A stretch of DNA of 64,000 bases. Source: Thermostichus lividus PCC 6715. GTDB taxonomy: Bacteria; Cyanobacteriota; Cyanobacteriia; Thermosynechococcales; Thermosynechococcaceae. The position numbers were made by a program, and so were the translations under genes. Each line of letters begins with the position of its first letter. Position 1 is the first letter of the stretch. Location of the stretch: positions 1,860,001-1,924,000 of the forward strand of contig NZ_CP018092.1 of NCBI RefSeq assembly GCF_002754935.1, given 5' to 3'. Positions 1-64,000 of the stretch are shown here, piece after piece. The notes under the pieces are model-generated. The model saw only the letters and a list, made by a program, of their open reading frames with translations, made no database searches and was not told where the DNA came from.

Positions 1-49
1 TTTTCCTTAACATTATAGAAACTTAACATTATCAAAAAACACCGTAAAG

Positions 50-69
50 CCCTGCACTTTAGGGCAGGG
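50..69 (-). terminator. stem-loop downstream of the giant glycosyltransferase gene
   Basis: A 6-bp stem (CCCTGC/GCAGGG) with an 8-base loop lies just past the stop codon of the leftward gene ending at 97. In the leftward direction it is followed about 10 bases later by a run of six T. That spacing is longer than in a standard intrinsic terminator. The hairpin plus the flanking GATGTAAG also resembles the end of an IS200/IS605-type element, so it may be a mobile-element relic now serving as a terminator. Confidence 0.35.
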
Positions 70-96
70 ATGTAAGGCGCAAATTATTGTCTAAGG

Positions 97-3000
97 TCAG
101 GCACCGACGTGATGGCCTAGCGGAACCACTAAATCGCCACTACGATAGCGGTTAACCATTGCTGTGAGAGCTTGCTCCATCTCACGGGCATGCTGCTGCG
201 GATTCCACAGGGGAGCGCTACGCTTAGCTTGGCGGAGTTGCCAGCAGACATGGCGGCGTAGCTCCGGCTCAGTGCCCATACGGATTCCCCAGTTGACGTA
301 TTCCTCATCGCTGAGGGCAATTCCGTCCGTGACCCCAACATTTTTGAGAAAGGTGTAGGTATGGCGAGCCACAAACTGTTGCCCCACTTTCGTGACAATG
401 GGCACTTCTAGCCATAGGGCTTCGAGGCTCATCGCACCACCCGTATAGGGATAAGTATCCAGCACCACATCCACATCGTAGAGATTCGCGCGGTGTACTT
501 CGGGGACATCAGAGGTTAAAAAATGCAGCTTACTAAGGTCAAAGCCCTCGGCGGAGGCAACATCCCGACACCACTGCTCAAAGAGGGTACTGCTCTGATG
601 GTATTTAATGACCAAGACAGCATTTTTGACCGCAGCAACAATCGCTAGCTGAAGTTTTAGCATCTCTGGTTGAATTTTGCTGGCACGCTGGGCACACAGA
701 AACACAACAGTGTCATCGCCAAGGCCAAGGTGCTTACGGATACTAGTTTTATTAGCAACATCATAGCCATCCAACGATAAGTAGCAATGGGGGAGTCGCC
801 ACAGAGTTTCGGTGTACCACGCTTGGGCACCATCAGGGAGGATATAGGGATCAGCAATGAAGTAGTCCACTGTGGGGAGGCCAATGGCATCAAACCCCAC
901 CCATGTTGCTTGGACTGGCGCTGGTTTGAGGCTCAAGAGCTGAAAGGTAATATCGCTAGTGCAGCTATCGAGATCAATGAGTAGATCGATGCGATCCTCG
1001 TAAATTTGTTGGGCAATCTCACCAGCATTGATGTCACATTTGCGAAATTGAGTAAAGGTGGCCTCAAACCACTCAGCGAGGCGATCGGCCTTTGCGGTGC
1101 GAGACCAAGGGTTATAGGCAAACAGTTCAAACCGCCCTCGATCACACAAACGAATAAAGGCACGGATTTGATGGCTAGCGGGATGCTCAAAGAAACAACT
1201 ACCAATAAAGCCAACCCTTATTTTGGAGGAGTTGCTAGGTAGAGTCTGTTGTGGCTGCGAGGGTTTATAGTACGGTTCAACAGGCAATAGGTAACGGCCA
1301 TAATCGTGAAAAATACGATTGCGATCGTTGTAGATGGGTTTGATCTGGGCGGGTTGATCCACCTGATGACACAGATGAAAATAAGAAGCAATGGCATAGA
1401 AAATACTGCCAAAATCTATGGCCTGCTGTTGGGTCTGCTCCGCTAGGTAATGGTTGCTGTCTTGAGACCCCTCCAGCCATTCCTGATAGAGAGCCTTCAC
1501 CGTTTGGGCATAGCTGAGATCGTACTTAAAGGTTTGCAACACATGGAGTTTCGCTGTCACACTCATGTCTTGGCGTAGGGGGGTGGCTGGAAAGTCAAAG
1601 AGCCGATTGGCGCAGTGCAAGGCTAACTCAGGTACTTTGCCTTTGGCACACACTCGCGAGAGAAACTCGTACAGCCCCCATTGTTTTGTAGCAAGCTCCA
1701 GATAAGGTTCAGCAAGACGAGAGGCAAATTTAGCGGGGTCATTATTGAGGTGCTCAAAGAGTAATGTTTCCAGCAGGGGGCGGAGTTCGGCATGGCCACT
1801 CAGCGCCTTGACAAACAAGGGAACTTCCGCAAGATCACTGTAGTTTTTGAGCAACGCCTTGATGCTAGCTATCAGGGTATCTGTGTCTGAGGGAGTTATC
1901 TCTAAAGGCTGAGAGAGTACGCCCAGGAGTTGACTGAGAAGATCTTGGATGTCAGGCTCTGGTAACCCAAGTTGTAAAGAACGATACAACAATTGCAGGC
2001 CGTTCCGAGGCGTGGCCGCAAATTCGTAGGCATAGCTGGTGAGCGCAAACTGCATGTCAATGGTCAATGAGGGTACTCCAGCTAGCTCTAGGAGGCAGTT
2101 CGCCCAATCTGTACTAATCTCTTCTTGCTCTGCGGCATCAAACTCACTCAGATACACCGACCAGAGGAGCTGGGCTTCGGCCTCTTGGGCTTGAAGAACA
2201 TAGGCCGCCCCCTGATAGGCCAGCCAGCAGTGAGCAGTGGGAAACTGTTCACTGAGGGTGTCGCAGAGGGTGATGACCTCGGCATAGCGGCGCTGTTGGA
2301 GATAGTCACGGAGTCGTGCTTGCCAACGGGGCAAAGCAGCAATAGAGAGCGTTGGACTCACTAGAGACGTGAGAAATGCCTCCCACTCTTGGGCCCGTAG
2401 CGACCAGGTGCAATGTTGGTGGATATAGGTCACTTGGGCGCGGAGGTGGTCTTCGAGGGCTGGCCAGTGCTCGGGCTGGCTAAATCGGTCTAGGGCGCGA
2501 TGCAAGGCGTGCCCATAGGCACTGAGGTAAGCAGCTGTATCTTGGGGATAGGGAATGAGGTCTGCAAAACCAGCGGTGGTTTCAGGCAAAGCCCCAAAGG
2601 CACTGGTAATGAGATAGCAGCCGCTAGCCATGGCTTCAAGCGCCGCAATGCAGGAGGTTTCGGCAAAGGTGTTGGGATAGGCCCAGATAGTGGTGGTTCG
2701 AAGGGCTTGAACGAGGTCGGGTTGGGGGAGTGAGCCAATGTAGTTGACCCCAGGCAACGCCTGACAGCGTTGATAGAGATCGGCATACTTATCATCCTCA
2801 TCGGTCTGCTGATAGACTTTCATGCTGGAATAGACATTCAGCGTGGCTGTTGGATGGGCAGCGTGAATTTGGGGCATCACCTCCAACAGCAGGTTCAGAC
2901 CGCGGAACGGAGTGCTGGTGTAGGCAAGGGTGAGGTGTGGGGTTTTGTGGGCAAGAATGCTGTCGCTATCCGCAAATAGGTTTTCAAAGCAGGGGGCAAT

Positions 3001-3480
3001 GGCATTGCGCAGGATAGTTATTTTGTTAGGGGGCAGTTGGAAGTGCTCGATGTAGGTTTGCCGTTGCCAGTCACTGATGAGGACAACGTGATCGTAAAGG
3101 GCTTGTTCTTGGGGGTCTCGGAGAGGGGCCACCGCCGGCTGATTGTAGGCGTGCTGAGTCCACAGCACTAAGCGGGTGGCGGGGGGAAGCATGGCGCGCA
3201 GATCCTGATTGCCAAAGCCACGGTTTAGGAGGATTGCCACCTCGGGGTTGAGGTACTCTAAAAATTCGGCTGTCAGTAATGAGAGGGGGAAATGGGGCAC
3301 TCCCCGGACAATTTCGATGCGAGGCACATTGTTAAATTTAAATAACGAGATTTGATGCCCCCGCTGGCTCAGGTGATCTGCCAAATAGCAAAGGGCTGAT
3401 TGGGATCCCCCTAAAGGGCGCTCGTAGGGGGTTTGTAGGGTATAGTCCCAAGAAATTCGATCAATAAACAGAATCCGCAT
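97..3480 (-). CDS. giant two-domain glycosyltransferase (GT4 + OGT/SPINDLY-like)
   Basis: This 1127-residue protein appears to carry two glycosyltransferase modules. Residues about 1-370 look like a GT4 (glycosyl transferase group 1) fold: an N-terminal Rossmann start, a Gly-Ser-Gln loop near residue 25 and the typical E-x7-E segment ETSCIAALEAMASG around residue 280. Residues about 380-720 are helical and Leu/Ala-rich, like degenerate TPRs. Residues about 745-1110 resemble the catalytic half of bacterial O-GlcNAc-transferase/SPINDLY proteins (GT41): a VGFDAIGLPTVDYFIADP block, and a DTYPYTGGAMSLEALW block that would bind the nucleotide sugar. There is no signal peptide, so action in the cytosol on a glycan or protein is likely. 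The ATG start has no longer in-frame alternative that improves similarity. It is divergent from the cysteine desulfurase gene. The acceptor is unknown. Confidence 0.8.
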   Translation of the reverse strand: MRILFIDRISWDYTLQTPYERPLGGSQSALCYLADHLSQRGHQISLFKFNNVPRIEIVRGVPHFPLSLLTAEFLEYLNPEVAILLNRGFGNQDLRAMLPPATRLVLWTQHAYNQPAVAPLRDPQEQALYDHVVLISDWQRQTYIEHFQLPPNKITILRNAIAPCFENLFADSDSILAHKTPHLTLAYTSTPFRGLNLLLEVMPQIHAAHPTATLNVYSSMKVYQQTDEDDKYADLYQRCQALPGVNYIGSLPQPDLVQALRTTTIWAYPNTFAETSCIAALEAMASGCYLITSAFGALPETTAGFADLIPYPQDTAAYLSAYGHALHRALDRFSQPEHWPALEDHLRAQVTYIHQHCTWSLRAQEWEAFLTSLVSPTLSIAALPRWQARLRDYLQQRRYAEVITLCDTLSEQFPTAHCWLAYQGAAYVLQAQEAEAQLLWSVYLSEFDAAEQEEISTDWANCLLELAGVPSLTIDMQFALTSYAYEFAATPRNGLQLLYRSLQLGLPEPDIQDLLSQLLGVLSQPLEITPSDTDTLIASIKALLKNYSDLAEVPLFVKALSGHAELRPLLETLLFEHLNNDPAKFASRLAEPYLELATKQWGLYEFLSRVCAKGKVPELALHCANRLFDFPATPLRQDMSVTAKLHVLQTFKYDLSYAQTVKALYQEWLEGSQDSNHYLAEQTQQQAIDFGSIFYAIASYFHLCHQVDQPAQIKPIYNDRNRIFHDYGRYLLPVEPYYKPSQPQQTLPSNSSKIRVGFIGSCFFEHPASHQIRAFIRLCDRGRFELFAYNPWSRTAKADRLAEWFEATFTQFRKCDINAGEIAQQIYEDRIDLLIDLDSCTSDITFQLLSLKPAPVQATWVGFDAIGLPTVDYFIADPYILPDGAQAWYTETLWRLPHCYLSLDGYDVANKTSIRKHLGLGDDTVVFLCAQRASKIQPEMLKLQLAIVAAVKNAVLVIKYHQSSTLFEQWCRDVASAEGFDLSKLHFLTSDVPEVHRANLYDVDVVLDTYPYTGGAMSLEALWLEVPIVTKVGQQFVARHTYTFLKNVGVTDGIALSDEEYVNWGIRMGTEPELRRHVCWQLRQAKRSAPLWNPQQHAREMEQALTAMVNRYRSGDLVVPLGHHVGA

Positions 3481-3593
3481 ATCGCTTATTTCAGCATAGG
3501 AATGTATCGAGGACGCACAACAACGACACTTTAGATACTGGCTAAAAGGGAAAATGTTAGTATCGTTCCAATCTTACCCCTTGGGTTCTGGCT

Positions 3594-4739
3594 ATGCCCC
3601 CCATCTACTTAGATGGACTGGCCACAACGCCTGTTGATCCGCAGGTTCTGGCAGCAATGCTGCCCTACTTTAGCGATCGCCCCGGAAATGCCAGTAATAG
3701 CGCCCATGCCTACGGCTGGGAAGCAGCGGCGGCGGTGGAAGTGGCGCGGCAGTATTTGGCGGCGGCCATCAATGCCGACCCGTCGGCCATTATTTTTACG
3801 AGTGGTGCCACTGAAGCAGATAACCTTGCCCTGAAAGGGGTTGCGGAGGCCTACTACAGTCATGGTCGCCATATCATTACGGTGCAGACAGAGCACAGTG
3901 CGGTACTGGCTCCCTGCCGTTATCTAGAGTCTGTGGGGTTTCGGGTCACCTATTTGGGGGTGAATCCCCAAGGTCATATTGATCTGGAGGCTCTCGAAGA
4001 GGCGTTTGCTGCCGATACGATTTTAGTGTCGGTGATGGCTGCCAATAATGAAATTGGGGTGATCCATCCCTTAGCAGAGATTGGTCGCCGCTGTCGCGAT
4101 CGCAATGTGCTGTTTCATTGTGATGCCGCCCAAGCCCTTGGCAAAGTTCCCTTGGATGTTCAGCAGATGCACATTGATCTGATGTCGCTGACGGCACACA
4201 AGCTCTATGGCCCCAAGGGAATTGGTGCGTTGTATCTGCGGCGCGATCGCCCTAGGGTGCAGTTAGCGCCCCAACTCCACGGCGGCGAGCAGGAGCAAGG
4301 ATGGCGATCGGGTACCCTTGCTACCCCGCTCATTGTTGGCTTCGGTGAGGCGGTGCGCTTAGCTCAGTCCCGCTTCACCGCGGATATGGCTCACCTGCGC
4401 CATCTCAAGCAGCATCTCTGGCAGGGGCTTTCAGCCCTAGGGGAGGTCTATGTGAATGGGGATTTAGAGCAGGGTTTGCCCAACTGCCTGAATATTAGCA
4501 TCGGCGGTGTTGACGGCAGTGCCCTGCTGCGAGCACTGTATCCCCACGTTGCCCTGTCCTCTGGATCCGCCTGTAGCAGCGCAAAAGCTACCCCCTCCCA
4601 TGTATTACTGGCCTTGGGGCGATCGCCCCAACTCGCTCGGGCAACGCTCCGCTTTGGCTTACTGCGAACTACCACCCTAGAAGAGATCAATCAGGTGATT
4701 GGCTACGTGACGGAATGCGTGCAGCACCTACGGCAATAG
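3594..4739 (+). CDS. cysteine desulfurase (NifS/IscS family)
   Basis: This is a PLP-dependent enzyme that takes sulfur from L-cysteine as a protein persulfide for Fe-S clusters and thio-cofactors. Visible features are His101 (TEH), Asp177 in HCDAAQ, the PLP lysine Lys203 in TAHKLYGPKG, and the catalytic Cys327 in the loop SSGSACSSAKATPSH, which has class I (NifS/IscS-like) form. The length of 381 residues is normal. The start ATG opens directly into the usual PIYLDGLATTP sequence. It is transcribed away from the glycosyltransferase across a 113-bp divergent promoter region. No iscU or suf genes lie beside it, so its specific sulfur acceptor cannot be told from context. Confidence 0.93.
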   Translation: MPPIYLDGLATTPVDPQVLAAMLPYFSDRPGNASNSAHAYGWEAAAAVEVARQYLAAAINADPSAIIFTSGATEADNLALKGVAEAYYSHGRHIITVQTEHSAVLAPCRYLESVGFRVTYLGVNPQGHIDLEALEEAFAADTILVSVMAANNEIGVIHPLAEIGRRCRDRNVLFHCDAAQALGKVPLDVQQMHIDLMSLTAHKLYGPKGIGALYLRRDRPRVQLAPQLHGGEQEQGWRSGTLATPLIVGFGEAVRLAQSRFTADMAHLRHLKQHLWQGLSALGEVYVNGDLEQGLPNCLNISIGGVDGSALLRALYPHVALSSGSACSSAKATPSHVLLALGRSPQLARATLRFGLLRTTTLEEINQVIGYVTECVQHLRQ

Positions 4740-4862
4740 GCAATACTCTATGAAGCGTGAGAAAAAAGTTGATAACCCATAATATTTTTCACATTTCTTA
4801 ATAAAAATGCATTTTTTGTATTTCTTTACAATGTCTGTAAATGCTTACTATCACAGCACTTT

Positions 4863-4878
4863 AGTGATCTGGGTCACA
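4863..4878. promoter_or_regulatory. CRP-like palindromic operator
   Basis: The sequence AGTGATCTGGGTCACA is one base away from the CRP/SyCRP1 consensus TGTGA-N6-TCACA. It sits in the 343-bp gap between the cysteine desulfurase stop and the next gene, about 205 bp upstream of that gene's start. The gap is otherwise AT-rich and non-coding. Cyanobacterial cAMP receptor proteins bind this motif; occupancy here is inferred from sequence only. Confidence 0.45.
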
Positions 4879-5082
4879 GTTGATCCCCGGTCTGCGTAGA
4901 ATTACGGATGATCCCTAGGTAACAGGTTTCTTAGAATTATTACATTAGTAAAACTAAGCCTTAACTTACGGTTATAGCTCTTGCAATCCTTGGCTTTAGC
5001 ACCTGCAAAGGGTGTGGGGTTACATCGAGCGATAATCTTCGTTTTTACATCAGTTAAGTACCAATGAATCGGGGGATTATCA

Positions 5083-5433
5083 ATGACCAAGCTGTTGCCA
5101 GTTACTGCCTACACGATTCGCCGTTTGTTGCGTCACTACCAAGGACAACTCCGATCTGTGGTAGCAGAGGGGGCGTGTCTTGTCGCTGATCCTGAAATTG
5201 ACCTCAATGCCGTTCTTGAAAGTCTGTACTTAGATGAGGACGAAATTCGGGTTCAAGTTGCAGAAATTGAGAAGTTGATGATGACGTATCAGTTGCTGTT
5301 AAAAGCAGATGCAAAAGAGCAGGCTAGGGCCATAGAGGATCAAATTCTCTGGATTTTAGGGTTAAAACGCATCACCACGAAAACCGCCAACGCTGCTCCA
5401 GCCATGCCACAGATGATGGCTCTCAGTTTCTAA
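5083..5433 (+). CDS. hypothetical protein, 116 aa
   Basis: I do not recognise this family. It encodes a soluble, acidic, helix-rich protein with no signal peptide or membrane segment. The central part, about residues 40-85, is rich in Glu, Asp and Leu and could form a short coiled coil. The C-terminal 25 residues are Ala/Met/Pro-rich and probably disordered. The ATG at 5083 opens the frame after a 343-bp leader that contains a CRP-like site. Its end meets the end of the convergent DUF3084 gene with a 4-bp overlap. Its function is unknown. Confidence 0.65.
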   Translation: MTKLLPVTAYTIRRLLRHYQGQLRSVVAEGACLVADPEIDLNAVLESLYLDEDEIRVQVAEIEKLMMTYQLLLKADAKEQARAIEDQILWILGLKRITTKTANAAPAMPQMMALSF

Positions 5434-6869
5434 CCACTGCGCAGGATAACCCGCTGGTTTTGGCGGGCAACTAGAGAGAGGGTGAGCGGGCCTGCGGTAT
5501 AGACGGGCGTGGGGGTGACCGCGCTAATATCGACAGTGCCCTGATAATCTTTGAGATCCAAGATGAATTTCACCAGTTCAATCTGCCGGAAGGAACCAAC
5601 GCTGCCGGTGACAGGATCTGGGAGAACGCCGGAGGAAATAGCCCGCTGATTGCTGACGGTAAACAACTGATCGAGCCGCTGGAAAATCTGTTCGTCGGTC
5701 ATTTGGCTCGGATCAAAGGAGATGGTGGCCAAGTTCTCGCCTTCGCGAAAAACCTCTTGGTTGCGAGCCACTTGCGGCACAACTAAAATGTTATTTTCCC
5801 CCTGTAAATAGTTGGCAGCAGCTAGAATTCGCACGACGTAGGGCTGACCGTCACTAATTTGGGCACGGAGGCGATTAATGTCTTCTGCGGTAACCTGAAT
5901 CACCTGATCAGTGGGTCTCAGGTTTTGGGGATTATTCAGGACGATGGCATTGCGGCGTGCCTCCCGTAGCAGTTGCTCAATGGCTTTGGTGGCTTGGTCG
6001 CGATCGCTGACGTTTTGAATGACTGCCGAGGCAAGCACCTGGCCCGTGCGAATAGACACCGTGCCCCGCCGTAACCCCAGCAACAAAATATTGACATTTT
6101 CCTCTAGGCGTTGGCGACTGGCTTCGAGGGCAGCAATTTCCTGCTGAAGGGTGCGCTGCTGATCCCGTAGCACCTGCTGCTGTTGGTTAGCCACCGCCAG
6201 TTGATCTTGAATACGGTCAATCTCCGCTTGGAGGCTGTTTTTCTGCGACTCCACCTCGGCCAACCGCTCTTGGGCGGTGCGAATTGCGTTTTCTAAGGCT
6301 ATTTTTTGACCGGCCACATCGCGCAGGCGACCCTGAATGGTGTCTCGCTCCTGTTGCAGGCGTTGAATTTCCTGTCGCAGTTGTGTCCCTTGGGCTTCAA
6401 ACTGTTTGAGTTCAGCTTGGGCGGTGGTGTAGCGGTTTTGCAGTTGGTTGAGTTCTGCCTCGGTGAGGGTTTGGCGGTTAACCGCCTGCTCTAAAATTTG
6501 ATTGGTTTGGCCAAGGCGTTCGCGAACCGTGGCAAGTTCTACTTGGGATTGGGCCAGCTCGGCTTCAATGGCTTCTTTTTGGGCGCGGGTCTCTGCCAGT
6601 TCCCGTTCCGCTGCCTGCTGTTGCTTGCGAATCGTGCCAATTCGCAATAGACCATCCTGTAGTTCCCGACTGAGGGCAAAGAGTAAGGCTAAGGTAGAGG
6701 CGGAAATTAGGCTACCGGTGAGAATGGTAATCAGCACGGCTGTTTGCCGTGGGCGCAAATTAAACAAACTCAGGCGCGCTTTGCCCACCTTGGAACCCAG
6801 CCGATCGCCAACGGTTGCGATCGCGCCGCCTAAAACAATAACCGCTAAAACCAAAACGTACCCAGCCAT
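5430..6869 (-). CDS. DUF3084-type membrane-anchored coiled-coil protein
   Basis: The 479-residue protein has two N-terminal hydrophobic segments (about 1-22 and 43-66) with a basic loop between them. A long Gln/Glu/Arg-rich coiled coil follows at about residues 75-270. The C-terminal domain of about 200 residues is mixed alpha/beta and contains VRILAAANYLQGENN near residue 350. This layout matches the cyanobacterial DUF3084 family, whose role is not established. It probably sits in the cytoplasmic membrane with the coiled coil and C-terminal domain on one side. It is divergent from exonuclease III, with three tandem 9-bp repeats in the shared upstream region. Confidence 0.8.
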   Translation of the reverse strand: MAGYVLVLAVIVLGGAIATVGDRLGSKVGKARLSLFNLRPRQTAVLITILTGSLISASTLALLFALSRELQDGLLRIGTIRKQQQAAERELAETRAQKEAIEAELAQSQVELATVRERLGQTNQILEQAVNRQTLTEAELNQLQNRYTTAQAELKQFEAQGTQLRQEIQRLQQERDTIQGRLRDVAGQKIALENAIRTAQERLAEVESQKNSLQAEIDRIQDQLAVANQQQQVLRDQQRTLQQEIAALEASRQRLEENVNILLLGLRRGTVSIRTGQVLASAVIQNVSDRDQATKAIEQLLREARRNAIVLNNPQNLRPTDQVIQVTAEDINRLRAQISDGQPYVVRILAAANYLQGENNILVVPQVARNQEVFREGENLATISFDPSQMTDEQIFQRLDQLFTVSNQRAISSGVLPDPVTGSVGSFRQIELVKFILDLKDYQGTVDISAVTPTPVYTAGPLTLSLVARQNQRVILRSG

Positions 6870-6906
6870 ACAGGGTGTTGCTGCTCACTCCCCAACTATA
6901 CATTAC

Positions 6907-6933
6907 GTAACAAAGGTAACAAAGGTAACAACG
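6907..6933. repeat. three tandem 9-bp repeats upstream of the DUF3084 gene
   Basis: GTAACAAAG occurs twice in a row and is followed by GTAACAACG, starting 38 bp upstream of the DUF3084 start codon. On the other strand this reads as GTTAC repeated every 9 bases. That recalls, but does not match in spacing, the direct-repeat HLR1 site of RpaB. It could be a transcription-factor site. Confidence 0.5.
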
Positions 6934-7073
6934 GCAGAACTGCAGTGGCCAGTGGAGGTCAAGTAGGCTACCCTCGATGGCCAAGCATTCTCACCGTTAT
7001 CGGACTACCACTTCTAGCGTATGCGGTTAGAGAAAATGCGATAAACTTTTGTGAGATCAAATTGCCATGGCCA

Positions 7074-7853
7074 ATGTTGCAAATTGCCACTTGGAATGTC
7101 AACTCAATTCGCACTCGCCTTGACCATGTGTGCCAATGGTTAGACGCTACAGGCGTGGACTATTTGTGTTTGCAAGAGACAAAGGTGGTGGATGCGGAAT
7201 TTCCACGGCACGCTTTTTTAGAGCGCGGCTACTTTGTCTATTGTAGTGGCCAAAAGGCGTACAACGGCGTTGCCATTATTAGCCGTCAGCCCCTTGCAGC
7301 AGTGGAAGCAGGCTTTGCCCCCCATCTGCCCACCCAAGCTGACTTAGACGATCAAAAACGATTAATCCGCGCCCAGTTAGCCCCTGACCTGACACTGGTT
7401 AACGTTTATATTCCCAATGGGGGCGAATACGCCAGCGAGAAATACCACTACAAACTGCGTTGGTTAGTGGGGCTGTACAACTATCTTCAACAGCTGCGGG
7501 GGGAGGTCATTCTCTGCGGTGATTTTAATATTGCACCCGAAGACAAGGATCTGTTTGATGCCAGCGATCGCGCCACAAAGGTCGGTGCCACCGATGCCGA
7601 GCGGGAACAGTTGGCCGCCATTCGTGCCTTGGGGTTCTGCGATGCCTTCCGCCACTTTACCGATGCCGCTGGCCATTATTCCTGGTGGGATTATCGGGCG
7701 GGGGCGTTTCGCCGCAATCATGGTTGGCGCATTGATCACCTGTACATCACCACCGGTCTCAAGCAGCGAGCACAGGCGTGCCGGATTGATGTGGCACCGC
7801 GCCGCCTGCCTAAACCCAGTGATCATGCACCGGTGATTTTAACAATTGAATAA
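7074..7853 (+). CDS. xth: exodeoxyribonuclease III
   Basis: This is an AP endonuclease / 3'-5' exonuclease of the ExoIII (EEP) fold that acts in base excision repair. The motifs appear in order: Asn8 in ATWNVNS, Glu35 in LQETK, the CGDFNIAP block near residue 150, WRIDHLYI near 225, and the terminal SDHAP catalytic His. The ATG at 7074 is preferred because the protein then begins [11 protein letters not shown] like its homologues and has 259 residues. The frame is open further upstream, but that stretch is unlike the family. Its end overlaps the convergent surE gene by 15 bp. Confidence 0.93.
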
Positions 7854-8645
7854 CTGCCGGACGGTTTCGCTCTCGAGCCATGCAGAAAGCTGTGTGAGTC
7901 CTTGGGAATAGGTTAAATCAAAGGTCAAGGGTGTAATGCTAATGAGGTTTTGGGCGATCGCCTCCACATCGGTGGGGAGTTGATCTGGATCTTGGGGATA
8001 TTCTTCTACCACCTCTCCCGCAAGCCAGTAGTAAGTTTTCCCCCGGGGGTCAACCCGCTTCTGAAACAAATCATGGTAGCGGCGAATGCCTTGGCGGGTA
8101 ATGGCCACCCCCGCAATCTCACTGGCAGGCAGGGCAGGCACATTCACATTCAAGAGCATTTTCGGCGGCAGAGGCACTGACGACTCTAAGGCTTTTAATA
8201 AATGACAGGCAAAGTCCGCAGCGGGCTGAAAGTCATGGACGGTAAAGCTGGTCAGGCTCATGGCAATGCTGGGGATGCCCTCAATCACCCCTTCCATCGC
8301 CGCGGACACCGTCCCCGAATAGAGAATATCGGTACCGAGATTTGAGCCTTGATTAATCCCCGACACCACAAAATCCGGCAGTTCCTGTAGCAACGCCCCT
8401 AGCGCCAATTTAACGCAATCCGACGGCGTCCCTGAGCAGGCCCAGGCCTGAATACTCGGATGAAAGCGATCGCGAACCACTTCAGCGCGGATGGGGTCAA
8501 AAACCGTCAAACTATGACCGGTGGCCGATCGCTCACGATCGGGGCACACCACACTCACATCATGACCGGCGATCGCCAACGTATCCGCAAGGCAACGGAT
8601 ACCGGGGGCAAAGACCCCATCATCATTGGCAATGAGTAAACGCAT
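7839..8645 (-). CDS. surE: 5'/3'-nucleotidase SurE
   Basis: SurE is a metal-dependent nucleoside-monophosphate phosphatase linked to stationary-phase survival. The N-terminus [12 protein letters not shown] supplies the paired metal-binding Asp8 and Asp9. The family blocks [12 protein letters not shown] and [10 protein letters not shown] follow at about residues 95-120. The length of 268 residues is usual. The gene converges with exonuclease III, with a 15-bp tail overlap. A roughly 200-bp spacer separates its start from the next rightward gene. Confidence 0.95.
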
Positions 8646-8844
8646 TGTTGCCCCCTACACCGCAAAAGGTTACAGTTGATTGCAAATTGCAGCACACTTC
8701 CTGAGAAATGTTAACCTCTAAAAGGGTCAGGTTGCTAACTGTCCCGCGTTAACTGCCGAGCACACGATTCATTCACTGCTTTCCCTAGCATCTTTTGATG
8801 TTTTCATGGTCAGCACTGTTGAACATAAGCGTAAGGAGAACACT

Positions 8845-9042
8845 GTGTCTGTGCATCAAAGCCATCCGCTGCTCCGCGAAGATCTGAGTGAGTACGTTGC
8901 CCACCTGCAACTGCACATGGCACTCCAAGCTCGTAATCTGGTTCCGGCGCTCAAGCACACAACCGATAGCCGCGAGCAACTGCTCCATCAAACCCAAGCC
9001 ACCTTTGAAAAGCACGTTTCCCGCCAAAGTTACGCGAGCTAG
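8845..9042 (+). CDS. small hypothetical protein, 65 aa
   Basis: This small, His-rich, probably helical protein starts at a GTG. The start is supported by a strong AAGGAG Shine-Dalgarno sequence at 8833-8838, six bases upstream. An in-frame ATG at 8806 exists but lacks such a signal. I do not recognise the family, and no membrane segment or signal peptide is visible. It lies 33 bp upstream of the esterase gene and is probably co-transcribed with it. The opposite strand is also open here, but without a comparable ribosome-binding site. Confidence 0.55.
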   Translation: MSVHQSHPLLREDLSEYVAHLQLHMALQARNLVPALKHTTDSREQLLHQTQATFEKHVSRQSYAS

Positions 9043-9075
9043 CCTACAGCAGGTGGATATGTCTGGGGCGCGCCC

Positions 9076-9837
9076 ATGCTGGTGAATGTCCCTTTTTTCT
9101 ATAGTCACGAAGAAACGAACTGTGCCTGCTTGCTCCTCCATGGGCTGGGTGGGGGTGCCTACGAACTACAGCTGTTAGGCCAAGCCCTCTACGAACAGGG
9201 GTTGACAGTGCGGGGGATTCTTTATCCGGGGCACGATCGCCCCGCTGAGCCGATGCCCGCCTCCACGTGGCCAGAGTGGTACGCTGCCGCCCTAGCAGCC
9301 TTTAGGGAACTCCAGAGCCATTTTCAGACCATTGCTGTCATTGGCTTTTCGACAGGGGCAACCTTAGCCTTACATTTAGCCCGCAGCCAGCCAGTGGCAA
9401 AACTAGTGCTGCTGTGCCCCTTTTTGCGGATTTATCGCCCGTGGTTTGCCCCCCTGCCGGCAGAACCGCTGGTCAAGGCCATTGCCCCTTGGGTGCCGCA
9501 CCTGCCGCGCCTCGCCCTCCCCCTGCGGGATCCCCAGATGCGCCAACAGGCAGAAGCGGCGGCATTTTTCAAAAGCTTTAACCTGAGTGCCGTGGGTAGC
9601 GCCCTTGACCTTATTGCCCACGTTGAAACGGAGCTACCGACAATTACCACCCCCACGCTGATCCTTCAGACCCTTGCCGACAGCACGGTTGACCCGCAAG
9701 GCGCACAGCAGATCTATGACCAATTAGGGAGCGCCCACAAGGAACTGTACTGGCTACAGCGCTCTAATCATTTGATTCCCTTAGATTATGAACGAGATGA
9801 CGTGATCGCCAAAGTGGCGAAATTTTTGGGAGCTTGA
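9076..9837 (+). CDS. alpha/beta hydrolase (carboxylesterase/monoacylglycerol-lipase type)
   Basis: This 253-residue serine hydrolase resembles the small Est30-type carboxylesterases. HGLGGG (22-27) would form the oxyanion hole, Ser92 lies in the nucleophile elbow GFSTG, Asp202 lies in LADSTVD and His232 in SNHLIPLD. It has no signal peptide, so it is cytosolic, and its natural ester substrate is unknown. The stop codon TGA falls inside the TTGAC that borders element 1, so the element inserted exactly at the end of this gene and the last codon may have been altered. Confidence 0.85.
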   Translation: MLVNVPFFYSHEETNCACLLLHGLGGGAYELQLLGQALYEQGLTVRGILYPGHDRPAEPMPASTWPEWYAAALAAFRELQSHFQTIAVIGFSTGATLALHLARSQPVAKLVLLCPFLRIYRPWFAPLPAEPLVKAIAPWVPHLPRLALPLRDPQMRQQAEAAAFFKSFNLSAVGSALDLIAHVETELPTITTPTLILQTLADSTVDPQGAQQIYDQLGSAHKELYWLQRSNHLIPLDYERDDVIAKVAKFLGA

Positions 9838-9838
9838 C

Positions 9839-10273
9839 TTCTCTCCTCCTTGAAAGAGAGGGGATTCCCAAAGGATGCTACGCAACGGGCTGAAGCCGCG
9901 TTGCTTCGCTTTTCCCTTGAGCTGTCACCCGCAACTTAATGCGGGTGGGGGCAGTCAAAGACCCCCTACTCACCTCAAGCATTTCTGCTATTGGGACTAC
10001 GTTTATGTTTCGGTTCGTGGTTTCGCACTTTTCAACACTAGCCAATTCGATACGCTCAACATCCTGCCATTGCTTGCAGTGGTTTAGGCTTGCCGCCAAA
10101 GCGGTAGTGACTTACATGCCGGGATTTCTCCGTACTAGGATGTCTCTTCGCGTAGTTGATACGCCTACTTTCCACGTCTCTAGTTTAACACATAGAGAGG
10201 GCTAAAGCCCCCTGAGTTGGCTGTATCCCCTCGCTAAAGCGGAGGGGTTTTAGCCCGCCCACATCACTCCTAT
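9839..10273 (+). mobile_element. element 1, copy A: 435-bp non-autonomous IS200/IS605-like element
   Basis: This stretch is nearly identical, in inverted orientation, to 31404-31838, and both copies are 435 bp long. It is preceded by TTGAC, begins TTCTC and ends CCTAT. Both ends carry imperfect hairpins: one near the left end (CTCTC..GAGAG) and a strong one near 10227-10247 (CCCTC..GAGGGG). There are no terminal inverted repeats or target duplication. Sub-terminal palindromes and insertion 3' of a pentanucleotide are the habits of IS200/IS605 transposons mobilised by a TnpA from elsewhere. Short open frames inside (about 70-90 codons) look non-coding. Confidence 0.8.
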
Positions 10274-10300
10274 AATAGCAGATAGGTTACAGCCAGCGGC

Positions 10301-10531
10301 ATGGAAACACTTGATCTACGGGGTACCCCCTGTCCTTTGAACTTTGTACGCACAAAACTGCGGCTCCAGCAGCTTGCGCCTCAGCAGCCCCTTGAGGTGT
10401 GGCTAGATGCGGGCGAACCCATTGAGCAGGTGCCCGATAGTCTGCGGATGGCGGGCTACGATGTGTTGACGGTGGAGCCACGGCACGAGTATTTTGCACT
10501 ACAGGTGCAGCGACCCGCTGAGCGCCCATGA
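10301..10531 (+). CDS. TusA/SirA-family sulfur-carrier protein
   Basis: This 76-residue protein has the TusA fold signature LDLRGTPCPLNFVRTK, with the sulfur-carrying Cys11. TusA relays persulfide sulfur from a cysteine desulfurase to acceptors such as the tRNA 2-thiouridine pathway. The canonical CPxP motif here is CPLN, which may indicate a family branch with a different partner. It starts 28 bp after element 1, so its native promoter may have been displaced. Its TGA overlaps the rsgA ATG (ATGA), indicating translational coupling in the tusA-like/rsgA/hpnB/recombinase operon. Confidence 0.85.
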   Translation: METLDLRGTPCPLNFVRTKLRLQQLAPQQPLEVWLDAGEPIEQVPDSLRMAGYDVLTVEPRHEYFALQVQRPAERP

Positions 10532-11577
10532 CGGTTGCCCCTTTGCTCGGTCTAGTGCGGGCGGTGCAGGCGAACTATTACCGTGTGCGGCTAGGGCAGC
10601 CTTACTATGGCATTGATGAATTGCTGTGTGTGCGGCGATCGCGGTTAAAGAAAATTGGCCAGCACGTGTATGTCGGGGATTGGGTCGAGGTCAGCCATCC
10701 CGACTGGCAAGGGCAGCGCGGTGCCATTAGCAACGTCCTCCCCCGGCGCAACCAACTGCAACGGCCAGCGATCGCCAACGTAGAGCAGGTGTTACTGTTG
10801 TTTGCCCTAGCCGACCCCGAACCCGATGCCCTGCAAATGACCCGCTTTTTAATCACCGCCGAAGTCCTTGGGGTTGAGATCCTAGTGGGGCTAACCAAAG
10901 CAGATTTGGTCTCTGACGCCCTAGAGACCCTGTGGCGCGATCGCCTGCGGTCTTGGGGCTATAACAGCTATGGCTTCAGCATCACCGCAGGTCAACAATG
11001 GCAAGCGCTACTCCGTTCCCTAAGCAACAAGGTAACGGTTGTCTGTGGCCCTTCGGGGGTCGGCAAAAGTAGCCTCATTCGCCACCTCCATCCTGACGGC
11101 AAGATTCGCGTCGGGGCAATTTCTGAGCATTGGCATAAGGGGCAGCACACCACCCGCCATGTCGAACTCTTTCCGTTGCCCACGGGCGGCTGGATTGCCG
11201 ACACGCCCGGATTTAATCAGCCAGAGTTGTTGGCCATCACCCCCCAGCAGCTTGCCCAAGCCTTTCCAGAAATTCGCCAGCGATCGGCCACTCAGTCCTG
11301 CCAGTTTGACAATTGCCGTCACCGTCAGGAGCCAAACTGCGCAGTGCGGGGCAATTGGGAGCGCTATCCACTCTATCTGAGTTGCCTTGCAGAACTGGAA
11401 GCAATCAAAGACTACGGGGTTGACACCGCTCCCCACAGTAAAACGAAAACGGATCGCCACGGTGCTCAGCACCAAGAGCCTTTATTGGATCCGAAAAAAT
11501 ATCGGCGGCGATCGCGCCGCCAACAGCATCAGCAGCTCACACCCTTAGACACCGAGGAGGAGGTTATGGATGTCTAG
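10528..11577 (+). CDS. rsgA: ribosome small subunit-dependent GTPase A
   Basis: RsgA is a circularly permuted GTPase that assists late maturation of the 30S subunit. An OB-fold occupies about residues 5-75. The GTPase motifs come in permuted order: TKAD (123-126), the P-loop GPSGVGKSS (174-182) and DTPG (225-228). The C-terminal zinc site uses Cys258, Cys263, His265 and Cys271. The 349 residues include a basic Arg/Gln/His tail. It overlaps the upstream sulfur-carrier gene by 4 bp and the downstream hpnB by 8 bp. Confidence 0.95.
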   Translation: MTVAPLLGLVRAVQANYYRVRLGQPYYGIDELLCVRRSRLKKIGQHVYVGDWVEVSHPDWQGQRGAISNVLPRRNQLQRPAIANVEQVLLLFALADPEPDALQMTRFLITAEVLGVEILVGLTKADLVSDALETLWRDRLRSWGYNSYGFSITAGQQWQALLRSLSNKVTVVCGPSGVGKSSLIRHLHPDGKIRVGAISEHWHKGQHTTRHVELFPLPTGGWIADTPGFNQPELLAITPQQLAQAFPEIRQRSATQSCQFDNCRHRQEPNCAVRGNWERYPLYLSCLAELEAIKDYGVDTAPHSKTKTDRHGAQHQEPLLDPKKYRRRSRRQQHQQLTPLDTEEEVMDV

Positions 11578-12731
11578 CCTGACATTGGGGTTACTGGGGG
11601 CAACACTACTCTCACTGCTGATTTGGCTGGTACTTTTACTATTTTGGGGGCAATTCTGGCGCATCGATCAACGCCTGAAGGGCACCCCGCCAACCCGCTG
11701 GCCGAGCATTGCGGTGGTGATACCTGCCCGCAACGAAGCAGCGGTCATTGCCACCAGTGTGCGATCGCTCCTGCAACAGGACTATGGGGGTGACCTTCAC
11801 CTCATCCTTGTGGATGATCAAAGCGACGATGGCACCGCTGACATTGCCGAGCAGACTGCTATCAACCTCGGCAAACAGGTGCAGTTAACGATTGTGCGAG
11901 GAACCCCCCTCCCCAAGGGCTGGTCGGGCAAGCTCTGGGCACTGTCCCAAGGGATTGAAGTTGCGGCTAAGGTTGCCCCGGATTATCTGCTGCTCACCGA
12001 TGCCGACATTGCCCACGATCCACAGAATTTAAGCCAACTGGTGGCTCATGCGTGTACCCACCACTGTGCTTTAGTGTCATTAATGGTGAAGTTGCACTGC
12101 CAAAGCCTCTGGGAAAAACTCTTGATTCCGGCGTTTGTCTTTTTCTTTGCCAAGCTGTACCCCTTTCGCTGGGTCAATGACCCCCAACGCGCCACAGCAG
12201 CGGCAGCGGGGGGGTGCATTCTCATTGAAACCACAGCCCTTGAAAAAATTGGTGGCATTGCCTGTATCCGGGATGCTCTCATTGACGATTGTTCCCTTGC
12301 TCAGGCCGTCAAGAGTGCAGGATACCGGATTTGGCTAGGGCTGACCCCCTCCACCGTGAGCTTGCGTGCCTACACCACCCTCGACAGCATTTGGCAAATG
12401 GTGGCGCGCACCGCCTACACCCAGTTGTCCTATTCGCCCCTGTTTACTCCTGGGAACGGTGATCGGAATGACCATGGTGTATCTGCTAGCTCCCATTTCC
12501 TTGGCAACTGGTCTGGTTCTGCACCAAGTTCCGTTAGCCGGTGTGGGGGCGAGTGTCTGGCTCCTGATGGCGATCGCCTATACCCCCACAGTGCACTTTT
12601 ATGGGTTGGCTTGGCCGTGGGCGTTGACCTTACCCCTGATTGCCGTCCTCTACACCCTCATGACCCTTGACTCGGCTCGCCGCCATTGGCAGGGTCGCGG
12701 TGGCGCATGGAAAGGGCGGGTCTATCCTTAG
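11570..12731 (+). pseudogene. hpnB: HpnB-like glycosyltransferase 2, frameshifted
   Basis: This is a membrane-bound GT2 enzyme of the hopene-associated HpnB type. Features include an N-terminal membrane helix (about 5-30), VVIPARNEAAV, VDDQSDDG, LLLTDADIAH, a ATAAAAGGC block and DDCSLAQ. Family similarity stops after AYTQLSYSPL and resumes in the +1 frame with LLGTVIGMTMVYLL, continuing as membrane helices to a stop at 12731. One extra T in the TTT at 12443-12445 explains the break; removing it would give a product of about 386 residues. The unedited frame runs to 12670 with a nonsense tail. A role in hopanoid metabolism is inferred only from the family name. Confidence 0.85.
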
Positions 12732-12745
12732 GGAGTATTCTCAGC

Positions 12746-13915
12746 ATGGCAACGCTATCCTCAAAGCTGGATCAGCAGTTAGCACAGGTGAATCAGCGGC
12801 TAAAAGCAGCACAGTTGGGGATACAAATCGAGCGCCGCGGTCAGCGACTCAATTTGCGGGGCACCCTACCGCCGCGTCCGGGCACTCAGCGATTGCGTCC
12901 CCATCAACAGCGGCTGAGCCTAGCACTGCCAGCAACCCCTGCGGGGCTCAAGCAGGCAGAAATAGAGGCAAAAATTATCGCTGCTAAGCTGCTGGATAAG
13001 TCCTTTCGCTGGCAAGACTATCAAACGGTTCCTAGCTTGGGTTTCCTCGGTGCGTTGTCTCTGGCGGAGCAGGTGGCGGCCTACGAAGACATGTTCTTGC
13101 GGGTGGGTGATAGCAGCAGTCGCCGCACCACGTGGCAAACGGCCTATGCACCTTACCTGCGCCAACTGCTGCACCACGCGGCTGCCCATCCCGACTGGGC
13201 ACTACCAGAGCTGATCTACACCCTGCTTGAGCAGTTACCGCCGCACCGCCGCCAACGACAGGTGGCCTGTACAGCACTTCAAGGGCTGTGTCGCTTTCTG
13301 CAGGTGGAGTTGCCCATTCCCTTATCCCGGTTTTGGGGGCACTATTCCCCGAACCGCACCCAAGAGCGTCAGCTTCCTGAAGACAGCACTATTGTTGCTG
13401 CGTTTGCTCAGATTCCCCACCCGGGATGGCAGTACGTCTATGGGTTGATGGCAACCTATGGCCTCCGCAATCACGAGGTCTTTTTTTGTGATCTGACGGG
13501 TTTGGCCAATGGCGACCCCCAAGGCCGAATTGAGGTATTAGCCACAACAAAAACCGGTTCCCATTACGTGTGGCCGTTTCCACCTCAATGGATTGATGTA
13601 TTCCAATTGCGATCGCCCCGGCTGCCCCAGATCAACACCGACTTGAGCACCACACCCTTGCAACGGATTGGCCAGCGGGTGAACCAGCAGTTTCGTCGGT
13701 ATGGCATTCCCTTTCGCCCCTACGATCTGCGCCATGCTTGGGCGGTACGTACCATTCACTACGGCTTACCCGATACCGTGGCCGCACGGATGATGGGGCA
13801 CAGTGTGGCCATTCATCATCGTACCTATCACCGCTGGTTAACCCTGCGAGATCAGCAGCAGGCTGTGGCGCGGGTGTTGGCACAGCAGGGGGATGCGCTG
13901 GAGTTGAATCTCTAA
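12746..13915 (+). CDS. tyrosine-family site-specific recombinase
   Basis: This 389-residue lambda-integrase-type protein shows the catalytic residues in order: Arg in TYGLRNHEVF, the H-x-x-R box in RPYDLRHAWAVR, the GHS of MMGHS, and the nucleophile Tyr in HRTYHRW. The ATG at 12746 is chosen because it has a GGGAG ribosome-binding site and begins just after the frame-corrected hpnB stop. A longer in-frame start would overlap hpnB. It belongs to the same transcription unit as rsgA and hpnB, which suggests a settled chromosomal recombinase rather than a prophage integrase. No att-like repeats were found beside it. Confidence 0.85.
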   Translation: MATLSSKLDQQLAQVNQRLKAAQLGIQIERRGQRLNLRGTLPPRPGTQRLRPHQQRLSLALPATPAGLKQAEIEAKIIAAKLLDKSFRWQDYQTVPSLGFLGALSLAEQVAAYEDMFLRVGDSSSRRTTWQTAYAPYLRQLLHHAAAHPDWALPELIYTLLEQLPPHRRQRQVACTALQGLCRFLQVELPIPLSRFWGHYSPNRTQERQLPEDSTIVAAFAQIPHPGWQYVYGLMATYGLRNHEVFFCDLTGLANGDPQGRIEVLATTKTGSHYVWPFPPQWIDVFQLRSPRLPQINTDLSTTPLQRIGQRVNQQFRRYGIPFRPYDLRHAWAVRTIHYGLPDTVAARMMGHSVAIHHRTYHRWLTLRDQQQAVARVLAQQGDALELNL

Positions 13916-13956
13916 TGCTTTCAAACTTGGCTTACTAACGATCGCCACTGAACTCC

Positions 13957-14601
13957 TTAATTGAGGAACGTCTTGATGATCCTAAAGGTCAAGTTGATTC
14001 GCGGTGCGACGTTCCTTGACGTTTTTGGAACTTGGTGAAACCAGTAGTGCTGAGTCGCTCCACCCATGATTAACAAACTACCGGCACTGAGATCAAACGA
14101 CACCCTCAGGTGAGGGTTCCTCTTGTGTTTGAATGCAAACCTCCGCGTTGCCCCAAAACTCACTGAGGCAAGGAGCGGGTTCTCTCCTAGCTCCGGCTCA
14201 TCATCACTGTGCCAAGCAACGCTGTCATTTCCATCCCGATAGAGGTTGATCAAGACGCTATTAAAACTCACACCACACACGCTCTCGATAGCGTTTTTAA
14301 TCATCATCAGAGTCGGTGTCCAAGGTTCCGGCTCCATTGTAATTCCTGAGTAGGTGTAGGATTTCCCCGGATCGCCGTGCCAAGCAGTAAGTCTAGGCAC
14401 AAGCATTGTTTTGCCAAATAGGGTGATTGAGTCCTGCCGCCACGGGGTCTGATTCAGCAATTCTGAATAGATGTGTTCACTGTCTATAGCACTGAAAAAT
14501 TGCTCGTAGAATATAACGCTGGCATCAGGGATGTCGATAATTTGGGGTGTAAGCTGGACTGACGCGTCCTGAGAGTCCAAGAAATTGAGCTGCTGCATCA
14601 C
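13957..14601 (-). CDS. alkB: AlkB-like 2-oxoglutarate/Fe(II) dioxygenase
   Basis: This 214-residue dioxygenase should directly reverse alkyl damage on nucleic-acid bases. The iron ligands are His131 and Asp133 (WHSDDE) and His189 (WFHQVPK). Arg201 and Arg207, in RINLTFR, fit the 2-oxoglutarate and substrate positions. It resembles the short AlkB2/ABH2-type proteins rather than E. coli AlkB. It is convergent with the recombinase gene and divergent from the VWA/tubulin-like operon. Its GC content is somewhat lower than that of the genes to its left. Confidence 0.9.
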   Translation of the reverse strand: MMQQLNFLDSQDASVQLTPQIIDIPDASVIFYEQFFSAIDSEHIYSELLNQTPWRQDSITLFGKTMLVPRLTAWHGDPGKSYTYSGITMEPEPWTPTLMMIKNAIESVCGVSFNSVLINLYRDGNDSVAWHSDDEPELGENPLLASVSFGATRRFAFKHKRNPHLRVSFDLSAGSLLIMGGATQHYWFHQVPKTSRNVAPRINLTFRIIKTFLN

Positions 14602-14686
14602 TCGCCACCGACGACTACTCCTATCCTGTCACGTCATCTCAGTCTAACGGACATTTTTGAACGAGGCAGGGCTAGGGCAGAAGGGG

Positions 14687-14715
14687 CTGACATTTGAGCG
14701 CTGACATCCTAATAT
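14687..14715 (+). promoter_or_regulatory. sigma70-type promoter of the VWA/tubulin-like operon
   Basis: CTGACA (14687-14692) and TAATAT (14710-14715) are separated by exactly 17 bases, close to the ideal -35/-10 arrangement. A start site near 14722 would give a leader of about 20 nt before the ATG at 14743. No obvious operator palindrome is visible next to it. Confidence 0.5.
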
Positions 14716-14742
14716 CAAAACAACTTTGGGCATACTTTCCCT

Positions 14743-15843
14743 ATGACTTCCCCTGTCGTTCTTGGTAATCGACCTTTAAGCCCTCTACAACAGAAAGGAC
14801 TGGATTGGGTGCAGTTATGGGGAGGTCGAGATGTGGCACTGGCGATCGACCTGACGGAAAGCGTAGGTCTTAACGATTCGGGACGGCTCCACTTGCGCCA
14901 CATTGTTGAACAAACCCTTAATAAAGGGGACACAATCCATATTATTCCCTTTGCTACGACGGTGCGATCGCCCATTACGATTGAGTATCAAGGGGAACAG
15001 GACATTCCCAAAATTTTAGAAGTCATTCCCATGGATGCTGGGCCCGAGCGCGGCACCGATATTCAATGTGCTGAGCTTTACGTTTATCGGTACCTTGCGC
15101 AACTGAATCAAAGGCGACTTCAACAGCAACAGCCCATTAAGGCACAGTCAGTCATTTGGTTAACCGATGCCCCCCTGAACATTCCTCAAGGTGAATCACA
15201 ACGGTGGACTGAAGCTCCCAATAGCCCCTGCGGCATCCATAACAGCTCTAGGGCAGATGAGCGGAGCCAATGGCTGGGGACCTTACCCATGACCCAACGC
15301 AGTATCCAGCCGGGGCAGTTTCAGCTTACTGTTGTTGATATTCCTCCGACCGTACAGGAATTTTGTACCCCCAAACCCGGTGGTGGTGAAGTCTGCCTTG
15401 TGAATAGCTACCTTTGGGGACAACTTTGGTGGCAACTGCTGCTAGTGAGTTTGCTTGGAATGGTTGTGGGAGGCGGCGGCCTGTTTTTCTTCATTCGCTG
15501 GCTGAGACAGCAACTTCCGTGGACAGTTACGGTGGCGGTGGGTGACCAAGAATACAGATTTCCCCTCAAACATGCTGGAAAAATTGGTCTAGGAGAGCTG
15601 GTTTCCGGATCGCTGTACTTCGTCTCCCTACCTTGTTCAGAAGCTGTTGGCTTTTTACTCCGCCAGCACAACACGCTGCGCATCGGTACAGTCCACCCAG
15701 CAAAACTCACATACAGAGGCCAGCAAATTTACACAAATGTCAATGGTCAAGAAATTGATACAAATGTATTTATACCAAGAAACAATGAATTTGTTATAGT
15801 TACCTATAACGATATCGATATCCAGATCACCATCACAATGTAG
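14743..15843 (+). CDS. VWA-domain membrane protein, first gene of the tubulin-like operon
   Basis: Residues about 28-205 form a von Willebrand factor A domain with an apparently complete MIDAS metal site: Asp36-x-Thr38-x-Ser40 in DLTES, Thr105 in GTD and Asp142 in LTDAP. A single membrane helix spans about 228-251 and is followed by basic residues and a beta-rich domain of about 115 residues. There is no N-terminal signal peptide, so topology is uncertain: positive charges after the helix favour a cytosolic C-terminus. VWA domains with MIDAS sites usually act as metal-dependent protein-binding scaffolds. It is 36 bp upstream of the tubulin-like gene. I do not recognise a characterised homologue of the full protein. 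Confidence 0.8.
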   Translation: MTSPVVLGNRPLSPLQQKGLDWVQLWGGRDVALAIDLTESVGLNDSGRLHLRHIVEQTLNKGDTIHIIPFATTVRSPITIEYQGEQDIPKILEVIPMDAGPERGTDIQCAELYVYRYLAQLNQRRLQQQQPIKAQSVIWLTDAPLNIPQGESQRWTEAPNSPCGIHNSSRADERSQWLGTLPMTQRSIQPGQFQLTVVDIPPTVQEFCTPKPGGGEVCLVNSYLWGQLWWQLLLVSLLGMVVGGGGLFFFIRWLRQQLPWTVTVAVGDQEYRFPLKHAGKIGLGELVSGSLYFVSLPCSEAVGFLLRQHNTLRIGTVHPAKLTYRGQQIYTNVNGQEIDTNVFIPRNNEFVIVTYNDIDIQITITM

Positions 15844-15879
15844 GTTTCGTGTTTAAAGCCTGAGTCATAGGGGAGCTTC

Positions 15880-18800
15880 ATGGCAAGCATAGAAGAGTCA
15901 AACAGTCTGTTTTCTGTCACGCGGTCGATCTGTGTGGGCATTGGTGGCACAGGGCGGGATGTCTTGGTTCGCATTCGCGAGAACATTGTTGATGCATTTG
16001 GCTCCCTTGCCGATTTACCCATCATTAGTTTTGTCCAGATAGACACCGATCGCGGCGGCTCCATTCCCAACTATCGCGGCCAAAACATTAGTTTTACACC
16101 CTCAGAAATTGTGCATATCAAAGTTTCCTTAAATCAGGTAAATCAATTTAGGCAGAACTTTGATACTCGCAGTGGAAATGAGCATATTGACACTCCTGAT
16201 GACAATATTCTAGAGTGGTTTCCCCCTGAACTCATCAAAAACTTGCAGGCCATTGAAAATGGAGCAGGAGCCGTTCGAGCCATAGGGCGGTTTGCGCTGT
16301 TCAAAAATTATCAGAAGGTTGTTGAGAGTCTCCAACAAGCTCATCACCGGGTTCTGAGTGCTAATGTTCAGTCGCTCATTGAGCGTGGCATGGATGTCAA
16401 GCCGGGGCTGCGGGTCTTTGTTGCGGGTTCCCTTTGCGGTGGCACCGGTGGTGGAATGTTTCTAGATATGGGCTATATCCTACGTCAGCTTTTTGCAAGG
16501 GGAGTGGCAGACTTTGAAACCCATGGCTATTTCATTATCTGTCCAGAGCTTTACGGCGGCAATCAGCATGTTAAAGCCAATACCTATGCTGCCCTAAAAG
16601 AACTAGACTTCTACAATCGTTTTGGGACGACCTTTGAGGCTCAGTATCCGGGGCAATTTCGTCTGCGGGAGCAGCGAGAACCCTATAACTATACTTACCT
16701 GATTTCTAACGCTACGCCCGGCAATACGTTTATTATCCCACCCAGCGCTGAAGCTAAAGAACAAATTACGAACAACATTGCTCAAAAAATTTGTCTCTCT
16801 TTTAGTAGCAATGCGACAGCTGCTGCTGAAATTTCTGCACGGGATAACCTGAAGGCTATTGATGGCGGGGAGGAGGCATACGATAGGCATCCTCGCCCTA
16901 ATCGCCAACGGTATATGACAATGGGGTTGGCTAGTATTTATTTTCCCCAAGAGCAGATCAGTGCGCTTGCTGCTAATCAGGTTAAAATCGAGGTTTTGGA
17001 ATTTTGGGAAAGCGGTTTAGGGACAGCCCCTAGTGCCGCTCAGATCCAGCGGGTTTTTGCTGGGCGCTGCGCTTGGGAAACAGACAGTGTAGGTGCACTG
17101 CTGAAAAAACGCCTTGAGACCCTAGAGACTTCAGGGACGACGGTTCAAGCAAAGATTACCCAATGGCACAACAATCAGTATGCTGCTATCAGTGCAGCCC
17201 GCTCCGTTGCAGAGCAGGATAATCTCAAGGTAACCTTGCCCCAAAATTTTGCTGCTTTAGCGAGCTATGTTCGCCTTGGAGACAATGCCAAGGAAAGGGG
17301 TGTATGGCTAGCACCGCTGGTAGAGCAAACCTCAGGGGTCATTACCGACATCAAAGATAGTATCAATGTATTCTTAGCGCAAATACTACAACCAGATCAT
17401 GAATTTTTTGGGCTTGAGAATGGGCTATCTTGGCTGCAACACCTAAAGCAGACCTTTGAACGCGCCCGTGGAGAACAACTGCAAGATAAGAAGCGGCCCG
17501 TTGATCCCAGCGGTGAGCTAAATGGCATTACCCAGCGGATGCAGCATGAGGTACAGGCTATCCGCAGCCAGCGATTTCCTTGGTGGGGTAAGACAGGCAA
17601 AATTCAAGTGGCATTTCGCACGGCAGTTGATCAGGTGACGGCTCTAGCCAAGAAAAATTACCAGTGGCAAATTTCTCGTCAGGTGCAGTTAGCAGCGGAA
17701 GAGCTGATTGAGTTTACAAATCAAAAAATTGCTGCACTAGATAACCTCAGAAACAGTATCCATAATGAGATTATTGAGCTACAAAGTAATGCTGATAGAC
17801 TCACTCAAACCAACGTTAAAAAGCGTATCGGTTTATTAATCATCTCAGCGCAAGATACGCAGCAGTTAGTTGAAGCGGTGTTACCGCCTCAGAGTTCAGA
17901 GCGTCGCTTGGCATTGAACCGGATTTCCACCCAAATCATTCAGAACTCTACTCTTGTCAATAGTGATGAGCGCCCCAGTCTAGAGCGCTTTTTGCAGAAC
18001 CAGTTTGAGCCAGCAGATGTTCGTCAGGCATTAAATAGAGTGGTTGATCAGGGGACTACAACGCAGATGAAAAAACTGCGCAAGTCAGCAGTTCAGCAGT
18101 TTATGGCAACGATGGGAAGCCGCCAGCAGCTACTAGCTTACCTTACAGAACTCAGTCAGCAGTCCGAAGTGTTATTGCCCTTGAACCTTGACGATGGCTA
18201 TTTTAATAAAGCCGACTACAAGCAATCTAGGATTATTGCTTACCATCAGCCTAACGATGACTCCTCGGTAGAAGCTTTTCAGCAGTTGCTACAAGAGAGT
18301 GATGTTTTGAGAAATGCTCGAGTGGTGCCACTTCCAGATTCCGAGCAGCATCATGTCATTTTTGTGACGGAGTATGCAGCTTTTCCCCTACGGCTGATCA
18401 ATAGTTTAGAGCATGGGGGGCTAAAGTATGCCTATGAGTCAACAAAAGGAAGATACTTACACACCAATAAAAATATTGAGCCCAGTTTGACAGATGTTTT
18501 GCCACCTCCTCCCGACGTGGTTATAACAGTGAAAGAATTGTTTTTTAAGTGCTTGGGACTGGGGATATTCGATGGCCGAGATAATGGTGATTTGAGTTTA
18601 TTGAGCCATAGTAAGAGGATTTTTCTGGGTAAAGATTGGTCAGCCATCATTGATCAACTGAGCTGGGCGCAGGTGCAAAAAGCGCAGGAAAATGGGGCAA
18701 GCCTAACCCTAACTGATTTTTTGGGTCAACAGTGTAGTCAAAAGATTCAGCAGCTCGTCGAGAACCCATCAGATTGGTATGGCGATTCTGAAAGAAACTA

Positions 18801-19044
18801 TGTGGGACAGCGCCAGAAAGTTGAGGCACTAATCAGTGAAATTCGCAATTATCCTAGAGAGCATATCAACTATTCATGGGTTGCTAGTGTTGCAGGAAAG
18901 GATATTGAAAACATTACTGGTTTTGAGAAAAAAGGAATTTTGCAAGAGTTAATCCAAGAAATAGATAGGCGAATAGAACAAAAAATAAAGACAATAGAGG
19001 GGACAGTAACAATCGAGCAAGAACCACCACTTTTACCAGATTAG
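15880..19044 (+). CDS. large tubulin-like GTPase (Tubulin_2 type)
   Basis: This 1054-residue protein has the nucleotide-binding features of the tubulin/FtsZ superfamily: an N-terminal GIGGTG loop (20-25), QIDTDRGG near residue 54, and the tubulin signature CGGTGGGMF, with GGTGGG at 187-192. The segment KANTYAALKELDFYN near 230 fits the Tubulin_2 (PF13809) family. The GTPase-like region covers roughly the first 400 residues. The remaining 650 are mostly helical and Gln-rich, with no recognised domain. It is far longer than FtsZ. A GGGGAGC ribosome-binding site precedes the ATG. It probably acts with the neighbouring VWA and stator-like proteins at the membrane. Polymerisation and GTP hydrolysis are inferred, not shown. 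Confidence 0.82.
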   Translation: MASIEESNSLFSVTRSICVGIGGTGRDVLVRIRENIVDAFGSLADLPIISFVQIDTDRGGSIPNYRGQNISFTPSEIVHIKVSLNQVNQFRQNFDTRSGNEHIDTPDDNILEWFPPELIKNLQAIENGAGAVRAIGRFALFKNYQKVVESLQQAHHRVLSANVQSLIERGMDVKPGLRVFVAGSLCGGTGGGMFLDMGYILRQLFARGVADFETHGYFIICPELYGGNQHVKANTYAALKELDFYNRFGTTFEAQYPGQFRLREQREPYNYTYLISNATPGNTFIIPPSAEAKEQITNNIAQKICLSFSSNATAAAEISARDNLKAIDGGEEAYDRHPRPNRQRYMTMGLASIYFPQEQISALAANQVKIEVLEFWESGLGTAPSAAQIQRVFAGRCAWETDSVGALLKKRLETLETSGTTVQAKITQWHNNQYAAISAARSVAEQDNLKVTLPQNFAALASYVRLGDNAKERGVWLAPLVEQTSGVITDIKDSINVFLAQILQPDHEFFGLENGLSWLQHLKQTFERARGEQLQDKKRPVDPSGELNGITQRMQHEVQAIRSQRFPWWGKTGKIQVAFRTAVDQVTALAKKNYQWQISRQVQLAAEELIEFTNQKIAALDNLRNSIHNEIIELQSNADRLTQTNVKKRIGLLIISAQDTQQLVEAVLPPQSSERRLALNRISTQIIQNSTLVNSDERPSLERFLQNQFEPADVRQALNRVVDQGTTTQMKKLRKSAVQQFMATMGSRQQLLAYLTELSQQSEVLLPLNLDDGYFNKADYKQSRIIAYHQPNDDSSVEAFQQLLQESDVLRNARVVPLPDSEQHHVIFVTEYAAFPLRLINSLEHGGLKYAYESTKGRYLHTNKNIEPSLTDVLPPPPDVVITVKELFFKCLGLGIFDGRDNGDLSLLSHSKRIFLGKDWSAIIDQLSWAQVQKAQENGASLTLTDFLGQQCSQKIQQLVENPSDWYGDSERNYVGQRQKVEALISEIRNYPREHINYSWVASVAGKDIENITGFEKKGILQELIQEIDRRIEQKIKTIEGTVTIEQEPPLLPD

Positions 19045-19069
19045 AATTAACCATATTTTTGAGACGATA

Positions 19070-21163
19070 ATGATTGAATTATTTATGCAAGAGGTGATTA
19101 ATTCACCTATCCTCTTAGGCTTTATTTCTGCATCATTGGGGATCGCCCTTGTAAGTTTTTTGCTTCGGATATCCCTGTTTAACCGCTTAATGTTTCTCAA
19201 CCGCTGGGATTGGGCAGTTGCAGCAACTACAGATCAAGCGCCACAACTGATTCAGCGACTGCGCGATCGCATGAAACGCTACGTCGAGAACCTAGACGAG
19301 GTAAATACTTTTGCCTTGGTGGACTATACCCTAGCTCAAGAGCGGGTGCTAGGGCTTTCCTTTGAGCAAGCAGAATACATTACTCGTGTAAGTCCTAATC
19401 TGCTGATTGCCATCGGCCTATTGGGTACATTTCTAGGAATTACGATGAATCTTGTGGGGATCACGATTAGTCTCCCCGAAATTATGACTGGTCTCTTTGC
19501 TTTGAAAGAAAATGGATTAGAGCGTACGGATTCTCTCCTTCAGTTACTCAGTCAATTGCGTGAACCATTGATGGGAATGTCGATCGCCTTCATTTCCAGT
19601 CTTGCTAGCCTGACCTTGGGTATTTTTCTGACTGTTGTAAATTCACTGTTTAATACAACGCTAGCACGGCAACGCTTTTTTACGGCTGTCGAACTCTATC
19701 TTGATAATGAATTAGCCAGCCATCAACGCACACCAACCGCACGCTTACTCAGCGAAATATCGCGTAATTTTGATATTTTTCTTACTAATTTTGAGGCGAC
19801 AGTTACCAGGGCAATTGAGCGGCCATTAGAGCGAGAAGCAGAACGTATGACCCAGATTCAGCGCCAGACGGCTGATCTTGCAAGGGACGTGTACAATCGG
19901 TTCATGGATGCATCGGGTAACATTGTGACAGGGTCTCGTATTTTTGAGCAGGCTGTTACCGTCTTAGAACAGAGTCAGTTTGCTGATAAACTGAACACTG
20001 CAACAACACAGATGTGCCAATTTATTGATCAGTTGACTGAGGTGACAGCGCGATCGCAACAACTGAGTAATGAAGTTATTGAACTCACTCAAGCGGTCAT
20101 GCTGACGCAAGAGTATATATGCCAAACCATGGAGAAGGTTAATAAAACACAAACTGATTTTGAGGCAATTTCGCAGAGACTATTTACAACAACTCAGACC
20201 TTTATTCAAATTGACCAATTGGTTCAGCATTTACTTACCCAAATTGAAGCGGTAGATCGCCAAGTTATCGCTAAATCTGAAGAGTTATCACAGATTACGC
20301 AAAAATTAACTGGTTTGACTGAAATTGCTCAAGAATTCCAAAAAACTTTAGGGCAAAACCAAGAGGAACTAAAAGTACTTCTGTCCTCTGTTGAGCAAAT
20401 GAATAACCAAGTTGCACAGAACCTATTAAGAGGTAATGAGATACTGCAACAGATTCACAGCAATAATCAGCACACTAGCCAGCAACTAGTAAGTGCTTTT
20501 GATGCTGCCAGTGTTAATCTTGACCAATTGAGTAGAGCCTCTTCTCGTATAACCGAGTTTAGTGAAATTATTAACCATGAGTATAATGATTTGAACAAGC
20601 AATTAAAAGATGTTAAAACTAGCTTTGAAAATTACATAACTCAGCGGTCTACTGCTGAGAGCGATCGCCAAAGACAGGCTCAAATTCTTAATGATAGGCT
20701 TGATAGAAAGATCAATCAGGCTGTTAGTCAATTTGAATCTTTTCATCAAGAATTAAAGCAACTCAATAAAGTGCTAAGTACCGAGTATAATGATCTAAAC
20801 CAGAACTTAGCTGAGGCTAAAATTAACTTTGAAAATTATAGAAAGCAGTACTCTAGTGATGAAGGCGATCGCCGAAAACAGATTAATGCTCTTAATGATC
20901 ACCTTCAGCAAAGTTTTAACGAATTCAAGAAGATCAATGAATTTCTTGATAAATTTAATGAATTTGAATTATTGAGCAAATTAGTTGATAAGCTTGAAAC
21001 CCTAGATAAGGGAATTAAGTTGCTAAATCAAGAATTAAATCAAGTTGGTACTGCGATTAGTCAATTGGATAACAATTTTAGGGATCAGCCTAATACTTTG
21101 AATAAAAACGCAGATGCTTCAAAAGTAGCCGAAAAGCGAACAAAAAACCTTGACTTTAGCTAA
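19070..21163 (+). CDS. MotA/ExbB/ZorA-like channel with long coiled-coil tail
   Basis: Three membrane helices are visible at about residues 13-33, 111-133 and 167-193. The second carries the stator-type motif GLLGTFLGI found in MotA, TolQ, ExbB and ZorA. From about residue 230 to 697 the protein is a continuous Gln/Asn/Leu-rich helical tail of coiled-coil character. This architecture, a small channel with a very long intracellular tail, is that of ZorA in Zorya defence systems and unlike MotA or ExbB, which lack the tail. The 3' third is strongly AT-rich. It lies 25 bp after the tubulin-like gene and 35 bp before its presumed partner. I infer an ion-driven rotary motor subunit. Confidence 0.8.
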   Translation: MIELFMQEVINSPILLGFISASLGIALVSFLLRISLFNRLMFLNRWDWAVAATTDQAPQLIQRLRDRMKRYVENLDEVNTFALVDYTLAQERVLGLSFEQAEYITRVSPNLLIAIGLLGTFLGITMNLVGITISLPEIMTGLFALKENGLERTDSLLQLLSQLREPLMGMSIAFISSLASLTLGIFLTVVNSLFNTTLARQRFFTAVELYLDNELASHQRTPTARLLSEISRNFDIFLTNFEATVTRAIERPLEREAERMTQIQRQTADLARDVYNRFMDASGNIVTGSRIFEQAVTVLEQSQFADKLNTATTQMCQFIDQLTEVTARSQQLSNEVIELTQAVMLTQEYICQTMEKVNKTQTDFEAISQRLFTTTQTFIQIDQLVQHLLTQIEAVDRQVIAKSEELSQITQKLTGLTEIAQEFQKTLGQNQEELKVLLSSVEQMNNQVAQNLLRGNEILQQIHSNNQHTSQQLVSAFDAASVNLDQLSRASSRITEFSEIINHEYNDLNKQLKDVKTSFENYITQRSTAESDRQRQAQILNDRLDRKINQAVSQFESFHQELKQLNKVLSTEYNDLNQNLAEAKINFENYRKQYSSDEGDRRKQINALNDHLQQSFNEFKKINEFLDKFNEFELLSKLVDKLETLDKGIKLLNQELNQVGTAISQLDNNFRDQPNTLNKNADASKVAEKRTKNLDFS

Positions 21164-21198
21164 TTGCTTGCTTTCCCTCCCTGTTTAGAAGGATTCCT

Positions 21199-21852
21199 AT
21201 GCGTCAGTCACGTCGCTCGTCACCCCCAGAATCAGAGCAATTCGACATCTGGATTTCCTACACTGATTTAATGTCAAATAGCTTTTTGATCTTGAGCCTC
21301 ATTACTCTGCTTTTAATTATTTTCACATTTTTTGCGCGGCAGACAGATTCTCTTCCCCCGATTATTATAATTCCTGATAATGAGGCTTTTCGCTTTCCGG
21401 TGGGCAGTGCCAAGGTGTCTAAACCTCTACAGCAATACATTTGGACTAGTTTAGCCAAAACGATCCGTGACAATCACAAACGATACAGGATTGATACCGT
21501 GGAAATTATTGGTCATACCGATGGGCAACCCAACCGAAGGAGTAGCAGCAACCTCGACTTAGTTCTGGAGCAGTCGGCAGCGGCAAATACCCTTGGCCGT
21601 CTCACTCCTGGCTCCAATGCTGATTTGGGATTAATGCGAGCACTGGCGATCGCCAACGAACTGCGCAAGGTGCAAGCCACGAACCCCGAACTCAAAAATC
21701 TACAGTTTTATGCCTATTCTGCCGGACAACTTTACCTGCTTAACGGTAACCTTGCCCCACCAAATCGCAATCCAGATAGCTCTCGCCGTCGGATTGAGGT
21801 ACGCTTTACGCGCAGACGCGAGAGAGAGACACAAGTTGCCCCCGTAAACTAG
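21199..21852 (+). CDS. MotB/OmpA/ZorB-like peptidoglycan-binding stator protein
   Basis: This 217-residue protein has one membrane helix (about 26-46) preceded by WISYTDLMSNSF. Asp23 occupies the position of the proton-carrying Asp of MotB and ZorB. The C-terminal half is an OmpA/MotB peptidoglycan-binding domain: IIGHTDG (103-109), NLDL just after it, and a terminal RRIEVRFT. The short linker and size resemble ZorB. An AGAAGGATT ribosome-binding site lies upstream of the ATG. With the preceding channel gene it should form a peptidoglycan-anchored, ion-driven stator, with the domain in the periplasm. Confidence 0.83.
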   Translation: MRQSRRSSPPESEQFDIWISYTDLMSNSFLILSLITLLLIIFTFFARQTDSLPPIIIIPDNEAFRFPVGSAKVSKPLQQYIWTSLAKTIRDNHKRYRIDTVEIIGHTDGQPNRRSSSNLDLVLEQSAAANTLGRLTPGSNADLGLMRALAIANELRKVQATNPELKNLQFYAYSAGQLYLLNGNLAPPNRNPDSSRRRIEVRFTRRRERETQVAPVN

Positions 21853-23033
21853 CTGCGGCGTGCTTGTAAAACGCTTTGGGCTGAAAGGCCATCGCTGCCA
21901 TTGCCGATATACCATAGCGCCATGGCTGCTTCGGCATGGCTCACCGCTTTCTTGGGTTGCAGCAGTAGGGTTTGCCCCCACACCCGGCGAATATTAGAGA
22001 GATCGCCAGCAAGGTAGTCAGCAGCCACAGCGTTGACTGCGCTCGGGGCAATACGGGTGCTGTCTTTGAAGCCCCACGTTTGCTGGATGCGATCGATGGT
22101 GCTGGGGCTGAGCTGCCCCTGTTGATCAAGGGGAACCTTCCACTGCAAGAGGGTTTCGCGATTGAGGGGGGCATCGGGACGAAACAAAGCACTCGCATCA
22201 CCGGTTAGCGGGCTAGGTAAAAATCCAGCCATGGCCAAGCCCTGAATATAGGCAAAATCAGGATGTTGGCGGGGCACGTCTCGAAAAACCGGATCATCGT
22301 TACTGGTGCCTAGGCGAATTTGGCGAGCGGGGCGATCTTCGTAAAATCGGTTGTAGGTAGTCACCAACCAGCGGACAAATTGACTGCGGCTAATTGGGCT
22401 ATTGGGATCTAGCTGATTGCCGGAGGTGGGCAATGTGCCCAGTTCCGCTAGTTCGCGGATGGCGGGCTGGAATGGTGTGGGAGCAGCATCAAGATCACTG
22501 AAGGTTTGCGGGGTGAGTGCCGTTGTTGGCGATGGCGTTGGCGCGGACTCTCCATTAGTCGTTGTGGGTCGATAGGCTACGGTAAATTCAGTGGTGTTAT
22601 TGGTGGTGGCGGTGTTAATGGTTACCGTTACTTCTAAATCGGCACCAACGCCCTTGAGGGTCATGCTGTTATCAGCAACCTGTTGTTCAACCAGCCGCCA
22701 GTTAGTTTGCTGAAACTGTTCGCTATAGAACTGCTGAATGGCGATCGCTGGTGCTGAGGCTTGCCAGCGGGTTTGAATTGTGTTCGGATCGTTGGCAAGG
22801 GGCTGAGTCTCTAGGAGTGTGGCATTGGGGAAGCGCAGGGTCTGGGGCAAGGTTGTGGTGGCAGGACTAGGGGATGGGCTGGCGCCCCACTGATCGGCAT
22901 TGGAATCGGCGGCAAACAGGTTTTGCAGGCCACTGCCTTCGCAACTGGTTAGCAACAGGACACAAAGGATTAAACTGACGCGCACAAGGGGCGATCGCGA
23001 ACTCTTCAACGGAACCGATACCTCACAAATCAT
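21849..23033 (-). CDS. SLH-domain lipoprotein
   Basis: The product has a lipoprotein signal ending in the lipobox LLTSC near residue 30. A Ser/Pro/Thr-rich linker and a region of about 100 residues (QFYSEQFQQTNWRLV...) follow. From about residue 190 onward are S-layer-homology repeats (FSDLD...AIRELAELG; SRSQFVRWLV; FRDVPRQHPDFAYIQGLAMAGFL), as in proteins that touch the cell wall. The ATG at 23033 is preferred because it puts the signal peptide at the N-terminus; the frame is open 13 codons further. It overlaps the stop of the ZorB-like gene by 4 bp on the opposite strand and follows a small gene by 8 bp, probably in one transcript. Confidence 0.8.
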   Translation of the reverse strand: MICEVSVPLKSSRSPLVRVSLILCVLLLTSCEGSGLQNLFAADSNADQWGASPSPSPATTTLPQTLRFPNATLLETQPLANDPNTIQTRWQASAPAIAIQQFYSEQFQQTNWRLVEQQVADNSMTLKGVGADLEVTVTINTATTNNTTEFTVAYRPTTTNGESAPTPSPTTALTPQTFSDLDAAPTPFQPAIRELAELGTLPTSGNQLDPNSPISRSQFVRWLVTTYNRFYEDRPARQIRLGTSNDDPVFRDVPRQHPDFAYIQGLAMAGFLPSPLTGDASALFRPDAPLNRETLLQWKVPLDQQGQLSPSTIDRIQQTWGFKDSTRIAPSAVNAVAADYLAGDLSNIRRVWGQTLLLQPKKAVSHAEAAMALWYIGNGSDGLSAQSVLQARRS

Positions 23034-23041
23034 GCAGTGAT

Positions 23042-23416
23042 TTAGGGGGATAGGGCAGCACGCAGCCGCCACAATAGCAGGGTTTGACCCAGTTCAAGGG
23101 GCAGGAGTGTTACGCCTTCCACACAGGATTGCACCCATCCCTCTCCCCAACACCATTCCTGCCAGCCCTCGATCCCGCGTCGTAACACCAACACCAGTCG
23201 ATGGTCACTGACCAGCTCTACCCTGTGCTCAATGGTGAGCCAGCCCAACTGGGTTGTAAACTGGCATCCTTCGTTGAGGCGATCGCTGCTGGTGTCAATG
23301 TGCAGCGGCCACAGCCATTGACGCATCTGGGTTGGCTCCGTTAAGTAGGCGGTCAACTGCGCTGCCGTAGCTGGCATTTCAATGCGCAGGTGGCTCGACT
23401 GAAAGGTTCCCAGCAT
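23042..23416 (-). CDS. hypothetical protein, 124 aa (SRPBCC-like)
   Basis: This Trp/Leu-rich protein has alternating hydrophobic strands and a start (MLGTFQSSHLRIEMPATAAQLTAYL) that recalls the polyketide-cyclase/SRPBCC fold. The resemblance is weak and no ligand is implied. It has no signal peptide. It lies 8 bp downstream of the speA stop and 8 bp upstream of the SLH lipoprotein start, so the three are probably transcribed together. Confidence 0.6.
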   Translation of the reverse strand: MLGTFQSSHLRIEMPATAAQLTAYLTEPTQMRQWLWPLHIDTSSDRLNEGCQFTTQLGWLTIEHRVELVSDHRLVLVLRRGIEGWQEWCWGEGWVQSCVEGVTLLPLELGQTLLLWRLRAALSP

Positions 23417-23424
23417 AGATCCCC

Positions 23425-25371
23425 CTAGGTCGATAGGTACGTGTAACTGCGTAAGCTCCGCTCATAGTTTTCTAGGAGGTGTTGGGCCTCCGCTAGCGTA
23501 ATGTGCTGCTCGGCAAGGGCATCTTCGGCACGGCGGCGAATATTTTCAAGGAGCGCGTCCCCGTGATACTGAACATAGCCCAGTACTTCTTGCATTGTAT
23601 CGCCTCGTACCAAGTGCTCGATTTCATATCCCTTGGGGGTTAGCCGAATATGAACAGCATTGGTATCACCAAAGAGGTTGTGGAGGTTGCCCATAATCTC
23701 TTGGTAGGCACCATTCAGAAATAACCCCAGATAGTAGGGTTCCCCTGGCCGCAAGGGATGCAGCTCCAGCACCGACTTGACATCCCGCAGGTCAATAAAC
23801 CGATCGATTTTACCGTCGCTGTCACAGGTGAGATCCGCCAAAATTCCTCGCTCTGTTGGCTCCTCCTCAAGTCGGTGAATCGGCAAAATCGGAAAAAGCT
23901 GATCAATCGCCCAACTGTCGGGTACCGACTGAAACACCGAAAGATTGATGTAGTAGATAGAGGCCATGATCTTTTCAAGGTCTTCGAGATCGTCGGGTAC
24001 GTAGTCCTGTTGGCGGGCGATCGCCAGAATTTTGCTACAACAGGCCCAAAATAGCTGCTCTGCCCGTCCGCGCTCCGGCAAACTCAGATAGCCAAAGTTA
24101 AACAGACTGATGGCTTCACTCTTAAACTGCAAGGCATCGTTGTAGGCTTCTTGGTAGTTGCTCACATCAATGCTTTGGTACGTGTCGTAGAGGTTGCGAA
24201 TAATTAAATGCTCCTGCGCCGTTGCCGCCTCGGGTACGACCTTGGGTACGCTGCTCACCCCCAATACATTGAACACCAGCACCGATTGGTGGGAGGCAAT
24301 GGCGCGCCCACTTTCGCTAATGAGAGTTGGCACGGGAATATTGCGCTCACTACAGGCTTCCTTGATCTCGGCCACCACATCACTGGCGTAATTTTGCATA
24401 CTGTAGTTTTTGGAGGCATGGAAATTGGTTTTGGAGCCATCGTAGTCAACGCCTAAGCCGCCGCCCACATCGAGGTATTGCATATTGGCACCGAGGCGCA
24501 CCAGTTCACCGTAGATCTGCCCCGCTTCGCGAATGGCATCTTTAATCACGCTAATGGCGGAAATTTGCGAACCAATATGAAAGTGCAACAGTTGGAGAGC
24601 GTCCAGCATCTGGGCTTGGCGTAGCTGCTCCACTGCGGTTAAAATTTCCGGCACGGTGAGGCCAAATTTGGCGCGATCGCCCGCAGAGGTGCCCCACCGC
24701 CCCACCCCTTGGGTACTGAGCTTTGCCCGCACGCCGACAATGGGGTCAATCCCTAGGGCTTGGCTGACGGCAATGACCTCTGGAACCTCCTCCGGTTGCT
24801 CAAGGACAATGATGGGGGTATGTCCTAGTCGTCGCGCTAGGATCGCTGTTTCAATGTAGCTGCGATCTTTATAGCCATTGCAGATGAGAAGGGCACCTGG
24901 GGTCGTGAGCATCGCTAGGGCAATTAATAACTCTGGCTTAGACCCTGCCTCAAGGCCAAACTGGTGCGACTGACCAAAGCGAACCAGTGCTTCAATGATG
25001 TGGCGTTGCTGATTACACTTAACCGGAAAGACTCCCTTATAGGTACCGTTATAGCCATAGCGGGCGATCGCCCGGGCAAAACAAGCATTCAGCCGCTCAA
25101 TGCGATCTTCAAGAATATCGGAGAAGCGCAGCAAAATCGGCAGGCCAATATTGCGCTGTTGCAGAGCCTGCACTAGTTCATAGAGATCCAGTGATCCACC
25201 GCGATCGCCCTTCGGCGAGACGGTGATATGGCCGGCTGCATTAATACTAAAGTAGGGTTCCCCCCAGCCTTGAATGCGGTACAGTTGCTCACTGGCCTCA
25301 ATGCTCCAGCCTGCTGTTGTTGTTTCTACAGTTGCCGATCCAGCACCCATATCTGCTTGTTGCCCAACCAA
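23425..25371 (-). CDS. speA: biosynthetic arginine decarboxylase
   Basis: SpeA is a PLP-dependent enzyme that converts arginine to agmatine for polyamine synthesis, of particular use in thermophiles. Visible landmarks are Lys118 in FPVKCNQ (PLP Schiff base), LEAGSKPEL, the HFHIGSQ segment, DVGGGLGVDYDG (phosphate binding) and a conserved SESGRA block. The length of 648 residues is normal for the family. It heads the leftward cluster with the 124-aa gene and the SLH lipoprotein. Confidence 0.95.
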   Translation of the reverse strand: MVGQQADMGAGSATVETTTAGWSIEASEQLYRIQGWGEPYFSINAAGHITVSPKGDRGGSLDLYELVQALQQRNIGLPILLRFSDILEDRIERLNACFARAIARYGYNGTYKGVFPVKCNQQRHIIEALVRFGQSHQFGLEAGSKPELLIALAMLTTPGALLICNGYKDRSYIETAILARRLGHTPIIVLEQPEEVPEVIAVSQALGIDPIVGVRAKLSTQGVGRWGTSAGDRAKFGLTVPEILTAVEQLRQAQMLDALQLLHFHIGSQISAISVIKDAIREAGQIYGELVRLGANMQYLDVGGGLGVDYDGSKTNFHASKNYSMQNYASDVVAEIKEACSERNIPVPTLISESGRAIASHQSVLVFNVLGVSSVPKVVPEAATAQEHLIIRNLYDTYQSIDVSNYQEAYNDALQFKSEAISLFNFGYLSLPERGRAEQLFWACCSKILAIARQQDYVPDDLEDLEKIMASIYYINLSVFQSVPDSWAIDQLFPILPIHRLEEEPTERGILADLTCDSDGKIDRFIDLRDVKSVLELHPLRPGEPYYLGLFLNGAYQEIMGNLHNLFGDTNAVHIRLTPKGYEIEHLVRGDTMQEVLGYVQYHGDALLENIRRRAEDALAEQHITLAEAQHLLENYERSLRSYTYLST

Positions 25372-25406
25372 ACCGTGCTGATCCTAACCTGTTTCAGCAA
25401 TAGCGA

Positions 25407-25811
25407 CTAGTCAAGGGGATACTCTAGCCCGGCGAACATCGCAGCCACAACCCGCTGGGCTTTTTGATCAAGTTGGTGCCAGTCCACCTCCCCTGCCGCA
25501 TCCAATAACCCCATATCAGCTGTCACCTCCCCCACCTGGAAGTCATGAATGCCTGCGTACTCTAAGTCTGGGGTATAGTCCGCAAAGCAGATTTCGTAGC
25601 ACAGTTCCCATAAATTAACCCGCTGGTGGCGATCGCCGCGCCGTAAGTGCAACCAGTAGAGCACCTGCGGCTCTGAGGTGGGCAGTTCAACCGTTTCGTA
25701 CTCCCCCTGCCACCCTGAGGTTTCTAATTGTCGCCGCAAATGATCTAGTAAGCGAATCAATGCCGGTTGTAGCAGTTGAGCCGCCGCATACCATGGGTGT
25801 TCTGTTGTCAT
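25407..25811 (-). CDS. hypothetical protein, 134 aa
   Basis: This soluble, acidic, Trp/Tyr-rich protein has no signal or membrane segment. Visible blocks are LHLRRGDRHQRVNLWELCYEICFADY (shown only in part by family members I cannot name) near residues 55-80 and a C-terminal helix ending in the stop. I believe it is a conserved cyanobacterial protein of unknown role, but cannot name the family. It lies 35 bp upstream of speA in the same direction and is divergent from the YggT gene. Confidence 0.6.
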   Translation of the reverse strand: MTTEHPWYAAAQLLQPALIRLLDHLRRQLETSGWQGEYETVELPTSEPQVLYWLHLRRGDRHQRVNLWELCYEICFADYTPDLEYAGIHDFQVGEVTADMGLLDAAGEVDWHQLDQKAQRVVAAMFAGLEYPLD

Positions 25812-25879
25812 GCCTGTCTCGCTTCCGCCTGCATTGGGTAGAATAAAGGGTATCCGCCAGCATCGCCAAGAGGAGTTCT

Positions 25880-26170
25880 ATGACCGAGGCACCGGTTTTA
25901 CCCATCCTACTGATGGGGATTGCCAACTTTTTGCAAATCTATCTCATTATCCTCTTAATTCGGGTTCTCCTGTCTTGGTTTCCCAATGTTAATTGGTACA
26001 ACCCGCCCTTTTCCTTCCTGAGCCAGCTAACGGATCCCTACCTCAACATCTTTCGGGGGCTGATTCCTCCCATTGGCGGTCTAGATTTTTCCCCCATTAT
26101 TGCCTTTTTCCTTTTGCAGTTTCTCGTACAACTGTTGGCGGGGTTTTCCAGTAGTGCCACGTTCTTTTAG
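25880..26170 (+). CDS. YggT-family membrane protein
   Basis: This 96-residue protein has two hydrophobic hairpins (about 8-30 and 70-92) and the family core RVLLSWFP...[15 protein letters not shown]...RGLIPP. YggT proteins are short integral membrane proteins. Chloroplast relatives (CCB3) take part in cytochrome b6 haem attachment, and cyanobacterial ones have been linked to membrane or nucleoid organisation. The specific role here is not inferable. It lies 11 bp upstream of mnmG. Confidence 0.9.
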
Positions 26171-26181
26171 GGTCTTGCGGC

Positions 26182-28089
26182 ATGTCCACGCTGTTTCAAG
26201 ATGAGTTTGCGGTGATTGTGGTGGGGGCTGGCCATGCAGGCTGTGAAGCGGCCTTGGCCACGGCACGCCTAGGCTGCCGCACCCTACTGCTGACTCTAAA
26301 TCTTGACAAAATTGCATGGCAACCCTGTAATCCAGCGGTGGGGGGGCCTGCCAAATCCCAATTAGTGCACGAAGTGGATGCCCTCGGTGGTGAAATTGGC
26401 CGCATCACCGATCGCACGTACTTGCAGAAACGCCTCTTGAATGCCTCCCGCGGGCCAGCGGTCTGGGCGCTGCGAGCACAAACCGACAAGCGTGAATACA
26501 GCGCCCTCATGAAGCAAATTGTCGAAAACCAGCCCAACCTCCTAGTGCGCGAAGGCATGGTTACCGACTTAATCTTAGATGGCAACGATAGTGTGATCGG
26601 CGTGGAAACCTACTTTGGTGTTGCCTTTCGCTGCCAAGCCGTCATTTTGACCACGGGAACGTTCCTCGGCGGGCGCATTTGGGTTGGCAATAAGTCTATG
26701 GCCGCCGGTCGCGCTGGCGAGTTTGCGGCAGAGGGGCTATCCCAAACCTTGGCACGACTGGGGTTTGAAGTGGATCGCCTGAAAACGGGTACCCCAGCAC
26801 GGGTCGATCGCCGCTCCGTGGACTACAGCAAAATGGAACCCCAGCCCCCCGATGAGCAGGTGCGCTGGTTTAGCTTTGATCCCAGCGTTTGGGTAGAGCG
26901 CCCTCAAGAACACTGCTACCTTACCCGTACCACCGCAGCAACCCACCAACTGATCCGCGAGAACCTGCACCTCACGCCAGTCTATGGCGGTTGGGTCGAT
27001 GCCAAAGGGCCGCGCTACTGCCCCAGCATTGAGGATAAAATTGTTCGCTTTGCCGATAAAGACAGCCACCAGATTTTTATTGAACCCGAAGGCCGCGACA
27101 CCCCTGAGCTTTACATTCAAGGGTTCTCAACCGGACTGCCGGAACCCCTACAACTGCAACTGCTGCGCACCCTCCCGGGGTTAGAGCACTGCATTATGCT
27201 GCGCCCCGCCTATGCGGTGGAGTATGATTACCTGCCGGCCACCCAGTGCTTTCCTACCCTGATGACTAAGAAAATTCAGGGGTTGTTTTGTGCAGGTCAG
27301 ATCAATGGCACCACGGGTTACGAAGAGGCTGCTGCCCAAGGAATTGTGGCGGGGATTAATGCGGCGCGGTTTGCCCAAGGCAAGCCCATGATCACGTTTC
27401 CACGGCAAGAAAGTTATATTGGCACCCTCATTGACGATCTGTGTACCAAAGAGCTGCGGGAGCCATACCGGATGCTCACCAGTCGTTCGGAGTATCGGTT
27501 GGTTTTGCGATCCGACAATGCCGATCAACGCCTGACCCCCCTAGGGTACGAGATTGGCTTGGTGTCTGAAGAACAGTGGCACATCTTTCAAGCCAAGCAA
27601 GAGCGCCTAAAGGCGGAACGTCAACGGCTGGAAACCACGCGTCTTAAAGCCCACGACCCCATAGGTGAGCAGATTGTGGCTGCCACCGGCCAAGGGATTA
27701 AAAGTGCCATTACCCTCGCTGATCTGCTGCGGCGATCGGGTGTCCATTACGAGGTGCTAGATCGCTATGGCTTGGGCAATGCCGATCTTGCCCCTCAGGA
27801 AAAAGAGGCGGTGGAAATTGCCATTAAGTATGCAGGCTATATTGAGCGGCAACAGCGGGAAATTGAGCAGATCGCTCGGCAGGAGCAACGGCCACTGCCA
27901 GCGGATTTAGATTACTTTGCCATTCCTACCCTTTCTATGGAGGCGCGAGAAAAACTGAGTGCCATTCGCCCCCTGACCCTAGGGCAAGCCTATCGCATTG
28001 GTGGGGTGAACCCCGCCGACATTAATGCCCTGCTTGTCTATTTAGAGGTGCAGCAGCAGCGGCAGTCGTTAGTAACGGTCAACGGGTAG
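26182..28089 (+). CDS. mnmG: tRNA uridine-5-carboxymethylaminomethyl modification enzyme MnmG (GidA)
   Basis: MnmG with MnmE installs the carboxymethylaminomethyl group on wobble U34 of tRNAs. The N-terminal FAD site [19 protein letters not shown] is intact, as are [11 protein letters not shown], the GTFLGG block and the [13 protein letters not shown] segment near residue 375. The C-terminal helical domain that meets MnmE is present. The length of 635 residues is normal. It follows the YggT gene by 11 bp and ureD begins 6 bp after its stop. Confidence 0.96.
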
Positions 28090-28095
28090 CGATGC

Positions 28096-28914
28096 GTGGC
28101 AGGATGGCTTGGTGAACTGGAGTTAGCCTACGCTTGGCAGCAGGGACGCACTGTTGCCTGTCGTACCTATGCGTCAGCACCCCTGAAACTACAGCGCTCC
28201 TTTTATCCCGAAGGGGGGCACATTTGCCATAATGTGCTGCTCCATATGGCTGGCGGCTATGTGGGGGGCGATCGCCTTCAGCAAACCATTACGTTGCAGC
28301 CCCACTGCCATGCCCTCATTACCACCGCTGCTGCGGCCAAGGTGTATGGTCGTGCCCAGCAGCCAGTGGACAACCGGGTTCACTGTCATATTGGTGAGGG
28401 AGCCTCCCTAGAATGGCTGCCCCAAGAAACCATTGTCTTTAATGGTGCTCAGTATCGCCACCAGTTGCATATTGAACTGGCCACCACGGCCCAAGTTTGC
28501 CTTTGGGAGATGACCCGCTTTGGCCGCACGGCTCGCGGTGAAGCATTTTTAACAGGACACTGGCGATCGCACATCGACGTGTGGCAGGCAGGCGTTCCCC
28601 TCTGGATTGATCGCCAACACCTCGACGGAACACTCTGCACCGCCTTGAATGGCTTGGCAGGGCGTACCCTTGTGGGCACCCTAGCATGGATTGGCACCAC
28701 CGTGACACCAGACCAGATCATGGCACTGCGGGAATTGGCCAGCCCTTTCCAAGGAGAGCTAGGGGTCACTCGCCTCATTCGGGGCGTGGTGTGCCGGTAT
28801 CGAGGGCACTCAACCCCAGAGTTACGGCAGTGGTTTATGGCCGCTTGGCACCTGCTGCGGCAAACTCTGCACCCAGATCAGCCTCGCCATCATCCACGGG
28901 TGTGGCCGTTGTGA
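28096..28914 (+). CDS. ureD: urease accessory protein UreD
   Basis: UreD, with UreF and UreG, delivers nickel to urease. Family features are YPEGGHICHNVLLHMAGGYVGGDRL near the start (given here as two blocks in the protein, about residues 35-58), TTAAAAKVYG, the LEWLPQETIVFNGA block and the acidic/aromatic LWEMTRFGR. The start is a GTG; no in-frame ATG is closer. At 272 residues it is complete. It stands alone: no urease structural genes are in the window, so it must work with genes elsewhere. It is followed by element 2. Confidence 0.93.
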   Translation: MAGWLGELELAYAWQQGRTVACRTYASAPLKLQRSFYPEGGHICHNVLLHMAGGYVGGDRLQQTITLQPHCHALITTAAAAKVYGRAQQPVDNRVHCHIGEGASLEWLPQETIVFNGAQYRHQLHIELATTAQVCLWEMTRFGRTARGEAFLTGHWRSHIDVWQAGVPLWIDRQHLDGTLCTALNGLAGRTLVGTLAWIGTTVTPDQIMALRELASPFQGELGVTRLIRGVVCRYRGHSTPELRQWFMAAWHLLRQTLHPDQPRHHPRVWPL

Positions 28915-28976
28915 GGGGATTGCGCCAGTGATATACTCCGGACACTCATGCTGACGCATAGCGTGTGGGCTGCTCA

Positions 28977-29202
28977 GTAAACTACTCCCAGCTAAAGCAG
29001 GGAGCTTTTAGTAGCCCTGCAGTTAGCAAGCCAACCACGAGCCTCTGGGGTGGTTTACAACACCCCCAATCGACCGTTACCAGTGCCTTAAACAACCGTT
29101 TCTGGTGTCCGCAGTACAATTATAACCTAAGGCAACTAAAGTTGCTAAAGGAGCTTTCCTCCCCGCACTGAAGTACGGGGCTTCCAGCCATACCCGATGT
29201 GA
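28977..29202 (-). mobile_element. element 2, copy A: 226-bp IS200/IS605-like miniature element
   Basis: This stretch is an almost exact inverted copy of 39578-39803; both are 226 bp and differ at very few bases. One end has a hairpin with CTCCCTGC/GCAGGGAG and closes with GTAGTTTAC. The other end has a second hairpin (CCCCGCACTG..GTACGGGG) next to ATCGGGTA, preceded by TCAC. Sub-terminal hairpins without terminal inverted repeats suggest a non-autonomous IS200/IS605 derivative. The GTAGTTTAC end is shared with the TnpB remnant that finishes at 31030, so both may belong to one family. No protein is encoded. The rest of the gap from 28915 to 29286 holds nothing I recognise. Confidence 0.75.
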
Positions 29203-29286
29203 TCACGGTCAATCGTTAAACCACTGGATAGCCTGCACTCTATCCACTTCGGATGAGCCTCGGGAGTCATGGCACTGACACGCAGT

Positions 29287-30621
29287 CTAGGCGCGCTGAC
29301 CCCACGGCCCCCAAATGGCAAAGGTCATCCCCGGATGGTAGAGGTTGACAAACATCGTCTGACCATCGGGAGAAAAGCAGACTCCCGCCAGTTCTTGATC
29401 GTTGAGAGCATTCTGGGCAAAGGGGTAGATTTCTCCTTGAGGAGTAATGCCAACTAGGCGTTTGTTGCTGGAGTCCCCATCTTCGCAGCAGAAGAGATCC
29501 CCCCACGGTGCCATAACAAGGTTGTCGGGATAGTCCAAAATATTTTTTCCGGGAGACTCCACAAACAGTTCAATCGTACCGCCGTCATTAGTTGTAGAGC
29601 CTGGACGGTACCGCCAAATTTGCCCTAGGCGTTTGTCGCCGCCACTGGTGGCTGTGAAATAAAACTCGCCGTTGTGGTAGCATAGTCCTTCCCCACGGAC
29701 AAACTGGGCTGCCCCGCGGTCATTGCCTTGATAACGGACGGTGTCCACGGCAGGGTCTGGCTCAGGAATAGTGACCCACTCGACTTCAAAGGGTTTGCGT
29801 AGGGGAAAGTCGCTGCCAGTGTTGATTTTGGGATAGCGTTTAATTTTGAGGGCTTGGAGCATTCCCCCCGCTGCTAGCTGCCTAGGCTCCTTGGGGATAA
29901 ACCGATAGAAGAGGCTGTCGCCGCGATCTTCTGTTTGATAGATGATGTTGGTTTTTGGATCGATGGCGATCGCTTCGTGTTGAAAGCGACCCATGGCTTT
30001 GAGGGGCACCGGAGTCACTGGGCCTTGAGCAGTAATGGGGACTTCAAAGTTATAGCCGTGGCGTTTTTGCACAGGGCCTCGGTTGGCTGGGTTTTCGGGG
30101 GTGGCAATGGTTTCTTCGCAGCTAATCCAACTGCCCCAGAGAGTTGTGCCGCCAGCGCAGTTGCGGGAGGTACCTGCCAAGGACACATAGTGGCGCAGCA
30201 GTTGCCGATCCTTGCTCACTATTAGAGTGGTGGTGCCCCCGGGGGCAATGGGGTCATACATTTTATCTTTGGCAGCAACAACGCCTTGGAAACTACGGGG
30301 CAGTCCGGGATAGACTTCATGATTGCGCACCAAAATTGTTGACCCATCCGGCCCCGGAAAAGCCGCCATACCATCGTGGCAGGTGGGAACAGGGTTACCA
30401 TCACTGAGGCGATCGCCTAGCCTAGAAAAGACTCGATATTGAAACCCTGCCGGTAGATGCAGCAGCCCCTGAGGATCTTTAACCAAGGATCCAAACCCCC
30501 GACCTGCGACGGAACGACCTTCGGCAGCACGCTGGTAGAGCAGTTGTAGCCCTTGGGGAAATAACGTTAAGCCGACCCCTGTGGCCGCTAACGTAAGAAA
30601 TCGGCGACGTTGCAAACTCAT
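29287..30621 (-). CDS. PhoX-like phosphatase (DUF839), Tat-exported
   Basis: This 444-residue protein has a twin-arginine signal (RRRFLTLAATG, residues 5-15) and the PhoX/DUF839 beta-propeller blocks VRNHEVYPG, GGTTTLIV, NCAGGTTLWGSWISCEET, FQHEAIAID and TEDRGDSLFYRF. PhoX enzymes are calcium/iron-dependent alkaline phosphatases that scavenge phosphate in the periplasm. The Cys and acidic residues of the CAGG...SCEE block fit the metal centre. Phosphatase activity is inferred from the family. No Pho-box was recognised upstream. Its start borders the region with the barrel and TnpB remnants. Confidence 0.87.
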   Translation of the reverse strand: MSLQRRRFLTLAATGVGLTLFPQGLQLLYQRAAEGRSVAGRGFGSLVKDPQGLLHLPAGFQYRVFSRLGDRLSDGNPVPTCHDGMAAFPGPDGSTILVRNHEVYPGLPRSFQGVVAAKDKMYDPIAPGGTTTLIVSKDRQLLRHYVSLAGTSRNCAGGTTLWGSWISCEETIATPENPANRGPVQKRHGYNFEVPITAQGPVTPVPLKAMGRFQHEAIAIDPKTNIIYQTEDRGDSLFYRFIPKEPRQLAAGGMLQALKIKRYPKINTGSDFPLRKPFEVEWVTIPEPDPAVDTVRYQGNDRGAAQFVRGEGLCYHNGEFYFTATSGGDKRLGQIWRYRPGSTTNDGGTIELFVESPGKNILDYPDNLVMAPWGDLFCCEDGDSSNKRLVGITPQGEIYPFAQNALNDQELAGVCFSPDGQTMFVNLYHPGMTFAIWGPWGQRA

Positions 30622-30650
30622 GGTTTATTTTAAACTCTCTGTAAGCTAGA

Positions 30651-30816
30651 CTACACAGGCACCATCAGTGCTCCCCTTTGTCTTACCGTGAATCCCCAAT
30701 CAATTTCAAGCTTGAGTCGCCCGCTTAGCAACTGCTGCTGAAGACCTAGGGCGATCGCGCCCATCGAGAGTTTATCGTCAACCCTCGCTACACCTCGAAA
30801 ACCTGTCATTGTTGCA
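30651..30816 (-). pseudogene. possible C-terminal fragment of an outer-membrane beta-barrel protein
   Basis: Reading leftward, about 55 codons are open, ending in a stop at 30651-30653. The alternating pattern (LSMGAIALGLQQQLLSG, then LKLEIDWGFTV) resembles the last strands of ShlB/FhaC-type outer-membrane barrels. There is no upstream continuation: the frame meets the TnpB remnant. I take it as debris left by insertions, at low confidence. Confidence 0.3.
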
Positions 30817-30818
30817 AC

Positions 30819-31030
30819 GTGATAGGTCATCGGCAGGGCAAAACGTTTGCGTGCCTGAACGTGTCCTGCGGCTGGATAGGAGATGCTGATGTGAATGGAG
30901 CGAAAAATATTGCTACTTTGGGGGGGCTTGTAAACATCCCTAGAGGCTCCGAGATACTGTCCTGCTCATGGCAGGATGTTGTCTTGAGGGCTGCTGAAAG
31001 CCCCGTCCTCTATCGGGCGAGGTAGTTTAC
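30819..31030 (+). pseudogene. tnpB: TnpB C-terminal remnant with IS605-type right end
   Basis: An open frame of 68 codons encodes only the C-terminus of a TnpB (IS200/IS605-family RNA-guided nuclease). It has the second half of the zinc ribbon (CLNVSCGW) and the last RuvC aspartate in GDADVNGAKNIA. The bulk of the protein, including the first two catalytic residues, is gone. The DNA after the conserved part folds into several hairpins (CCTGC..GCAGG near 30961-30977 and GCCCCGTCC..GGGCGAGG near 31000-31020) and ends GTAGTTTAC at 31030, as expected of the right end that also encodes the omega-RNA scaffold in active relatives. It abuts the truncated vanY gene. Confidence 0.7.
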
Positions 31031-31091
31031 GGATAGGTTTCCGCAGTGGCCACACCGGTTGTAGCTCGATAAAGAAGCCAGTCGCGATTCC

Positions 31092-32015
31092 ATGGTTCAA
31101 ATTGCTAGTTATGGTCGAGGAGACTATCAACGCTACGAATATCTCCATCGAGATGCGGCTAACGCCTTAATGAAAATGATTAGTGCAGCAAGGGATGAAG
31201 GGGTGTGGATTGTCCCGGTCTCTGGGTTTCGCGACATAGAACGACAAACTCTCCTCTGGCAAGATCAAATACAACGGCAGGGTTCAGAGGAACTAGCTGC
31301 CCGATTAAGTGCCCCTCCGGGTTATAGCGAGCACCACACAGGCTACTCCATTGACCTTGCCGACGGTTCCCGGCCAACGCAAGATGATATTACCCTTCGA
31401 TTTATAGGAGTGATGTGGGCGGGCTAAAACCCCTCCGCTTTAGCGAGGGGATACAGCCAACTCAGGGGGCTTTAGCCCTCTCTATGTGTTAAACTAGAGA
31501 CGTGGAAAGTAGGCGTATCAACTACGCGAAGAAACATCCTAGTACGGAGAAATCCCGGCAAGTAAGTCACTACCGCTTTGGCGGCAAGCCTAAACCACTG
31601 CAAGCAATGGCAGGATGTTGAGCGTATCGAATTGGCTAGTGTTGAAAAGCGCGAAACCACGAACCGAAACATAAACGTAGTCCCAATAGCAGAAATGCTT
31701 GAGGTGAGTAGGGGGTCTTTGACTGCCCCCACCCGCATTAAGTTGTGGGTGACAGCTCAAGGGAAAAGCGAAGCAACGCGGCTTCAGCCCGTTGCGTAGC
31801 ATCCTTTGGGAATCCCCTCTCTTTCAAGGAGGGGAGAAGTCAACAATACCAAGGCCTTTGAGTGGCTGAACAGTCATGGTCGTGAGTTTGGTTTTGAGCT
31901 TTCATTTCCCGAAAATAACCGCCAAGGAGTGATGTACGAACCTTGGCATTGGCGATTTGTCGGCACTCCGGAGGCAGAAGCTGTGTTTAGAGCCGCTCGG
32001 CCAAGATTTCGGTAA
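31092..32015 (+). pseudogene. VanY-type D-Ala-D-Ala carboxypeptidase, split by element 1
   Basis: The first fragment (31092-31403) carries SGFRDIERQ and the metal-binding SEHHTGYSIDLAD. The second (31839-32015) carries TKAFEWLNSHGREFGFELS and EPWHWRFVG with the remaining catalytic Glu and zinc His. Together they make a VanY/DacB-type peptidoglycan carboxypeptidase core of about 163 residues. The 435-bp element 1 copy lies between them; removing 31404-31838 joins them exactly in frame (CGA TTT then GTC AAC). The 5' end is also damaged: upstream codons stay coding-like for about nine residues, meet a TAG at 31062, and then run into the TnpB right end, so any signal peptide is lost. The gene is dead as it stands. 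Confidence 0.85.
31404..31838 (-). mobile_element. element 1, copy B: 435-bp element inside vanY
   Basis: This is an inverted, nearly identical copy of 9839-10273. In its own orientation it follows TTGAC, starts TTCTC and ends CCTAT. The flanking gene gives the exact boundaries, because excision between TTGAC and AAATCG restores the vanY reading frame. It has the same internal hairpins as copy A and no intact transposase. The few base differences from copy A suggest recent movement. Confidence 0.85.
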
Positions 32016-32053
32016 TGTTTGTAACGTGGCAGCCATAATACCCCTATGCAATG

Positions 32054-32881
32054 TCAGGTACCCCTATTCAAAGTGTTTGGAAGAATATAGGCTGAGAAAA
32101 ATTTGCCAAGACTAGTGTTGGCACTTACTAATGTATGAAATGTACGGTGGCTGGTATCTTCATTGGTGGTGAGGGGAAATGGTTTTTGCCCTAGCATCGG
32201 AGCATTCAGCCAGCGCCAGTCTGCTCCCGCTGCGTGGAGAATTGGCCAAGCTGGGGCAATATCCCAGATGTGGGGGGTGCGCTCCACCGCACCAAGGGTA
32301 TAGCCCACCGCTACAGTTAACAGGTTGTAGCTGGCAGACCCCAACATGCGAATTTTGCACGGAAACGATCGCTTGAGAACCTCAGTGCTGCGGGCACAAA
32401 GGCTAAAAAACGCATGCTGGTTAGGCTCAGCTACCTTCACTCCGATTCGCTGCCCATTCAAAAATGCCCCATTGGGGTGGCCGGGGGCATGATAATAGCC
32501 GTGGAAGGTTTGTCCTAGGGGTGGAGCATGGACATAGCCAAAGATCGGCATGCCTTGATAGAGTAAACTCAGGGCAATGCACCAGATCGGCAACCCATGG
32601 CTATAGTTGGTCGTGCCATCGATGGGGTCAATAATCCAGCACCATGGCTCACCTTGATAGGTGTGGTTGCCTTCCTCAGTCAGATAAGCATGGGTTGGAA
32701 ACACCTCCTGAAGAAGTTCACGGATTTTTTGGTCTGCCCACAGATCCGCGCGGGTCACTAAGCTGCCGTCGGCTTTGTGCTCTATAGAAGACTGCCCTGC
32801 CCATTCCATCAGACGGGGGGCAACAATGGTTTGCATCTGCGCGCAGGTCTCTAGAACATCGTTCCAAAATTCAGGCGTCAC
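32054..32881 (-). CDS. inositol monophosphatase-family phosphatase
   Basis: This 275-residue, Mg2+-dependent phosphatase has the metal-binding DPIDGTTNYSHG near residue 85, an upstream TEEG (Glu near 70), and the C-terminal WDIAPAWPILHAAG motif. The family includes SuhB/IMPase, histidinol-phosphate phosphatase and 3'-phosphoadenylyl phosphatase, and the sequence does not decide between them. There is no signal peptide. It is 12 bp downstream of asnS and probably co-transcribed with it. Confidence 0.88.
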   Translation of the reverse strand: MTPEFWNDVLETCAQMQTIVAPRLMEWAGQSSIEHKADGSLVTRADLWADQKIRELLQEVFPTHAYLTEEGNHTYQGEPWCWIIDPIDGTTNYSHGLPIWCIALSLLYQGMPIFGYVHAPPLGQTFHGYYHAPGHPNGAFLNGQRIGVKVAEPNQHAFFSLCARSTEVLKRSFPCKIRMLGSASYNLLTVAVGYTLGAVERTPHIWDIAPAWPILHAAGADWRWLNAPMLGQKPFPLTTNEDTSHRTFHTLVSANTSLGKFFSAYILPNTLNRGT

Positions 32882-32893
32882 AAACAGGGTTCC

Positions 32894-34282
32894 TCAAAAC
32901 TCGGCATTGCCGGGGGTGCGGGGAAAGGGAATGACATCGCGGATGTTATCCATTCCTGTCATAAATTGCACTAGGCGCTCAAAACCTAACCCAAATCCGG
33001 CGTGGGGGACGCTGCCAAAGCGGCGCAAGTCCAAGTACCACCAGTAGGGCGCTGGATCTAGCCCCTGCTCGGTAATCCGGCTGTGCAACACATCGTAGCG
33101 TTCCTCCCGCTGGGAACCACCAATAATTTCGCCAATTTTGGGGGCAAGCACATCCATGGCCGCGACGGTCTTACCATCGTCATTCAAGCGCATATAAAAG
33201 GCTTTGATGTTAGCAGGGTAGTCATAGACAATGACCGGACGGCGGCAGTACTCTTCGGCAAGGTAGCGCTCGTGCTCTGATTGCAGATCTAGACCCCACG
33301 CCACTGGAAACTCGAAGGGACGACCACTGCTTTCTAACAGGTGAATGGCTTCGGTATAACTCAAGCGGGCAAAGGCTTGGCTCGCCATCTGCTGTGCTGT
33401 GGCCATGACGGTGTTGTCCACCCGCTCCTGAAAGAAGACCAGATCCTCGGGACAGTGCTCAAGGACGTAGCGAAACACATATTGCAAGAAGGCTTCAGCC
33501 AGATCCATATCCCCTTGCAGATCACAGAAGGCCATCTCTGGCTCCACCATCCAAAATTCGGCTAGGTGGCGCGAGGTATTAGAATTTTCAGCCCGAAAGG
33601 TTGGTCCAAAGGTATAGACCTGACTAAAGGCAGTGGCCATGATTTCTGCCTCTAGTTGGCCACTTACGGTGAGGTAGGCATGGCGACCAAAGAAGTCTTG
33701 GCTAAAGTCCACCGCTCCCGTAGGCGTTCTGGGTGGGGCGGCTAGATTCAGGCTCGTGACGGTAAAGAGTTCTCCGGCTCCTTCGCAGTCGCTGGCGGTA
33801 ATAATGGGGGTGTGCACCCAGAGAAAGCCCCGTTCTTGAAAGAATTGATGAATGGCGGTAGCACAAGCATTGCGGATGCGCATCACGGCACCGATAGTGT
33901 TGGTGCGGGGGCGCAAGTGACTAATGGTGCGCAAAAACTCAAAGCTATGGCGTTTCTTTTGCAGGGGATAGGTGTCGGGATCCGCTGTGCCCCACACATG
34001 GATATGACTGGCGTGGAGTTCAATCCGTTGGTTTTTACCGGGGGAAGGGACAAGCTCACCGCTAAATTCAGCAGCGGCTCCTGTGGTTAAGTGCTTGATC
34101 AGGTCGGCGTATCCCTCAAGCGTGTGGGGAATCACTACCTGCAAGCCCGCTAGCAATGAGCCATCGTTGACGTTAACAAAGGTGCATTCCTTCAGTTCTC
34201 GTTTGGTGCGAATCCAGCCTTTGACGGTGACCTGAGTGCCAGCTTCGCCGTGGCGGACAATCTCACAAATGCGTTGTTGCAT
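32894..34282 (-). CDS. asnS: asparaginyl-tRNA synthetase
   Basis: This class IIb aminoacyl-tRNA synthetase charges tRNA-Asn. The N-terminal OB-fold anticodon-binding domain (about 1-115) includes [23 protein letters not shown] in two adjoining blocks. Class II motif 2 appears as [21 protein letters not shown] (split here as FRAENSNTS and [11 protein letters not shown]) and motif 3 as [12 protein letters not shown] near the C-terminus. The ending [14 protein letters not shown] is typical of AsnRS. At 462 residues it is full length. It lies 15 bp downstream of mutS2. Confidence 0.96.
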
Positions 34283-34297
34283 GGTCTATTTGCTCTC

Positions 34298-36673
34298 CTA
34301 TAGCTGCACCACCGTTACGCCCCGCCCGCCCTCTTCGGGAGCGGCGAGTTCATAGCTCTGAACACTGGGATGGTGGGACAAAAACTCATGGACAAACTGC
34401 CGCAGTGCACCACTGCCGTGACCGTGAATAATCCATACTGTTCCCTGTTGACGGTTCAAAAATTCCTCTAGGAGGGGTTCTGCATCCCGCAGGCGTTTGC
34501 CCCGCAAGTCTAGGGTACGGGACTCGGTGCGGATGGCTGGGGCACTTTGGGTAGGGGGGCTGATGCTCGCGGATTTGGTTTTGACGGGGGGCTGGACGGG
34601 TTCACCGCTGAGGGATTCAACGGCGTGGGGGGGCACCGCCAGTTTGAGCTGCCCAAGTTGCACGACAATATCGCCCTGCTGGCTAACACTCAGGACTTCG
34701 CCGACCTGTTGCCACTGGGGTAAGCGAACGCGATCGCCCGGTTGGGGGATAAATCCACTGGGGGCAGGTGGTGGTAGATAGGTCTGGGCAATGTGGTCAA
34801 GGGCAGTTTGGGCGCTCTTGATCTGTTCGGGACTGGCGGCCTGTTGCAGTTGGGCAATCACCTTTGCAATTTCCTTTTGGGCGGCGACAATACTGCTGCG
34901 CACTTGTTCTTCTTGGTGCTGTCGCAATTGCTGTTCCCGCTGCCGCAGTTCTTTCGCTTTACGCTCGACCTCCTGATGCAGGTGCTCGGTCTCCTGTAGT
35001 AACTGCGTGACGGCGCTGATTTTTGCTGCTTGTTCTTGCCGTTGATCCACCAGCCCAGCAATCATTTGATTGACTGAACCTGTATCTCCTGCTAGGAGTT
35101 TTTTGGCTCCTTCAATGACGCTCTCGTGCAACCCCAAACGATGGGCGATCGCCAGCGCATTCGACTGGCCGGGAATCCCCCACAGCAGGCGATAAGTTGG
35201 AGCAAGGGTCTGTTCGTCAAACTCGACGGAGGCATTTTCAAATCGGGAGTCTTGGTACTTCAGGGCTTTGAGTTCGCCATAGTGGGTGGTTGCTAGGGTG
35301 AGGGTGGCATGATCCGCCAAGTACCGCAGCAGGGCGATCGCCAAGGCTGTTCCTTCGCTTGGATCTGTGCCTGCCCCCACCTCATCTAACAAGACGAGGG
35401 TGGCTCCCCCTGCTACATCCAACTCCGTTAAAATATCGCGAATGTTGCAGATGTGACTGGAAAAGGTCGAAAGATTCTGAGCCAAGGATTGCTCATCGCC
35501 AATATCTGCCCACACGCCACTAAACCACGGCAATTGGGGGGTGGCGGCAGCCGGAATATACAAGCCCGCTTTAGCCATTAAGGCCGCGAGTCCCACCGTT
35601 TTCAGGGTGGCGGTTTTGCCGCCAGTATTGGGACCGGTCAGGGTGACTACGGCAATGCTGGCGGGAATGTCCACATCAATAGGCACAACCGCTTGCCCCT
35701 GTTCGTGGTGGTGCTGCCACACCAACAGTGGGTGCCGTAGCTGCTGTAGCCGCAGGGAGGCCGTATCGCAAAATTCGGGGCAACTGCCCTCAAGCCACAG
35801 GCTATAGTGGGCACGCGCCACGGCCATGTCCAGCGCCGTCAGCACGTCAAGGATGTACCACAGGTCATCCGTCATCGTTGCCAACTGATCCGAGAGGGCT
35901 TGACAGACCGCTCGCTCTGCTTCTGCTTCTTGATGCCCTAACTGTTGTAAGCGGTTTTGTAGCTCAATGGTTTCCTGCGGCTCAATGTAGAGGGTGGCAC
36001 CACTGGCGGAGAGGTCATGGATAATGCCGGGAACGTGATCTTTGTGGGTGGCCTTAACGGCGAGGACATGGCGATCGCGACGCTGGGTAATTACGGCGTC
36101 TTGCAAAGCAGTGGCGCGCCGTTGCACAATCTGTTGCAAAGCCGTATGCAACGTGGCACGAGCCTGACGTTGCTGTTGGCGAATGGCGGCAAGCTCAGGA
36201 CTGGCGCGATCGCTCACCTCTCCTTGATCGGTAATACAGCGGTGAATTTCCTGGCTGACCTCTGGATAAGTGCGCAAGCCACTGACAAGGCGATTCAATT
36301 CCACAAGGAGGGGGTGGGCATCGATGTGCCGTCGCTGCTGGCGAGCCGTGGTTAACACGTGGGCGATCGCCAACAACTCGTTGCCCAGTAAACAGCCGCG
36401 ATGTTGCAGCCGCTCTAGGTAAGGCTCAATATCCGTCACCAAACTAAAATCTAACCGCCCTTGGTACGTTGTCTCTAGCGCAATGATCTCCCTCGTTTGC
36501 GCCAAGAGCACCTCACTGGCGGCTTGCGTCCCCGCCAAAATATCGCCGGACTGAAGCTGACGCATCCCACGCTTTGTGGCGGCAAACGTGGCCAACTGCT
36601 GGCACAGACACGGCCACTCCAAACGCACCAACGACTTTTCTAGGGCACTAATCGCTAAACCTGTAGGAACCAA
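34298..36673 (-). CDS. mutS2: endonuclease MutS2
   Basis: MutS2 is an ATPase/nuclease that acts on branched DNA and collided ribosomes and suppresses homologous recombination. Visible in order are the core/clamp region, the Walker A GPNTGGKTATLKTVG, ENLSTFSSH-type switch (here QNLSTFSSHI), Walker B LVLLDEVGAGTDPSEG, a charged coiled coil at about 510-600 and the C-terminal Smr nuclease domain (LDLRGKRLRDAEPLLEEFL, IIHGHGSGALR). At 791 residues it is complete. It is the first gene of the mutS2-asnS-phosphatase unit. Confidence 0.96.
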   Translation of the reverse strand: MVPTGLAISALEKSLVRLEWPCLCQQLATFAATKRGMRQLQSGDILAGTQAASEVLLAQTREIIALETTYQGRLDFSLVTDIEPYLERLQHRGCLLGNELLAIAHVLTTARQQRRHIDAHPLLVELNRLVSGLRTYPEVSQEIHRCITDQGEVSDRASPELAAIRQQQRQARATLHTALQQIVQRRATALQDAVITQRRDRHVLAVKATHKDHVPGIIHDLSASGATLYIEPQETIELQNRLQQLGHQEAEAERAVCQALSDQLATMTDDLWYILDVLTALDMAVARAHYSLWLEGSCPEFCDTASLRLQQLRHPLLVWQHHHEQGQAVVPIDVDIPASIAVVTLTGPNTGGKTATLKTVGLAALMAKAGLYIPAAATPQLPWFSGVWADIGDEQSLAQNLSTFSSHICNIRDILTELDVAGGATLVLLDEVGAGTDPSEGTALAIALLRYLADHATLTLATTHYGELKALKYQDSRFENASVEFDEQTLAPTYRLLWGIPGQSNALAIAHRLGLHESVIEGAKKLLAGDTGSVNQMIAGLVDQRQEQAAKISAVTQLLQETEHLHQEVERKAKELRQREQQLRQHQEEQVRSSIVAAQKEIAKVIAQLQQAASPEQIKSAQTALDHIAQTYLPPPAPSGFIPQPGDRVRLPQWQQVGEVLSVSQQGDIVVQLGQLKLAVPPHAVESLSGEPVQPPVKTKSASISPPTQSAPAIRTESRTLDLRGKRLRDAEPLLEEFLNRQQGTVWIIHGHGSGALRQFVHEFLSHHPSVQSYELAAPEEGGRGVTVVQL

Positions 36674-36737
36674 TGTTCGTTATTGCTAAAAACACCACTG
36701 CTACTGAATGTAACACCGCCAATCTCCCCGTGCAGCC

Positions 36738-37697
36738 TTAGAGCACCAAGCCCGATATTTCTGCATCGATACTATCCTGTAATTTCAACAGCGTGCTGGT
36801 CAGCGCTTCGGCATTCAGGTACGGCCAATTAATCGTCTTTGAAATGATTTGCAACCGTTCTGTGATACTGGTCAGATCAGCAAACATATTTTCCCGGGGC
36901 AACCCCGCAAACAGCGCCATTGCCCCTTGATTCACCGCCCACTTGCACTCTGATTCGTGTACCCGGGTGCGCATCCCACTAAGTAAAATCACCTGCATCT
37001 CTGGGTACGACTGACGGTACTGGCGACAAAAGTCATAGGGATTTGTTTTCGGCATCCCCAAGTCTAACAACAGCAGACTGATTTTGCAATTGAGGGACTC
37101 AACGTGGGCAATAATTTTCTCCAGCTCAAAGTGGGAGGTCGCCCAAATTGTGGAAATCCCCTGAGAGTTGAGGAGTTCCCGCCACATTTCCCCTTGGGTG
37201 CGCGAGGAATGGGTCATCAACACGGTGGCTTGGCCATAGCTTTCATGGGAGTGATCGGTATAGGGGTGAGGGCTGGGGGCATCCCGCAGATCGATGTATT
37301 CGAGTTCAGACTCTCCAATCGCAATGCGATCGCCGTGGTGGAGGATATGAGTTCCCTGAATGCGGCTATTGCCAATAAATGTGCCGTTCATACTCTTGAG
37401 ATCCATCAGCCGGTAGCGATGATCCGGTTGGCGTTCAATGGCAATATGAGCGCGAGAGCACCAGCGATCGGGCATGACAATATCACAGTCTTTACTGCGG
37501 CCAATGCGCCACCTGGGTAACTGATCCAGCACAATGGATCGCTGTATATAGATAGAGTGAAACAGCAACCGTGGTGTCGGGGCAGCAAGAATCAGTTCCG
37601 TTGGCCGCATGAAACCCCGTTGCGACTCTCCTGAGGAGCGTGTTGGGGATTGCAGATGCGGGACGTAGGTGTCGGGACGATTGGCCGAGGCATCCAT
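36738..37697 (-). CDS. FHA-domain / receiver-like regulatory protein
   Basis: The 319-residue protein has a forkhead-associated domain at about residues 62-130, with the phosphothreonine-binding signature RWRIGRSKDCDIVMPD, SRAHIAIE and LKSMNGTFIGN. A CheY-like receiver fold follows at about 155-280: LLLLDLGMPKTNPYDFC supplies the phospho-acceptor Asp and VILLSGMRTR follows. There is no output domain, so it probably passes signals by protein contact between Ser/Thr kinases and two-component partners. It is separated from mutS2 by 64 bp. Confidence 0.8.
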   Translation of the reverse strand: MDASANRPDTYVPHLQSPTRSSGESQRGFMRPTELILAAPTPRLLFHSIYIQRSIVLDQLPRWRIGRSKDCDIVMPDRWCSRAHIAIERQPDHRYRLMDLKSMNGTFIGNSRIQGTHILHHGDRIAIGESELEYIDLRDAPSPHPYTDHSHESYGQATVLMTHSSRTQGEMWRELLNSQGISTIWATSHFELEKIIAHVESLNCKISLLLLDLGMPKTNPYDFCRQYRQSYPEMQVILLSGMRTRVHESECKWAVNQGAMALFAGLPRENMFADLTSITERLQIISKTINWPYLNAEALTSTLLKLQDSIDAEISGLVL

Positions 37698-37789
37698 AGG
37701 GGCAGATAAAAAACGTCGGAATAATTTAGCGCTTTGTGATGTTGCTATCTTATCGATGGAAAAATATTTTGGTGAATACTCTTACCAGT

Positions 37790-39564
37790 TTACCGCGATG
37801 AGGTCGGTGTGAGGGTTGGCTCTGCCGCAGTCTGCTGTTGGGGCGTTTTCGGGTTCGCAGGCTGCAAAATGCTGCGCAGGTGGGCTTGAATCTGTTGATG
37901 GCGTTCAACCCCTTCAAAGGCAAAGGGGGTGTAGTTCTGCTCCCGCATCAGACCACGAATATAGCGAATCCGCTCGGCAGTGGGTGGGTGGGTGGAAAAC
38001 CATGGCAAGGACGGTTCTTGGTTGCGGTACTCTTTTTGGAGGGTGTGCATCAAGTTTAGTAAGCCATCGGCAGCATAGCCAGCCCGGGCAAGGATGCGGG
38101 TTCCTAAAATATCCGCCTCCCGCTCCATGTCACGGCTGTAGCTTGTGACCAGCAGCCCTGTAATGTAGCCCCCACAGGCAGCAGGCGAGTTAAGTTGGCT
38201 GTAGCCGTGCCTTGGGTCACCAATCGAAACCCATGGGACAAGACAGCGTGGGCAAGTTCGTGAGCCAGCAGCCCCGCTAGCTCTGCTTCGGTGTTGGCTT
38301 TGAGGATGGCGCCTGAGTGAATGAAAATTTTGCCCCCGGGTAAGGCAAAGGCATTCAGACTATCATCGTTGATAATGAAAAACTCGTACTCAAACTCATT
38401 CCGTCCAGCCACATTGGCCAGTTTCTGCCCCACCTCATTGACGTAGGCTTGGACATCGGGATCGTCTAAAAGCTTCACTTGACGGCTAATTTGCCGGGCG
38501 GCAGAGGCACCAATGGCCGCTTCCCCCTGCATCATTAAGGCCATCATTTGAATGGAGTCAAGGGAGAGGAGGGGGTTACCGGTAATAGCCACCCCCACTA
38601 AGCCCGTCAGGGCACCAACAATCATACTTTCGCGCAGCTGGCCTTGAACTTGACGGCGAAATCGCTGCATTCGCTCGGCGGCTAGGTGCTCAAATTCAGG
38701 CGCAGCGGGATGGTCGGGGTTCAGAATGGCAAAACGGCGGGCGGTCAGTGCCGCTTCTAGCCATTGTTTTTGGCGATCGTAAGACGCAACAAGGGCGCGC
38801 TGCAGCTCTGGTTGGTCGGGATAGAGGCTGGTGGCTTGCTCAAGCTGAGCGTGAGCTTCCTGCCGAGACCCTTGCTGGAATAAAAATTCAGCGAGTTTAA
38901 CGTGTGCGGGAATAAATTCAGGAAACTGCTCAACGAGAAGCCGCAACGGTACAGACTGGGCACTGTACAGTTGCGATCCCCCTTGGACTTCGCGCCAATA
39001 AATTTGGGCGGCGGGGGGCAGTTGGCTAATTTCAAGGATGGCTGGCGGCGTGAAGCGCGGTGGTGGTAAATTAGTCTCTGCTTTTGCTTTTTGGTAATAG
39101 GTTCTGGCAAGGGTAAGGTCGCCCGCTTGGAAGTGGCGATCGCCCTCCATCAAGATGGCTAAGCGTCTTTCGCGAGCCGCTTTGCTCAGCACTGCGCTCC
39201 GGTGTCGCAGGCTCGATCGTGCCCTCTACCTCACTCTCCTCTGTCGGGGGCGATCGCCCTTAATATCTGCCATAGAAGGTAAGGGGGCAGGGGATTCCTC
39301 CACAACGGGGTCCGGTGGTGCAGGGGCTGGCGCTGAAGGCAATAAATCAATGGCCGAGCCTTGGGACTGGGGCAACGATGGCATCGCTTGGGCAAGGCGA
39401 TCGCCCGCCACCACAGTCAGCCCATAGTCCACTGCATCGACGAAATCAACGAGATCAACCGAATCAATGGATTCAAGCGGACGTTGCTCCTGTGCCTTGA
39501 CGGGTGCCACCCACAGGCTAGCCAGCACCGCCATACTTAACAACCCGTAGCGTAACCCAACCAT
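37790..39564 (-). pseudogene. M48-family metallopeptidase with TPR region, three frame disruptions
   Basis: The pieces form one secreted peptidase: a signal peptide (MVGLRYGLLSMAVLASLWV..., 39564 leftward), an acidic/proline linker, TPR-like helices, the zinc motif HELAH near 38260, and downstream the third-ligand motif EREAD. Three indels break it: one C missing in the run at 39246-39250, one A extra at 39181-39183, and one G missing in the run at 38169-38173 (as read on the coding strand). The first pair leaves a stop near 39226. The last separates HExxH from EREAD. With all three corrected the whole 1.8-kb span reads as one protein. Unedited, separate frames run 39564-39226, 39192-38104 and 38128-37790. 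It may be a pseudogene or assembly error. Confidence 0.8.
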
Positions 39565-39577
39565 AGGCCGTCCGTCT

Positions 39578-39803
39578 TCACATCGGGTAGGGCTGGAAGC
39601 CCCGTACTTCAGTGCGGGGAGGAAAGCTCCTTTAGCAACTTTAGTTGCCTTAGGTTATAATTGTACTGCGGACACCAGAAACGGTTGTTTAAGGCACTGG
39701 TAACGGTCGATTGGGGGTGTTGTAAACCACCCCAGAGGCTCGTGGTTGGCTTGCTAACTGCAGGGCTACTAAAAGCTCCCTGCTTTAGCTGGGAGTAGTT
39801 TAC
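39578..39803 (+). mobile_element. element 2, copy B: 226-bp IS200/IS605-like miniature element
   Basis: This is an inverted, nearly identical copy of 28977-29202. It is preceded by TTCAC, begins near ATCGGGTA with a GGAAGCCCCGTAC..GTGCGGGG hairpin, and ends GCTGGGAGTAGTTTAC with the second hairpin. It lies 14 bp upstream of the M48 gene start, so it has probably displaced that gene's promoter. It encodes no protein. Confidence 0.75.
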
Positions 39804-40123
39804 ACCCTTTATGTGGCCACTAAATCGATGGGAACCCTTAGCACTATCTATATGAATGCGCTGCCATGGATTGACGCAGTGCAGCCATCCTCTGTGTCCT
39901 CAAGGTACTGGCTAACACCCTCCCACAACACAACTCTTAAGATACTCTCGATTATAATCATCGTAGCGAGTAGCAGCCTTCCAATAACGCTAAAGCCCAA
40001 GCGTCTAGGCCTCCGGTCACTAAAGGAATAGTTGTGCAATAAAACCAAGTGTTACCCCTCGAACACAAAGCGACTGCTCCTAGGGGCGAGAGAATCGTTT
40101 TTCGTTGCTATGGAGACTACACC

Positions 40124-40204
40124 ATGCTCACCGATCAAGAAGTTGCTAAACTTGCCGCCACCAAAGGAATGGCAGCCACTAGTATGGAAGCTGCGCAGCC
40201 TTAG
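40124..40204 (+). CDS. possible 26-aa small ORF
   Basis: In the 428-bp gap between element 2 copy B and the EcfT-like gene, an ATG preceded by GGAG (8-base spacing) opens a 26-codon frame starting MLTDQEVAKLAATKG. It ends at a TAG and has seven further open codons beyond it. I do not recognise it. It could be a small protein, a leader peptide or the stub of a lost gene. The rest of the gap (39804-40123) shows no gene, tRNA or riboswitch that I can identify. Confidence 0.25.
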   Translation: MLTDQEVAKLAATKGMAATSMEAAQP

Positions 40205-40231
40205 CGCCTTCAGGCCGCTAGTCAGTAAGAA

Positions 40232-40977
40232 TCACCGTAACTGCCGCTCTAGCCAGCCACTATCCCATCCAATGAGTACCCCCACCCCAAGGAGCACGAT
40301 ACCCGTCAATCCCCAACTCCAAGGGGCAGCATCTGCAAAGGTGGGACGCATCTGCCCCCGTAGGCCGTAGCCCCGCAAACGCATGGCCAGATAAATGTGC
40401 TGCGCCCGTTCTTCAGTACGAATGAGAAAGGCGCCAATCAGTTGTGCCCACGCCCCCAGTCGTTGCCAATGTAGGCGAAAACCACGCAAAAAAAGAGCCT
40501 GCTGCATCTGTGAAAGCAAAAACTCTAACTCAAACAGATAACGATAGGTCAACGCCAAGGTATCGGTAAGCAGCGATGGTAAGTAGCACCAGCGACAGAC
40601 GGCCAACCATTGGCTAAAGGTGAGCGTCTCGAGGAGGGTCACTGCTAGCGCGAGGCAGAGGATGAACCGCCACGAGAGAAGACAGGCCACCTGTAGCCCT
40701 GTGGTGGAAATCCACCCTAGGGGGGGGAGCCATCGCCACCCAAGGGCAGAAATACCCAAAGTCCGATCAAGAAAAAACGGGAGTGACGCAAGCGGTGAGC
40801 AAACTGCCGCCACGACACTTGACTAGCAACACAGCACAGCACAACCACAACCGAGGCAACGCCTAAGCTATTAGGGGTTTGCAAGCTACTAATGCCAAAC
40901 ATGAGCGAGAGAAGAGCTACAACCCGCGCTGGCGGCGACCAACGATAAAAGGGAGACTGAGGCACTAGCGCTGTCAA
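40232..40977 (-). pseudogene. EcfT/CbiQ-like transporter membrane subunit, frameshifted
   Basis: This should be the energy-coupling-factor transmembrane (EcfT/CbiQ) subunit of a vitamin or metal importer, an integral membrane protein with several helices. The first frame (from a TTG at 40977 that overlaps the TrkA stop codon) covers residues to LPLGGDGSPP and then stops. The rest, from LPPLGWISTTG through LRGYGLRGQ to the end at 40232, is in another frame. The break is in a run of eight G (40720-40727, C on the coding strand); nine would restore one frame of about 248 residues. No ATPase or substrate-binding subunit is adjacent. Confidence 0.75.
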
Positions 40978-41711
40978 GTAACGTGGTGACTACTCAAAAA
41001 GCGATCAATGTCAGTGTTAGCACCAATGACAACCATGATGTCCCCTCGCTTGAGTTTTTGGTTAGGGTCAGGAATAATTTCAAATTTTTGATCGCAGCGC
41101 AGGGCAATGAGGTTCAGACCATAGCGGCTGCGGAGTCCTACTTCCATAATCGTTTTGTTATGGAAGGCATCTGGTACTTTGACCTCAATAATGCTTTTTT
41201 CAGGATCTAGGGCTAAGGAGTCAAGAATCGCCGGACGTGTCAGCGATCGCGCTAATTCACACCCTGCTTCATACTCAGGAAACACCACCAAATCTGCCCC
41301 CACCCGTTCTAGGAGTTTTTTATGAACCTCTGAAGAGGCCTTCGCAATGACCTTGGGCACGCCAGCCTCTTTGAGATTCAGGGTGGTAATAATACTGGCA
41401 TCGAGGTGGTTGCCAATGGCAACAATGACGGTTTCAAACTCAAATAACCCAGCTTCTTTCAGAGATTGTGGATCCGTAGAATCTAACTGGATCGCATGGT
41501 TAACAAGGCGATCTTGCAAGACTTGGTTGACTAAACGCTCCTGATTATCGGTACCCAAGACTTCATAACCGGAGTCGTGTAGAGTACCACAAACGCCACG
41601 GCCAAAGCGCCCTAGACCAATCACGGCAAACTGCTGGGTCACGTTCAGTTCGCGACCACGAAATAGCATGGCTCCTAAGTCCATTTGTTCAGTCCTCAAA
41701 GGATTTGGCAT
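40974..41711 (-). CDS. TrkA/KtrA-type K+ channel regulatory protein
   Basis: An RCK protein that gates a potassium transporter in response to nucleotides. The N-terminal Rossmann NAD-binding domain has VIGLGRFGRG, and the C-terminal TrkA-C domain spans about residues 155-240 (IIEVKVPDAFHNKTI, ending near DIMVVIGANTDIDRF). The ATG at 41684 (MDLGAMLFRG...) is an equally good start. The membrane subunit (KtrB/TrkH) is not in the window. Its stop overlaps the TTG start of the EcfT-like gene. Confidence 0.88.
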   Translation of the reverse strand: MPNPLRTEQMDLGAMLFRGRELNVTQQFAVIGLGRFGRGVCGTLHDSGYEVLGTDNQERLVNQVLQDRLVNHAIQLDSTDPQSLKEAGLFEFETVIVAIGNHLDASIITTLNLKEAGVPKVIAKASSEVHKKLLERVGADLVVFPEYEAGCELARSLTRPAILDSLALDPEKSIIEVKVPDAFHNKTIMEVGLRSRYGLNLIALRCDQKFEIIPDPNQKLKRGDIMVVIGANTDIDRFLSSHHVT

Positions 41712-41730
41712 CGCTATGCCGATTATGCCC

Positions 41731-42003
41731 TTAATGACTCCGCTCTAACGCAAGTCGTTGTAGGCGGCGCTCAATTTCCGCGGCGCTGAGTCGGGGGGAA
41801 AATCGCGGCACGCCAAGGGTTTGACCCTCAACCACCAAGTACAATACGGGAACATCGTATTCGTACGCTTGCTGCCACTCCGGTTGCTGAGTAATGTCCC
41901 GAACTTCTAAGGTAAACCCTTGTGCTGTTAGGGATTCCAGCTTTTCTTGCAGTCCTTCGCAAAGGTGACAGCCGGGTTTACTGTAAAGGATCAAATGAGC
42001 CAC
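41731..42003 (-). CDS. glutaredoxin-family protein
   Basis: This 90-residue thioredoxin-fold protein begins MAHLILYSKPGCHLCEGLQ. The redox pair CxxC is CHLC (residues 12-15), and VPVLYLV carries the cis-proline. Proteins of this DUF836-type group are small thiol-disulfide or thiol-transfer proteins of undefined partner. It is 10 bp downstream of the VOC gene and 19 bp upstream of the TrkA-type gene, so the three are probably co-transcribed. Confidence 0.85.
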   Translation of the reverse strand: MAHLILYSKPGCHLCEGLQEKLESLTAQGFTLEVRDITQQPEWQQAYEYDVPVLYLVVEGQTLGVPRFSPRLSAAEIERRLQRLALERSH

Positions 42004-42013
42004 AGCGCCACCC

Positions 42014-42475
42014 CTAGGGTGTGGATATTAAAGGTGTGTCTCCCACGGCGTGCTGATCGCGGTTGCCAAAAATAGCCTCTGCGTGGCGATAAAATTTGAT
42101 CTCAATTAAATTATGAAATGGGTCGGCCAAAAAGAAGGTTTTATGCTCAAGCGGTGTGTTCACAAACCGGGTGCGCGGTGGCTGATAAAACCCTAACTCC
42201 TTGGCGACAACGCGATCGCGCAGGTTCTGCCAATCGGCCTCTGCCAAAAAGATGAGGCCAAAATGTCGGGGATAGATGCTACTGGGCGGTGTTAACGGCT
42301 CCGAGGTAACGTGAGCCACCAACTGATGGCCATAGAGCTTCATGATCAGACAATGGGGGTTTTCGCGCCCAGGCTCGCACCCCAGCCCCTCCACATAAAA
42401 TGCTTTAGTTTCGGGAATATTACTAACGGGAAACGCCAAGTGAAATAGCACTGGAGCGATCGCCAACTGAGCCAT
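42014..42475 (-). CDS. VOC-family (glyoxalase/bleomycin-resistance fold) protein
   Basis: This 153-residue protein with the vicinal-oxygen-chelate fold shows the paired beta-alpha-beta-beta-beta pattern: FHLAFPVSNIPETKAFYVEGLG at the start (two adjoining blocks) and FFLADPFHNLIEIKFYRH near the end. Metal-ligand candidates are the first His, the Glu in LIEIKF and a central His (RHFGLIF). The ATG at 42475 is preferred to an upstream start because it fits homologues and has a GAGGC ribosome-binding site. The substrate is unknown. Confidence 0.8.
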   Translation of the reverse strand: MAQLAIAPVLFHLAFPVSNIPETKAFYVEGLGCEPGRENPHCLIMKLYGHQLVAHVTSEPLTPPSSIYPRHFGLIFLAEADWQNLRDRVVAKELGFYQPPRTRFVNTPLEHKTFFLADPFHNLIEIKFYRHAEAIFGNRDQHAVGDTPLISTP

Positions 42476-42590
42476 GGAGAGCCTCGAAGAATCACTAAAA
42501 TATCGTGCAAAGACGAAAATAATAAGCAATTCTAGCAGGCCATCTTTCGGTTTTAACAGCGGATCAAAACCGTGCTGTAAGGTCTAGCAA

Positions 42591-43796
<1,206 letters not shown>

Positions 43797-44132
43797 TTAC
43801 CAGCTAATGGGGACATCGGTATCGAGTTCAGTAGAATTCCAATCGGGGAACCTGTCACCGTTTCGCCTGCCAACAGCAGCGCAGGAGATCAGGCTAGGGA
43901 GTCTTCCGTCAACTGCAATGGCTAAAATTGGTTCAACTTATTTATGGAATAAAAAAAATTAGCCGAGCTTATCCAATAGAGATATATCTTTTTTTACATC
44001 TACAGTGATAGATTGATTTCAATCCGATTGTTCGGGTGTGTGCATCGCAAACGACTGTACTTTTCCCAGTGCTCTCTGGGGAAACCGTTTTTTTGTCAAT
44101 TTAATCTTACGGTTCTTGATATAGGTTGGACT

Positions 44133-45203
44133 ATGTCTCAATTGTCACGTCGTCGCTTTTTAATGACTGCCACGGCTACTGCTGTAGGGGCGATCGCCCT
44201 CAAGGGGTGTGCACCAGCAGAATCCCCCTCCCAGCAAGCAGGGGGCAGCACTGCTGATATTGAAACCGATACCATTAAGCTAGGCTTTATCCCCATTGTT
44301 GAATCTGCCCCGCTCATTATTGCCAAGGAAAAGGGCTTTTTTGCCAAGCATGGGTTGGTCAATGCGGAACTCTCCAAACAGGCTAACTGGGCCAGTGCGC
44401 GGGATAACGTCGTGATTGGCGCAGCCGGGGGTGGTATTGATGGTGGCCAATGGCAGATGCCTATGCCCTACCTCATTAGCGAAGGCATTATCACCCTCAA
44501 CAACCAGAAAATGCCGATGTACGTCTTAGCGCAGTTGAACACCCAAGGCAATGGCGTTGCTATCTCCGGTGCTCATAAAGGCAAGGGGGTTCACCTGAAA
44601 ATGGCAGATCCGGAGTACATCAAAGGGTTTGCCGCCAAAAATGGTCGCAAATTCAAAGCGGCCTACACCTTCCCCCAAGCCAACCAAGATCTATGGATCC
44701 GTTACTGGTTTGCCGCCAATGGCATCGATCCGGATCGGGACATTGAACTGCTAGCGGTGCCCCCTGCCGAAACGGTAGCGGGGATGCGCAATGGCACCAT
44801 GGATGCCTTTAGTACGGGTGACCCTTGGCCGTTTCGCATTGTCAGCGACGATATTGGCTTTATGGCCACCCTGACAGCTCAAATGTGGCCCTACCATCCG
44901 GAGGAATACCTAGCGGTGCGAGCGGATTGGGTTGACCAAAACCCCAAAGCCACCAAAGCCCTCCTCAAAGCGGTCATGGAGGCGCAGCAGTGGTGTGACG
45001 ATAACTGTACCCCGACTGAGCTTTGCGGTGGGGGTGTTGCTGAACGTGGCTATGAATTCCTTCATCCCCAACCCTTGTATCTTAAAACTAGAGAGACAGA
45101 CCGTCACCCCTTAGATGCGAGACATCGTGGAGAAGCTAGGGTCATCTCTCTGATGCAACAGGTCAAACTCGAATCATCAGTTGGGACAGTAGAACCCGCA
45201 TGA
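44133..45203 (+). pseudogene. nrtA: NrtA nitrate-binding protein, C-terminally truncated
   Basis: NrtA is the substrate-binding lipoprotein of the ABC nitrate/nitrite transporter. A twin-arginine-like SRRRFL and the lipobox LKGC form the signal. Mature blocks [49 protein letters not shown] and [13 protein letters not shown] are intact and closer to NrtA than to CmpA. Homology stops at about residue 291 (QQWCDDN, near 45005). Family members continue for roughly 150 more residues, but here an unrelated 65-residue tail follows, partly from a short repeat (45033-45076). No nrtB, C or D follows. The 391-bp region upstream of the ATG contains no coding frame that I trust, and no perfect NtcA site (GTA-N8-TAC) was found. 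Confidence 0.87.
45033..45076 (+). repeat. short palindromic-repeat family, partial copy in the nrtA tail
   Basis: The stretch from GGTGTTGCTGAA through TATGAATTCC to CATCCCCAACCCTT matches 51012-51056 with two substitutions. The palindromic core present in the other copies is missing. It lies just past the point where nrtA homology ends. Confidence 0.6.
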
Positions 45204-45254
45204 CGCAAGGCTGAGTAAACACCTGATTTACCCCCAGACAGGCGCAAAAGTGAT

Positions 45255-45344
45255 ATGCAGGATCAAGAACAATGGATTGGCATTGATGTGTGTAAGCGGT
45301 GGCTAGATGTACATCTACGTCCCCAGAAACTGATCCTGTGGTGA
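45255..45344 (+). pseudogene. IS110-family transposase N-terminal remnant
   Basis: A 29-codon frame starting MQDQEQWIGIDVCKRWLDV matches the N-terminal DEDD motif (GIDV-K) of IS110/IS1111-type transposases and ends at a TGA. A further short stretch in another frame (AGTYRVSNP) may be a frameshifted continuation. The rest of the element is missing. It lies between the truncated nrtA and sodB. The remaining bases from 45077 to 45474 contain only this and the sodB terminator. Confidence 0.6.
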
Positions 45345-45416
45345 TTGGCGGGCACCTATCGCGTCTCAAACCCACAAAAATTTACATTACCCTAGGCAAC
45401 TACACACAACAAACAA

Positions 45417-45441
45417 GGGTGCAGTGAGACTCCCTACACCC
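45417..45441 (-). terminator. intrinsic terminator of sodB
   Basis: Downstream of the sodB stop, the leftward strand forms an 8-bp stem (GGGTGTAG/CTGCACCC, one G-U pair) with a 9-base loop, followed by the T-rich TTGTTTGTTG. This fits a rho-independent terminator. Confidence 0.5.
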
Positions 45442-45474
45442 TCTACTTCCCCTGCTGCCAATCAGCGCTAGCCC

Positions 45475-46077
45475 CTAGGCGGCAGCAAGATTTTTGGCAA
45501 CAAAGTCCCAGTTCACCAGTTGATTGAGGAAGTTATCGATAAAGTCAGGGCGGCGATTTTGAAAGTCCAAGTAGTAGGCGTGCTCCCAGACATCGAGGGT
45601 GAGCAAGGGCACCTGACCGTGAACCAGCGGATTTTCGGCATTAGGGGTTTTCGTGACTTTCAGCGTACCCGCTTCAAGTACGAGCCATGCCCAACCACTC
45701 CCAAACTGAGTGGCGGCAGCGGTTTTGAACTGAGACTTAAACTCGTCAAAGCTGCCAAAGGCACTGTTAATACGGGCAGCCACATCGCCAGTTGGGGTGC
45801 CGCCCCCACCGGGCTTGAGGCTATTCCAGAAAAAGGTATGGTTCCAAACTTGAGCCGCATTATTGAAAATTCCGGCTTTAGCCGCATCGCCATAGCTGAG
45901 CCGAATCACATCTTCTAAGGATTTCTCTGCCAACTCTGTATCTTGGGTGAGTTTGTTCAAATTATCAACGTAGGCCTTATGATGCTTGCCGTAGTGAAAC
46001 TCAAGGGTTTTGGCCGACATGCCGTAGGGTTCAAGGGCACCGGGATCAAAGGGTAAGGGGTCTTGTACAAATGCCAT
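45475..46077 (-). CDS. sodB: iron superoxide dismutase
   Basis: A cytosolic FeSOD that removes superoxide. The metal ligands are His28 (FHYGKHH), His80 (WNHTFFW), Asp162 and His166 (DVWEHAYY). The segment [19 protein letters not shown] and the Gln/Gly pattern ([11 protein letters not shown]) favour iron over manganese. The ATG at 46077 is chosen over an upstream TTG at 46086, because the AGAGG ribosome-binding site is too close to the TTG. At 200 residues it is normal for cyanobacterial SodB. Confidence 0.95.
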
Positions 46078-46274
46078 AGTGTTCAATACCTCTCTAAAGG
46101 GGCTGAGGGTTAGGCGACTAAGGTGATCATTTCACGACTAGTACTACTATGGGGTACTAATCGCCTCATTAATAATTCGCAATAAATATATTATTACGGT
46201 CTAGGGTGAAAGGTGCAATGGAATCTCTGAATCGCCCATGATATGGTCAGAACAGTCTGGTGATTGACTACCCC

Positions 46275-47762
46275 ATGGTTTCTCCATCGTTACCGCTCTG
46301 CCAGGTGTTAGTCGCTGAAAACGCCCCCATTCGTTTTGGCACGGATGGTTGGCGCGGCATTATTGGGGCTGACTTTACGTTTTCACGGCTAGTGCGGGCA
46401 GCAAAAGCAGCGGCTTGGGTGTTGCATCGCACCTATGGGTCGGGTACGCCTCGGATGATTGTTGGTTACGATCGCCGCTTTTTGGCGGAGCAGTTTGCGG
46501 CGGCGGTGGCAGAGGTGTTGGTCGCTTCAGGGTATGAGGTGTGGCTCGCGAGTCATCCGGCACCGACCCCTGCCCTTAGCTGGGCGGTGAAAGCGGAGAC
46601 TGCCCTAGGGGCATTGGTAATTACGGCCAGCCATAACCCTGGCATGTATAGTGGCTTAAAGGTCAAGGGAGCCTTTGCTGGCTCGGTTCCCCCTGCTGTG
46701 ACCCAAGCCATTGAAGCGCAATTAGCCAGCGGTGACCCACCCCCAGTAGGACTCGGTTGTGGGTCGCTCCATTTCTTTGACCCGTGGCCAATGTATTGCG
46801 AGGCACTGCAACAGCAGGTGAACTGCACGCCAATTCGGGCAGCGATTGAGGCTGGGCAACTTAGGGTTTATGCCGATGTGATGCATGGGGTGGCAGCAGG
46901 GGGCTTGGCTCGCATCCTAGGGATTGCAGTGCCGGAGTTTCGCAGCGATCGCGACGTACTGTTTGGTGGGGGTGCTCCCGAACCCATTGGTCGATATTTA
47001 CACCAGACGCAGGAGCAACTGCGGCAGATGCCACACACGGGGCAAACGGTCTGCTTGGTTTTTGATGGGGATGCCGATCGCCTCGCCGTGATTGACGGGG
47101 AGGGAACCCTTTACACCGCCCAAGAACTCATGCCCATTTTGATCGATCATCTGGCGCAACACAGCCCCTATCGCGGTGCCGTCATCAAGTCGATCAGTAG
47201 CTCTGACTTGATGAGTAACGTGGCTGCCCTCCACGGCTTACCGGTCATTGAAACCCCCATTGGCTTTAAGCATATTGCCGATCGCATGGTGGCCGGAGAT
47301 GCCATTTTACTGGGGGGGGAAGAATCGGGGGGGATTGGCTATGGCCACCACATTCCTGAGCGGGATGCCCTCCTGTCTGCGCTGTACCTGCTAGAGGCGA
47401 TCGTCACCTCCGGGCGCAGTGTCGGCGAATACTACCATTCTCTGCAGCACCAGGTGGGATTTTTTAGCCACTATGATCGCATCGACTTAAGGCTTGAGAC
47501 TGAACATCAGCGTCAGCAGCTAGAGCACCTGCTGGCGACGAACCCCCTACAGCGGATTTTAGACAGCGCTGTTGTGGCCTGCAACCGCAGCGATGGCTAT
47601 AAATTCTACCTCGAGACCGGCGCGTGGCTACTGGTGCGCTTTAGCGGCACTGAACCCCTCCTACGACTGTACTGTCAAGCCCCCTCCCCAGAAGACGTAC
47701 AGGCGATACTGGCGTGGATGCAGGCATGGCTGCACGAGCGCTTTAGCCCACCGACAACTTAA
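46275..47762 (+). CDS. phosphoglucomutase/phosphomannomutase
   Basis: This is an alpha-D-phosphohexomutase that interconverts hexose 1- and 6-phosphates. The four signatures appear in order: GTDGWRG near the N-terminus, the phosphoserine loop TASHNP near residue 118, the metal-binding DGDADR (around residue 260) and GEESGG near 350, with the phosphate-binding RFSGTEPLLR near the C-terminus. The ATG at 46275 is preferred; a GTG five codons upstream is possible. At 495 residues, whether it handles glucose or mannose is not clear from the motifs alone. Confidence 0.92.
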   Translation: MVSPSLPLCQVLVAENAPIRFGTDGWRGIIGADFTFSRLVRAAKAAAWVLHRTYGSGTPRMIVGYDRRFLAEQFAAAVAEVLVASGYEVWLASHPAPTPALSWAVKAETALGALVITASHNPGMYSGLKVKGAFAGSVPPAVTQAIEAQLASGDPPPVGLGCGSLHFFDPWPMYCEALQQQVNCTPIRAAIEAGQLRVYADVMHGVAAGGLARILGIAVPEFRSDRDVLFGGGAPEPIGRYLHQTQEQLRQMPHTGQTVCLVFDGDADRLAVIDGEGTLYTAQELMPILIDHLAQHSPYRGAVIKSISSSDLMSNVAALHGLPVIETPIGFKHIADRMVAGDAILLGGEESGGIGYGHHIPERDALLSALYLLEAIVTSGRSVGEYYHSLQHQVGFFSHYDRIDLRLETEHQRQQLEHLLATNPLQRILDSAVVACNRSDGYKFYLETGAWLLVRFSGTEPLLRLYCQAPSPEDVQAILAWMQAWLHERFSPPTT

Positions 47763-47842
47763 GAACGGTCTATCTTGGCTGGCGCACCCAGCCACCAAAG
47801 GGGATGCACCCTTGCTAGGATCCAAAGGGTTACTTATGGACG

Positions 47843-50113
47843 ATGGTGCCAATGTTCCAGGCTTGGCTGCGCCCGATCTCGGCCTCCCCCATGCTGGCTC
47901 CGGCCAAGCATGTTGAAGATTCCCTGATCCTGCGGTTAGGGGTGCTCTGCATGGTCATTGTCGGGATTGTGGCCACGGACATTGCCGCTGAGACCCAAAC
48001 GAGTGTTTGGGCAATTCCGTTATCGATCGCTGGGTTTAGCTGGAGTTGGTGGGCGCGTCGGCAAAGGAATGTAGTCGCTAAACTAGCGATTGCCTTGGGA
48101 ATGGTGATTGCCCTAGTTGTCTTTTTGGGACGTTTAGCTGCCCTCTCCCACGATTCCCGCCTTCTCCTCGCTGAGCTGCTCATTCAACTGCAAGTTCTCC
48201 ATAGTTTTGACCTGCCGCGGCGTAAGGATCTGGGTTATTCGATGGTGATTGCCCTGATTCTCATCAGTGTGGCTGCCACCCTTAGCCAAACGATGATGTT
48301 TGGTGTATTTTTGCTGGTGTTTTTGGCGATCGCCCTGCCGGTATTAGTGTTAGACTACCGCTCGCGCTTAGGGCTGCTGCCGCTGGCAGTTAACTCCCTA
48401 GGGATGTCGTGGCGGCAGTGGTTTGGGCTGTTTGTTTTAATCCTGAGCCTAGGGCTAGGGGTGTTTGTGGTGTTACCACGGTTTCCGGGGTATCAAATCC
48501 GCACCCTGCCAGTGAGTGCTGAAATTCAAGTAGATGGGGAGTTTGATCAAACGCGGGTGATCAACCCCGGCTATGTGAGTGGCAGGGGCGGGGCTGGTGT
48601 AGGGGAGGAACTGGCCAACCAACAGTTCGATAGTAACTTTTACTACGGCTTTGGCTCCGAAATCGATCAAACCTTGGGTGGTGTGATGACCCCTCAGGAA
48701 ATTCTGCGGGTGAGATCCCAAGCTCCCGGATTCTGGCGAGTACTGGCGTTTGATGAATATACCGGACGGGGCTGGCGCATTAGCACTAACGATGCTGCTG
48801 AAATTCTGCGGCGATCGCCGTGGAGTTTTCGCTATTTGCTCCCCCAGCTCCCCACCCGGGTACCCACCCGCGAAGTCATTCAAACCTATACGGTGGTCTC
48901 TGAATTTAGTAATCTCATTCCGCACCTGTACGACCCCCGCGAACTGTACTTCCCCACCCGTGAAATTGCTCGCGATCCTGAAGGCGGGCTACGTGCTCCG
49001 GTTCCCCTACCAGAGGGGCTGACCTATTCCGTCATTTCCCACGTTCCCGTGCGCGATCGCTCTGTTTTGCGCACTGCTGGCAAAATTCGCAACCCCGCTG
49101 CCTACCGTCAGTATCTGCAGGTGCCTGAAGCCTTAACCCCCCGGCTGCAAACCCTCGCCCAAGACCTGTTGGCTAAAGCCGATCGCCCCATTGAGGAACC
49201 CTACGAACAAGCTCTTTACCTGACCCAAGCCCTCAAACAGTCCTACCGCCTCGATACCCAAATCCCTAAGCTAGCTGCGGAGCAGGATTTAGTGGCCACC
49301 TTTCTCTTTGAATGGCAGGGGGGCTACCCCGATCACTTTGCCAGCGCCTTGACCCTACTGCTGCGCAGTATCGGGATTCCAGCACGATTGGTTACTGGCC
49401 TGGGCACGGGGGAATTTAACCCCTTTACGGGCTTGTATATTGTGCGCAATACCGATGCTTATGCCCTCACAGAAGCCTATTTCCCTGAATTGGGCTGGTT
49501 TCTGTTTGATCCGATTCCGGGTCACGATCTCTATCCGGCGACCCTAGAGGTGGATCAAACCTTTAGCGTTTTGCAACAGTTTTGGAACTGGGTGACCGGC
49601 TGGCTACCGACACCCGTGACGGGCTTTTTCGGCACCCTATTCGCTGCCCTAGAATCACTACTGACGCAGTTTATGGATCTATTTTCCCAAGGGCTGGGCG
49701 GAATCATACAAGGCATATTGTTGCTGTGTGGGGCAGCGATCGCCCTCTGGTTTGGCATCTACCTGTGGCAGAGTTGGCGCTATCGGCAACGACTGCGGCG
49801 CCTCAGTGCCATTGAGCAACTCTATGTGCAAATGCTAGACTGGCTGGCGCAGCAAGGCTTCCCCAAGCGCAACAGCCAAACCCCTTGGGAATATGCCCAG
49901 TACTTGCGAGATGTCCCCCAGCTAGATTCCCTGAGCCAACGCGCCATTGACACCCTCACCCACGCCTACGTCTCGTGGCGGTATGGCGGCGCCGCCCTAC
50001 CATTACCCGCCCTGCGGCGTGCCCTAGGCCAGCTTAAGGATCAACGCTGGCGATCGCTACAACACACCGCTACCCATTTGAATCGGTTGATGCGCAAGGG
50101 TGGCAGCCGCTGA
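47843..50113 (+). CDS. TgpA-like membrane protein with degenerate transglutaminase domain
   Basis: The 756-residue protein has several N-terminal membrane helices (about residues 30-230) of the DUF3488/TgpA type, a periplasmic transglutaminase-like domain (about 440-570), a further helix near 630-655 and a cytosolic C-terminal DUF4129-like tail. In the domain, active homologues read G-x-C-D-Y-F-A and D-A-H-A-W; here the sequences are GGYPDHFASAL (Pro496 at the Cys position) and NTDAYALTEAYF (Tyr540 at the His position). The Asp of FDPIPG is kept. It is therefore probably not catalytic, perhaps a binding or structural domain. Which upstream start is used is uncertain. Confidence 0.82.
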   Translation: MVPMFQAWLRPISASPMLAPAKHVEDSLILRLGVLCMVIVGIVATDIAAETQTSVWAIPLSIAGFSWSWWARRQRNVVAKLAIALGMVIALVVFLGRLAALSHDSRLLLAELLIQLQVLHSFDLPRRKDLGYSMVIALILISVAATLSQTMMFGVFLLVFLAIALPVLVLDYRSRLGLLPLAVNSLGMSWRQWFGLFVLILSLGLGVFVVLPRFPGYQIRTLPVSAEIQVDGEFDQTRVINPGYVSGRGGAGVGEELANQQFDSNFYYGFGSEIDQTLGGVMTPQEILRVRSQAPGFWRVLAFDEYTGRGWRISTNDAAEILRRSPWSFRYLLPQLPTRVPTREVIQTYTVVSEFSNLIPHLYDPRELYFPTREIARDPEGGLRAPVPLPEGLTYSVISHVPVRDRSVLRTAGKIRNPAAYRQYLQVPEALTPRLQTLAQDLLAKADRPIEEPYEQALYLTQALKQSYRLDTQIPKLAAEQDLVATFLFEWQGGYPDHFASALTLLLRSIGIPARLVTGLGTGEFNPFTGLYIVRNTDAYALTEAYFPELGWFLFDPIPGHDLYPATLEVDQTFSVLQQFWNWVTGWLPTPVTGFFGTLFAALESLLTQFMDLFSQGLGGIIQGILLLCGAAIALWFGIYLWQSWRYRQRLRRLSAIEQLYVQMLDWLAQQGFPKRNSQTPWEYAQYLRDVPQLDSLSQRAIDTLTHAYVSWRYGGAALPLPALRRALGQLKDQRWRSLQHTATHLNRLMRKGGSR

Positions 50114-50222
50114 GAACAGTCCCCATGGAATCCCCTACACTCGAAGACTGAGATTTCTGATCGCCCCAACGGTTAGGATCGGGGATAGCATTTACAGGTT
50201 TGCATTGGTGGAGGGTTCAGGC

Positions 50223-50942
50223 ATGGATGCCCATACGTGGCAGACTCCGTCACAGTGGATCATGGTAGGGTTACTCCTGTTGTTTGCGATCGCCCACAGC
50301 GGCTTGGCCAGTTTGCGCCCTTGGGCCGAAAAACGTATTGGTGCGAGACTGTACCGTATCTTTTTTGCGTTGGTGAGCCTGCCGTTGGCCACGGGGCTAA
50401 TTGTCTATTTCTTGGCGCATCGCTACGATGGGGTGCAACTGTGGCAACTGCAAGGGGTGCCGGGGCTATCGGCAATAGTGTGGGGGCTGTCGGCACTGTC
50501 GTTTCTCTTTCTGTATCCCGCCACCTTTAACCTGCTGGAAATTGCCGCCATCCAAAAACCCGAGATCCATCTCTACGAAACTGGCATTATCCGCATTACC
50601 CGCCACCCTCAACTCTGGGGACAGGTGATCTGGTGTGTTGCCCATACCCTTTGGCTAGGAACCTCCTTTACTCTACTGACCTCCTTGGGGCTGATTGCCC
50701 ATCATTGTTTTGGCGTCTGGCATGGCGATCGCCGCTGGGAGAACCGCCATGGCGAAGCATTTCGTGCCATCAAAGCTCGCACCTCAATCATTCCCTTCAA
50801 AGCCATTTGGCAAGGCAAGCAACCCCTCCTGTGGCACGAGTTTTTGCGCCCCGCCTATGTTGGGGTTGCGGTGTTTGTTGCGTTGATCTGGTGGTTGCAT
50901 CCCTACTTTTACGGCATCAGCACCGCTATAGGTGCCTTGTAA
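50223..50942 (+). CDS. NnrU-family protein, probable 15-cis-zeta-carotene isomerase (Z-ISO)
   Basis: This integral membrane protein has about six hydrophobic helices. The central TRHPQLWGQVIWCVAHTLWLG (split: ITRHPQLWGQ and VIWCVAHTLWLG), then LIAHHCFGVWHGDRR and RTSIIPF, match what I recall of plant Z-ISO, a haem-binding isomerase that acts between phytoene and zeta-carotene desaturation. The His residues in RHPQ and AHHCFG are candidates for haem ligation. The ATG at 50223 gives 239 residues; an upstream start would overlap the previous gene and add residues absent from the family. No other carotenoid gene is nearby. Confidence 0.75.
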   Translation: MDAHTWQTPSQWIMVGLLLLFAIAHSGLASLRPWAEKRIGARLYRIFFALVSLPLATGLIVYFLAHRYDGVQLWQLQGVPGLSAIVWGLSALSFLFLYPATFNLLEIAAIQKPEIHLYETGIIRITRHPQLWGQVIWCVAHTLWLGTSFTLLTSLGLIAHHCFGVWHGDRRWENRHGEAFRAIKARTSIIPFKAIWQGKQPLLWHEFLRPAYVGVAVFVALIWWLHPYFYGISTAIGAL

Positions 50943-50982
50943 CAACCTGTTCAACGCATCAACGGCATAGCGGCACAAAAAT

Positions 50983-51007
50983 ACCCCTACGGTTGAACCA
51001 TAGGGGT
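50983..51007 (-). terminator. intrinsic terminator of psaD
   Basis: Leftward, the 7-bp stem ACCCCTA/TAGGGGT, extended inward by GGTT/AACC, is followed by TTTTTG. It lies about 110 bp beyond the psaD stop. On the rightward strand there is no T-run, so it serves the leftward gene. Confidence 0.65.
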
Positions 51008-51011
51008 CATC

Positions 51012-51080
51012 GGTGTTGCTGAATGTGGCTATGAATTCCCTCATCCCCAACCCTTCTCCCTAGGGAGAAGGGAGCTAAGT
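51012..51080 (+). repeat. short palindromic repeat, copy between the Z-ISO-like gene and psaD
   Basis: This copy contains a perfect 22-bp palindrome at 51051-51072, centred on CCCTAGGG, flanked by CCCTCATCCCCAA and GAGCTAAG. About 42 bp are shared, in inverted orientation, with the repeat at 56678-56720. The left half matches the fragment in the nrtA tail. It lies in the 3' region of psaD and could be part of its transcript. Confidence 0.7.
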
Positions 51081-51116
51081 TGACCGCACTGATGGACGGT
51101 CACTGAGGTGATAAAC

Positions 51117-51536
51117 CTAAGGGTCGTAGGGCTTTTTGCCACTGAACTTAAGTTGGGCAGGGTTCGGGTTCTGGCCAATTGAGCGGGGAACGGTGTTGAC
51201 TGCTTCGCGACCTTGGTTCACTTTTTCTGGGAATACCCCATCTTTCGGATGGAGGAGTACCGTTTCTCCATCAGGAAAGATACGGTAAATCTTGTAGTCA
51301 TTGATTTTGCGAGGACGCAGTTGCTGAGCCGCTAACGCGAGGCACTGCTCTTTGCGAGCAAGATAAACCAAATTTTCGCCTTCGCGCATTACGGCTGCCC
51401 CAGCGGTTGGCATTTCAAAAACCTGCTCTTTGGGGCTAGTCCAGGTGATCGCGTACTTTTCTTCAATGTCGGCTTTGCTGAGGAGGCCGCCAGTGCTGCC
51501 ACCGTACAGCGGGGGTTGCCCAGTTAGTGTTGTCAT
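51117..51536 (-). CDS. psaD: photosystem I subunit II (PsaD)
   Basis: PsaD is the stromal-side extrinsic subunit of photosystem I that docks ferredoxin and stabilises PsaC. The protein begins [17 protein letters not shown] and ends FSGKKPYDP, with the basic [18 protein letters not shown] ferredoxin-contact region near residue 75. At 139 residues it matches my memory of Thermosynechococcus PsaD almost everywhere, which is the best taxonomic clue in the window. A GGGAG ribosome-binding site lies upstream, and a 15-bp palindrome lies about 110 bp upstream of the ATG. Confidence 0.98.
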
Positions 51537-51643
51537 GCGAATTTAACTCCCAATCTCCCACGAGATAGTCATGATCTAGGCATTTCAGCTAGATTCAACG
51601 GCATCGTAACATTGAAGCTGTAGCCTTGGTATAGGTTTGCGAG

Positions 51644-51658
51644 AAACTGTAACAGTTT
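51644..51658. promoter_or_regulatory. perfect palindrome upstream of psaD
   Basis: AAACTGTAACAGTTT is a perfect 7-1-7 inverted repeat, 108 bp upstream of the psaD start codon. On the leftward strand it includes GTTACAGTTT, similar to one half of the RpaB HLR1 element that regulates photosystem I genes. The binding protein is not known from the sequence. Confidence 0.4.
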
Positions 51659-51663
51659 GTTAT

Positions 51664-51706
51664 TGACATCCTCCACCATCCTACAGGACGGGGCTTGCAT
51701 CCCAAT
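51664..51706. repeat. IS200/IS605-type left-end relic
   Basis: The sequence TTGACATCCTCC followed by a small hairpin (CCATCCTACAGGACGG) and GGGCTTGCATCCC has the form of the left ends of cyanobacterial IS605-type elements. No right end or transposase accompanies it. It lies between the psaD promoter region and the small membrane protein gene. Confidence 0.4.
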
Positions 51707-51784
51707 GGGGTTGGTCAGTGGCCGCCCTATCCCTTGGCGATCGCCCCCGCCTCCGCTAGGATAAACTTGAGTTCTGTTGCCCCT

Positions 51785-52003
51785 ATGGATACGTACTCTA
51801 TGGTCATGCCCACAGAAAACACCACCTTGATGCCCGCCACCGTGACTGTTGAGCCACAAATTCTGGTTGCGCAGAAGTTTAAGGATACCCTTGGGGATGA
51901 CTTTGCCAAAGCGTGGAATAACTTTGTTGATTCCGGCCAACTTTGGGCACTGATCATTGGCCTTGCCCTCGGCTGGATATTTGGTAAGTTACTCAATTTT
52001 TAG
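51785..52003 (+). CDS. small single-span membrane protein, 72 aa
   Basis: The protein has a polar N-terminus, a helix-like QKFKDTLGDDFAKAWNNFVDSGQ and one C-terminal membrane helix (LWALIIGLALGWIFGKLL, about 52-70). I recall similar short cyanobacterial proteins ending in a Gln-Leu-Trp-rich helix, but cannot name a family. The ATG at 51785 is chosen; the frame is open 30 codons further but that part overlaps the IS relic. It may be a regulatory subunit of a membrane complex. It is 97 bp upstream of argH. Confidence 0.65.
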   Translation: MDTYSMVMPTENTTLMPATVTVEPQILVAQKFKDTLGDDFAKAWNNFVDSGQLWALIIGLALGWIFGKLLNF

Positions 52004-52100
52004 CGTACTGTTTTAGCGTAGTGTTTAATGCCGCGGACGTCCCTATCCCCGATGGGGTAATTCATCTTGGGCATCATTCCTTTCCATCTGAGGCCAGCAT

Positions 52101-53492
52101 GTGAGTACTCAACCGCAACCTTGGAGTCAACGCTTTGAGAGCGCTCTACATCCGGCGATCGCCCGCTTTAACGCCAGTATTGGCTTTGATATTCGCCTGA
52201 TTGAGTATGATCTGACCGGTTCCCAAGCCCATGCCAAAATGTTGGCGAAAACCGGCATTATCAGCCCTGAAGAAGGGGAACGCCTGATCCAAGGCCTTGA
52301 GCAGATCCGTCAAGAATACCGTCAGGGGCGCTTTAGCCCCGGCATCGATGCCGAAGATGTTCACTTTGCCGTGGAGCGGCGCTTAACAGAACTTGTGGGA
52401 GATGTGGGCAAAAAGCTCCACACGGCTCGCTCCCGTAATGATCAGGTGGGCACGGATATTCGCCTTTATCTGCGCGCCGAAATTGATCAGATCCAGCAGC
52501 AACTGCGGCAGTGGCAGCGCACCCTCCTTGAGGTGGCCACCCCCCACGTGGAGACCCTGATCCCGGGCTATACCCACCTACAGCGGGCGCAACCCCTGAG
52601 CTTGGCACACCATCTGCTGGCCTATGTGGAGATGGCAGAACGCGACTGGCAACGCTTGGCTCAACTTCGGCAGCGGGTAAATGTCTCTCCCTTGGGGGCG
52701 GGTGCGCTAGCGGGAACCACCTTTCCCATCGATCGCCACTACAGTGCGCAATTACTCGGCTTTGCTGAACCCTATCGCAATAGCCTTGATGCCGTTAGCG
52801 ATCGCGACTTTGCCATTGAATTCCTGTGCGCTGCTAGTTTAATTATGGTGCACCTGTCGCGGTTGGCCGAAGAGGTCATCCTCTGGGCATCGGAGGAGTT
52901 TGCCTTTATCCAGCTCACCGATACCTGCGCCACTGGCTCAAGCATTATGCCGCAAAAGAAAAACCCCGATGTGCCTGAACTGGTGCGGGGGAAAACTGGG
53001 CGGGTGTTTGGCCATCTTCAAGCGCTCTTAGTGGTTATGAAGGGGCTGCCCTTGGCCTACAACAAAGATCTCCAAGAAGACAAAGAAGCCATTTTTGATG
53101 CAGTAGATACCGTTACTGCCTGTCTAGAGGCCATGACCATTTTAATGGCGCAAGGGATTGTCTTTCAGCCTCAGCGCTTAGCCGCAGCAGTCAATAGTGA
53201 TTTTGCCAATGCCACCGATGTCGCAGACTATCTGGCCAGTAAGGGGGTGCCCTTCCGCGAAGCCTATAACCTCGTGGGGCGAGTGGTCAAAACCTGTCTA
53301 GAGCAAGGTAAATTTCTTAAGGATTTAACCCTGCAAGAGTGGCAGGCTCTGCACCCCGCGTTTGAAAACGACATTTACGAGCGCATTGCCCCACAGCAAG
53401 TGGTGGCGGCACGGAATAGCTATGGCGGCACCGGCTTTGCCCAAGTCCGCATGGCTCTTGAGGAGGCGCGGCGACGCCTTAATGATTTTTAA
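52101..53492 (+). CDS. argH: argininosuccinate lyase
   Basis: ArgH is the last enzyme of arginine synthesis and splits argininosuccinate into arginine and fumarate. It has the fumarase/aspartase-superfamily signature [15 protein letters not shown] near residue 290, with the catalytic Ser in it, plus [10 protein letters not shown] near 110 and [10 protein letters not shown] near 160. It starts at a GTG; the overlapping ATG two bases upstream is out of frame. At 463 residues it is complete. Confidence 0.96.
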
Positions 53493-53590
53493 TGAAAAAC
53501 GGTACCGCTTGCCCGTAGCCTGAGAATTAGACTGTTTTTGCGGTCGAGTTTAGATACAAAACGTTGCAAGCTCTTAAGAAGGATTCCGTA

Positions 53591-54307
53591 ATGACTACGT
53601 CTCTAGCAACGAAATTGCGCGAAGGCACCAAAAAAGCCCATACAATGGCGGAGAATGTTGGCTTTGTGCGTTGCTTCCTCAAAGGAACGGTTGAAAAAAG
53701 CTCCTACCGCAAGCTCGTTGCCAGCCTTTACCACGTGTACAGTGCCATGGAAATGGAAATGGAGCGGTTGAAAGACCACCCCATCGTGGGCAAAATTTAT
53801 TTTCCCGAACTCAATCGTAAGCATAGCCTTGAGCAGGACTTGGCCTACTACTTTGGCGCCAACTGGCGTGAGGAGGTGACTCCGTCTGCGGCGACTCAAG
53901 CTTACGTGGCTCGTATTCACGAGGTTGCTACTACGGCTCCCGAACTGCTCGTGGCACATTCCTACACGCGCTACCTCGGAGACTTGTCGGGGGGGCAAAT
54001 CCTTAAAGGGATTGCGGAGCGAGCCATGAACCTCCACGATGGTGAAGGCACTGCCTTTTACCACTTTGAGGCCATCAGTGATGAAAAAGCCTTTAAGCAG
54101 CTTTATCGCCAACGCTTAGATGAGCTAGCGGTGGATGAAGCGACCGCCGATCGCATCGTGGATGAAGCCAATGCTGCCTTTGGCATGAATATGAAGCTGT
54201 TCCAAGAGCTGGAAGGGAATCTGATTAAGGCGATTGGTCAATTGCTCTTCAACAGCCTCACTCGTCGCAAGCAGCGGGGCAGCACGGAACTGGCCACAGC
54301 AGAATAG
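53591..54307 (+). CDS. ho1: haem oxygenase 1
   Basis: HO1 opens haem to biliverdin IX-alpha, CO and iron using ferredoxin, the first step to phycobilins. His17 in KKAHTMAEN is the proximal haem ligand, and the distal helix YLGDLSGGQILKGIAERAM (split: YLGDLSGGQ and ILKGIAERAM) is intact. The ATG at 53591 with AAGGA upstream gives 238 residues like other cyanobacterial HO1 proteins. An upstream in-frame start would add nine residues. No phycobilin reductase gene is adjacent. Confidence 0.96.
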   Translation: MTTSLATKLREGTKKAHTMAENVGFVRCFLKGTVEKSSYRKLVASLYHVYSAMEMEMERLKDHPIVGKIYFPELNRKHSLEQDLAYYFGANWREEVTPSAATQAYVARIHEVATTAPELLVAHSYTRYLGDLSGGQILKGIAERAMNLHDGEGTAFYHFEAISDEKAFKQLYRQRLDELAVDEATADRIVDEANAAFGMNMKLFQELEGNLIKAIGQLLFNSLTRRKQRGSTELATAE

Positions 54308-54454
54308 TTGGTAAAGGAGAGGGAACAGGAGATAGGGAAAAGAGGAGAGTCTCTTCTCGCTCCTCATAGGCAACACTGTAGGGGCGTGGTTACCATGCCC
54401 TTCCAAGGATTACTGATGGTACAGTCTTTTTCAAAAATCGCCTTACTGGTTAAG

Positions 54455-55204
54455 TCAGACAGTTTCTTGTGGTGTTTCGGGCGATCGTTGAGCAAAATCT
54501 TGCGGAATCTGCTCCCGCAATTGCTGGACAAAGGCATGATGCTCTGGTGTCTGTAGCCCCTGTTGCAGAGTTGCCAGCACCAGCACCATGTCACCTGCTA
54601 GCAGTGCGGGTAAAGCCAGCCAAAGACCCGGAAACATAGGGCTACGCAGGATACCAGCAGAGTCGGGTTGCAGGGGAATATAGTCACCGTTTTGGAGGTG
54701 AAACCAGTCCAGCTTGCGATCAAGCACTTGCCACACCAAGTACTCTTGTACGCCGTTACGTCGGTAGGCACGTTTCTTATCTCGCAGGTCGATTGTGGCC
54801 GAACTGGCAGCAATTTCGATCACCAGTTCCGGTGCCCCCTCAATATAACCATCGGTGCTGAAGCGGGTTTGCCCCCCTGCACGAGGGTCAATTAACAGGA
54901 TGGCATCGGGTTGGAGTTCGTTGTCCAAATCTAGCCGTACGGTAGAGTTATCCCCCAAACGAGTGCCAGGAGTTGACACCTTGTAACTCCAGAGCCAACC
55001 AATCAGGTTGGCGTGGGGTTCGGCATGGGATTCAAAGCCCGGGGGAGAGGCCATATAGACAATTCCCTCAATCAGTTCGGCTTTTTTGACCTGGGGCATG
55101 GCGGCATAGCGCTGCTCAAATTCCCAGCGCGTCAGGGCATCACCATTTTCTAGCGGTGGCAGGGTAGGATGGGGTGGTGTAGTGTGGGAAAGGGAACGGT
55201 TCAT
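54455..55204 (-). CDS. Uma2-family (DUF820) nuclease-fold protein
   Basis: This 249-residue protein has the PD-(D/E)xK-type core typical of the Uma2 family, which is expanded in cyanobacteria: AELIEGIVYMAS, then NELQPDAILLIDPRAGG with the Asp, then ELVIEIAASSATIDLRDKK with the Glu and Lys, and YRRNGVQEYLVW. Nuclease activity is inferred from the fold and not shown for this protein. The C-terminal 60 residues are a hydrophobic/Gln-rich extension. It stands alone, convergent with ho1. Confidence 0.85.
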   Translation of the reverse strand: MNRSLSHTTPPHPTLPPLENGDALTRWEFEQRYAAMPQVKKAELIEGIVYMASPPGFESHAEPHANLIGWLWSYKVSTPGTRLGDNSTVRLDLDNELQPDAILLIDPRAGGQTRFSTDGYIEGAPELVIEIAASSATIDLRDKKRAYRRNGVQEYLVWQVLDRKLDWFHLQNGDYIPLQPDSAGILRSPMFPGLWLALPALLAGDMVLVLATLQQGLQTPEHHAFVQQLREQIPQDFAQRSPETPQETV

Positions 55205-55249
55205 CGTCACCTCAACAAGTTATAGGGGATACGGCACAGAAGATAGTCA

Positions 55250-56575
55250 CTAAAGGGTGAAGTTAAAAGCTTTTACTAACATTCCGGGGACTGTGGTGCC
55301 GCCCAGCGATCGCTGCTCGTAGGTATCGGTATTGGCAATCCAGACGGGTGTGTTGGTGAAAGCGTCTAGTTGCTCGCCCCAAAAGGCGTAAAGGCTATCG
55401 TCAAAGCGCAGATCCGTAATGGGGGCAACAATTTTCCCCCGCTCGACCCAAAAGCAGGCGTAGCGGGTCATGCCGGTTATGCGGCCACTGGGGCGATCGC
55501 TCCAGTTGAGGTAGTGCAAGTTACCCACGTAAAGGCCGGTGTCTAGGGCGCTGAGGCAATCCTCTGCCGCCAGTGTTCCCGGTAAAACTAGGGGCGATCG
55601 CAATCCTTCGTGGGCACTGGCACCATTCGCTTGCAGGCCGTACTCTTGGGCGGTGCGGCGGCTGATCAAGAGCGTGTGCAGGTGTCCCTGCGTAATGAGG
55701 GGCACACAGGCTGGGGCAATCTCGCCATCGGCATTAAAACGGGGAACGGTTCCTGCGGTAAAGTCTTCGTGCAAGCTGAATAGGGGCGATAGGGAGGCAG
55801 CACCATCCCGCAGCTTGGCAAGAGCACTCCCCCCTTGGCGATAACTGGCCTCACTGACGGCACCCCACGAGAGCATTCCCACCAATTCCGCCACCGCCGC
55901 CGGGGCAAAGTAGGTGCGGTAACGTCCGGGACTGAGGGAGCGCACGGGTCGGTCTAGTTGAGATAACTGCTGGCGATCGCCCTCAATTTGGGCATGATAG
56001 ACCCCCTGATCCCAATGGGTACCGGCGTAGGTATTTTTAACGGCCTTGCCCGCCGCCGTAAAGAGCGAATAGTCGAGGCAAAAGGTTTCCGTTGCAAACC
56101 AGTGATCCTGACCGGCGGAATTAAAACTCCCCCGCACGATGGTGCCGCCACTGTAAATGCCAGTAAAATCTAAGTCGTGTACCGGCGTTAGGAGCGCTTC
56201 CACCGCCGCCTCAGGAGGCAACAGACAGCCCATATAGGTCTCTTGAATCGAGCCAGTATCTACCGGCGGGCTGAGGTAGGGGTCTTCCGGCAGTTGTAGG
56301 GTTTCTGAGCGCAGCGCCTCAAGCTGGGCGATCGCCCCCGCTTGATCGAGATCGCTAGTATAGGGAAACGAGCTGCTGGCCGTCCGCTGATGGGTTTGCA
56401 GCCGCAGGGTCACCATTGCTTGCGCCACTGTGCCAATTTGGCGTACCCGTGCCCGATTAAAGCGGATAAATTGGCTCGACTCCCCCGTAAACTCAATGAA
56501 CAAAGCTTCCGCAGGTTTAAGAGCTGCAAAGAGCTGGTGACTAAACTGCTGCGCCGTCGAAAAATCAATCGTCAT
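55250..56575 (-). CDS. TldD/PmbA-family protein (PmbA/TldE-like)
   Basis: At 441 residues it resembles the PmbA (TldE) subunit of the TldD/TldE peptide-processing complex. It has the family's C-terminal blocks (GTVPRFNADGE, SGRITGMTRYACFWVERGKIV and FTNTPVWIANT) but not the HExxxH metal motif that marks the catalytic TldD subunit. It would therefore act as the structural partner. A tldD gene is not seen here. It is 46 bp upstream of the Uma2 gene, in the same direction. Confidence 0.85.
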   Translation of the reverse strand: MTIDFSTAQQFSHQLFAALKPAEALFIEFTGESSQFIRFNRARVRQIGTVAQAMVTLRLQTHQRTASSSFPYTSDLDQAGAIAQLEALRSETLQLPEDPYLSPPVDTGSIQETYMGCLLPPEAAVEALLTPVHDLDFTGIYSGGTIVRGSFNSAGQDHWFATETFCLDYSLFTAAGKAVKNTYAGTHWDQGVYHAQIEGDRQQLSQLDRPVRSLSPGRYRTYFAPAAVAELVGMLSWGAVSEASYRQGGSALAKLRDGAASLSPLFSLHEDFTAGTVPRFNADGEIAPACVPLITQGHLHTLLISRRTAQEYGLQANGASAHEGLRSPLVLPGTLAAEDCLSALDTGLYVGNLHYLNWSDRPSGRITGMTRYACFWVERGKIVAPITDLRFDDSLYAFWGEQLDAFTNTPVWIANTDTYEQRSLGGTTVPGMLVKAFNFTL

Positions 56576-56677
56576 TTAGTGTCAATTAGGGGTTGCTGAA
56601 TAGGAGTATGATTTTCAGGTTTGCATCTTTTGTTACCCTCACCCTAGCTCTCTGCCAAAGGAGAGGGCACAAAACCC

Positions 56678-56720
56678 TTAGCTCCCTTCTCCCTAGGGAG
56701 AAGGGTTGGGGATGAGGGCA
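56678..56720 (-). repeat. short palindromic repeat at the 3' end of hpsD
   Basis: A copy of the 51012-51080 repeat in inverted orientation, with the same 22-bp palindrome at 56684-56705. It overlaps the 3' end of the pseudopilin gene: the TAG at the palindrome centre is that gene's stop codon. Confidence 0.7.
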
Positions 56721-57268
56721 ATTACGCACTCGCTACCCTTGCGCGATCGAATCGTGCCCAGCAGCGTGACCACCTGCACACAGCGTTGACTATTGGCGGC
56801 AGCACTCCCCACTGGCTGCAAGGTAATTTGTTGCGGTGGCGTATTGGTAATGGCCACACGACCATTAAACTCGTAGGTCAGGCGATAGATTCCCCCATCT
56901 AAGGGCAAGGTTGTTTGCGCAGCAACAATCTGCAATTTATCCGCATCATTCTCGAGCAGGTTTTGCCACTGCCACTGGGCAACAGGGGTCGTGGCGCGAT
57001 TCACAGACCACTGCACCCGGTTACCCTGGGTGCGAAAGGCCACCGTCCAGCGGAGGTTTTCCCGCCGCGCTCCGGCTTGCGCGAGCCGCATCGCGGAAAT
57101 GACTTCATTGACCCCCGATCGCATCCGTTGCTCGCTTAACAACGAGAACCACGACACCCCGGCCAAGCTGGCAATCAGCGCCACAAGCACCACAATAACT
57201 AGAGTTTCAATAAGGGTAAAGCCACTGTAGCGCCGCCGCACTGCCATCATGTTAGGCACCTGAGTCAT
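56693..57268 (-). CDS. hpsD: pseudopilin, GspH-like (HpsD-type)
   Basis: A class III prepilin signal (YSGFTLIETLVIVVL, cleaved after Gly with Glu5) and an N-terminal membrane helix precede a GspH-like C-terminal domain. It would be processed by the prepilin peptidase and incorporated in a type IV pilus-like or pseudopilus machine. The ATG at 57268 (MTQVPNMM) is likely; a start at 57313 adds 15 residues. The last ten codons (VIALIPNPSP) are supplied by the intergenic palindromic repeat. It overlaps the end of hpsC. Confidence 0.8.
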   Translation of the reverse strand: MTQVPNMMAVRRRYSGFTLIETLVIVVLVALIASLAGVSWFSLLSEQRMRSGVNEVISAMRLAQAGARRENLRWTVAFRTQGNRVQWSVNRATTPVAQWQWQNLLENDADKLQIVAAQTTLPLDGGIYRLTYEFNGRVAITNTPPQQITLQPVGSAAANSQRCVQVVTLLGTIRSRKGSECVIALIPNPSP

Positions 57269-57281
57269 ACTGAGTCCTCCT

Positions 57282-58274
57282 TTAGTTACCGGGCACTTTT
57301 TGATATACGCCACGACTGAGCACTGTGGTGGTTAAGACCGGCCGTACCGCTTCATCTTGGGTACGAATGGCAGGCTTACCCCGAGGATTGGCGCGCAGAT
57401 ACACAAAGGTGGCGGTGTTGAAGTTCGAGCCACGACTCTGAACACAGGCATAAAAGCTGTTCGGGGGTGAGGTGCTCAGCAGGGGAGTGCGCACATAGGC
57501 ATTGATATTGGGACTACTCACAGCCCCTTGGCAGGCAATCGGGGTGCTGGCAACATCGGTCCAGTTGCCATCAATAAAATCGGCAACGACCGGTGCGTTG
57601 GCTAGATCATTACTGGGGCTGGATGCTTGCAAGTTCGCATTGGTATTTAAATCTAACGGCCATGCCACAAAGTTTGTATTCACCGTTGGATCCACATAGC
57701 CGGGGGTTTGGGTAATTGTGGTGCCGTTGATGGTGGCATACTGGCGTAATTGATAGCGCCGTAGCCGAGCAACACCCTGCCATTGGCTATCTGCGGTTGT
57801 ATCGAGGTAGTAAACCACCAGCGTGTAAGCCCGGCGGGCATTTTGAATTCGCAGGCACTGTTGATTACTGGCTGGGCAACTGGTGGGCAGCACAAAGGCA
57901 GGGTTATTATCGTAGGGCAACGGCTCTAAAATCCACATGGCTAAAATGGGGCGGATATTGGCGCCAAAGTTAGGTAAATAATTGGTAATGGGGGTGCGGC
58001 TACTGCCATTAGCGCTAGCGCACAGGCCAGCACCCTGTAAGCAGTTGCCATCATAGACAAAGGTGGCTTGGGACAAATCTGCCATAATAAAGTTCATGGC
58101 GGATTGAAGTTCTTGCCGCACCTCGTTCAGGGAGGCTTCCCGAGATTCGGTTTCAATCATGTCAATTAAAATGGCGCCCAGAGAGACCGTGATCACTGAG
58201 CCAATCAGGAACGATACCAATAGCTCAATTAGGGTAAATCCTTGGGTTGCCCGCCGCCAATGCCGCAGTTTCAT
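57282..58274 (-). CDS. hpsC: pseudopilin, PilW-like (HpsC-type)
   Basis: This 330-residue protein has a short basic leader, the prepilin motif QGFTLIELLVSFLIG with Glu5, then a hydrophobic helix and a Gln/Asn/Thr-rich, Cys-containing globular domain (NCLQGAGLCA and CPASNQQC). PilW-type minor pilins prime assembly of the pilus. By order and size it fits hpsC of the hormogonium-polysaccharide locus of filamentous cyanobacteria. It follows hpsB by 18 bp. Confidence 0.8.
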   Translation of the reverse strand: MKLRHWRRATQGFTLIELLVSFLIGSVITVSLGAILIDMIETESREASLNEVRQELQSAMNFIMADLSQATFVYDGNCLQGAGLCASANGSSRTPITNYLPNFGANIRPILAMWILEPLPYDNNPAFVLPTSCPASNQQCLRIQNARRAYTLVVYYLDTTADSQWQGVARLRRYQLRQYATINGTTITQTPGYVDPTVNTNFVAWPLDLNTNANLQASSPSNDLANAPVVADFIDGNWTDVASTPIACQGAVSSPNINAYVRTPLLSTSPPNSFYACVQSRGSNFNTATFVYLRANPRGKPAIRTQDEAVRPVLTTTVLSRGVYQKVPGN

Positions 58275-58292
58275 CGCTCGTCTGCCTTGATT

Positions 58293-58943
58293 TTAGGAAC
58301 ATTTACTAATCGAACAAAGCGTTGTGCTCGAATCCCCCTGCACAATATCGGTGGTGATGACCGCTAAGGGTAAGCCAACATTACCAATGGAACTCGTCAT
58401 GGTGGCGGGTTGCTGCTGAATGGGCGTGGCGGTACTGGGGCTGCCATCGGTAAATGTGGCGCGGTTATAGACCCGCACCTGCATTGGGTAACCAACGATG
58501 CGGTTATTGGGGCCAAGGGTGAGGGTGCCACGATACATCTGCACGACAAATTGAGCGTTATTAAAGGTGCGCAAGCAGCCTTGGGTGGCGGCTGTGGGCA
58601 ACCCCATGCCGCCGCCAGTACAGGTGGTCACGGTCGTGGGAGGGGGCTGGCTTGAGAGCAGATTTGGCTCCCCCAGTGTTGCACTTACTGAGCTTTGGGG
58701 TGGAATGACGTTAGTGGTCACATTTACCCCCTGCTCCATCAGGACGCGCATGCGATCGGCTTCGGCAAGGGCAAGGGCAGTGGCTTGGGCAATGCGATCG
58801 TTTTGCACCCGCGTGGCTGCCACGAGCATAAGGGGCGCAGCTAAGGCGGCAACCGCCACATTCACGACAAGAATGGCCACAATGCACTCCACAAGGGTGA
58901 GACCGCGTTGGGCATAACGAACTGGTGTAAACACGATACCCAT
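58293..58943 (-). CDS. hpsB: pseudopilin, PilV-like (HpsB-type)
   Basis: A 216-residue minor pseudopilin with a modified class III signal (QRGLTLVECIVAILV, Glu5 present) and a long helix with several Ala. The globular part contains Cys pairs (TTCTGGG and GCLRTF) that may form disulfides. It lies between hpsA and hpsC, as in the hps locus. It starts at an ATG 16 bp downstream of the hpsA stop codon. Confidence 0.8.
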   Translation of the reverse strand: MGIVFTPVRYAQRGLTLVECIVAILVVNVAVAALAAPLMLVAATRVQNDRIAQATALALAEADRMRVLMEQGVNVTTNVIPPQSSVSATLGEPNLLSSQPPPTTVTTCTGGGMGLPTAATQGCLRTFNNAQFVVQMYRGTLTLGPNNRIVGYPMQVRVYNRATFTDGSPSTATPIQQQPATMTSSIGNVGLPLAVITTDIVQGDSSTTLCSISKCS

Positions 58944-58959
58944 GGCAGAAACCTCCAGA

Positions 58960-61900
58960 TTAGGCGGGGCAACCCGTAACGCTGGGATCTACCCTGCCGC
59001 CGCCGCCTGGGCGTTGGGCACAGCGCAGCCGCAGAATGTACGGATCATCGGCAGGCAATTCAGTGTAGTACTCGCTGCGTTGGCGGGCGGGGGTAATAAA
59101 GCGGCTAGCAACCGGCCCGGCGGGCGCTAGCTGGAGGCCAACATCGTAGCCCCAGCGCCGAGCAGGTGCACCATAGTAGTTAATGCGCTCGGCTGTGTTG
59201 GCAGCACAGTTAAAGGCGGTGTTGACATCGCGACAGGCATCGGTTGCGGGAACTTCCCACTGGTCTTGATCAAAGGGACCTGTCGCTTGGGTGGAAAAGT
59301 TGAGCTGAATAAAGGCTCCCTGAATCCAGAGGTTGCCCCATGCTTCAAGGAAGCGCGGGAAGTTATGCATGCCGCCGTAGGACTGGGTGGGGCGGGAGGG
59401 CACAACCCCGCTGATCAGCACGGCATTGACGCGAGTATCGGCTGGGGAAATCAACGATCGCCCGTTCGTGAAATCGTAATAGGCATTGTAAGTGCGATCA
59501 ACTCGCGCACCGTTAGTATGATTCACCGCCCATGGTGTGCCATTGCGATCCACAAAAATGGGGGAGCTGGGGTCAAAGGGGCTTTCCCGCAGCCAAACGG
59601 AATTCTCCGGCAGATCGGCGCTGGGGCGGTTGGCATTGAGGAACGAGGTGCGCAGGTTAGCGCTGGTGGCACAGGTCGTATAGATCGGCGTATTGGCGGG
59701 ATTGTTCACCCGCGCATTGTTCGCTGTTTCTTGGGTATAGTTTGTGGCCACGTTTTCCGGTGACGAATTGCCGTACCCTCGGATGTTATCGTTGTAGGCT
59801 TGGGCAAAGTAATCGTTGGCAGAGCCATTACAGAAGTTATTCGAGAGGATGGTGACAGCATCTCCGATAATTTCTGTGGGGCGCCAGGTATCTGAGGCGG
59901 GGCGGGCAAAGCGACTGTCGAGGGTGGTGCGGTTGTTGTAGAAGTCTGTGGGACCAAAGTCGTTGGGTAGTTTTTGGGTAAACTCTTCGATGCGGTTCGC
60001 TTCGCTGGTGCTGCCATTGGTACTATGCCAGTTAAAGTGCCCTTGGATATACACAGGGTTATCACTAATAAACGACAAGCCCGCAATGTTGCGATCGGCA
60101 CTAATGCCTTGGCGATCGAGGCGCACGCCATTCCAGAGGCGGAAGCCATTGGGACGGCGCATGGGATCGGGGAAGAAGTCCACCGGTTTTGTGGAAATGC
60201 CATTGGCCGCCAATGTCGGATCGTGAGGCGCGGCTGGATTGGTATTCATCCAGTTTTGACCACTGACCGCGGGCCGAGCAATGCCATCTTCGCGCACGGC
60301 ATCTTCGCGGAAGGCATAGACAATGCCCCCCATCGGCAGCCATGTGTCACCCCCAATGGGGGTACGCCGCAGCAGGTCGAGGTCAAAGTCCATTTCCCGC
60401 ACGGCCATTTCCTCGCGGCCATTAAACAGGGTATTGTCCAAAAAGGCCACATTCCGGGCATTGCCCGCAAAGTCAATAATTTGATTGAGGCGATTGGGAA
60501 AACGCTGGGAATTAATGGTTACACCCGTGGCCGCCTCGTTAGGAATAAGGAACTCACCCGTATTGTCGCGGGGGTCTGCCTTAATGTCCGCCGGAGCCAC
60601 ACCGTCGAAGATTTTGGCTAGGGCGGGATATTTAATGGCGGTGTTAAAGGTGCCGAGAATGGGTTTTAGCTTACTTGGCTCATCTGGGTTGCGATTTCCT
60701 AGATGGACAACAACAGAGTTTATAGGAATACTGCTAATAGAGCTGTCGCCAAGGTAGCGCAGGGTGACGGTAGGGCTATTCTTAGTCACCACAAAGCGAC
60801 CCGCAAAAGTACTTCCAGAGCGGATTTCAAGAATATCGCCACGGTTCAAAGAGAGGCCTGTTATGTTCACATCGAAAACTGTAGAGCCTGAATCGGGCAA
60901 GGTCACAGCGGCAATGAGCTTTCCAGTTTGTAATGGCTCGGTCATGATCGAGGCGGAGGCACCTGCCAGAATCTGAGCACCAAGGAAGGGACCCCCCTGT
61001 TCAGGCGGATAGGCGTTTTGCAATTCTACCCACTGCAATTTGCCCGTGTCATTATCAGTGTGAAAGTCTATTAACTTCATACGACCTACGCCAGCAATAT
61101 AGACATCGCTCCCACGATCGCTATCGCGCACATGAAAGTTATAGCTGGGGGCATCTTCAATCTGAACGGTGACCGGGGGGTCGTCAACCTTGGGCATCGG
61201 AAACTGCTGGCCAATGACGAAGCCGCGCCGCCCTGGCTGCCCTGGCTGCCCTAGCTGCTCTAAACAAAAGGCATCCCGTAAGTAGCGGTATTCCGTAGGA
61301 ATACGGCACTTGTAGCGCTCTGGGGTGTTGCGGTTGAGGTCATACTCGACTTGCTCTTTGAGGGCAATGAGGCGTGCCAGCCGCGCATTGACATCGTCAT
61401 TAGTTTCTTGGAGTGGGCGCGCTGACCAGTCCTTAATGAGGGCGCTGATGTAGGCATTGGCATCCAGATAGCCGCCACGATAGGAGAGGGGGCGATTCTT
61501 GTAGTCGGGAGACCCTTGGCGATAGACTTGCACAGCACTGGTGGGGGTGGGGCTCTTGCCGAAGGGAATGACTTCCCCGTTGTCATAGAGGGATGGCGGC
61601 AGCGGTGACGGCTGCTGAAACTGATCTAAGTTCTGGATCGCTTTGTTGAGGTTGTCAAGCTCCGTTTCATCGAGGCTATCATAGCTAAGACTTGTCAGAG
61701 TATTAACACTGTGGGCGAGCATCCCTAGCATACAGGCCGCTGTTTGCTTGGTGCTTTGGTCGGCCAAGCTATTGTTGCCGTAGGTGGGGTCGAGGGCACG
61801 GGCAAGGTTAGAAAAGTTACCGGCACGGGTACGCACAGGGTCGGGGTGAATTTGGCCTGCTTCTTGACGCGCTGGAAAGGCACCCAGCATGCCGGTGCCA

Positions 61901-64000
61901 TTTTGGCTTGTGTCAGCGGCATAGGCCACTAAGTTGGCCAGTGCCTGCTGCATCGCGGGGGTGTTCGGAGGGGGACTAAACTCCCAGCCGTTGGTGCCGC
62001 GGCCAGTAAAGAAGTCAAAGAACCGAAACCCAGCAGGCAGGGTTACCCCAGCGTACTGGTTAAACATAATGCTGCGCAGCGCTGCTTGGGGGGTACCGTG
62101 GTGGTGGGTGGTGGCGAGGCAGGCAACGGGTTGGTAACCGCCGGTATCTTGGCCAGGATAGGGCTGCACAAAGGGATCGGGAATGCTGGAGTTAATAGTG
62201 GTGCCCGCCGCTTTGTAGTGGTAAATGGCGGTGGCTTGCACGGCGGCGAGGTCATCGCGCAGGGTGCGATGCTGGTAAAACTCGTTGCGGCGGTTGTTGT
62301 CGGCAGTGTTGCCTGCGGGCGGGTCGAGGGGTTTACCGAGTTCAAGACGTTCACCCACAATCACCCGTAGCCCTTCTTGGCGGGCGCGGCGCTCCCAGTA
62401 ACCATCGAGGCCGACTTCGGTGCGGCGATCGACCTCGGCAGAGGCGGGGACGGTATTGCGCAGCAGGAGTTGGTTAGTGCTGGGAATTTGGCTGCCAATT
62501 AGGGTGCCGGGCGGCACGACGCGATCGGCAAATTCTGCGGCTACGGCAGGATCATTCTCAAGGGCATCGCGAGTGACGTTGGCATAGACCGGTTTAGGCC
62601 CGTAGCGATCGTCGGCGCGGTAGGTATCATCCACGTAGGGCTTTGAGACCTGCTGGTTGGAGAAACGCCCTGTGCCGCCGCTGTCTGCTGGACCATAAAA
62701 CTGCTGGTTCCAGTTGCTCGCCCGAAAACTGGCGTTACTGGTGTCTGTCGCACGCGAACGACTGCGATCTTGAGTTACAATCAGCACCGGATTCAGGGCG
62801 AGTTGGGCCGGTTGGCTAACGGAATCGACAACAGAGTCACGGCTGGCTCGAAACTGCGTATTTTGGCCGGGGGGGTCGCTATCACCAGTGGTGTAGGGGC
62901 TGGCTGGTGGCTCGCGGTAGGAGTGCACCGTGGTGATGCCGTTGGTGTTATTGTCCCGCAGGGTACCGGCAATAAACTGTCCTTGGAACACGGGTTCTGT
63001 GGTATTGCCATCGCGATCCATGTCGTAAATATCCGGAACCTGGGCGGCGGTAATTTCTGAGGCGGCACGGGTATAGATGCAGGAGTTGGGGGAGCTGACA
63101 AGATAGGCGGTGAAGTTGTTGCCGCCACCCACAAAAATACTCCCCTCTGTGTGTATGGCACCATTCCAGCGGAAGGGCGGCCCTGGAAAAATTTCAAGGT
63201 CATTGCGGAACCATGCCCCCCACTTATTGCCGCGATCTAACTCGCGCTCTTGCACAAAATCAAGGGTGGCAAGGGCTTGACCGCCATTGCGGTTTTCATA
63301 GACAAAGGCGTTGACCTGAAAGTTCTTGCGCAAACTAGCGGTGCCAATACTATCCCACCCTGCTTCTGCGCTGCCAGCGGCGGTGCCACCCACACTTGCA
63401 CACTGACCACCCGCTTCAGAAATATTCAGAGCGCGGTTACGGGTGACTAAGGCGGCGGCTTTGGCAGCATCGCTTTGGTTGATTTGGGTATCGTTGGGGC
63501 GGGTCATCAAAATGGAGTAGGCGACAATGGAGTTGGGGGTAGGCTGAAAGACCCACGCGTTATCCACCGCGCCATCGCCATTGATGTCAATTCGCTGTTC
63601 GTCGGCAAGGGTGTAGGGGTCAGGGTTTGCGCCCTCGTTGAGCATGAGTTCCTGTAGCCGCGCCTCGCCGGGTACCCCACTGGGACGGCGGGGTTCGCGG
63701 GTAAAGAGGTATTCCAGTTTGGCTTTGGCACGGTCAATGGCCGGGGTGGCGGCGTTGAGGACTTGAATATCTTGACGTTCGCCGGACACTTGGCTGGTGC
63801 GATTCAGGGTGCGCAGCATCAGGGCACCCACCGTTAGGGTCAGCACCAAGATAACGATGATGGCGGTGGGCAACACAAAACCTGCCCGGCCAAAGCGCGC
63901 GGGTCGCCCTCGGCGTTGTCGCAGCACTGGCGAAAGGCGACGCTGTAACCACAGCCGCAGTTGATAGAAAAGATGGCGAATGCTGCGAATCAGTTTGCGA
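58960..64000 (-). CDS. hpsA: HpsA-like hormogonium polysaccharide protein, 5' end outside the window
   Basis: This is an exceptionally long secreted protein (at least 1680 residues). Near its visible N-terminus is a basic stretch, then a pilin-like hydrophobic helix starting AGFVLPTAIIVILVLTL, in which the usual Glu5 is replaced by Pro-Thr. The rest is a Asn/Asp/Gly-rich, beta-rich exterior domain. The frame stays open beyond the GTG at 63927 to the window edge with coding-like basic residues (RSIRHLFYQLRLWLQRRLS), so the real start is probably outside. Size, helix position and adjacent pseudopilins fit HpsA of the hormogonium-polysaccharide system. Its exact role in secretion is not established. 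Confidence 0.82.
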   Translation of the reverse strand, partial: RKLIRSIRHLFYQLRLWLQRRLSPVLRQRRGRPARFGRAGFVLPTAIIVILVLTLTVGALMLRTLNRTSQVSGERQDIQVLNAATPAIDRAKAKLEYLFTREPRRPSGVPGEARLQELMLNEGANPDPYTLADEQRIDINGDGAVDNAWVFQPTPNSIVAYSILMTRPNDTQINQSDAAKAAALVTRNRALNISEAGGQCASVGGTAAGSAEAGWDSIGTASLRKNFQVNAFVYENRNGGQALATLDFVQERELDRGNKWGAWFRNDLEIFPGPPFRWNGAIHTEGSIFVGGGNNFTAYLVSSPNSCIYTRAASEITAAQVPDIYDMDRDGNTTEPVFQGQFIAGTLRDNNTNGITTVHSYREPPASPYTTGDSDPPGQNTQFRASRDSVVDSVSQPAQLALNPVLIVTQDRSRSRATDTSNASFRASNWNQQFYGPADSGGTGRFSNQQVSKPYVDDTYRADDRYGPKPVYANVTRDALENDPAVAAEFADRVVPPGTLIGSQIPSTNQLLLRNTVPASAEVDRRTEVGLDGYWERRARQEGLRVIVGERLELGKPLDPPAGNTADNNRRNEFYQHRTLRDDLAAVQATAIYHYKAAGTTINSSIPDPFVQPYPGQDTGGYQPVACLATTHHHGTPQAALRSIMFNQYAGVTLPAGFRFFDFFTGRGTNGWEFSPPPNTPAMQQALANLVAYAADTSQNGTGMLGAFPARQEAGQIHPDPVRTRAGNFSNLARALDPTYGNNSLADQSTKQTAACMLGMLAHSVNTLTSLSYDSLDETELDNLNKAIQNLDQFQQPSPLPPSLYDNGEVIPFGKSPTPTSAVQVYRQGSPDYKNRPLSYRGGYLDANAYISALIKDWSARPLQETNDDVNARLARLIALKEQVEYDLNRNTPERYKCRIPTEYRYLRDAFCLEQLGQPGQPGRRGFVIGQQFPMPKVDDPPVTVQIEDAPSYNFHVRDSDRGSDVYIAGVGRMKLIDFHTDNDTGKLQWVELQNAYPPEQGGPFLGAQILAGASASIMTEPLQTGKLIAAVTLPDSGSTVFDVNITGLSLNRGDILEIRSGSTFAGRFVVTKNSPTVTLRYLGDSSISSIPINSVVVHLGNRNPDEPSKLKPILGTFNTAIKYPALAKIFDGVAPADIKADPRDNTGEFLIPNEAATGVTINSQRFPNRLNQIIDFAGNARNVAFLDNTLFNGREEMAVREMDFDLDLLRRTPIGGDTWLPMGGIVYAFREDAVREDGIARPAVSGQNWMNTNPAAPHDPTLAANGISTKPVDFFPDPMRRPNGFRLWNGVRLDRQGISADRNIAGLSFISDNPVYIQGHFNWHSTNGSTSEANRIEEFTQKLPNDFGPTDFYNNRTTLDSRFARPASDTWRPTEIIGDAVTILSNNFCNGSANDYFAQAYNDNIRGYGNSSPENVATNYTQETANNARVNNPANTPIYTTCATSANLRTSFLNANRPSADLPENSVWLRESPFDPSSPIFVDRNGTPWAVNHTNGARVDRTYNAYYDFTNGRSLISPADTRVNAVLISGVVPSRPTQSYGGMHNFPRFLEAWGNLWIQGAFIQLNFSTQATGPFDQDQWEVPATDACRDVNTAFNCAANTAERINYYGAPARRWGYDVGLQLAPAGPVASRFITPARQRSEYYTELPADDPYILRLRCAQRPGGGGRVDPSVTGCPA

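Follow-up and report, generated by a model that had tools for sequence, protein, structure and literature searches.

Operons that join a tubulin-like gene (FtsZl1) to genes for vWA and OmpA-domain proteins were described by Makarova and Koonin (2010; PMC2875224), who predicted from genome context a role in membrane remodeling; protein kinase and P-loop GTPase genes were frequent, though not obligatory, members. Their hosts include cyanobacteria, with Thermosynechococcus elongatus named in an alignment legend. In the available portions of that paper the OmpA proteins are taken for β-barrels, the word MotA does not occur, and no similarity to the C-terminal domains of FtsZ or tubulin is reported. 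A reviewer of the same work located the gene of T. elongatus close to tll1019, which is pilin-like, a position that would fit a stand-alone paralogue better than an operon of the type described below. We found no paper reporting a tested function for the Tubulin_2/FtsZl1 proteins, recognized since 2010.

Tubulins with a C-terminal helical part also accompany vWA genes, one of them membrane-bound, in the GAP1-N2 systems, and tubulin and vWA sets have been placed among the conflict systems (Kaur et al., 2020; PMC7159879). The GAP1-N2 systems come from Firmicutes and Actinobacteria and include GAP1 GTPases and FNIII proteins, and the available text mentions no ZorAB-type motor. The Zorya system (PDB 8VVN, 8VVI, 8QYD; PMC11890865) pairs a long-tailed channel with a ZorB-type protein that carries a membrane Asp and a peptidoglycan-binding domain; in the part of that work considered here, ZorB D24 and the peptidoglycan contacts are required. 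Related 5:2 motors drive gliding and other motility (PMC11890865; PMC12204202), and in the vWA force transducers, as far as the available text describes them, an inner-membrane 5:2-type motor gene adjoins a membrane-bound vWA gene, with an SHLS motif or pore-helix Asp and TolQ-like motors (PMC12204202).

Organization of the locus

The locus lies in a 64,000-nt stretch of the Thermostichus lividus PCC 6715 genome (contig NZ_CP018092.1, positions 1,860,001–1,924,000; the window). The initial annotation described four co-directional ORFs with gaps of 36, 25 and 35 bp (genes 1-2, 2-3 and 3-4), and the ORF list agrees exactly, leaving no room for any further gene between them:

13957–14601, minus strand: AlkB-like 2OG-Fe(II) oxygenase (PF13532, 3.6e-38)
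14687–14715, plus strand: promoter-like site (CTGACA, 17-nt spacer, TAATAT; 9/12), not above chance
14743–15843, plus strand: gene 1, VWA protein (ORF of 366 aa)
15880–19044, plus strand: gene 2, Tubulin_2/FtsZl1 protein (1054 aa)
19070–21163, plus strand: gene 3, ZorA-type channel (697 aa)
21199–21852, plus strand: gene 4, ZorB-type/OmpA protein (217 aa)

As in the FtsZl1 operons of 2010, a Tubulin_2 gene adjoins vWA and OmpA-domain genes. The Tubulin_2 domain with its long helical C-terminal part, the adjacent vWA gene with a MIDAS (here a D-x-T-x-S variant) and the OmpA-domain gene, noted in several genomes in 2010, are all present, whereas the frequent kinase is not: a kinase query (L099) matched 5 ORFs at E ≤ 1e-8 in the best 80 of 102 VWA loci, none within the unit. 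Given this precedent (PMC2875224), in the part considered here, the label of an undescribed system was dropped.

The sigma70-type promoter proposed ahead of gene 1 was likewise abandoned as a real signal, since 14 such sites occur on the two strands of positions 14500–22000 against 11.6 ± 3.2 in shuffled sequence. The AlkB-like gene has a match in one of 11 genus genomes, that of the window, and is perhaps part of a strain-specific insertion of the operon, outside the conserved unit. It was the only one of the 10 window flanking genes with a PADLOC match (CARF_2OG), explained by the common oxygenase domain.

Genes 3 and 4 resemble ZorA and ZorB

Gene 3 has three hydrophobic stretches (19-residue windows starting at 9–25, 107–117 and 167–176) and a coiled-coil tail from residue about 195 to 697 (about 500 residues), and gene 4 has one such stretch (windows starting at 22–31). 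In a PDB profile search with the channel, ZorA chains were the sole credible matches, and MotA, ExbB or TolQ chains were absent at E ≤ 1. The PADLOC model ZorA1 (PDLC00597) matched 26/26 channels (best 1.5e-18), whereas Pfam MotA_ExbB matched 6/26 (best 6.8e-5); the PDB contest is the fairer one, as PADLOC holds defense models only. The closest PDB relative of gene 4 is ZorB (8vvn_B, 3.5e-7) and its top PADLOC match ZorB1 (5.7e-9), while its match to Pfam OmpA (1.5e-4) fell under Pfam's cut-off. As judged from sequence, the pair is of ZorA/ZorB type, in agreement with the initial annotation, and a MotA or ExbB identity of the channel is ruled out at that level. By the same comparison the OmpA protein, a presumed β-barrel in the 2010 work, is identified as half of a ZorAB-type motor.

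The putative ion-binding Asp, channel Thr/Ser and peptidoglycan-binding motif residues are invariant: T120 and S177 of gene 3, and D23, H106, T107, D108, N140, D142, R147 and R196–198 of gene 4, were kept in 62/62 systems. They include the gene 4 residues that match those required in Zorya, the ZorB mapping being by motif and covered in part by the alignment. The channel-domain set (A5) comprised the window channel and 25 of the other 32 system channels, 7/39 non-window system channels being left out for want of the simple motif used to excise the domain; sets A1, A2, A3 and A4 are subsets of 24, 19, 28 and 28 sequences. Residue counts cover 62/67 systems (64 for the tubulin).

A tubulin-superfamily protein and a VWA protein with an FHA-like end

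Gene 2, annotated from the outset as a 1054-aa tubulin-superfamily protein, matched Tubulin_2 (PF13809) at 3.7e-75 and is a distant relative of tubulin. Its AF2 model (pLDDT 80.7) aligned with CetZ (3zid) at VIA Z 23.1 over 296/342 residues (model range 13–857). The domains of genes 1 and 2 were assigned as follows:

Gene 1, residues about 25–200: VWA domain with MIDAS D36, T38, S40, T105, D142 (D-x-T-x-S variant)
Gene 1, residues about 225–255: single membrane helix
Gene 1, residues 258–366: C-terminal FHA-like β domain (AF2 model)
Gene 2, residues about 13–380: GTPase domain (AF2 model and VIA alignment)
Gene 2, residues about 380–775: helical insertion (AF2 model)
Gene 2, residues about 780–876: predicted tubulin C-terminal (activation) domain (AF2 model)
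Gene 2, after residue about 876: helical tail (AF2 model)

Compared with the 2010 description, the tubulin fold in this model looks nearly complete, split by the helical insertion, and includes a candidate C-terminal domain. The latter is placed by model and structural alignment, because no signal emerged when segment 760–880 was compared by profile against three FtsZ sequences. The SLCGGTGxG loop is nearly invariant across 64 systems. The putative catalytic T7 acid, placed by eye from the model helices, is Glu in 60/64 and Asn in 3, including the window protein.

Pfam does not recognize gene 1 alone as a VWA protein, and VWA_2 matched 6/24 family members at E ≤ 0.1 (best 2e-4). The AF2 model (pLDDT 86.6) resembles VWA folds (VIA Z about 9–10), and residues 257–366 resemble FHA folds (VIA Z 9.5–10.8). 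D36, T38, S40, D142, C208 and C218 were kept in 62/62 systems and T105 in 59/62. The modeled VWA fold, the conserved MIDAS residues and the one membrane helix bear out the earlier description as a VWA/MIDAS membrane protein, to which the predicted FHA-like end is new with respect to the 2010 work. Gene 1 may be a membrane protein that senses signals. As for its topology, no 15-residue stretch at the N-terminus exceeds a mean hydropathy of 1.36, yet net charge was higher after the helix than before it in 43/62 systems, and the Cys pair is invariant. In contrast to the vWA force transducers, its helix carries neither an SHLS motif nor a pore-helix Asp, and the motor of the window is ZorA-type with its own ZorB. 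By eye, against the FHA motif, the phosphothreonine-binding residues look lost, and a Thermus relative seems to start lipoprotein-like; at least one of 24 aligned relatives (L093) has an Asp in the membrane helix.

Conservation of the gene set across cyanobacteria

Among 386 cyanobacterial genomes the channel was found in 53, the VWA gene in 44 and both in 40. VWA and tubulin genes were present in 40/59 channel loci, and in 38 of these 40 all four genes stood in one order. A VWA query recovered the full order in 64 of the best 80 of 102 loci; since genomes are shared, the two surveys are independent in query only. The four genes form a real unit, as initially proposed, and their arrangement recurs far beyond chance. 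No fifth gene conserved with the four was seen in the gene-order surveys. Over the 64 full-order loci (best 80 of 102) the median gaps were 18, 80.5 and 65 bp. About half of these loci have all three gaps under 150 bp, so tight packing is often lacking.

Of the other channel loci, 14/59 held channel and OmpA genes with no VWA or tubulin, the motor pair standing by itself or next to a kinase, four held a channel ORF or fragment alone (L083, L096, L100, L105), and in L056, at a contig end, the VWA gene alone was missing. Among the 16 of the best 80 of 102 VWA loci that depart from the full order, L107, L110, L130, L134, L142, L159, L162, L167, L173 and L178 lie (by eye) near a contig end, the DNA stretch of L112 ends inside the channel gene, L109 has an OmpA-like gene upstream, L146 has the OmpA gene on the opposite strand, and L144, L172 and L174 have space available with the other genes missing; L130 and L172 contain operon remnants. 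The tubulin ORF is short or split in 6/40 channel-survey loci (L018, L071, L075, L082, L087, L088) and <900 aa in 3 of the 64 full-order VWA loci (best 80 of 102; L154, L158, L160), and the channel ORF is <440 aa in 4 of the same 64 (L118, L127, L141, L183). Some of these may be sequencing errors.

Genomic context and proposed function

The channel occurs in 3/11 genus genomes, at three different sites. SpeA is 96% identical to that of one carrier (G008) and 91% to that of the other (G006), whereas gene 1 is only 68% and 65% identical, respectively, and gene 2 56% to G008. In G006 gene 2 is split by a DDE transposase, and the four genomes with this VWA gene but no channel match all hold remnants, at a decayed VWA locus. 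Patchy presence, differing sites among congeners and decay point to an accessory role, possibly in defense. Distant relatives of genes 1 and 2 adjoin BrxL, without the motor, on three Thermaceae plasmids, on one of which a Swt1-HEPN/DUF499 protein and a methyltransferase-like DUF1156 protein lie next to them.

We favor, at a probability of roughly 0.4, a Zorya-like envelope surveillance module with the tubulin-like protein as output instead of a nuclease. The fixed order, the ZorA/ZorB identity and invariant Zorya-like residues, the genus sites and divergence, the decay (including L172 and L130), and the BrxL-linked plasmid relatives with the conflict-system placement by Kaur et al. (2020; PMC7159879), in the part considered, argue for it. 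Against it, the four-gene unit contains no nuclease, toxin or other recognizable effector, and its flanks show no clear excess of defense genes: at E ≤ 1e-10, 70 PADLOC families were matched by 124 neighbors (19 systems) and 60 by 134 control ORFs, in a scan that reports families, not the number of proteins matched. Among the matches listed, the system flanks (25 of 70) gave DpdF, type II REase, PsyrT, Csx1, RT and Cas12f models, the last of which we take to be TnpB-like, and the controls (25 of 60) RT, SWIM_XIII, Cas8g, SspA and DndA. Genes 1 and 3 had no plasmid match and gene 2 none in phages or viral contigs; the operon has the same neighbors throughout a mostly Nostocales group, and VWA and tubulin are missing beside the motor pair in 14/59 channel loci. 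We know of no phage test of the four-gene system.

The gene set, its order and its conserved residues are read from sequence, and all four products may belong to one envelope machine. By homology, genes 3 and 4 would assemble into an ion-driven 5:2 motor like that of ZorAB, in which peptidoglycan anchors the gene 4 dimer, the ion-binding Asp23 faces a Thr/Ser ring in the pentamer of gene 3, and the coiled-coil tail of gene 3 extends into the cytoplasm. Gene 1 would provide a membrane platform, with the VWA domain on one side and the FHA-like domain on the other, and gene 2 a GTPase of the tubulin superfamily, its tubulin fold almost complete. We speculate that an envelope change, such as phage entry or wall damage, causes gene 4 to grip peptidoglycan, that ion flow would then turn or shift the gene 3 tail, and that this movement would recruit or reorganize the GTPase under the membrane via gene 1. 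That motor torque or tail movement specifically controls assembly of a membrane tubulin-like polymer, which would be the output of an immune module triggered at the envelope, is unlikely, if conceivable; to our knowledge, no link from an ion-driven rotary motor to tubulin has been described.

With the cyanobacterial partners of the tubulin-like protein recognized as a ZorAB-type motor, the 2010 prediction becomes a concrete hypothesis open to testing, down to single residues (Asp23 in the ZorB-like protein). This identification would also take such motors outside the setting of nuclease effectors, and suggests a reusable envelope sensor that serves different cytoplasmic outputs (nuclease, kinase, tubulin).

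Alternative explanations

A ZorAB-type motor that draws on ion flow to pull or position a filament or scaffold of tubulin-like type at the inner membrane, in some everyday accessory job (for instance vesicle formation, or upkeep of septum or wall), is a realistic possibility. Such envelope remodeling corresponds to the 2010 prediction (PMC2875224), as far as the available text goes, and would suit a tubulin fold that is complete but split, the stable neighbors of a long-term resident in the mostly Nostocales group, an FtsZ-like gene (by eye) about 4.6–7 kb away in 4 of the 64 loci (best 80 of 102), and the absence of plasmid matches (genes 1 and 3) and phage or viral matches (gene 2). It fits poorly with an operon that is patchy (both genes in 40/386 genomes; channel in 3/11 of the genus) and decayed in several genomes, and is dispensable for that reason, and with genus carriers that hold diverged copies at different sites.

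It is improbable that VWA plus tubulin and the ZorAB-like pair are separate machines sharing an operon. The 14/59 loci in which the motor genes stand by themselves or next to a kinase, the motor-less Thermaceae plasmids and G064, where VWA and tubulin (L218) lie apart from the channel (L083), point that way, but 40/44 VWA genomes also carry the channel and the other four have a decayed VWA locus. Pairwise distances of the four proteins also correlate at 0.72–0.89 (58/67 systems), a range that shared descent alone could explain.

Despite motor genes of ZorA/ZorB type, a true Zorya subtype with VWA and tubulin as alternative effectors is highly improbable. The initial annotation had noted that Zorya's other components are missing here, and a phmmer search with a single ZorC-type query (L104; E ≤ 1e-3) found 0 matches among ORFs of the best 80 of 102 VWA loci, many of which end a few kb from the operon; in a 69-locus set L104 itself was the only match. 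The 10 window flanking genes matched no PADLOC Zorya model at E ≤ 1e-5, nor were ZorD or ZorE among their matches. Where Zorya has ZorC, this locus has a tubulin-like GTPase and a VWA-FHA protein, and as ZorC was not found, the operon is not filed as Zorya. VWA and tubulin also occur elsewhere without a motor, and G158 holds both the four-gene set (L055) and a separate EH_Signature gene beside a ZorA/ZorB-like pair (L104).

Least probable is a surface motility or polar-assembly motor like GldLM or AglRQS, with the tubulin-like protein organizing tracks or filaments: related 5:2 motors power gliding (PMC11890865, PMC12204202; parts considered) and many host names are those of filamentous genera, but conservation ends with the four genes themselves, and the set also occurs in unicellular Microcystis (L128) and in the small, probably unicellular, host of the window.

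Four genes form a conserved unit in cyanobacteria

The initial annotation had described an operon of four co-directional open reading frames in the window, and its coordinates and intergenic gaps (36, 25 and 35 bp) were recovered exactly in the single-contig genome of 2.66 Mb:

14743–15843, + strand, gene 1, VWA protein
15880–19044, + strand, gene 2, tubulin-like protein (Tubulin_2/FtsZl1)
19070–21163, + strand, gene 3, ZorA-type channel
21199–21852, + strand, gene 4, ZorB-type OmpA protein

The sigma70-type promoter proposed in front of the operon could not be upheld: sites of this kind are no commoner here than chance would give.

The four-gene set is a real, conserved unit, and its genes co-occur in a fixed order. 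With the channel domain as a query, matches were found in 53 of 386 cyanobacterial genomes. We examined 69 loci, comprising the window, two loci of the same genus, 56 loci from the phylum with a channel match and 10 genus loci of the speA site; none of the four genes is present at the latter 10. Among the 59 channel loci, 40 combine VWA, tubulin and channel genes. At 38 of those 40 the OmpA gene is there too, with all four genes in one order and on one strand; the other two loci both stop at contig ends. Fourteen of the remaining 19 channel loci carry the motor pair (channel and OmpA genes) without tubulin. A scan for the VWA family confirmed 102 places, and the full four-gene order is present in 64 of the best 80, whose hosts we take, from their names, to be cyanobacteria throughout. 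The VWA profile matches 44 of the 386 genomes, 40 of which are also channel genomes (lists compared by hand), and in the other four the VWA locus is decayed. These decayed loci in genomes without a channel match strengthen the link of the VWA gene with the rest of the set, while the motor-only loci weigh against it; together they do not shift the balance between the readings of function given below. VWA and tubulin are located apart from a channel in one genome (G064), and in another (G058) the VWA gene lies on a different contig. At the loci of the channel and VWA surveys, no further gene is conserved alongside the four. When the four proteins are compared by their pairwise distances, the correlations are 0.72–0.89 (58 systems). 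At four loci (L113, L124, L175, L177) an FtsZ-like gene lies about 4.6–7 kb from the operon, which is close to photosystem- and sigma-factor-like genes (all names assigned by eye).

Channel and OmpA proteins resemble ZorAB

The proposed ZorAB-like character of genes 3 and 4 was borne out at the sequence level. When 26 channel domains were searched as a profile against the PDB, ZorA alone gave credible matches (8vvn, 2e-7; 8qyy, 8qyk, 8qyh, and 8qyd), followed by two apparently unrelated chains at E 0.46 and 0.7. PADLOC ZorA models match all 26 domains (best 1.5e-18) and Pfam MotA_ExbB matches six (best 6.8e-5). The best PDB match of gene 4 is ZorB (8vvn_B, 3.5e-7), with PomB chains next, from 2e-4. 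The following residues are invariant (62 of 62 systems): in the channel, T120 and S177; in gene 4, Asp23, HTD within the GHTD motif, N140, D142, R147, and R196–198. In the part of the Zorya study available, defence is reported to require ZorB Asp24, peptidoglycan contacts and the ZorA tail (PMC11890865); residues of gene 4 were matched to ZorB by motif, and an alignment spans only some of the matched positions. The part of the channel gene that encodes the coiled-coil tail contains a 117-bp direct repeat (74% identity, 204-bp spacing, window 20579–20899).

Structural models of the VWA and tubulin-like proteins

Structural modeling of gene 1 (pLDDT 86.6) predicts a VWA fold at residues about 24–200 (Z about 9–10), in which the MIDAS residues are conserved. 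A single long helix follows, and the C-terminal domain aligns with FHA domains, including Rv1747 FHA-1 (Z 10.8, 89 residues, rmsd 2.2), MDC1, and GarA. What we take to be the usual phosphothreonine-binding residues of FHA look, by eye, to be absent from gene 1.

The model of gene 2 (pLDDT 80.7, 28 sequences) aligns with CetZ (3zid; Z 23.1, 296 of 342 residues, model range 13–857), and also with tubulins and FtsZ. Residues about 380–775 are nearly all helical in the model, so that counterparts of CetZ's C-terminal strands would be expected after this stretch; we infer a placement at about 780–876, the alignment being known by its first and last aligned residue. The model suggests that the tubulin fold is complete but interrupted, with a helical segment inserted behind the helix next to strand 345–354. 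A sequence-level test gave no support for a tubulin C-terminal domain in gene 2, and two earlier papers, in the portions available, report no detected similarity to FtsZ/tubulin C-terminal domains (2010, PMC2875224) and the absence of FtsZ_C and Tubulin_C domains (2023, PMC9871819). Almost no variation is seen in the nucleotide loop SLCGGTG. The window genome carries a second Tubulin_2 gene (C1:2655880–2656896) near yidC-, alr- and pilin-like genes (named by eye), with no VWA or motor partner recognised nearby. Another, on Azospirillum plasmid p2, is annotated among caspase-family, OmpA-family and DUF4384 genes.

Gain, loss and decay of the operon

Within the genus, the channel gene is present in 3 of 11 genomes, at three different sites. 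Between one of these (G008) and the window genome, SpeA is 96% identical, VWA 68% and tubulin 56%. This pattern suggests that the operon was acquired separately or has diversified strongly. The window operon and an adjacent AlkB-like gene, matched in this genome only (1 of 11), are flanked on one side by an integrase-like gene, which is matched in 11 of 11 genomes and broken in some, and on the other by an SLH/speA block common to all 11. A stretch of 118 bp in the region of the AlkB-like gene's 3' end (window 13957–14601) recurs at 99% identity at C1:1656339–1656456 of the same genome, perhaps as the trace of a mobile element.

Decay takes several forms. A DDE transposase gene (PF01609, 1.1e-26) splits the tubulin gene of a second genus member (G006, L018). 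Only remnants are left at L172, L130 and the second VWA locus of G291 (L219). Tubulin and channel are partly lost in G258, VWA and tubulin pieces remain in G243 and G364, and a scrap of VWA in G100. The decayed copies of G258, G243, G364 and G291 (L214, L215, L216, L219) show mostly internal deletions, with both ends kept.

Defence or membrane remodelling

We tentatively read the four-gene set, at a probability of roughly 0.4, as a Zorya-like surveillance system that is triggered at the envelope and has a tubulin-like output. The defence role raised in the initial annotation is favoured by the relation to ZorAB, the patchy presence and the decay, as well as by distant relatives: three Thermaceae plasmids (Thermus, Meiothermus, and Allomeiothermus; L187, L209, L210) carry cassettes annotated as vWA, Tubulin_2, a hypothetical protein of about 680 aa and BrxL, with genes for a helicase, an exonuclease, a methyltransferase or Swt1-HEPN close by. 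BrxL was confirmed on one plasmid, and another encodes a Swt1-HEPN/DUF499 protein and a DUF1156 methyltransferase-like protein. The cassettes are possibly a BrxL-linked defence variant with a tubulin; the available text of a 2026 BREX paper does not mention tubulin (PMC12839542).

Against defence, the set contains no recognisable effector, and defence genes are not clearly enriched in its flanks (124 neighbours of 19 systems, compared with 134 ORFs from 20 control sites in genomes carrying the system). Genes 1 and 3 have no plasmid match, gene 2, the sole query in this case, has none in phages or viral contigs, and its five plasmid matches are all distant (<60% identity). In a group made up mainly of Nostocales, the genes around the operon also stay the same. 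Membrane remodelling, as predicted for operons of FtsZl1 and vWA with OmpA proteins and kinases in the available part of Makarova and Koonin, 2010 (PMC2875224), is in our view a doubtful though serious alternative to such surveillance. In the same text the reviewer Jekely proposed transport or signalling.

The set had been considered potentially undescribed. It is partly described, as the tubulin/vWA/OmpA part was published in 2010 (PMC2875224, as available), and the channel gene may be listed in the supplements as an unnamed family. As far as searched, the motor identity, the VWA-FHA build and the predicted split tubulin fold are new: among the matches listed (titles and abstracts, with subscription papers and preprints mostly outside), no paper connects a tubulin-like protein to a motor of the ZorAB type. 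In the sections available, GTPase-centred conflict systems include tubulin and vWA genes (Kaur et al., 2020; PMC7159879), and a 2025 paper ties other vWA proteins to TolQ-like motors (PMC12204202).

Other ZorAB-like gene sets

A kinase-linked ZorAB-like pair is a second such gene set in cyanobacteria. At four loci (L099, L101, L102, L103) the channel and OmpA genes are adjoined by a divergent Ser/Thr kinase gene (PF00069 for L099, the others by similarity to it), with neither VWA nor tubulin. Genome G158, one of those with the four-gene set (L055), has in addition a Zorya-like locus (L104:9224–13598) that comprises a ZorA-like gene, an OmpA gene and an EH_Signature (ZorC-type) gene.
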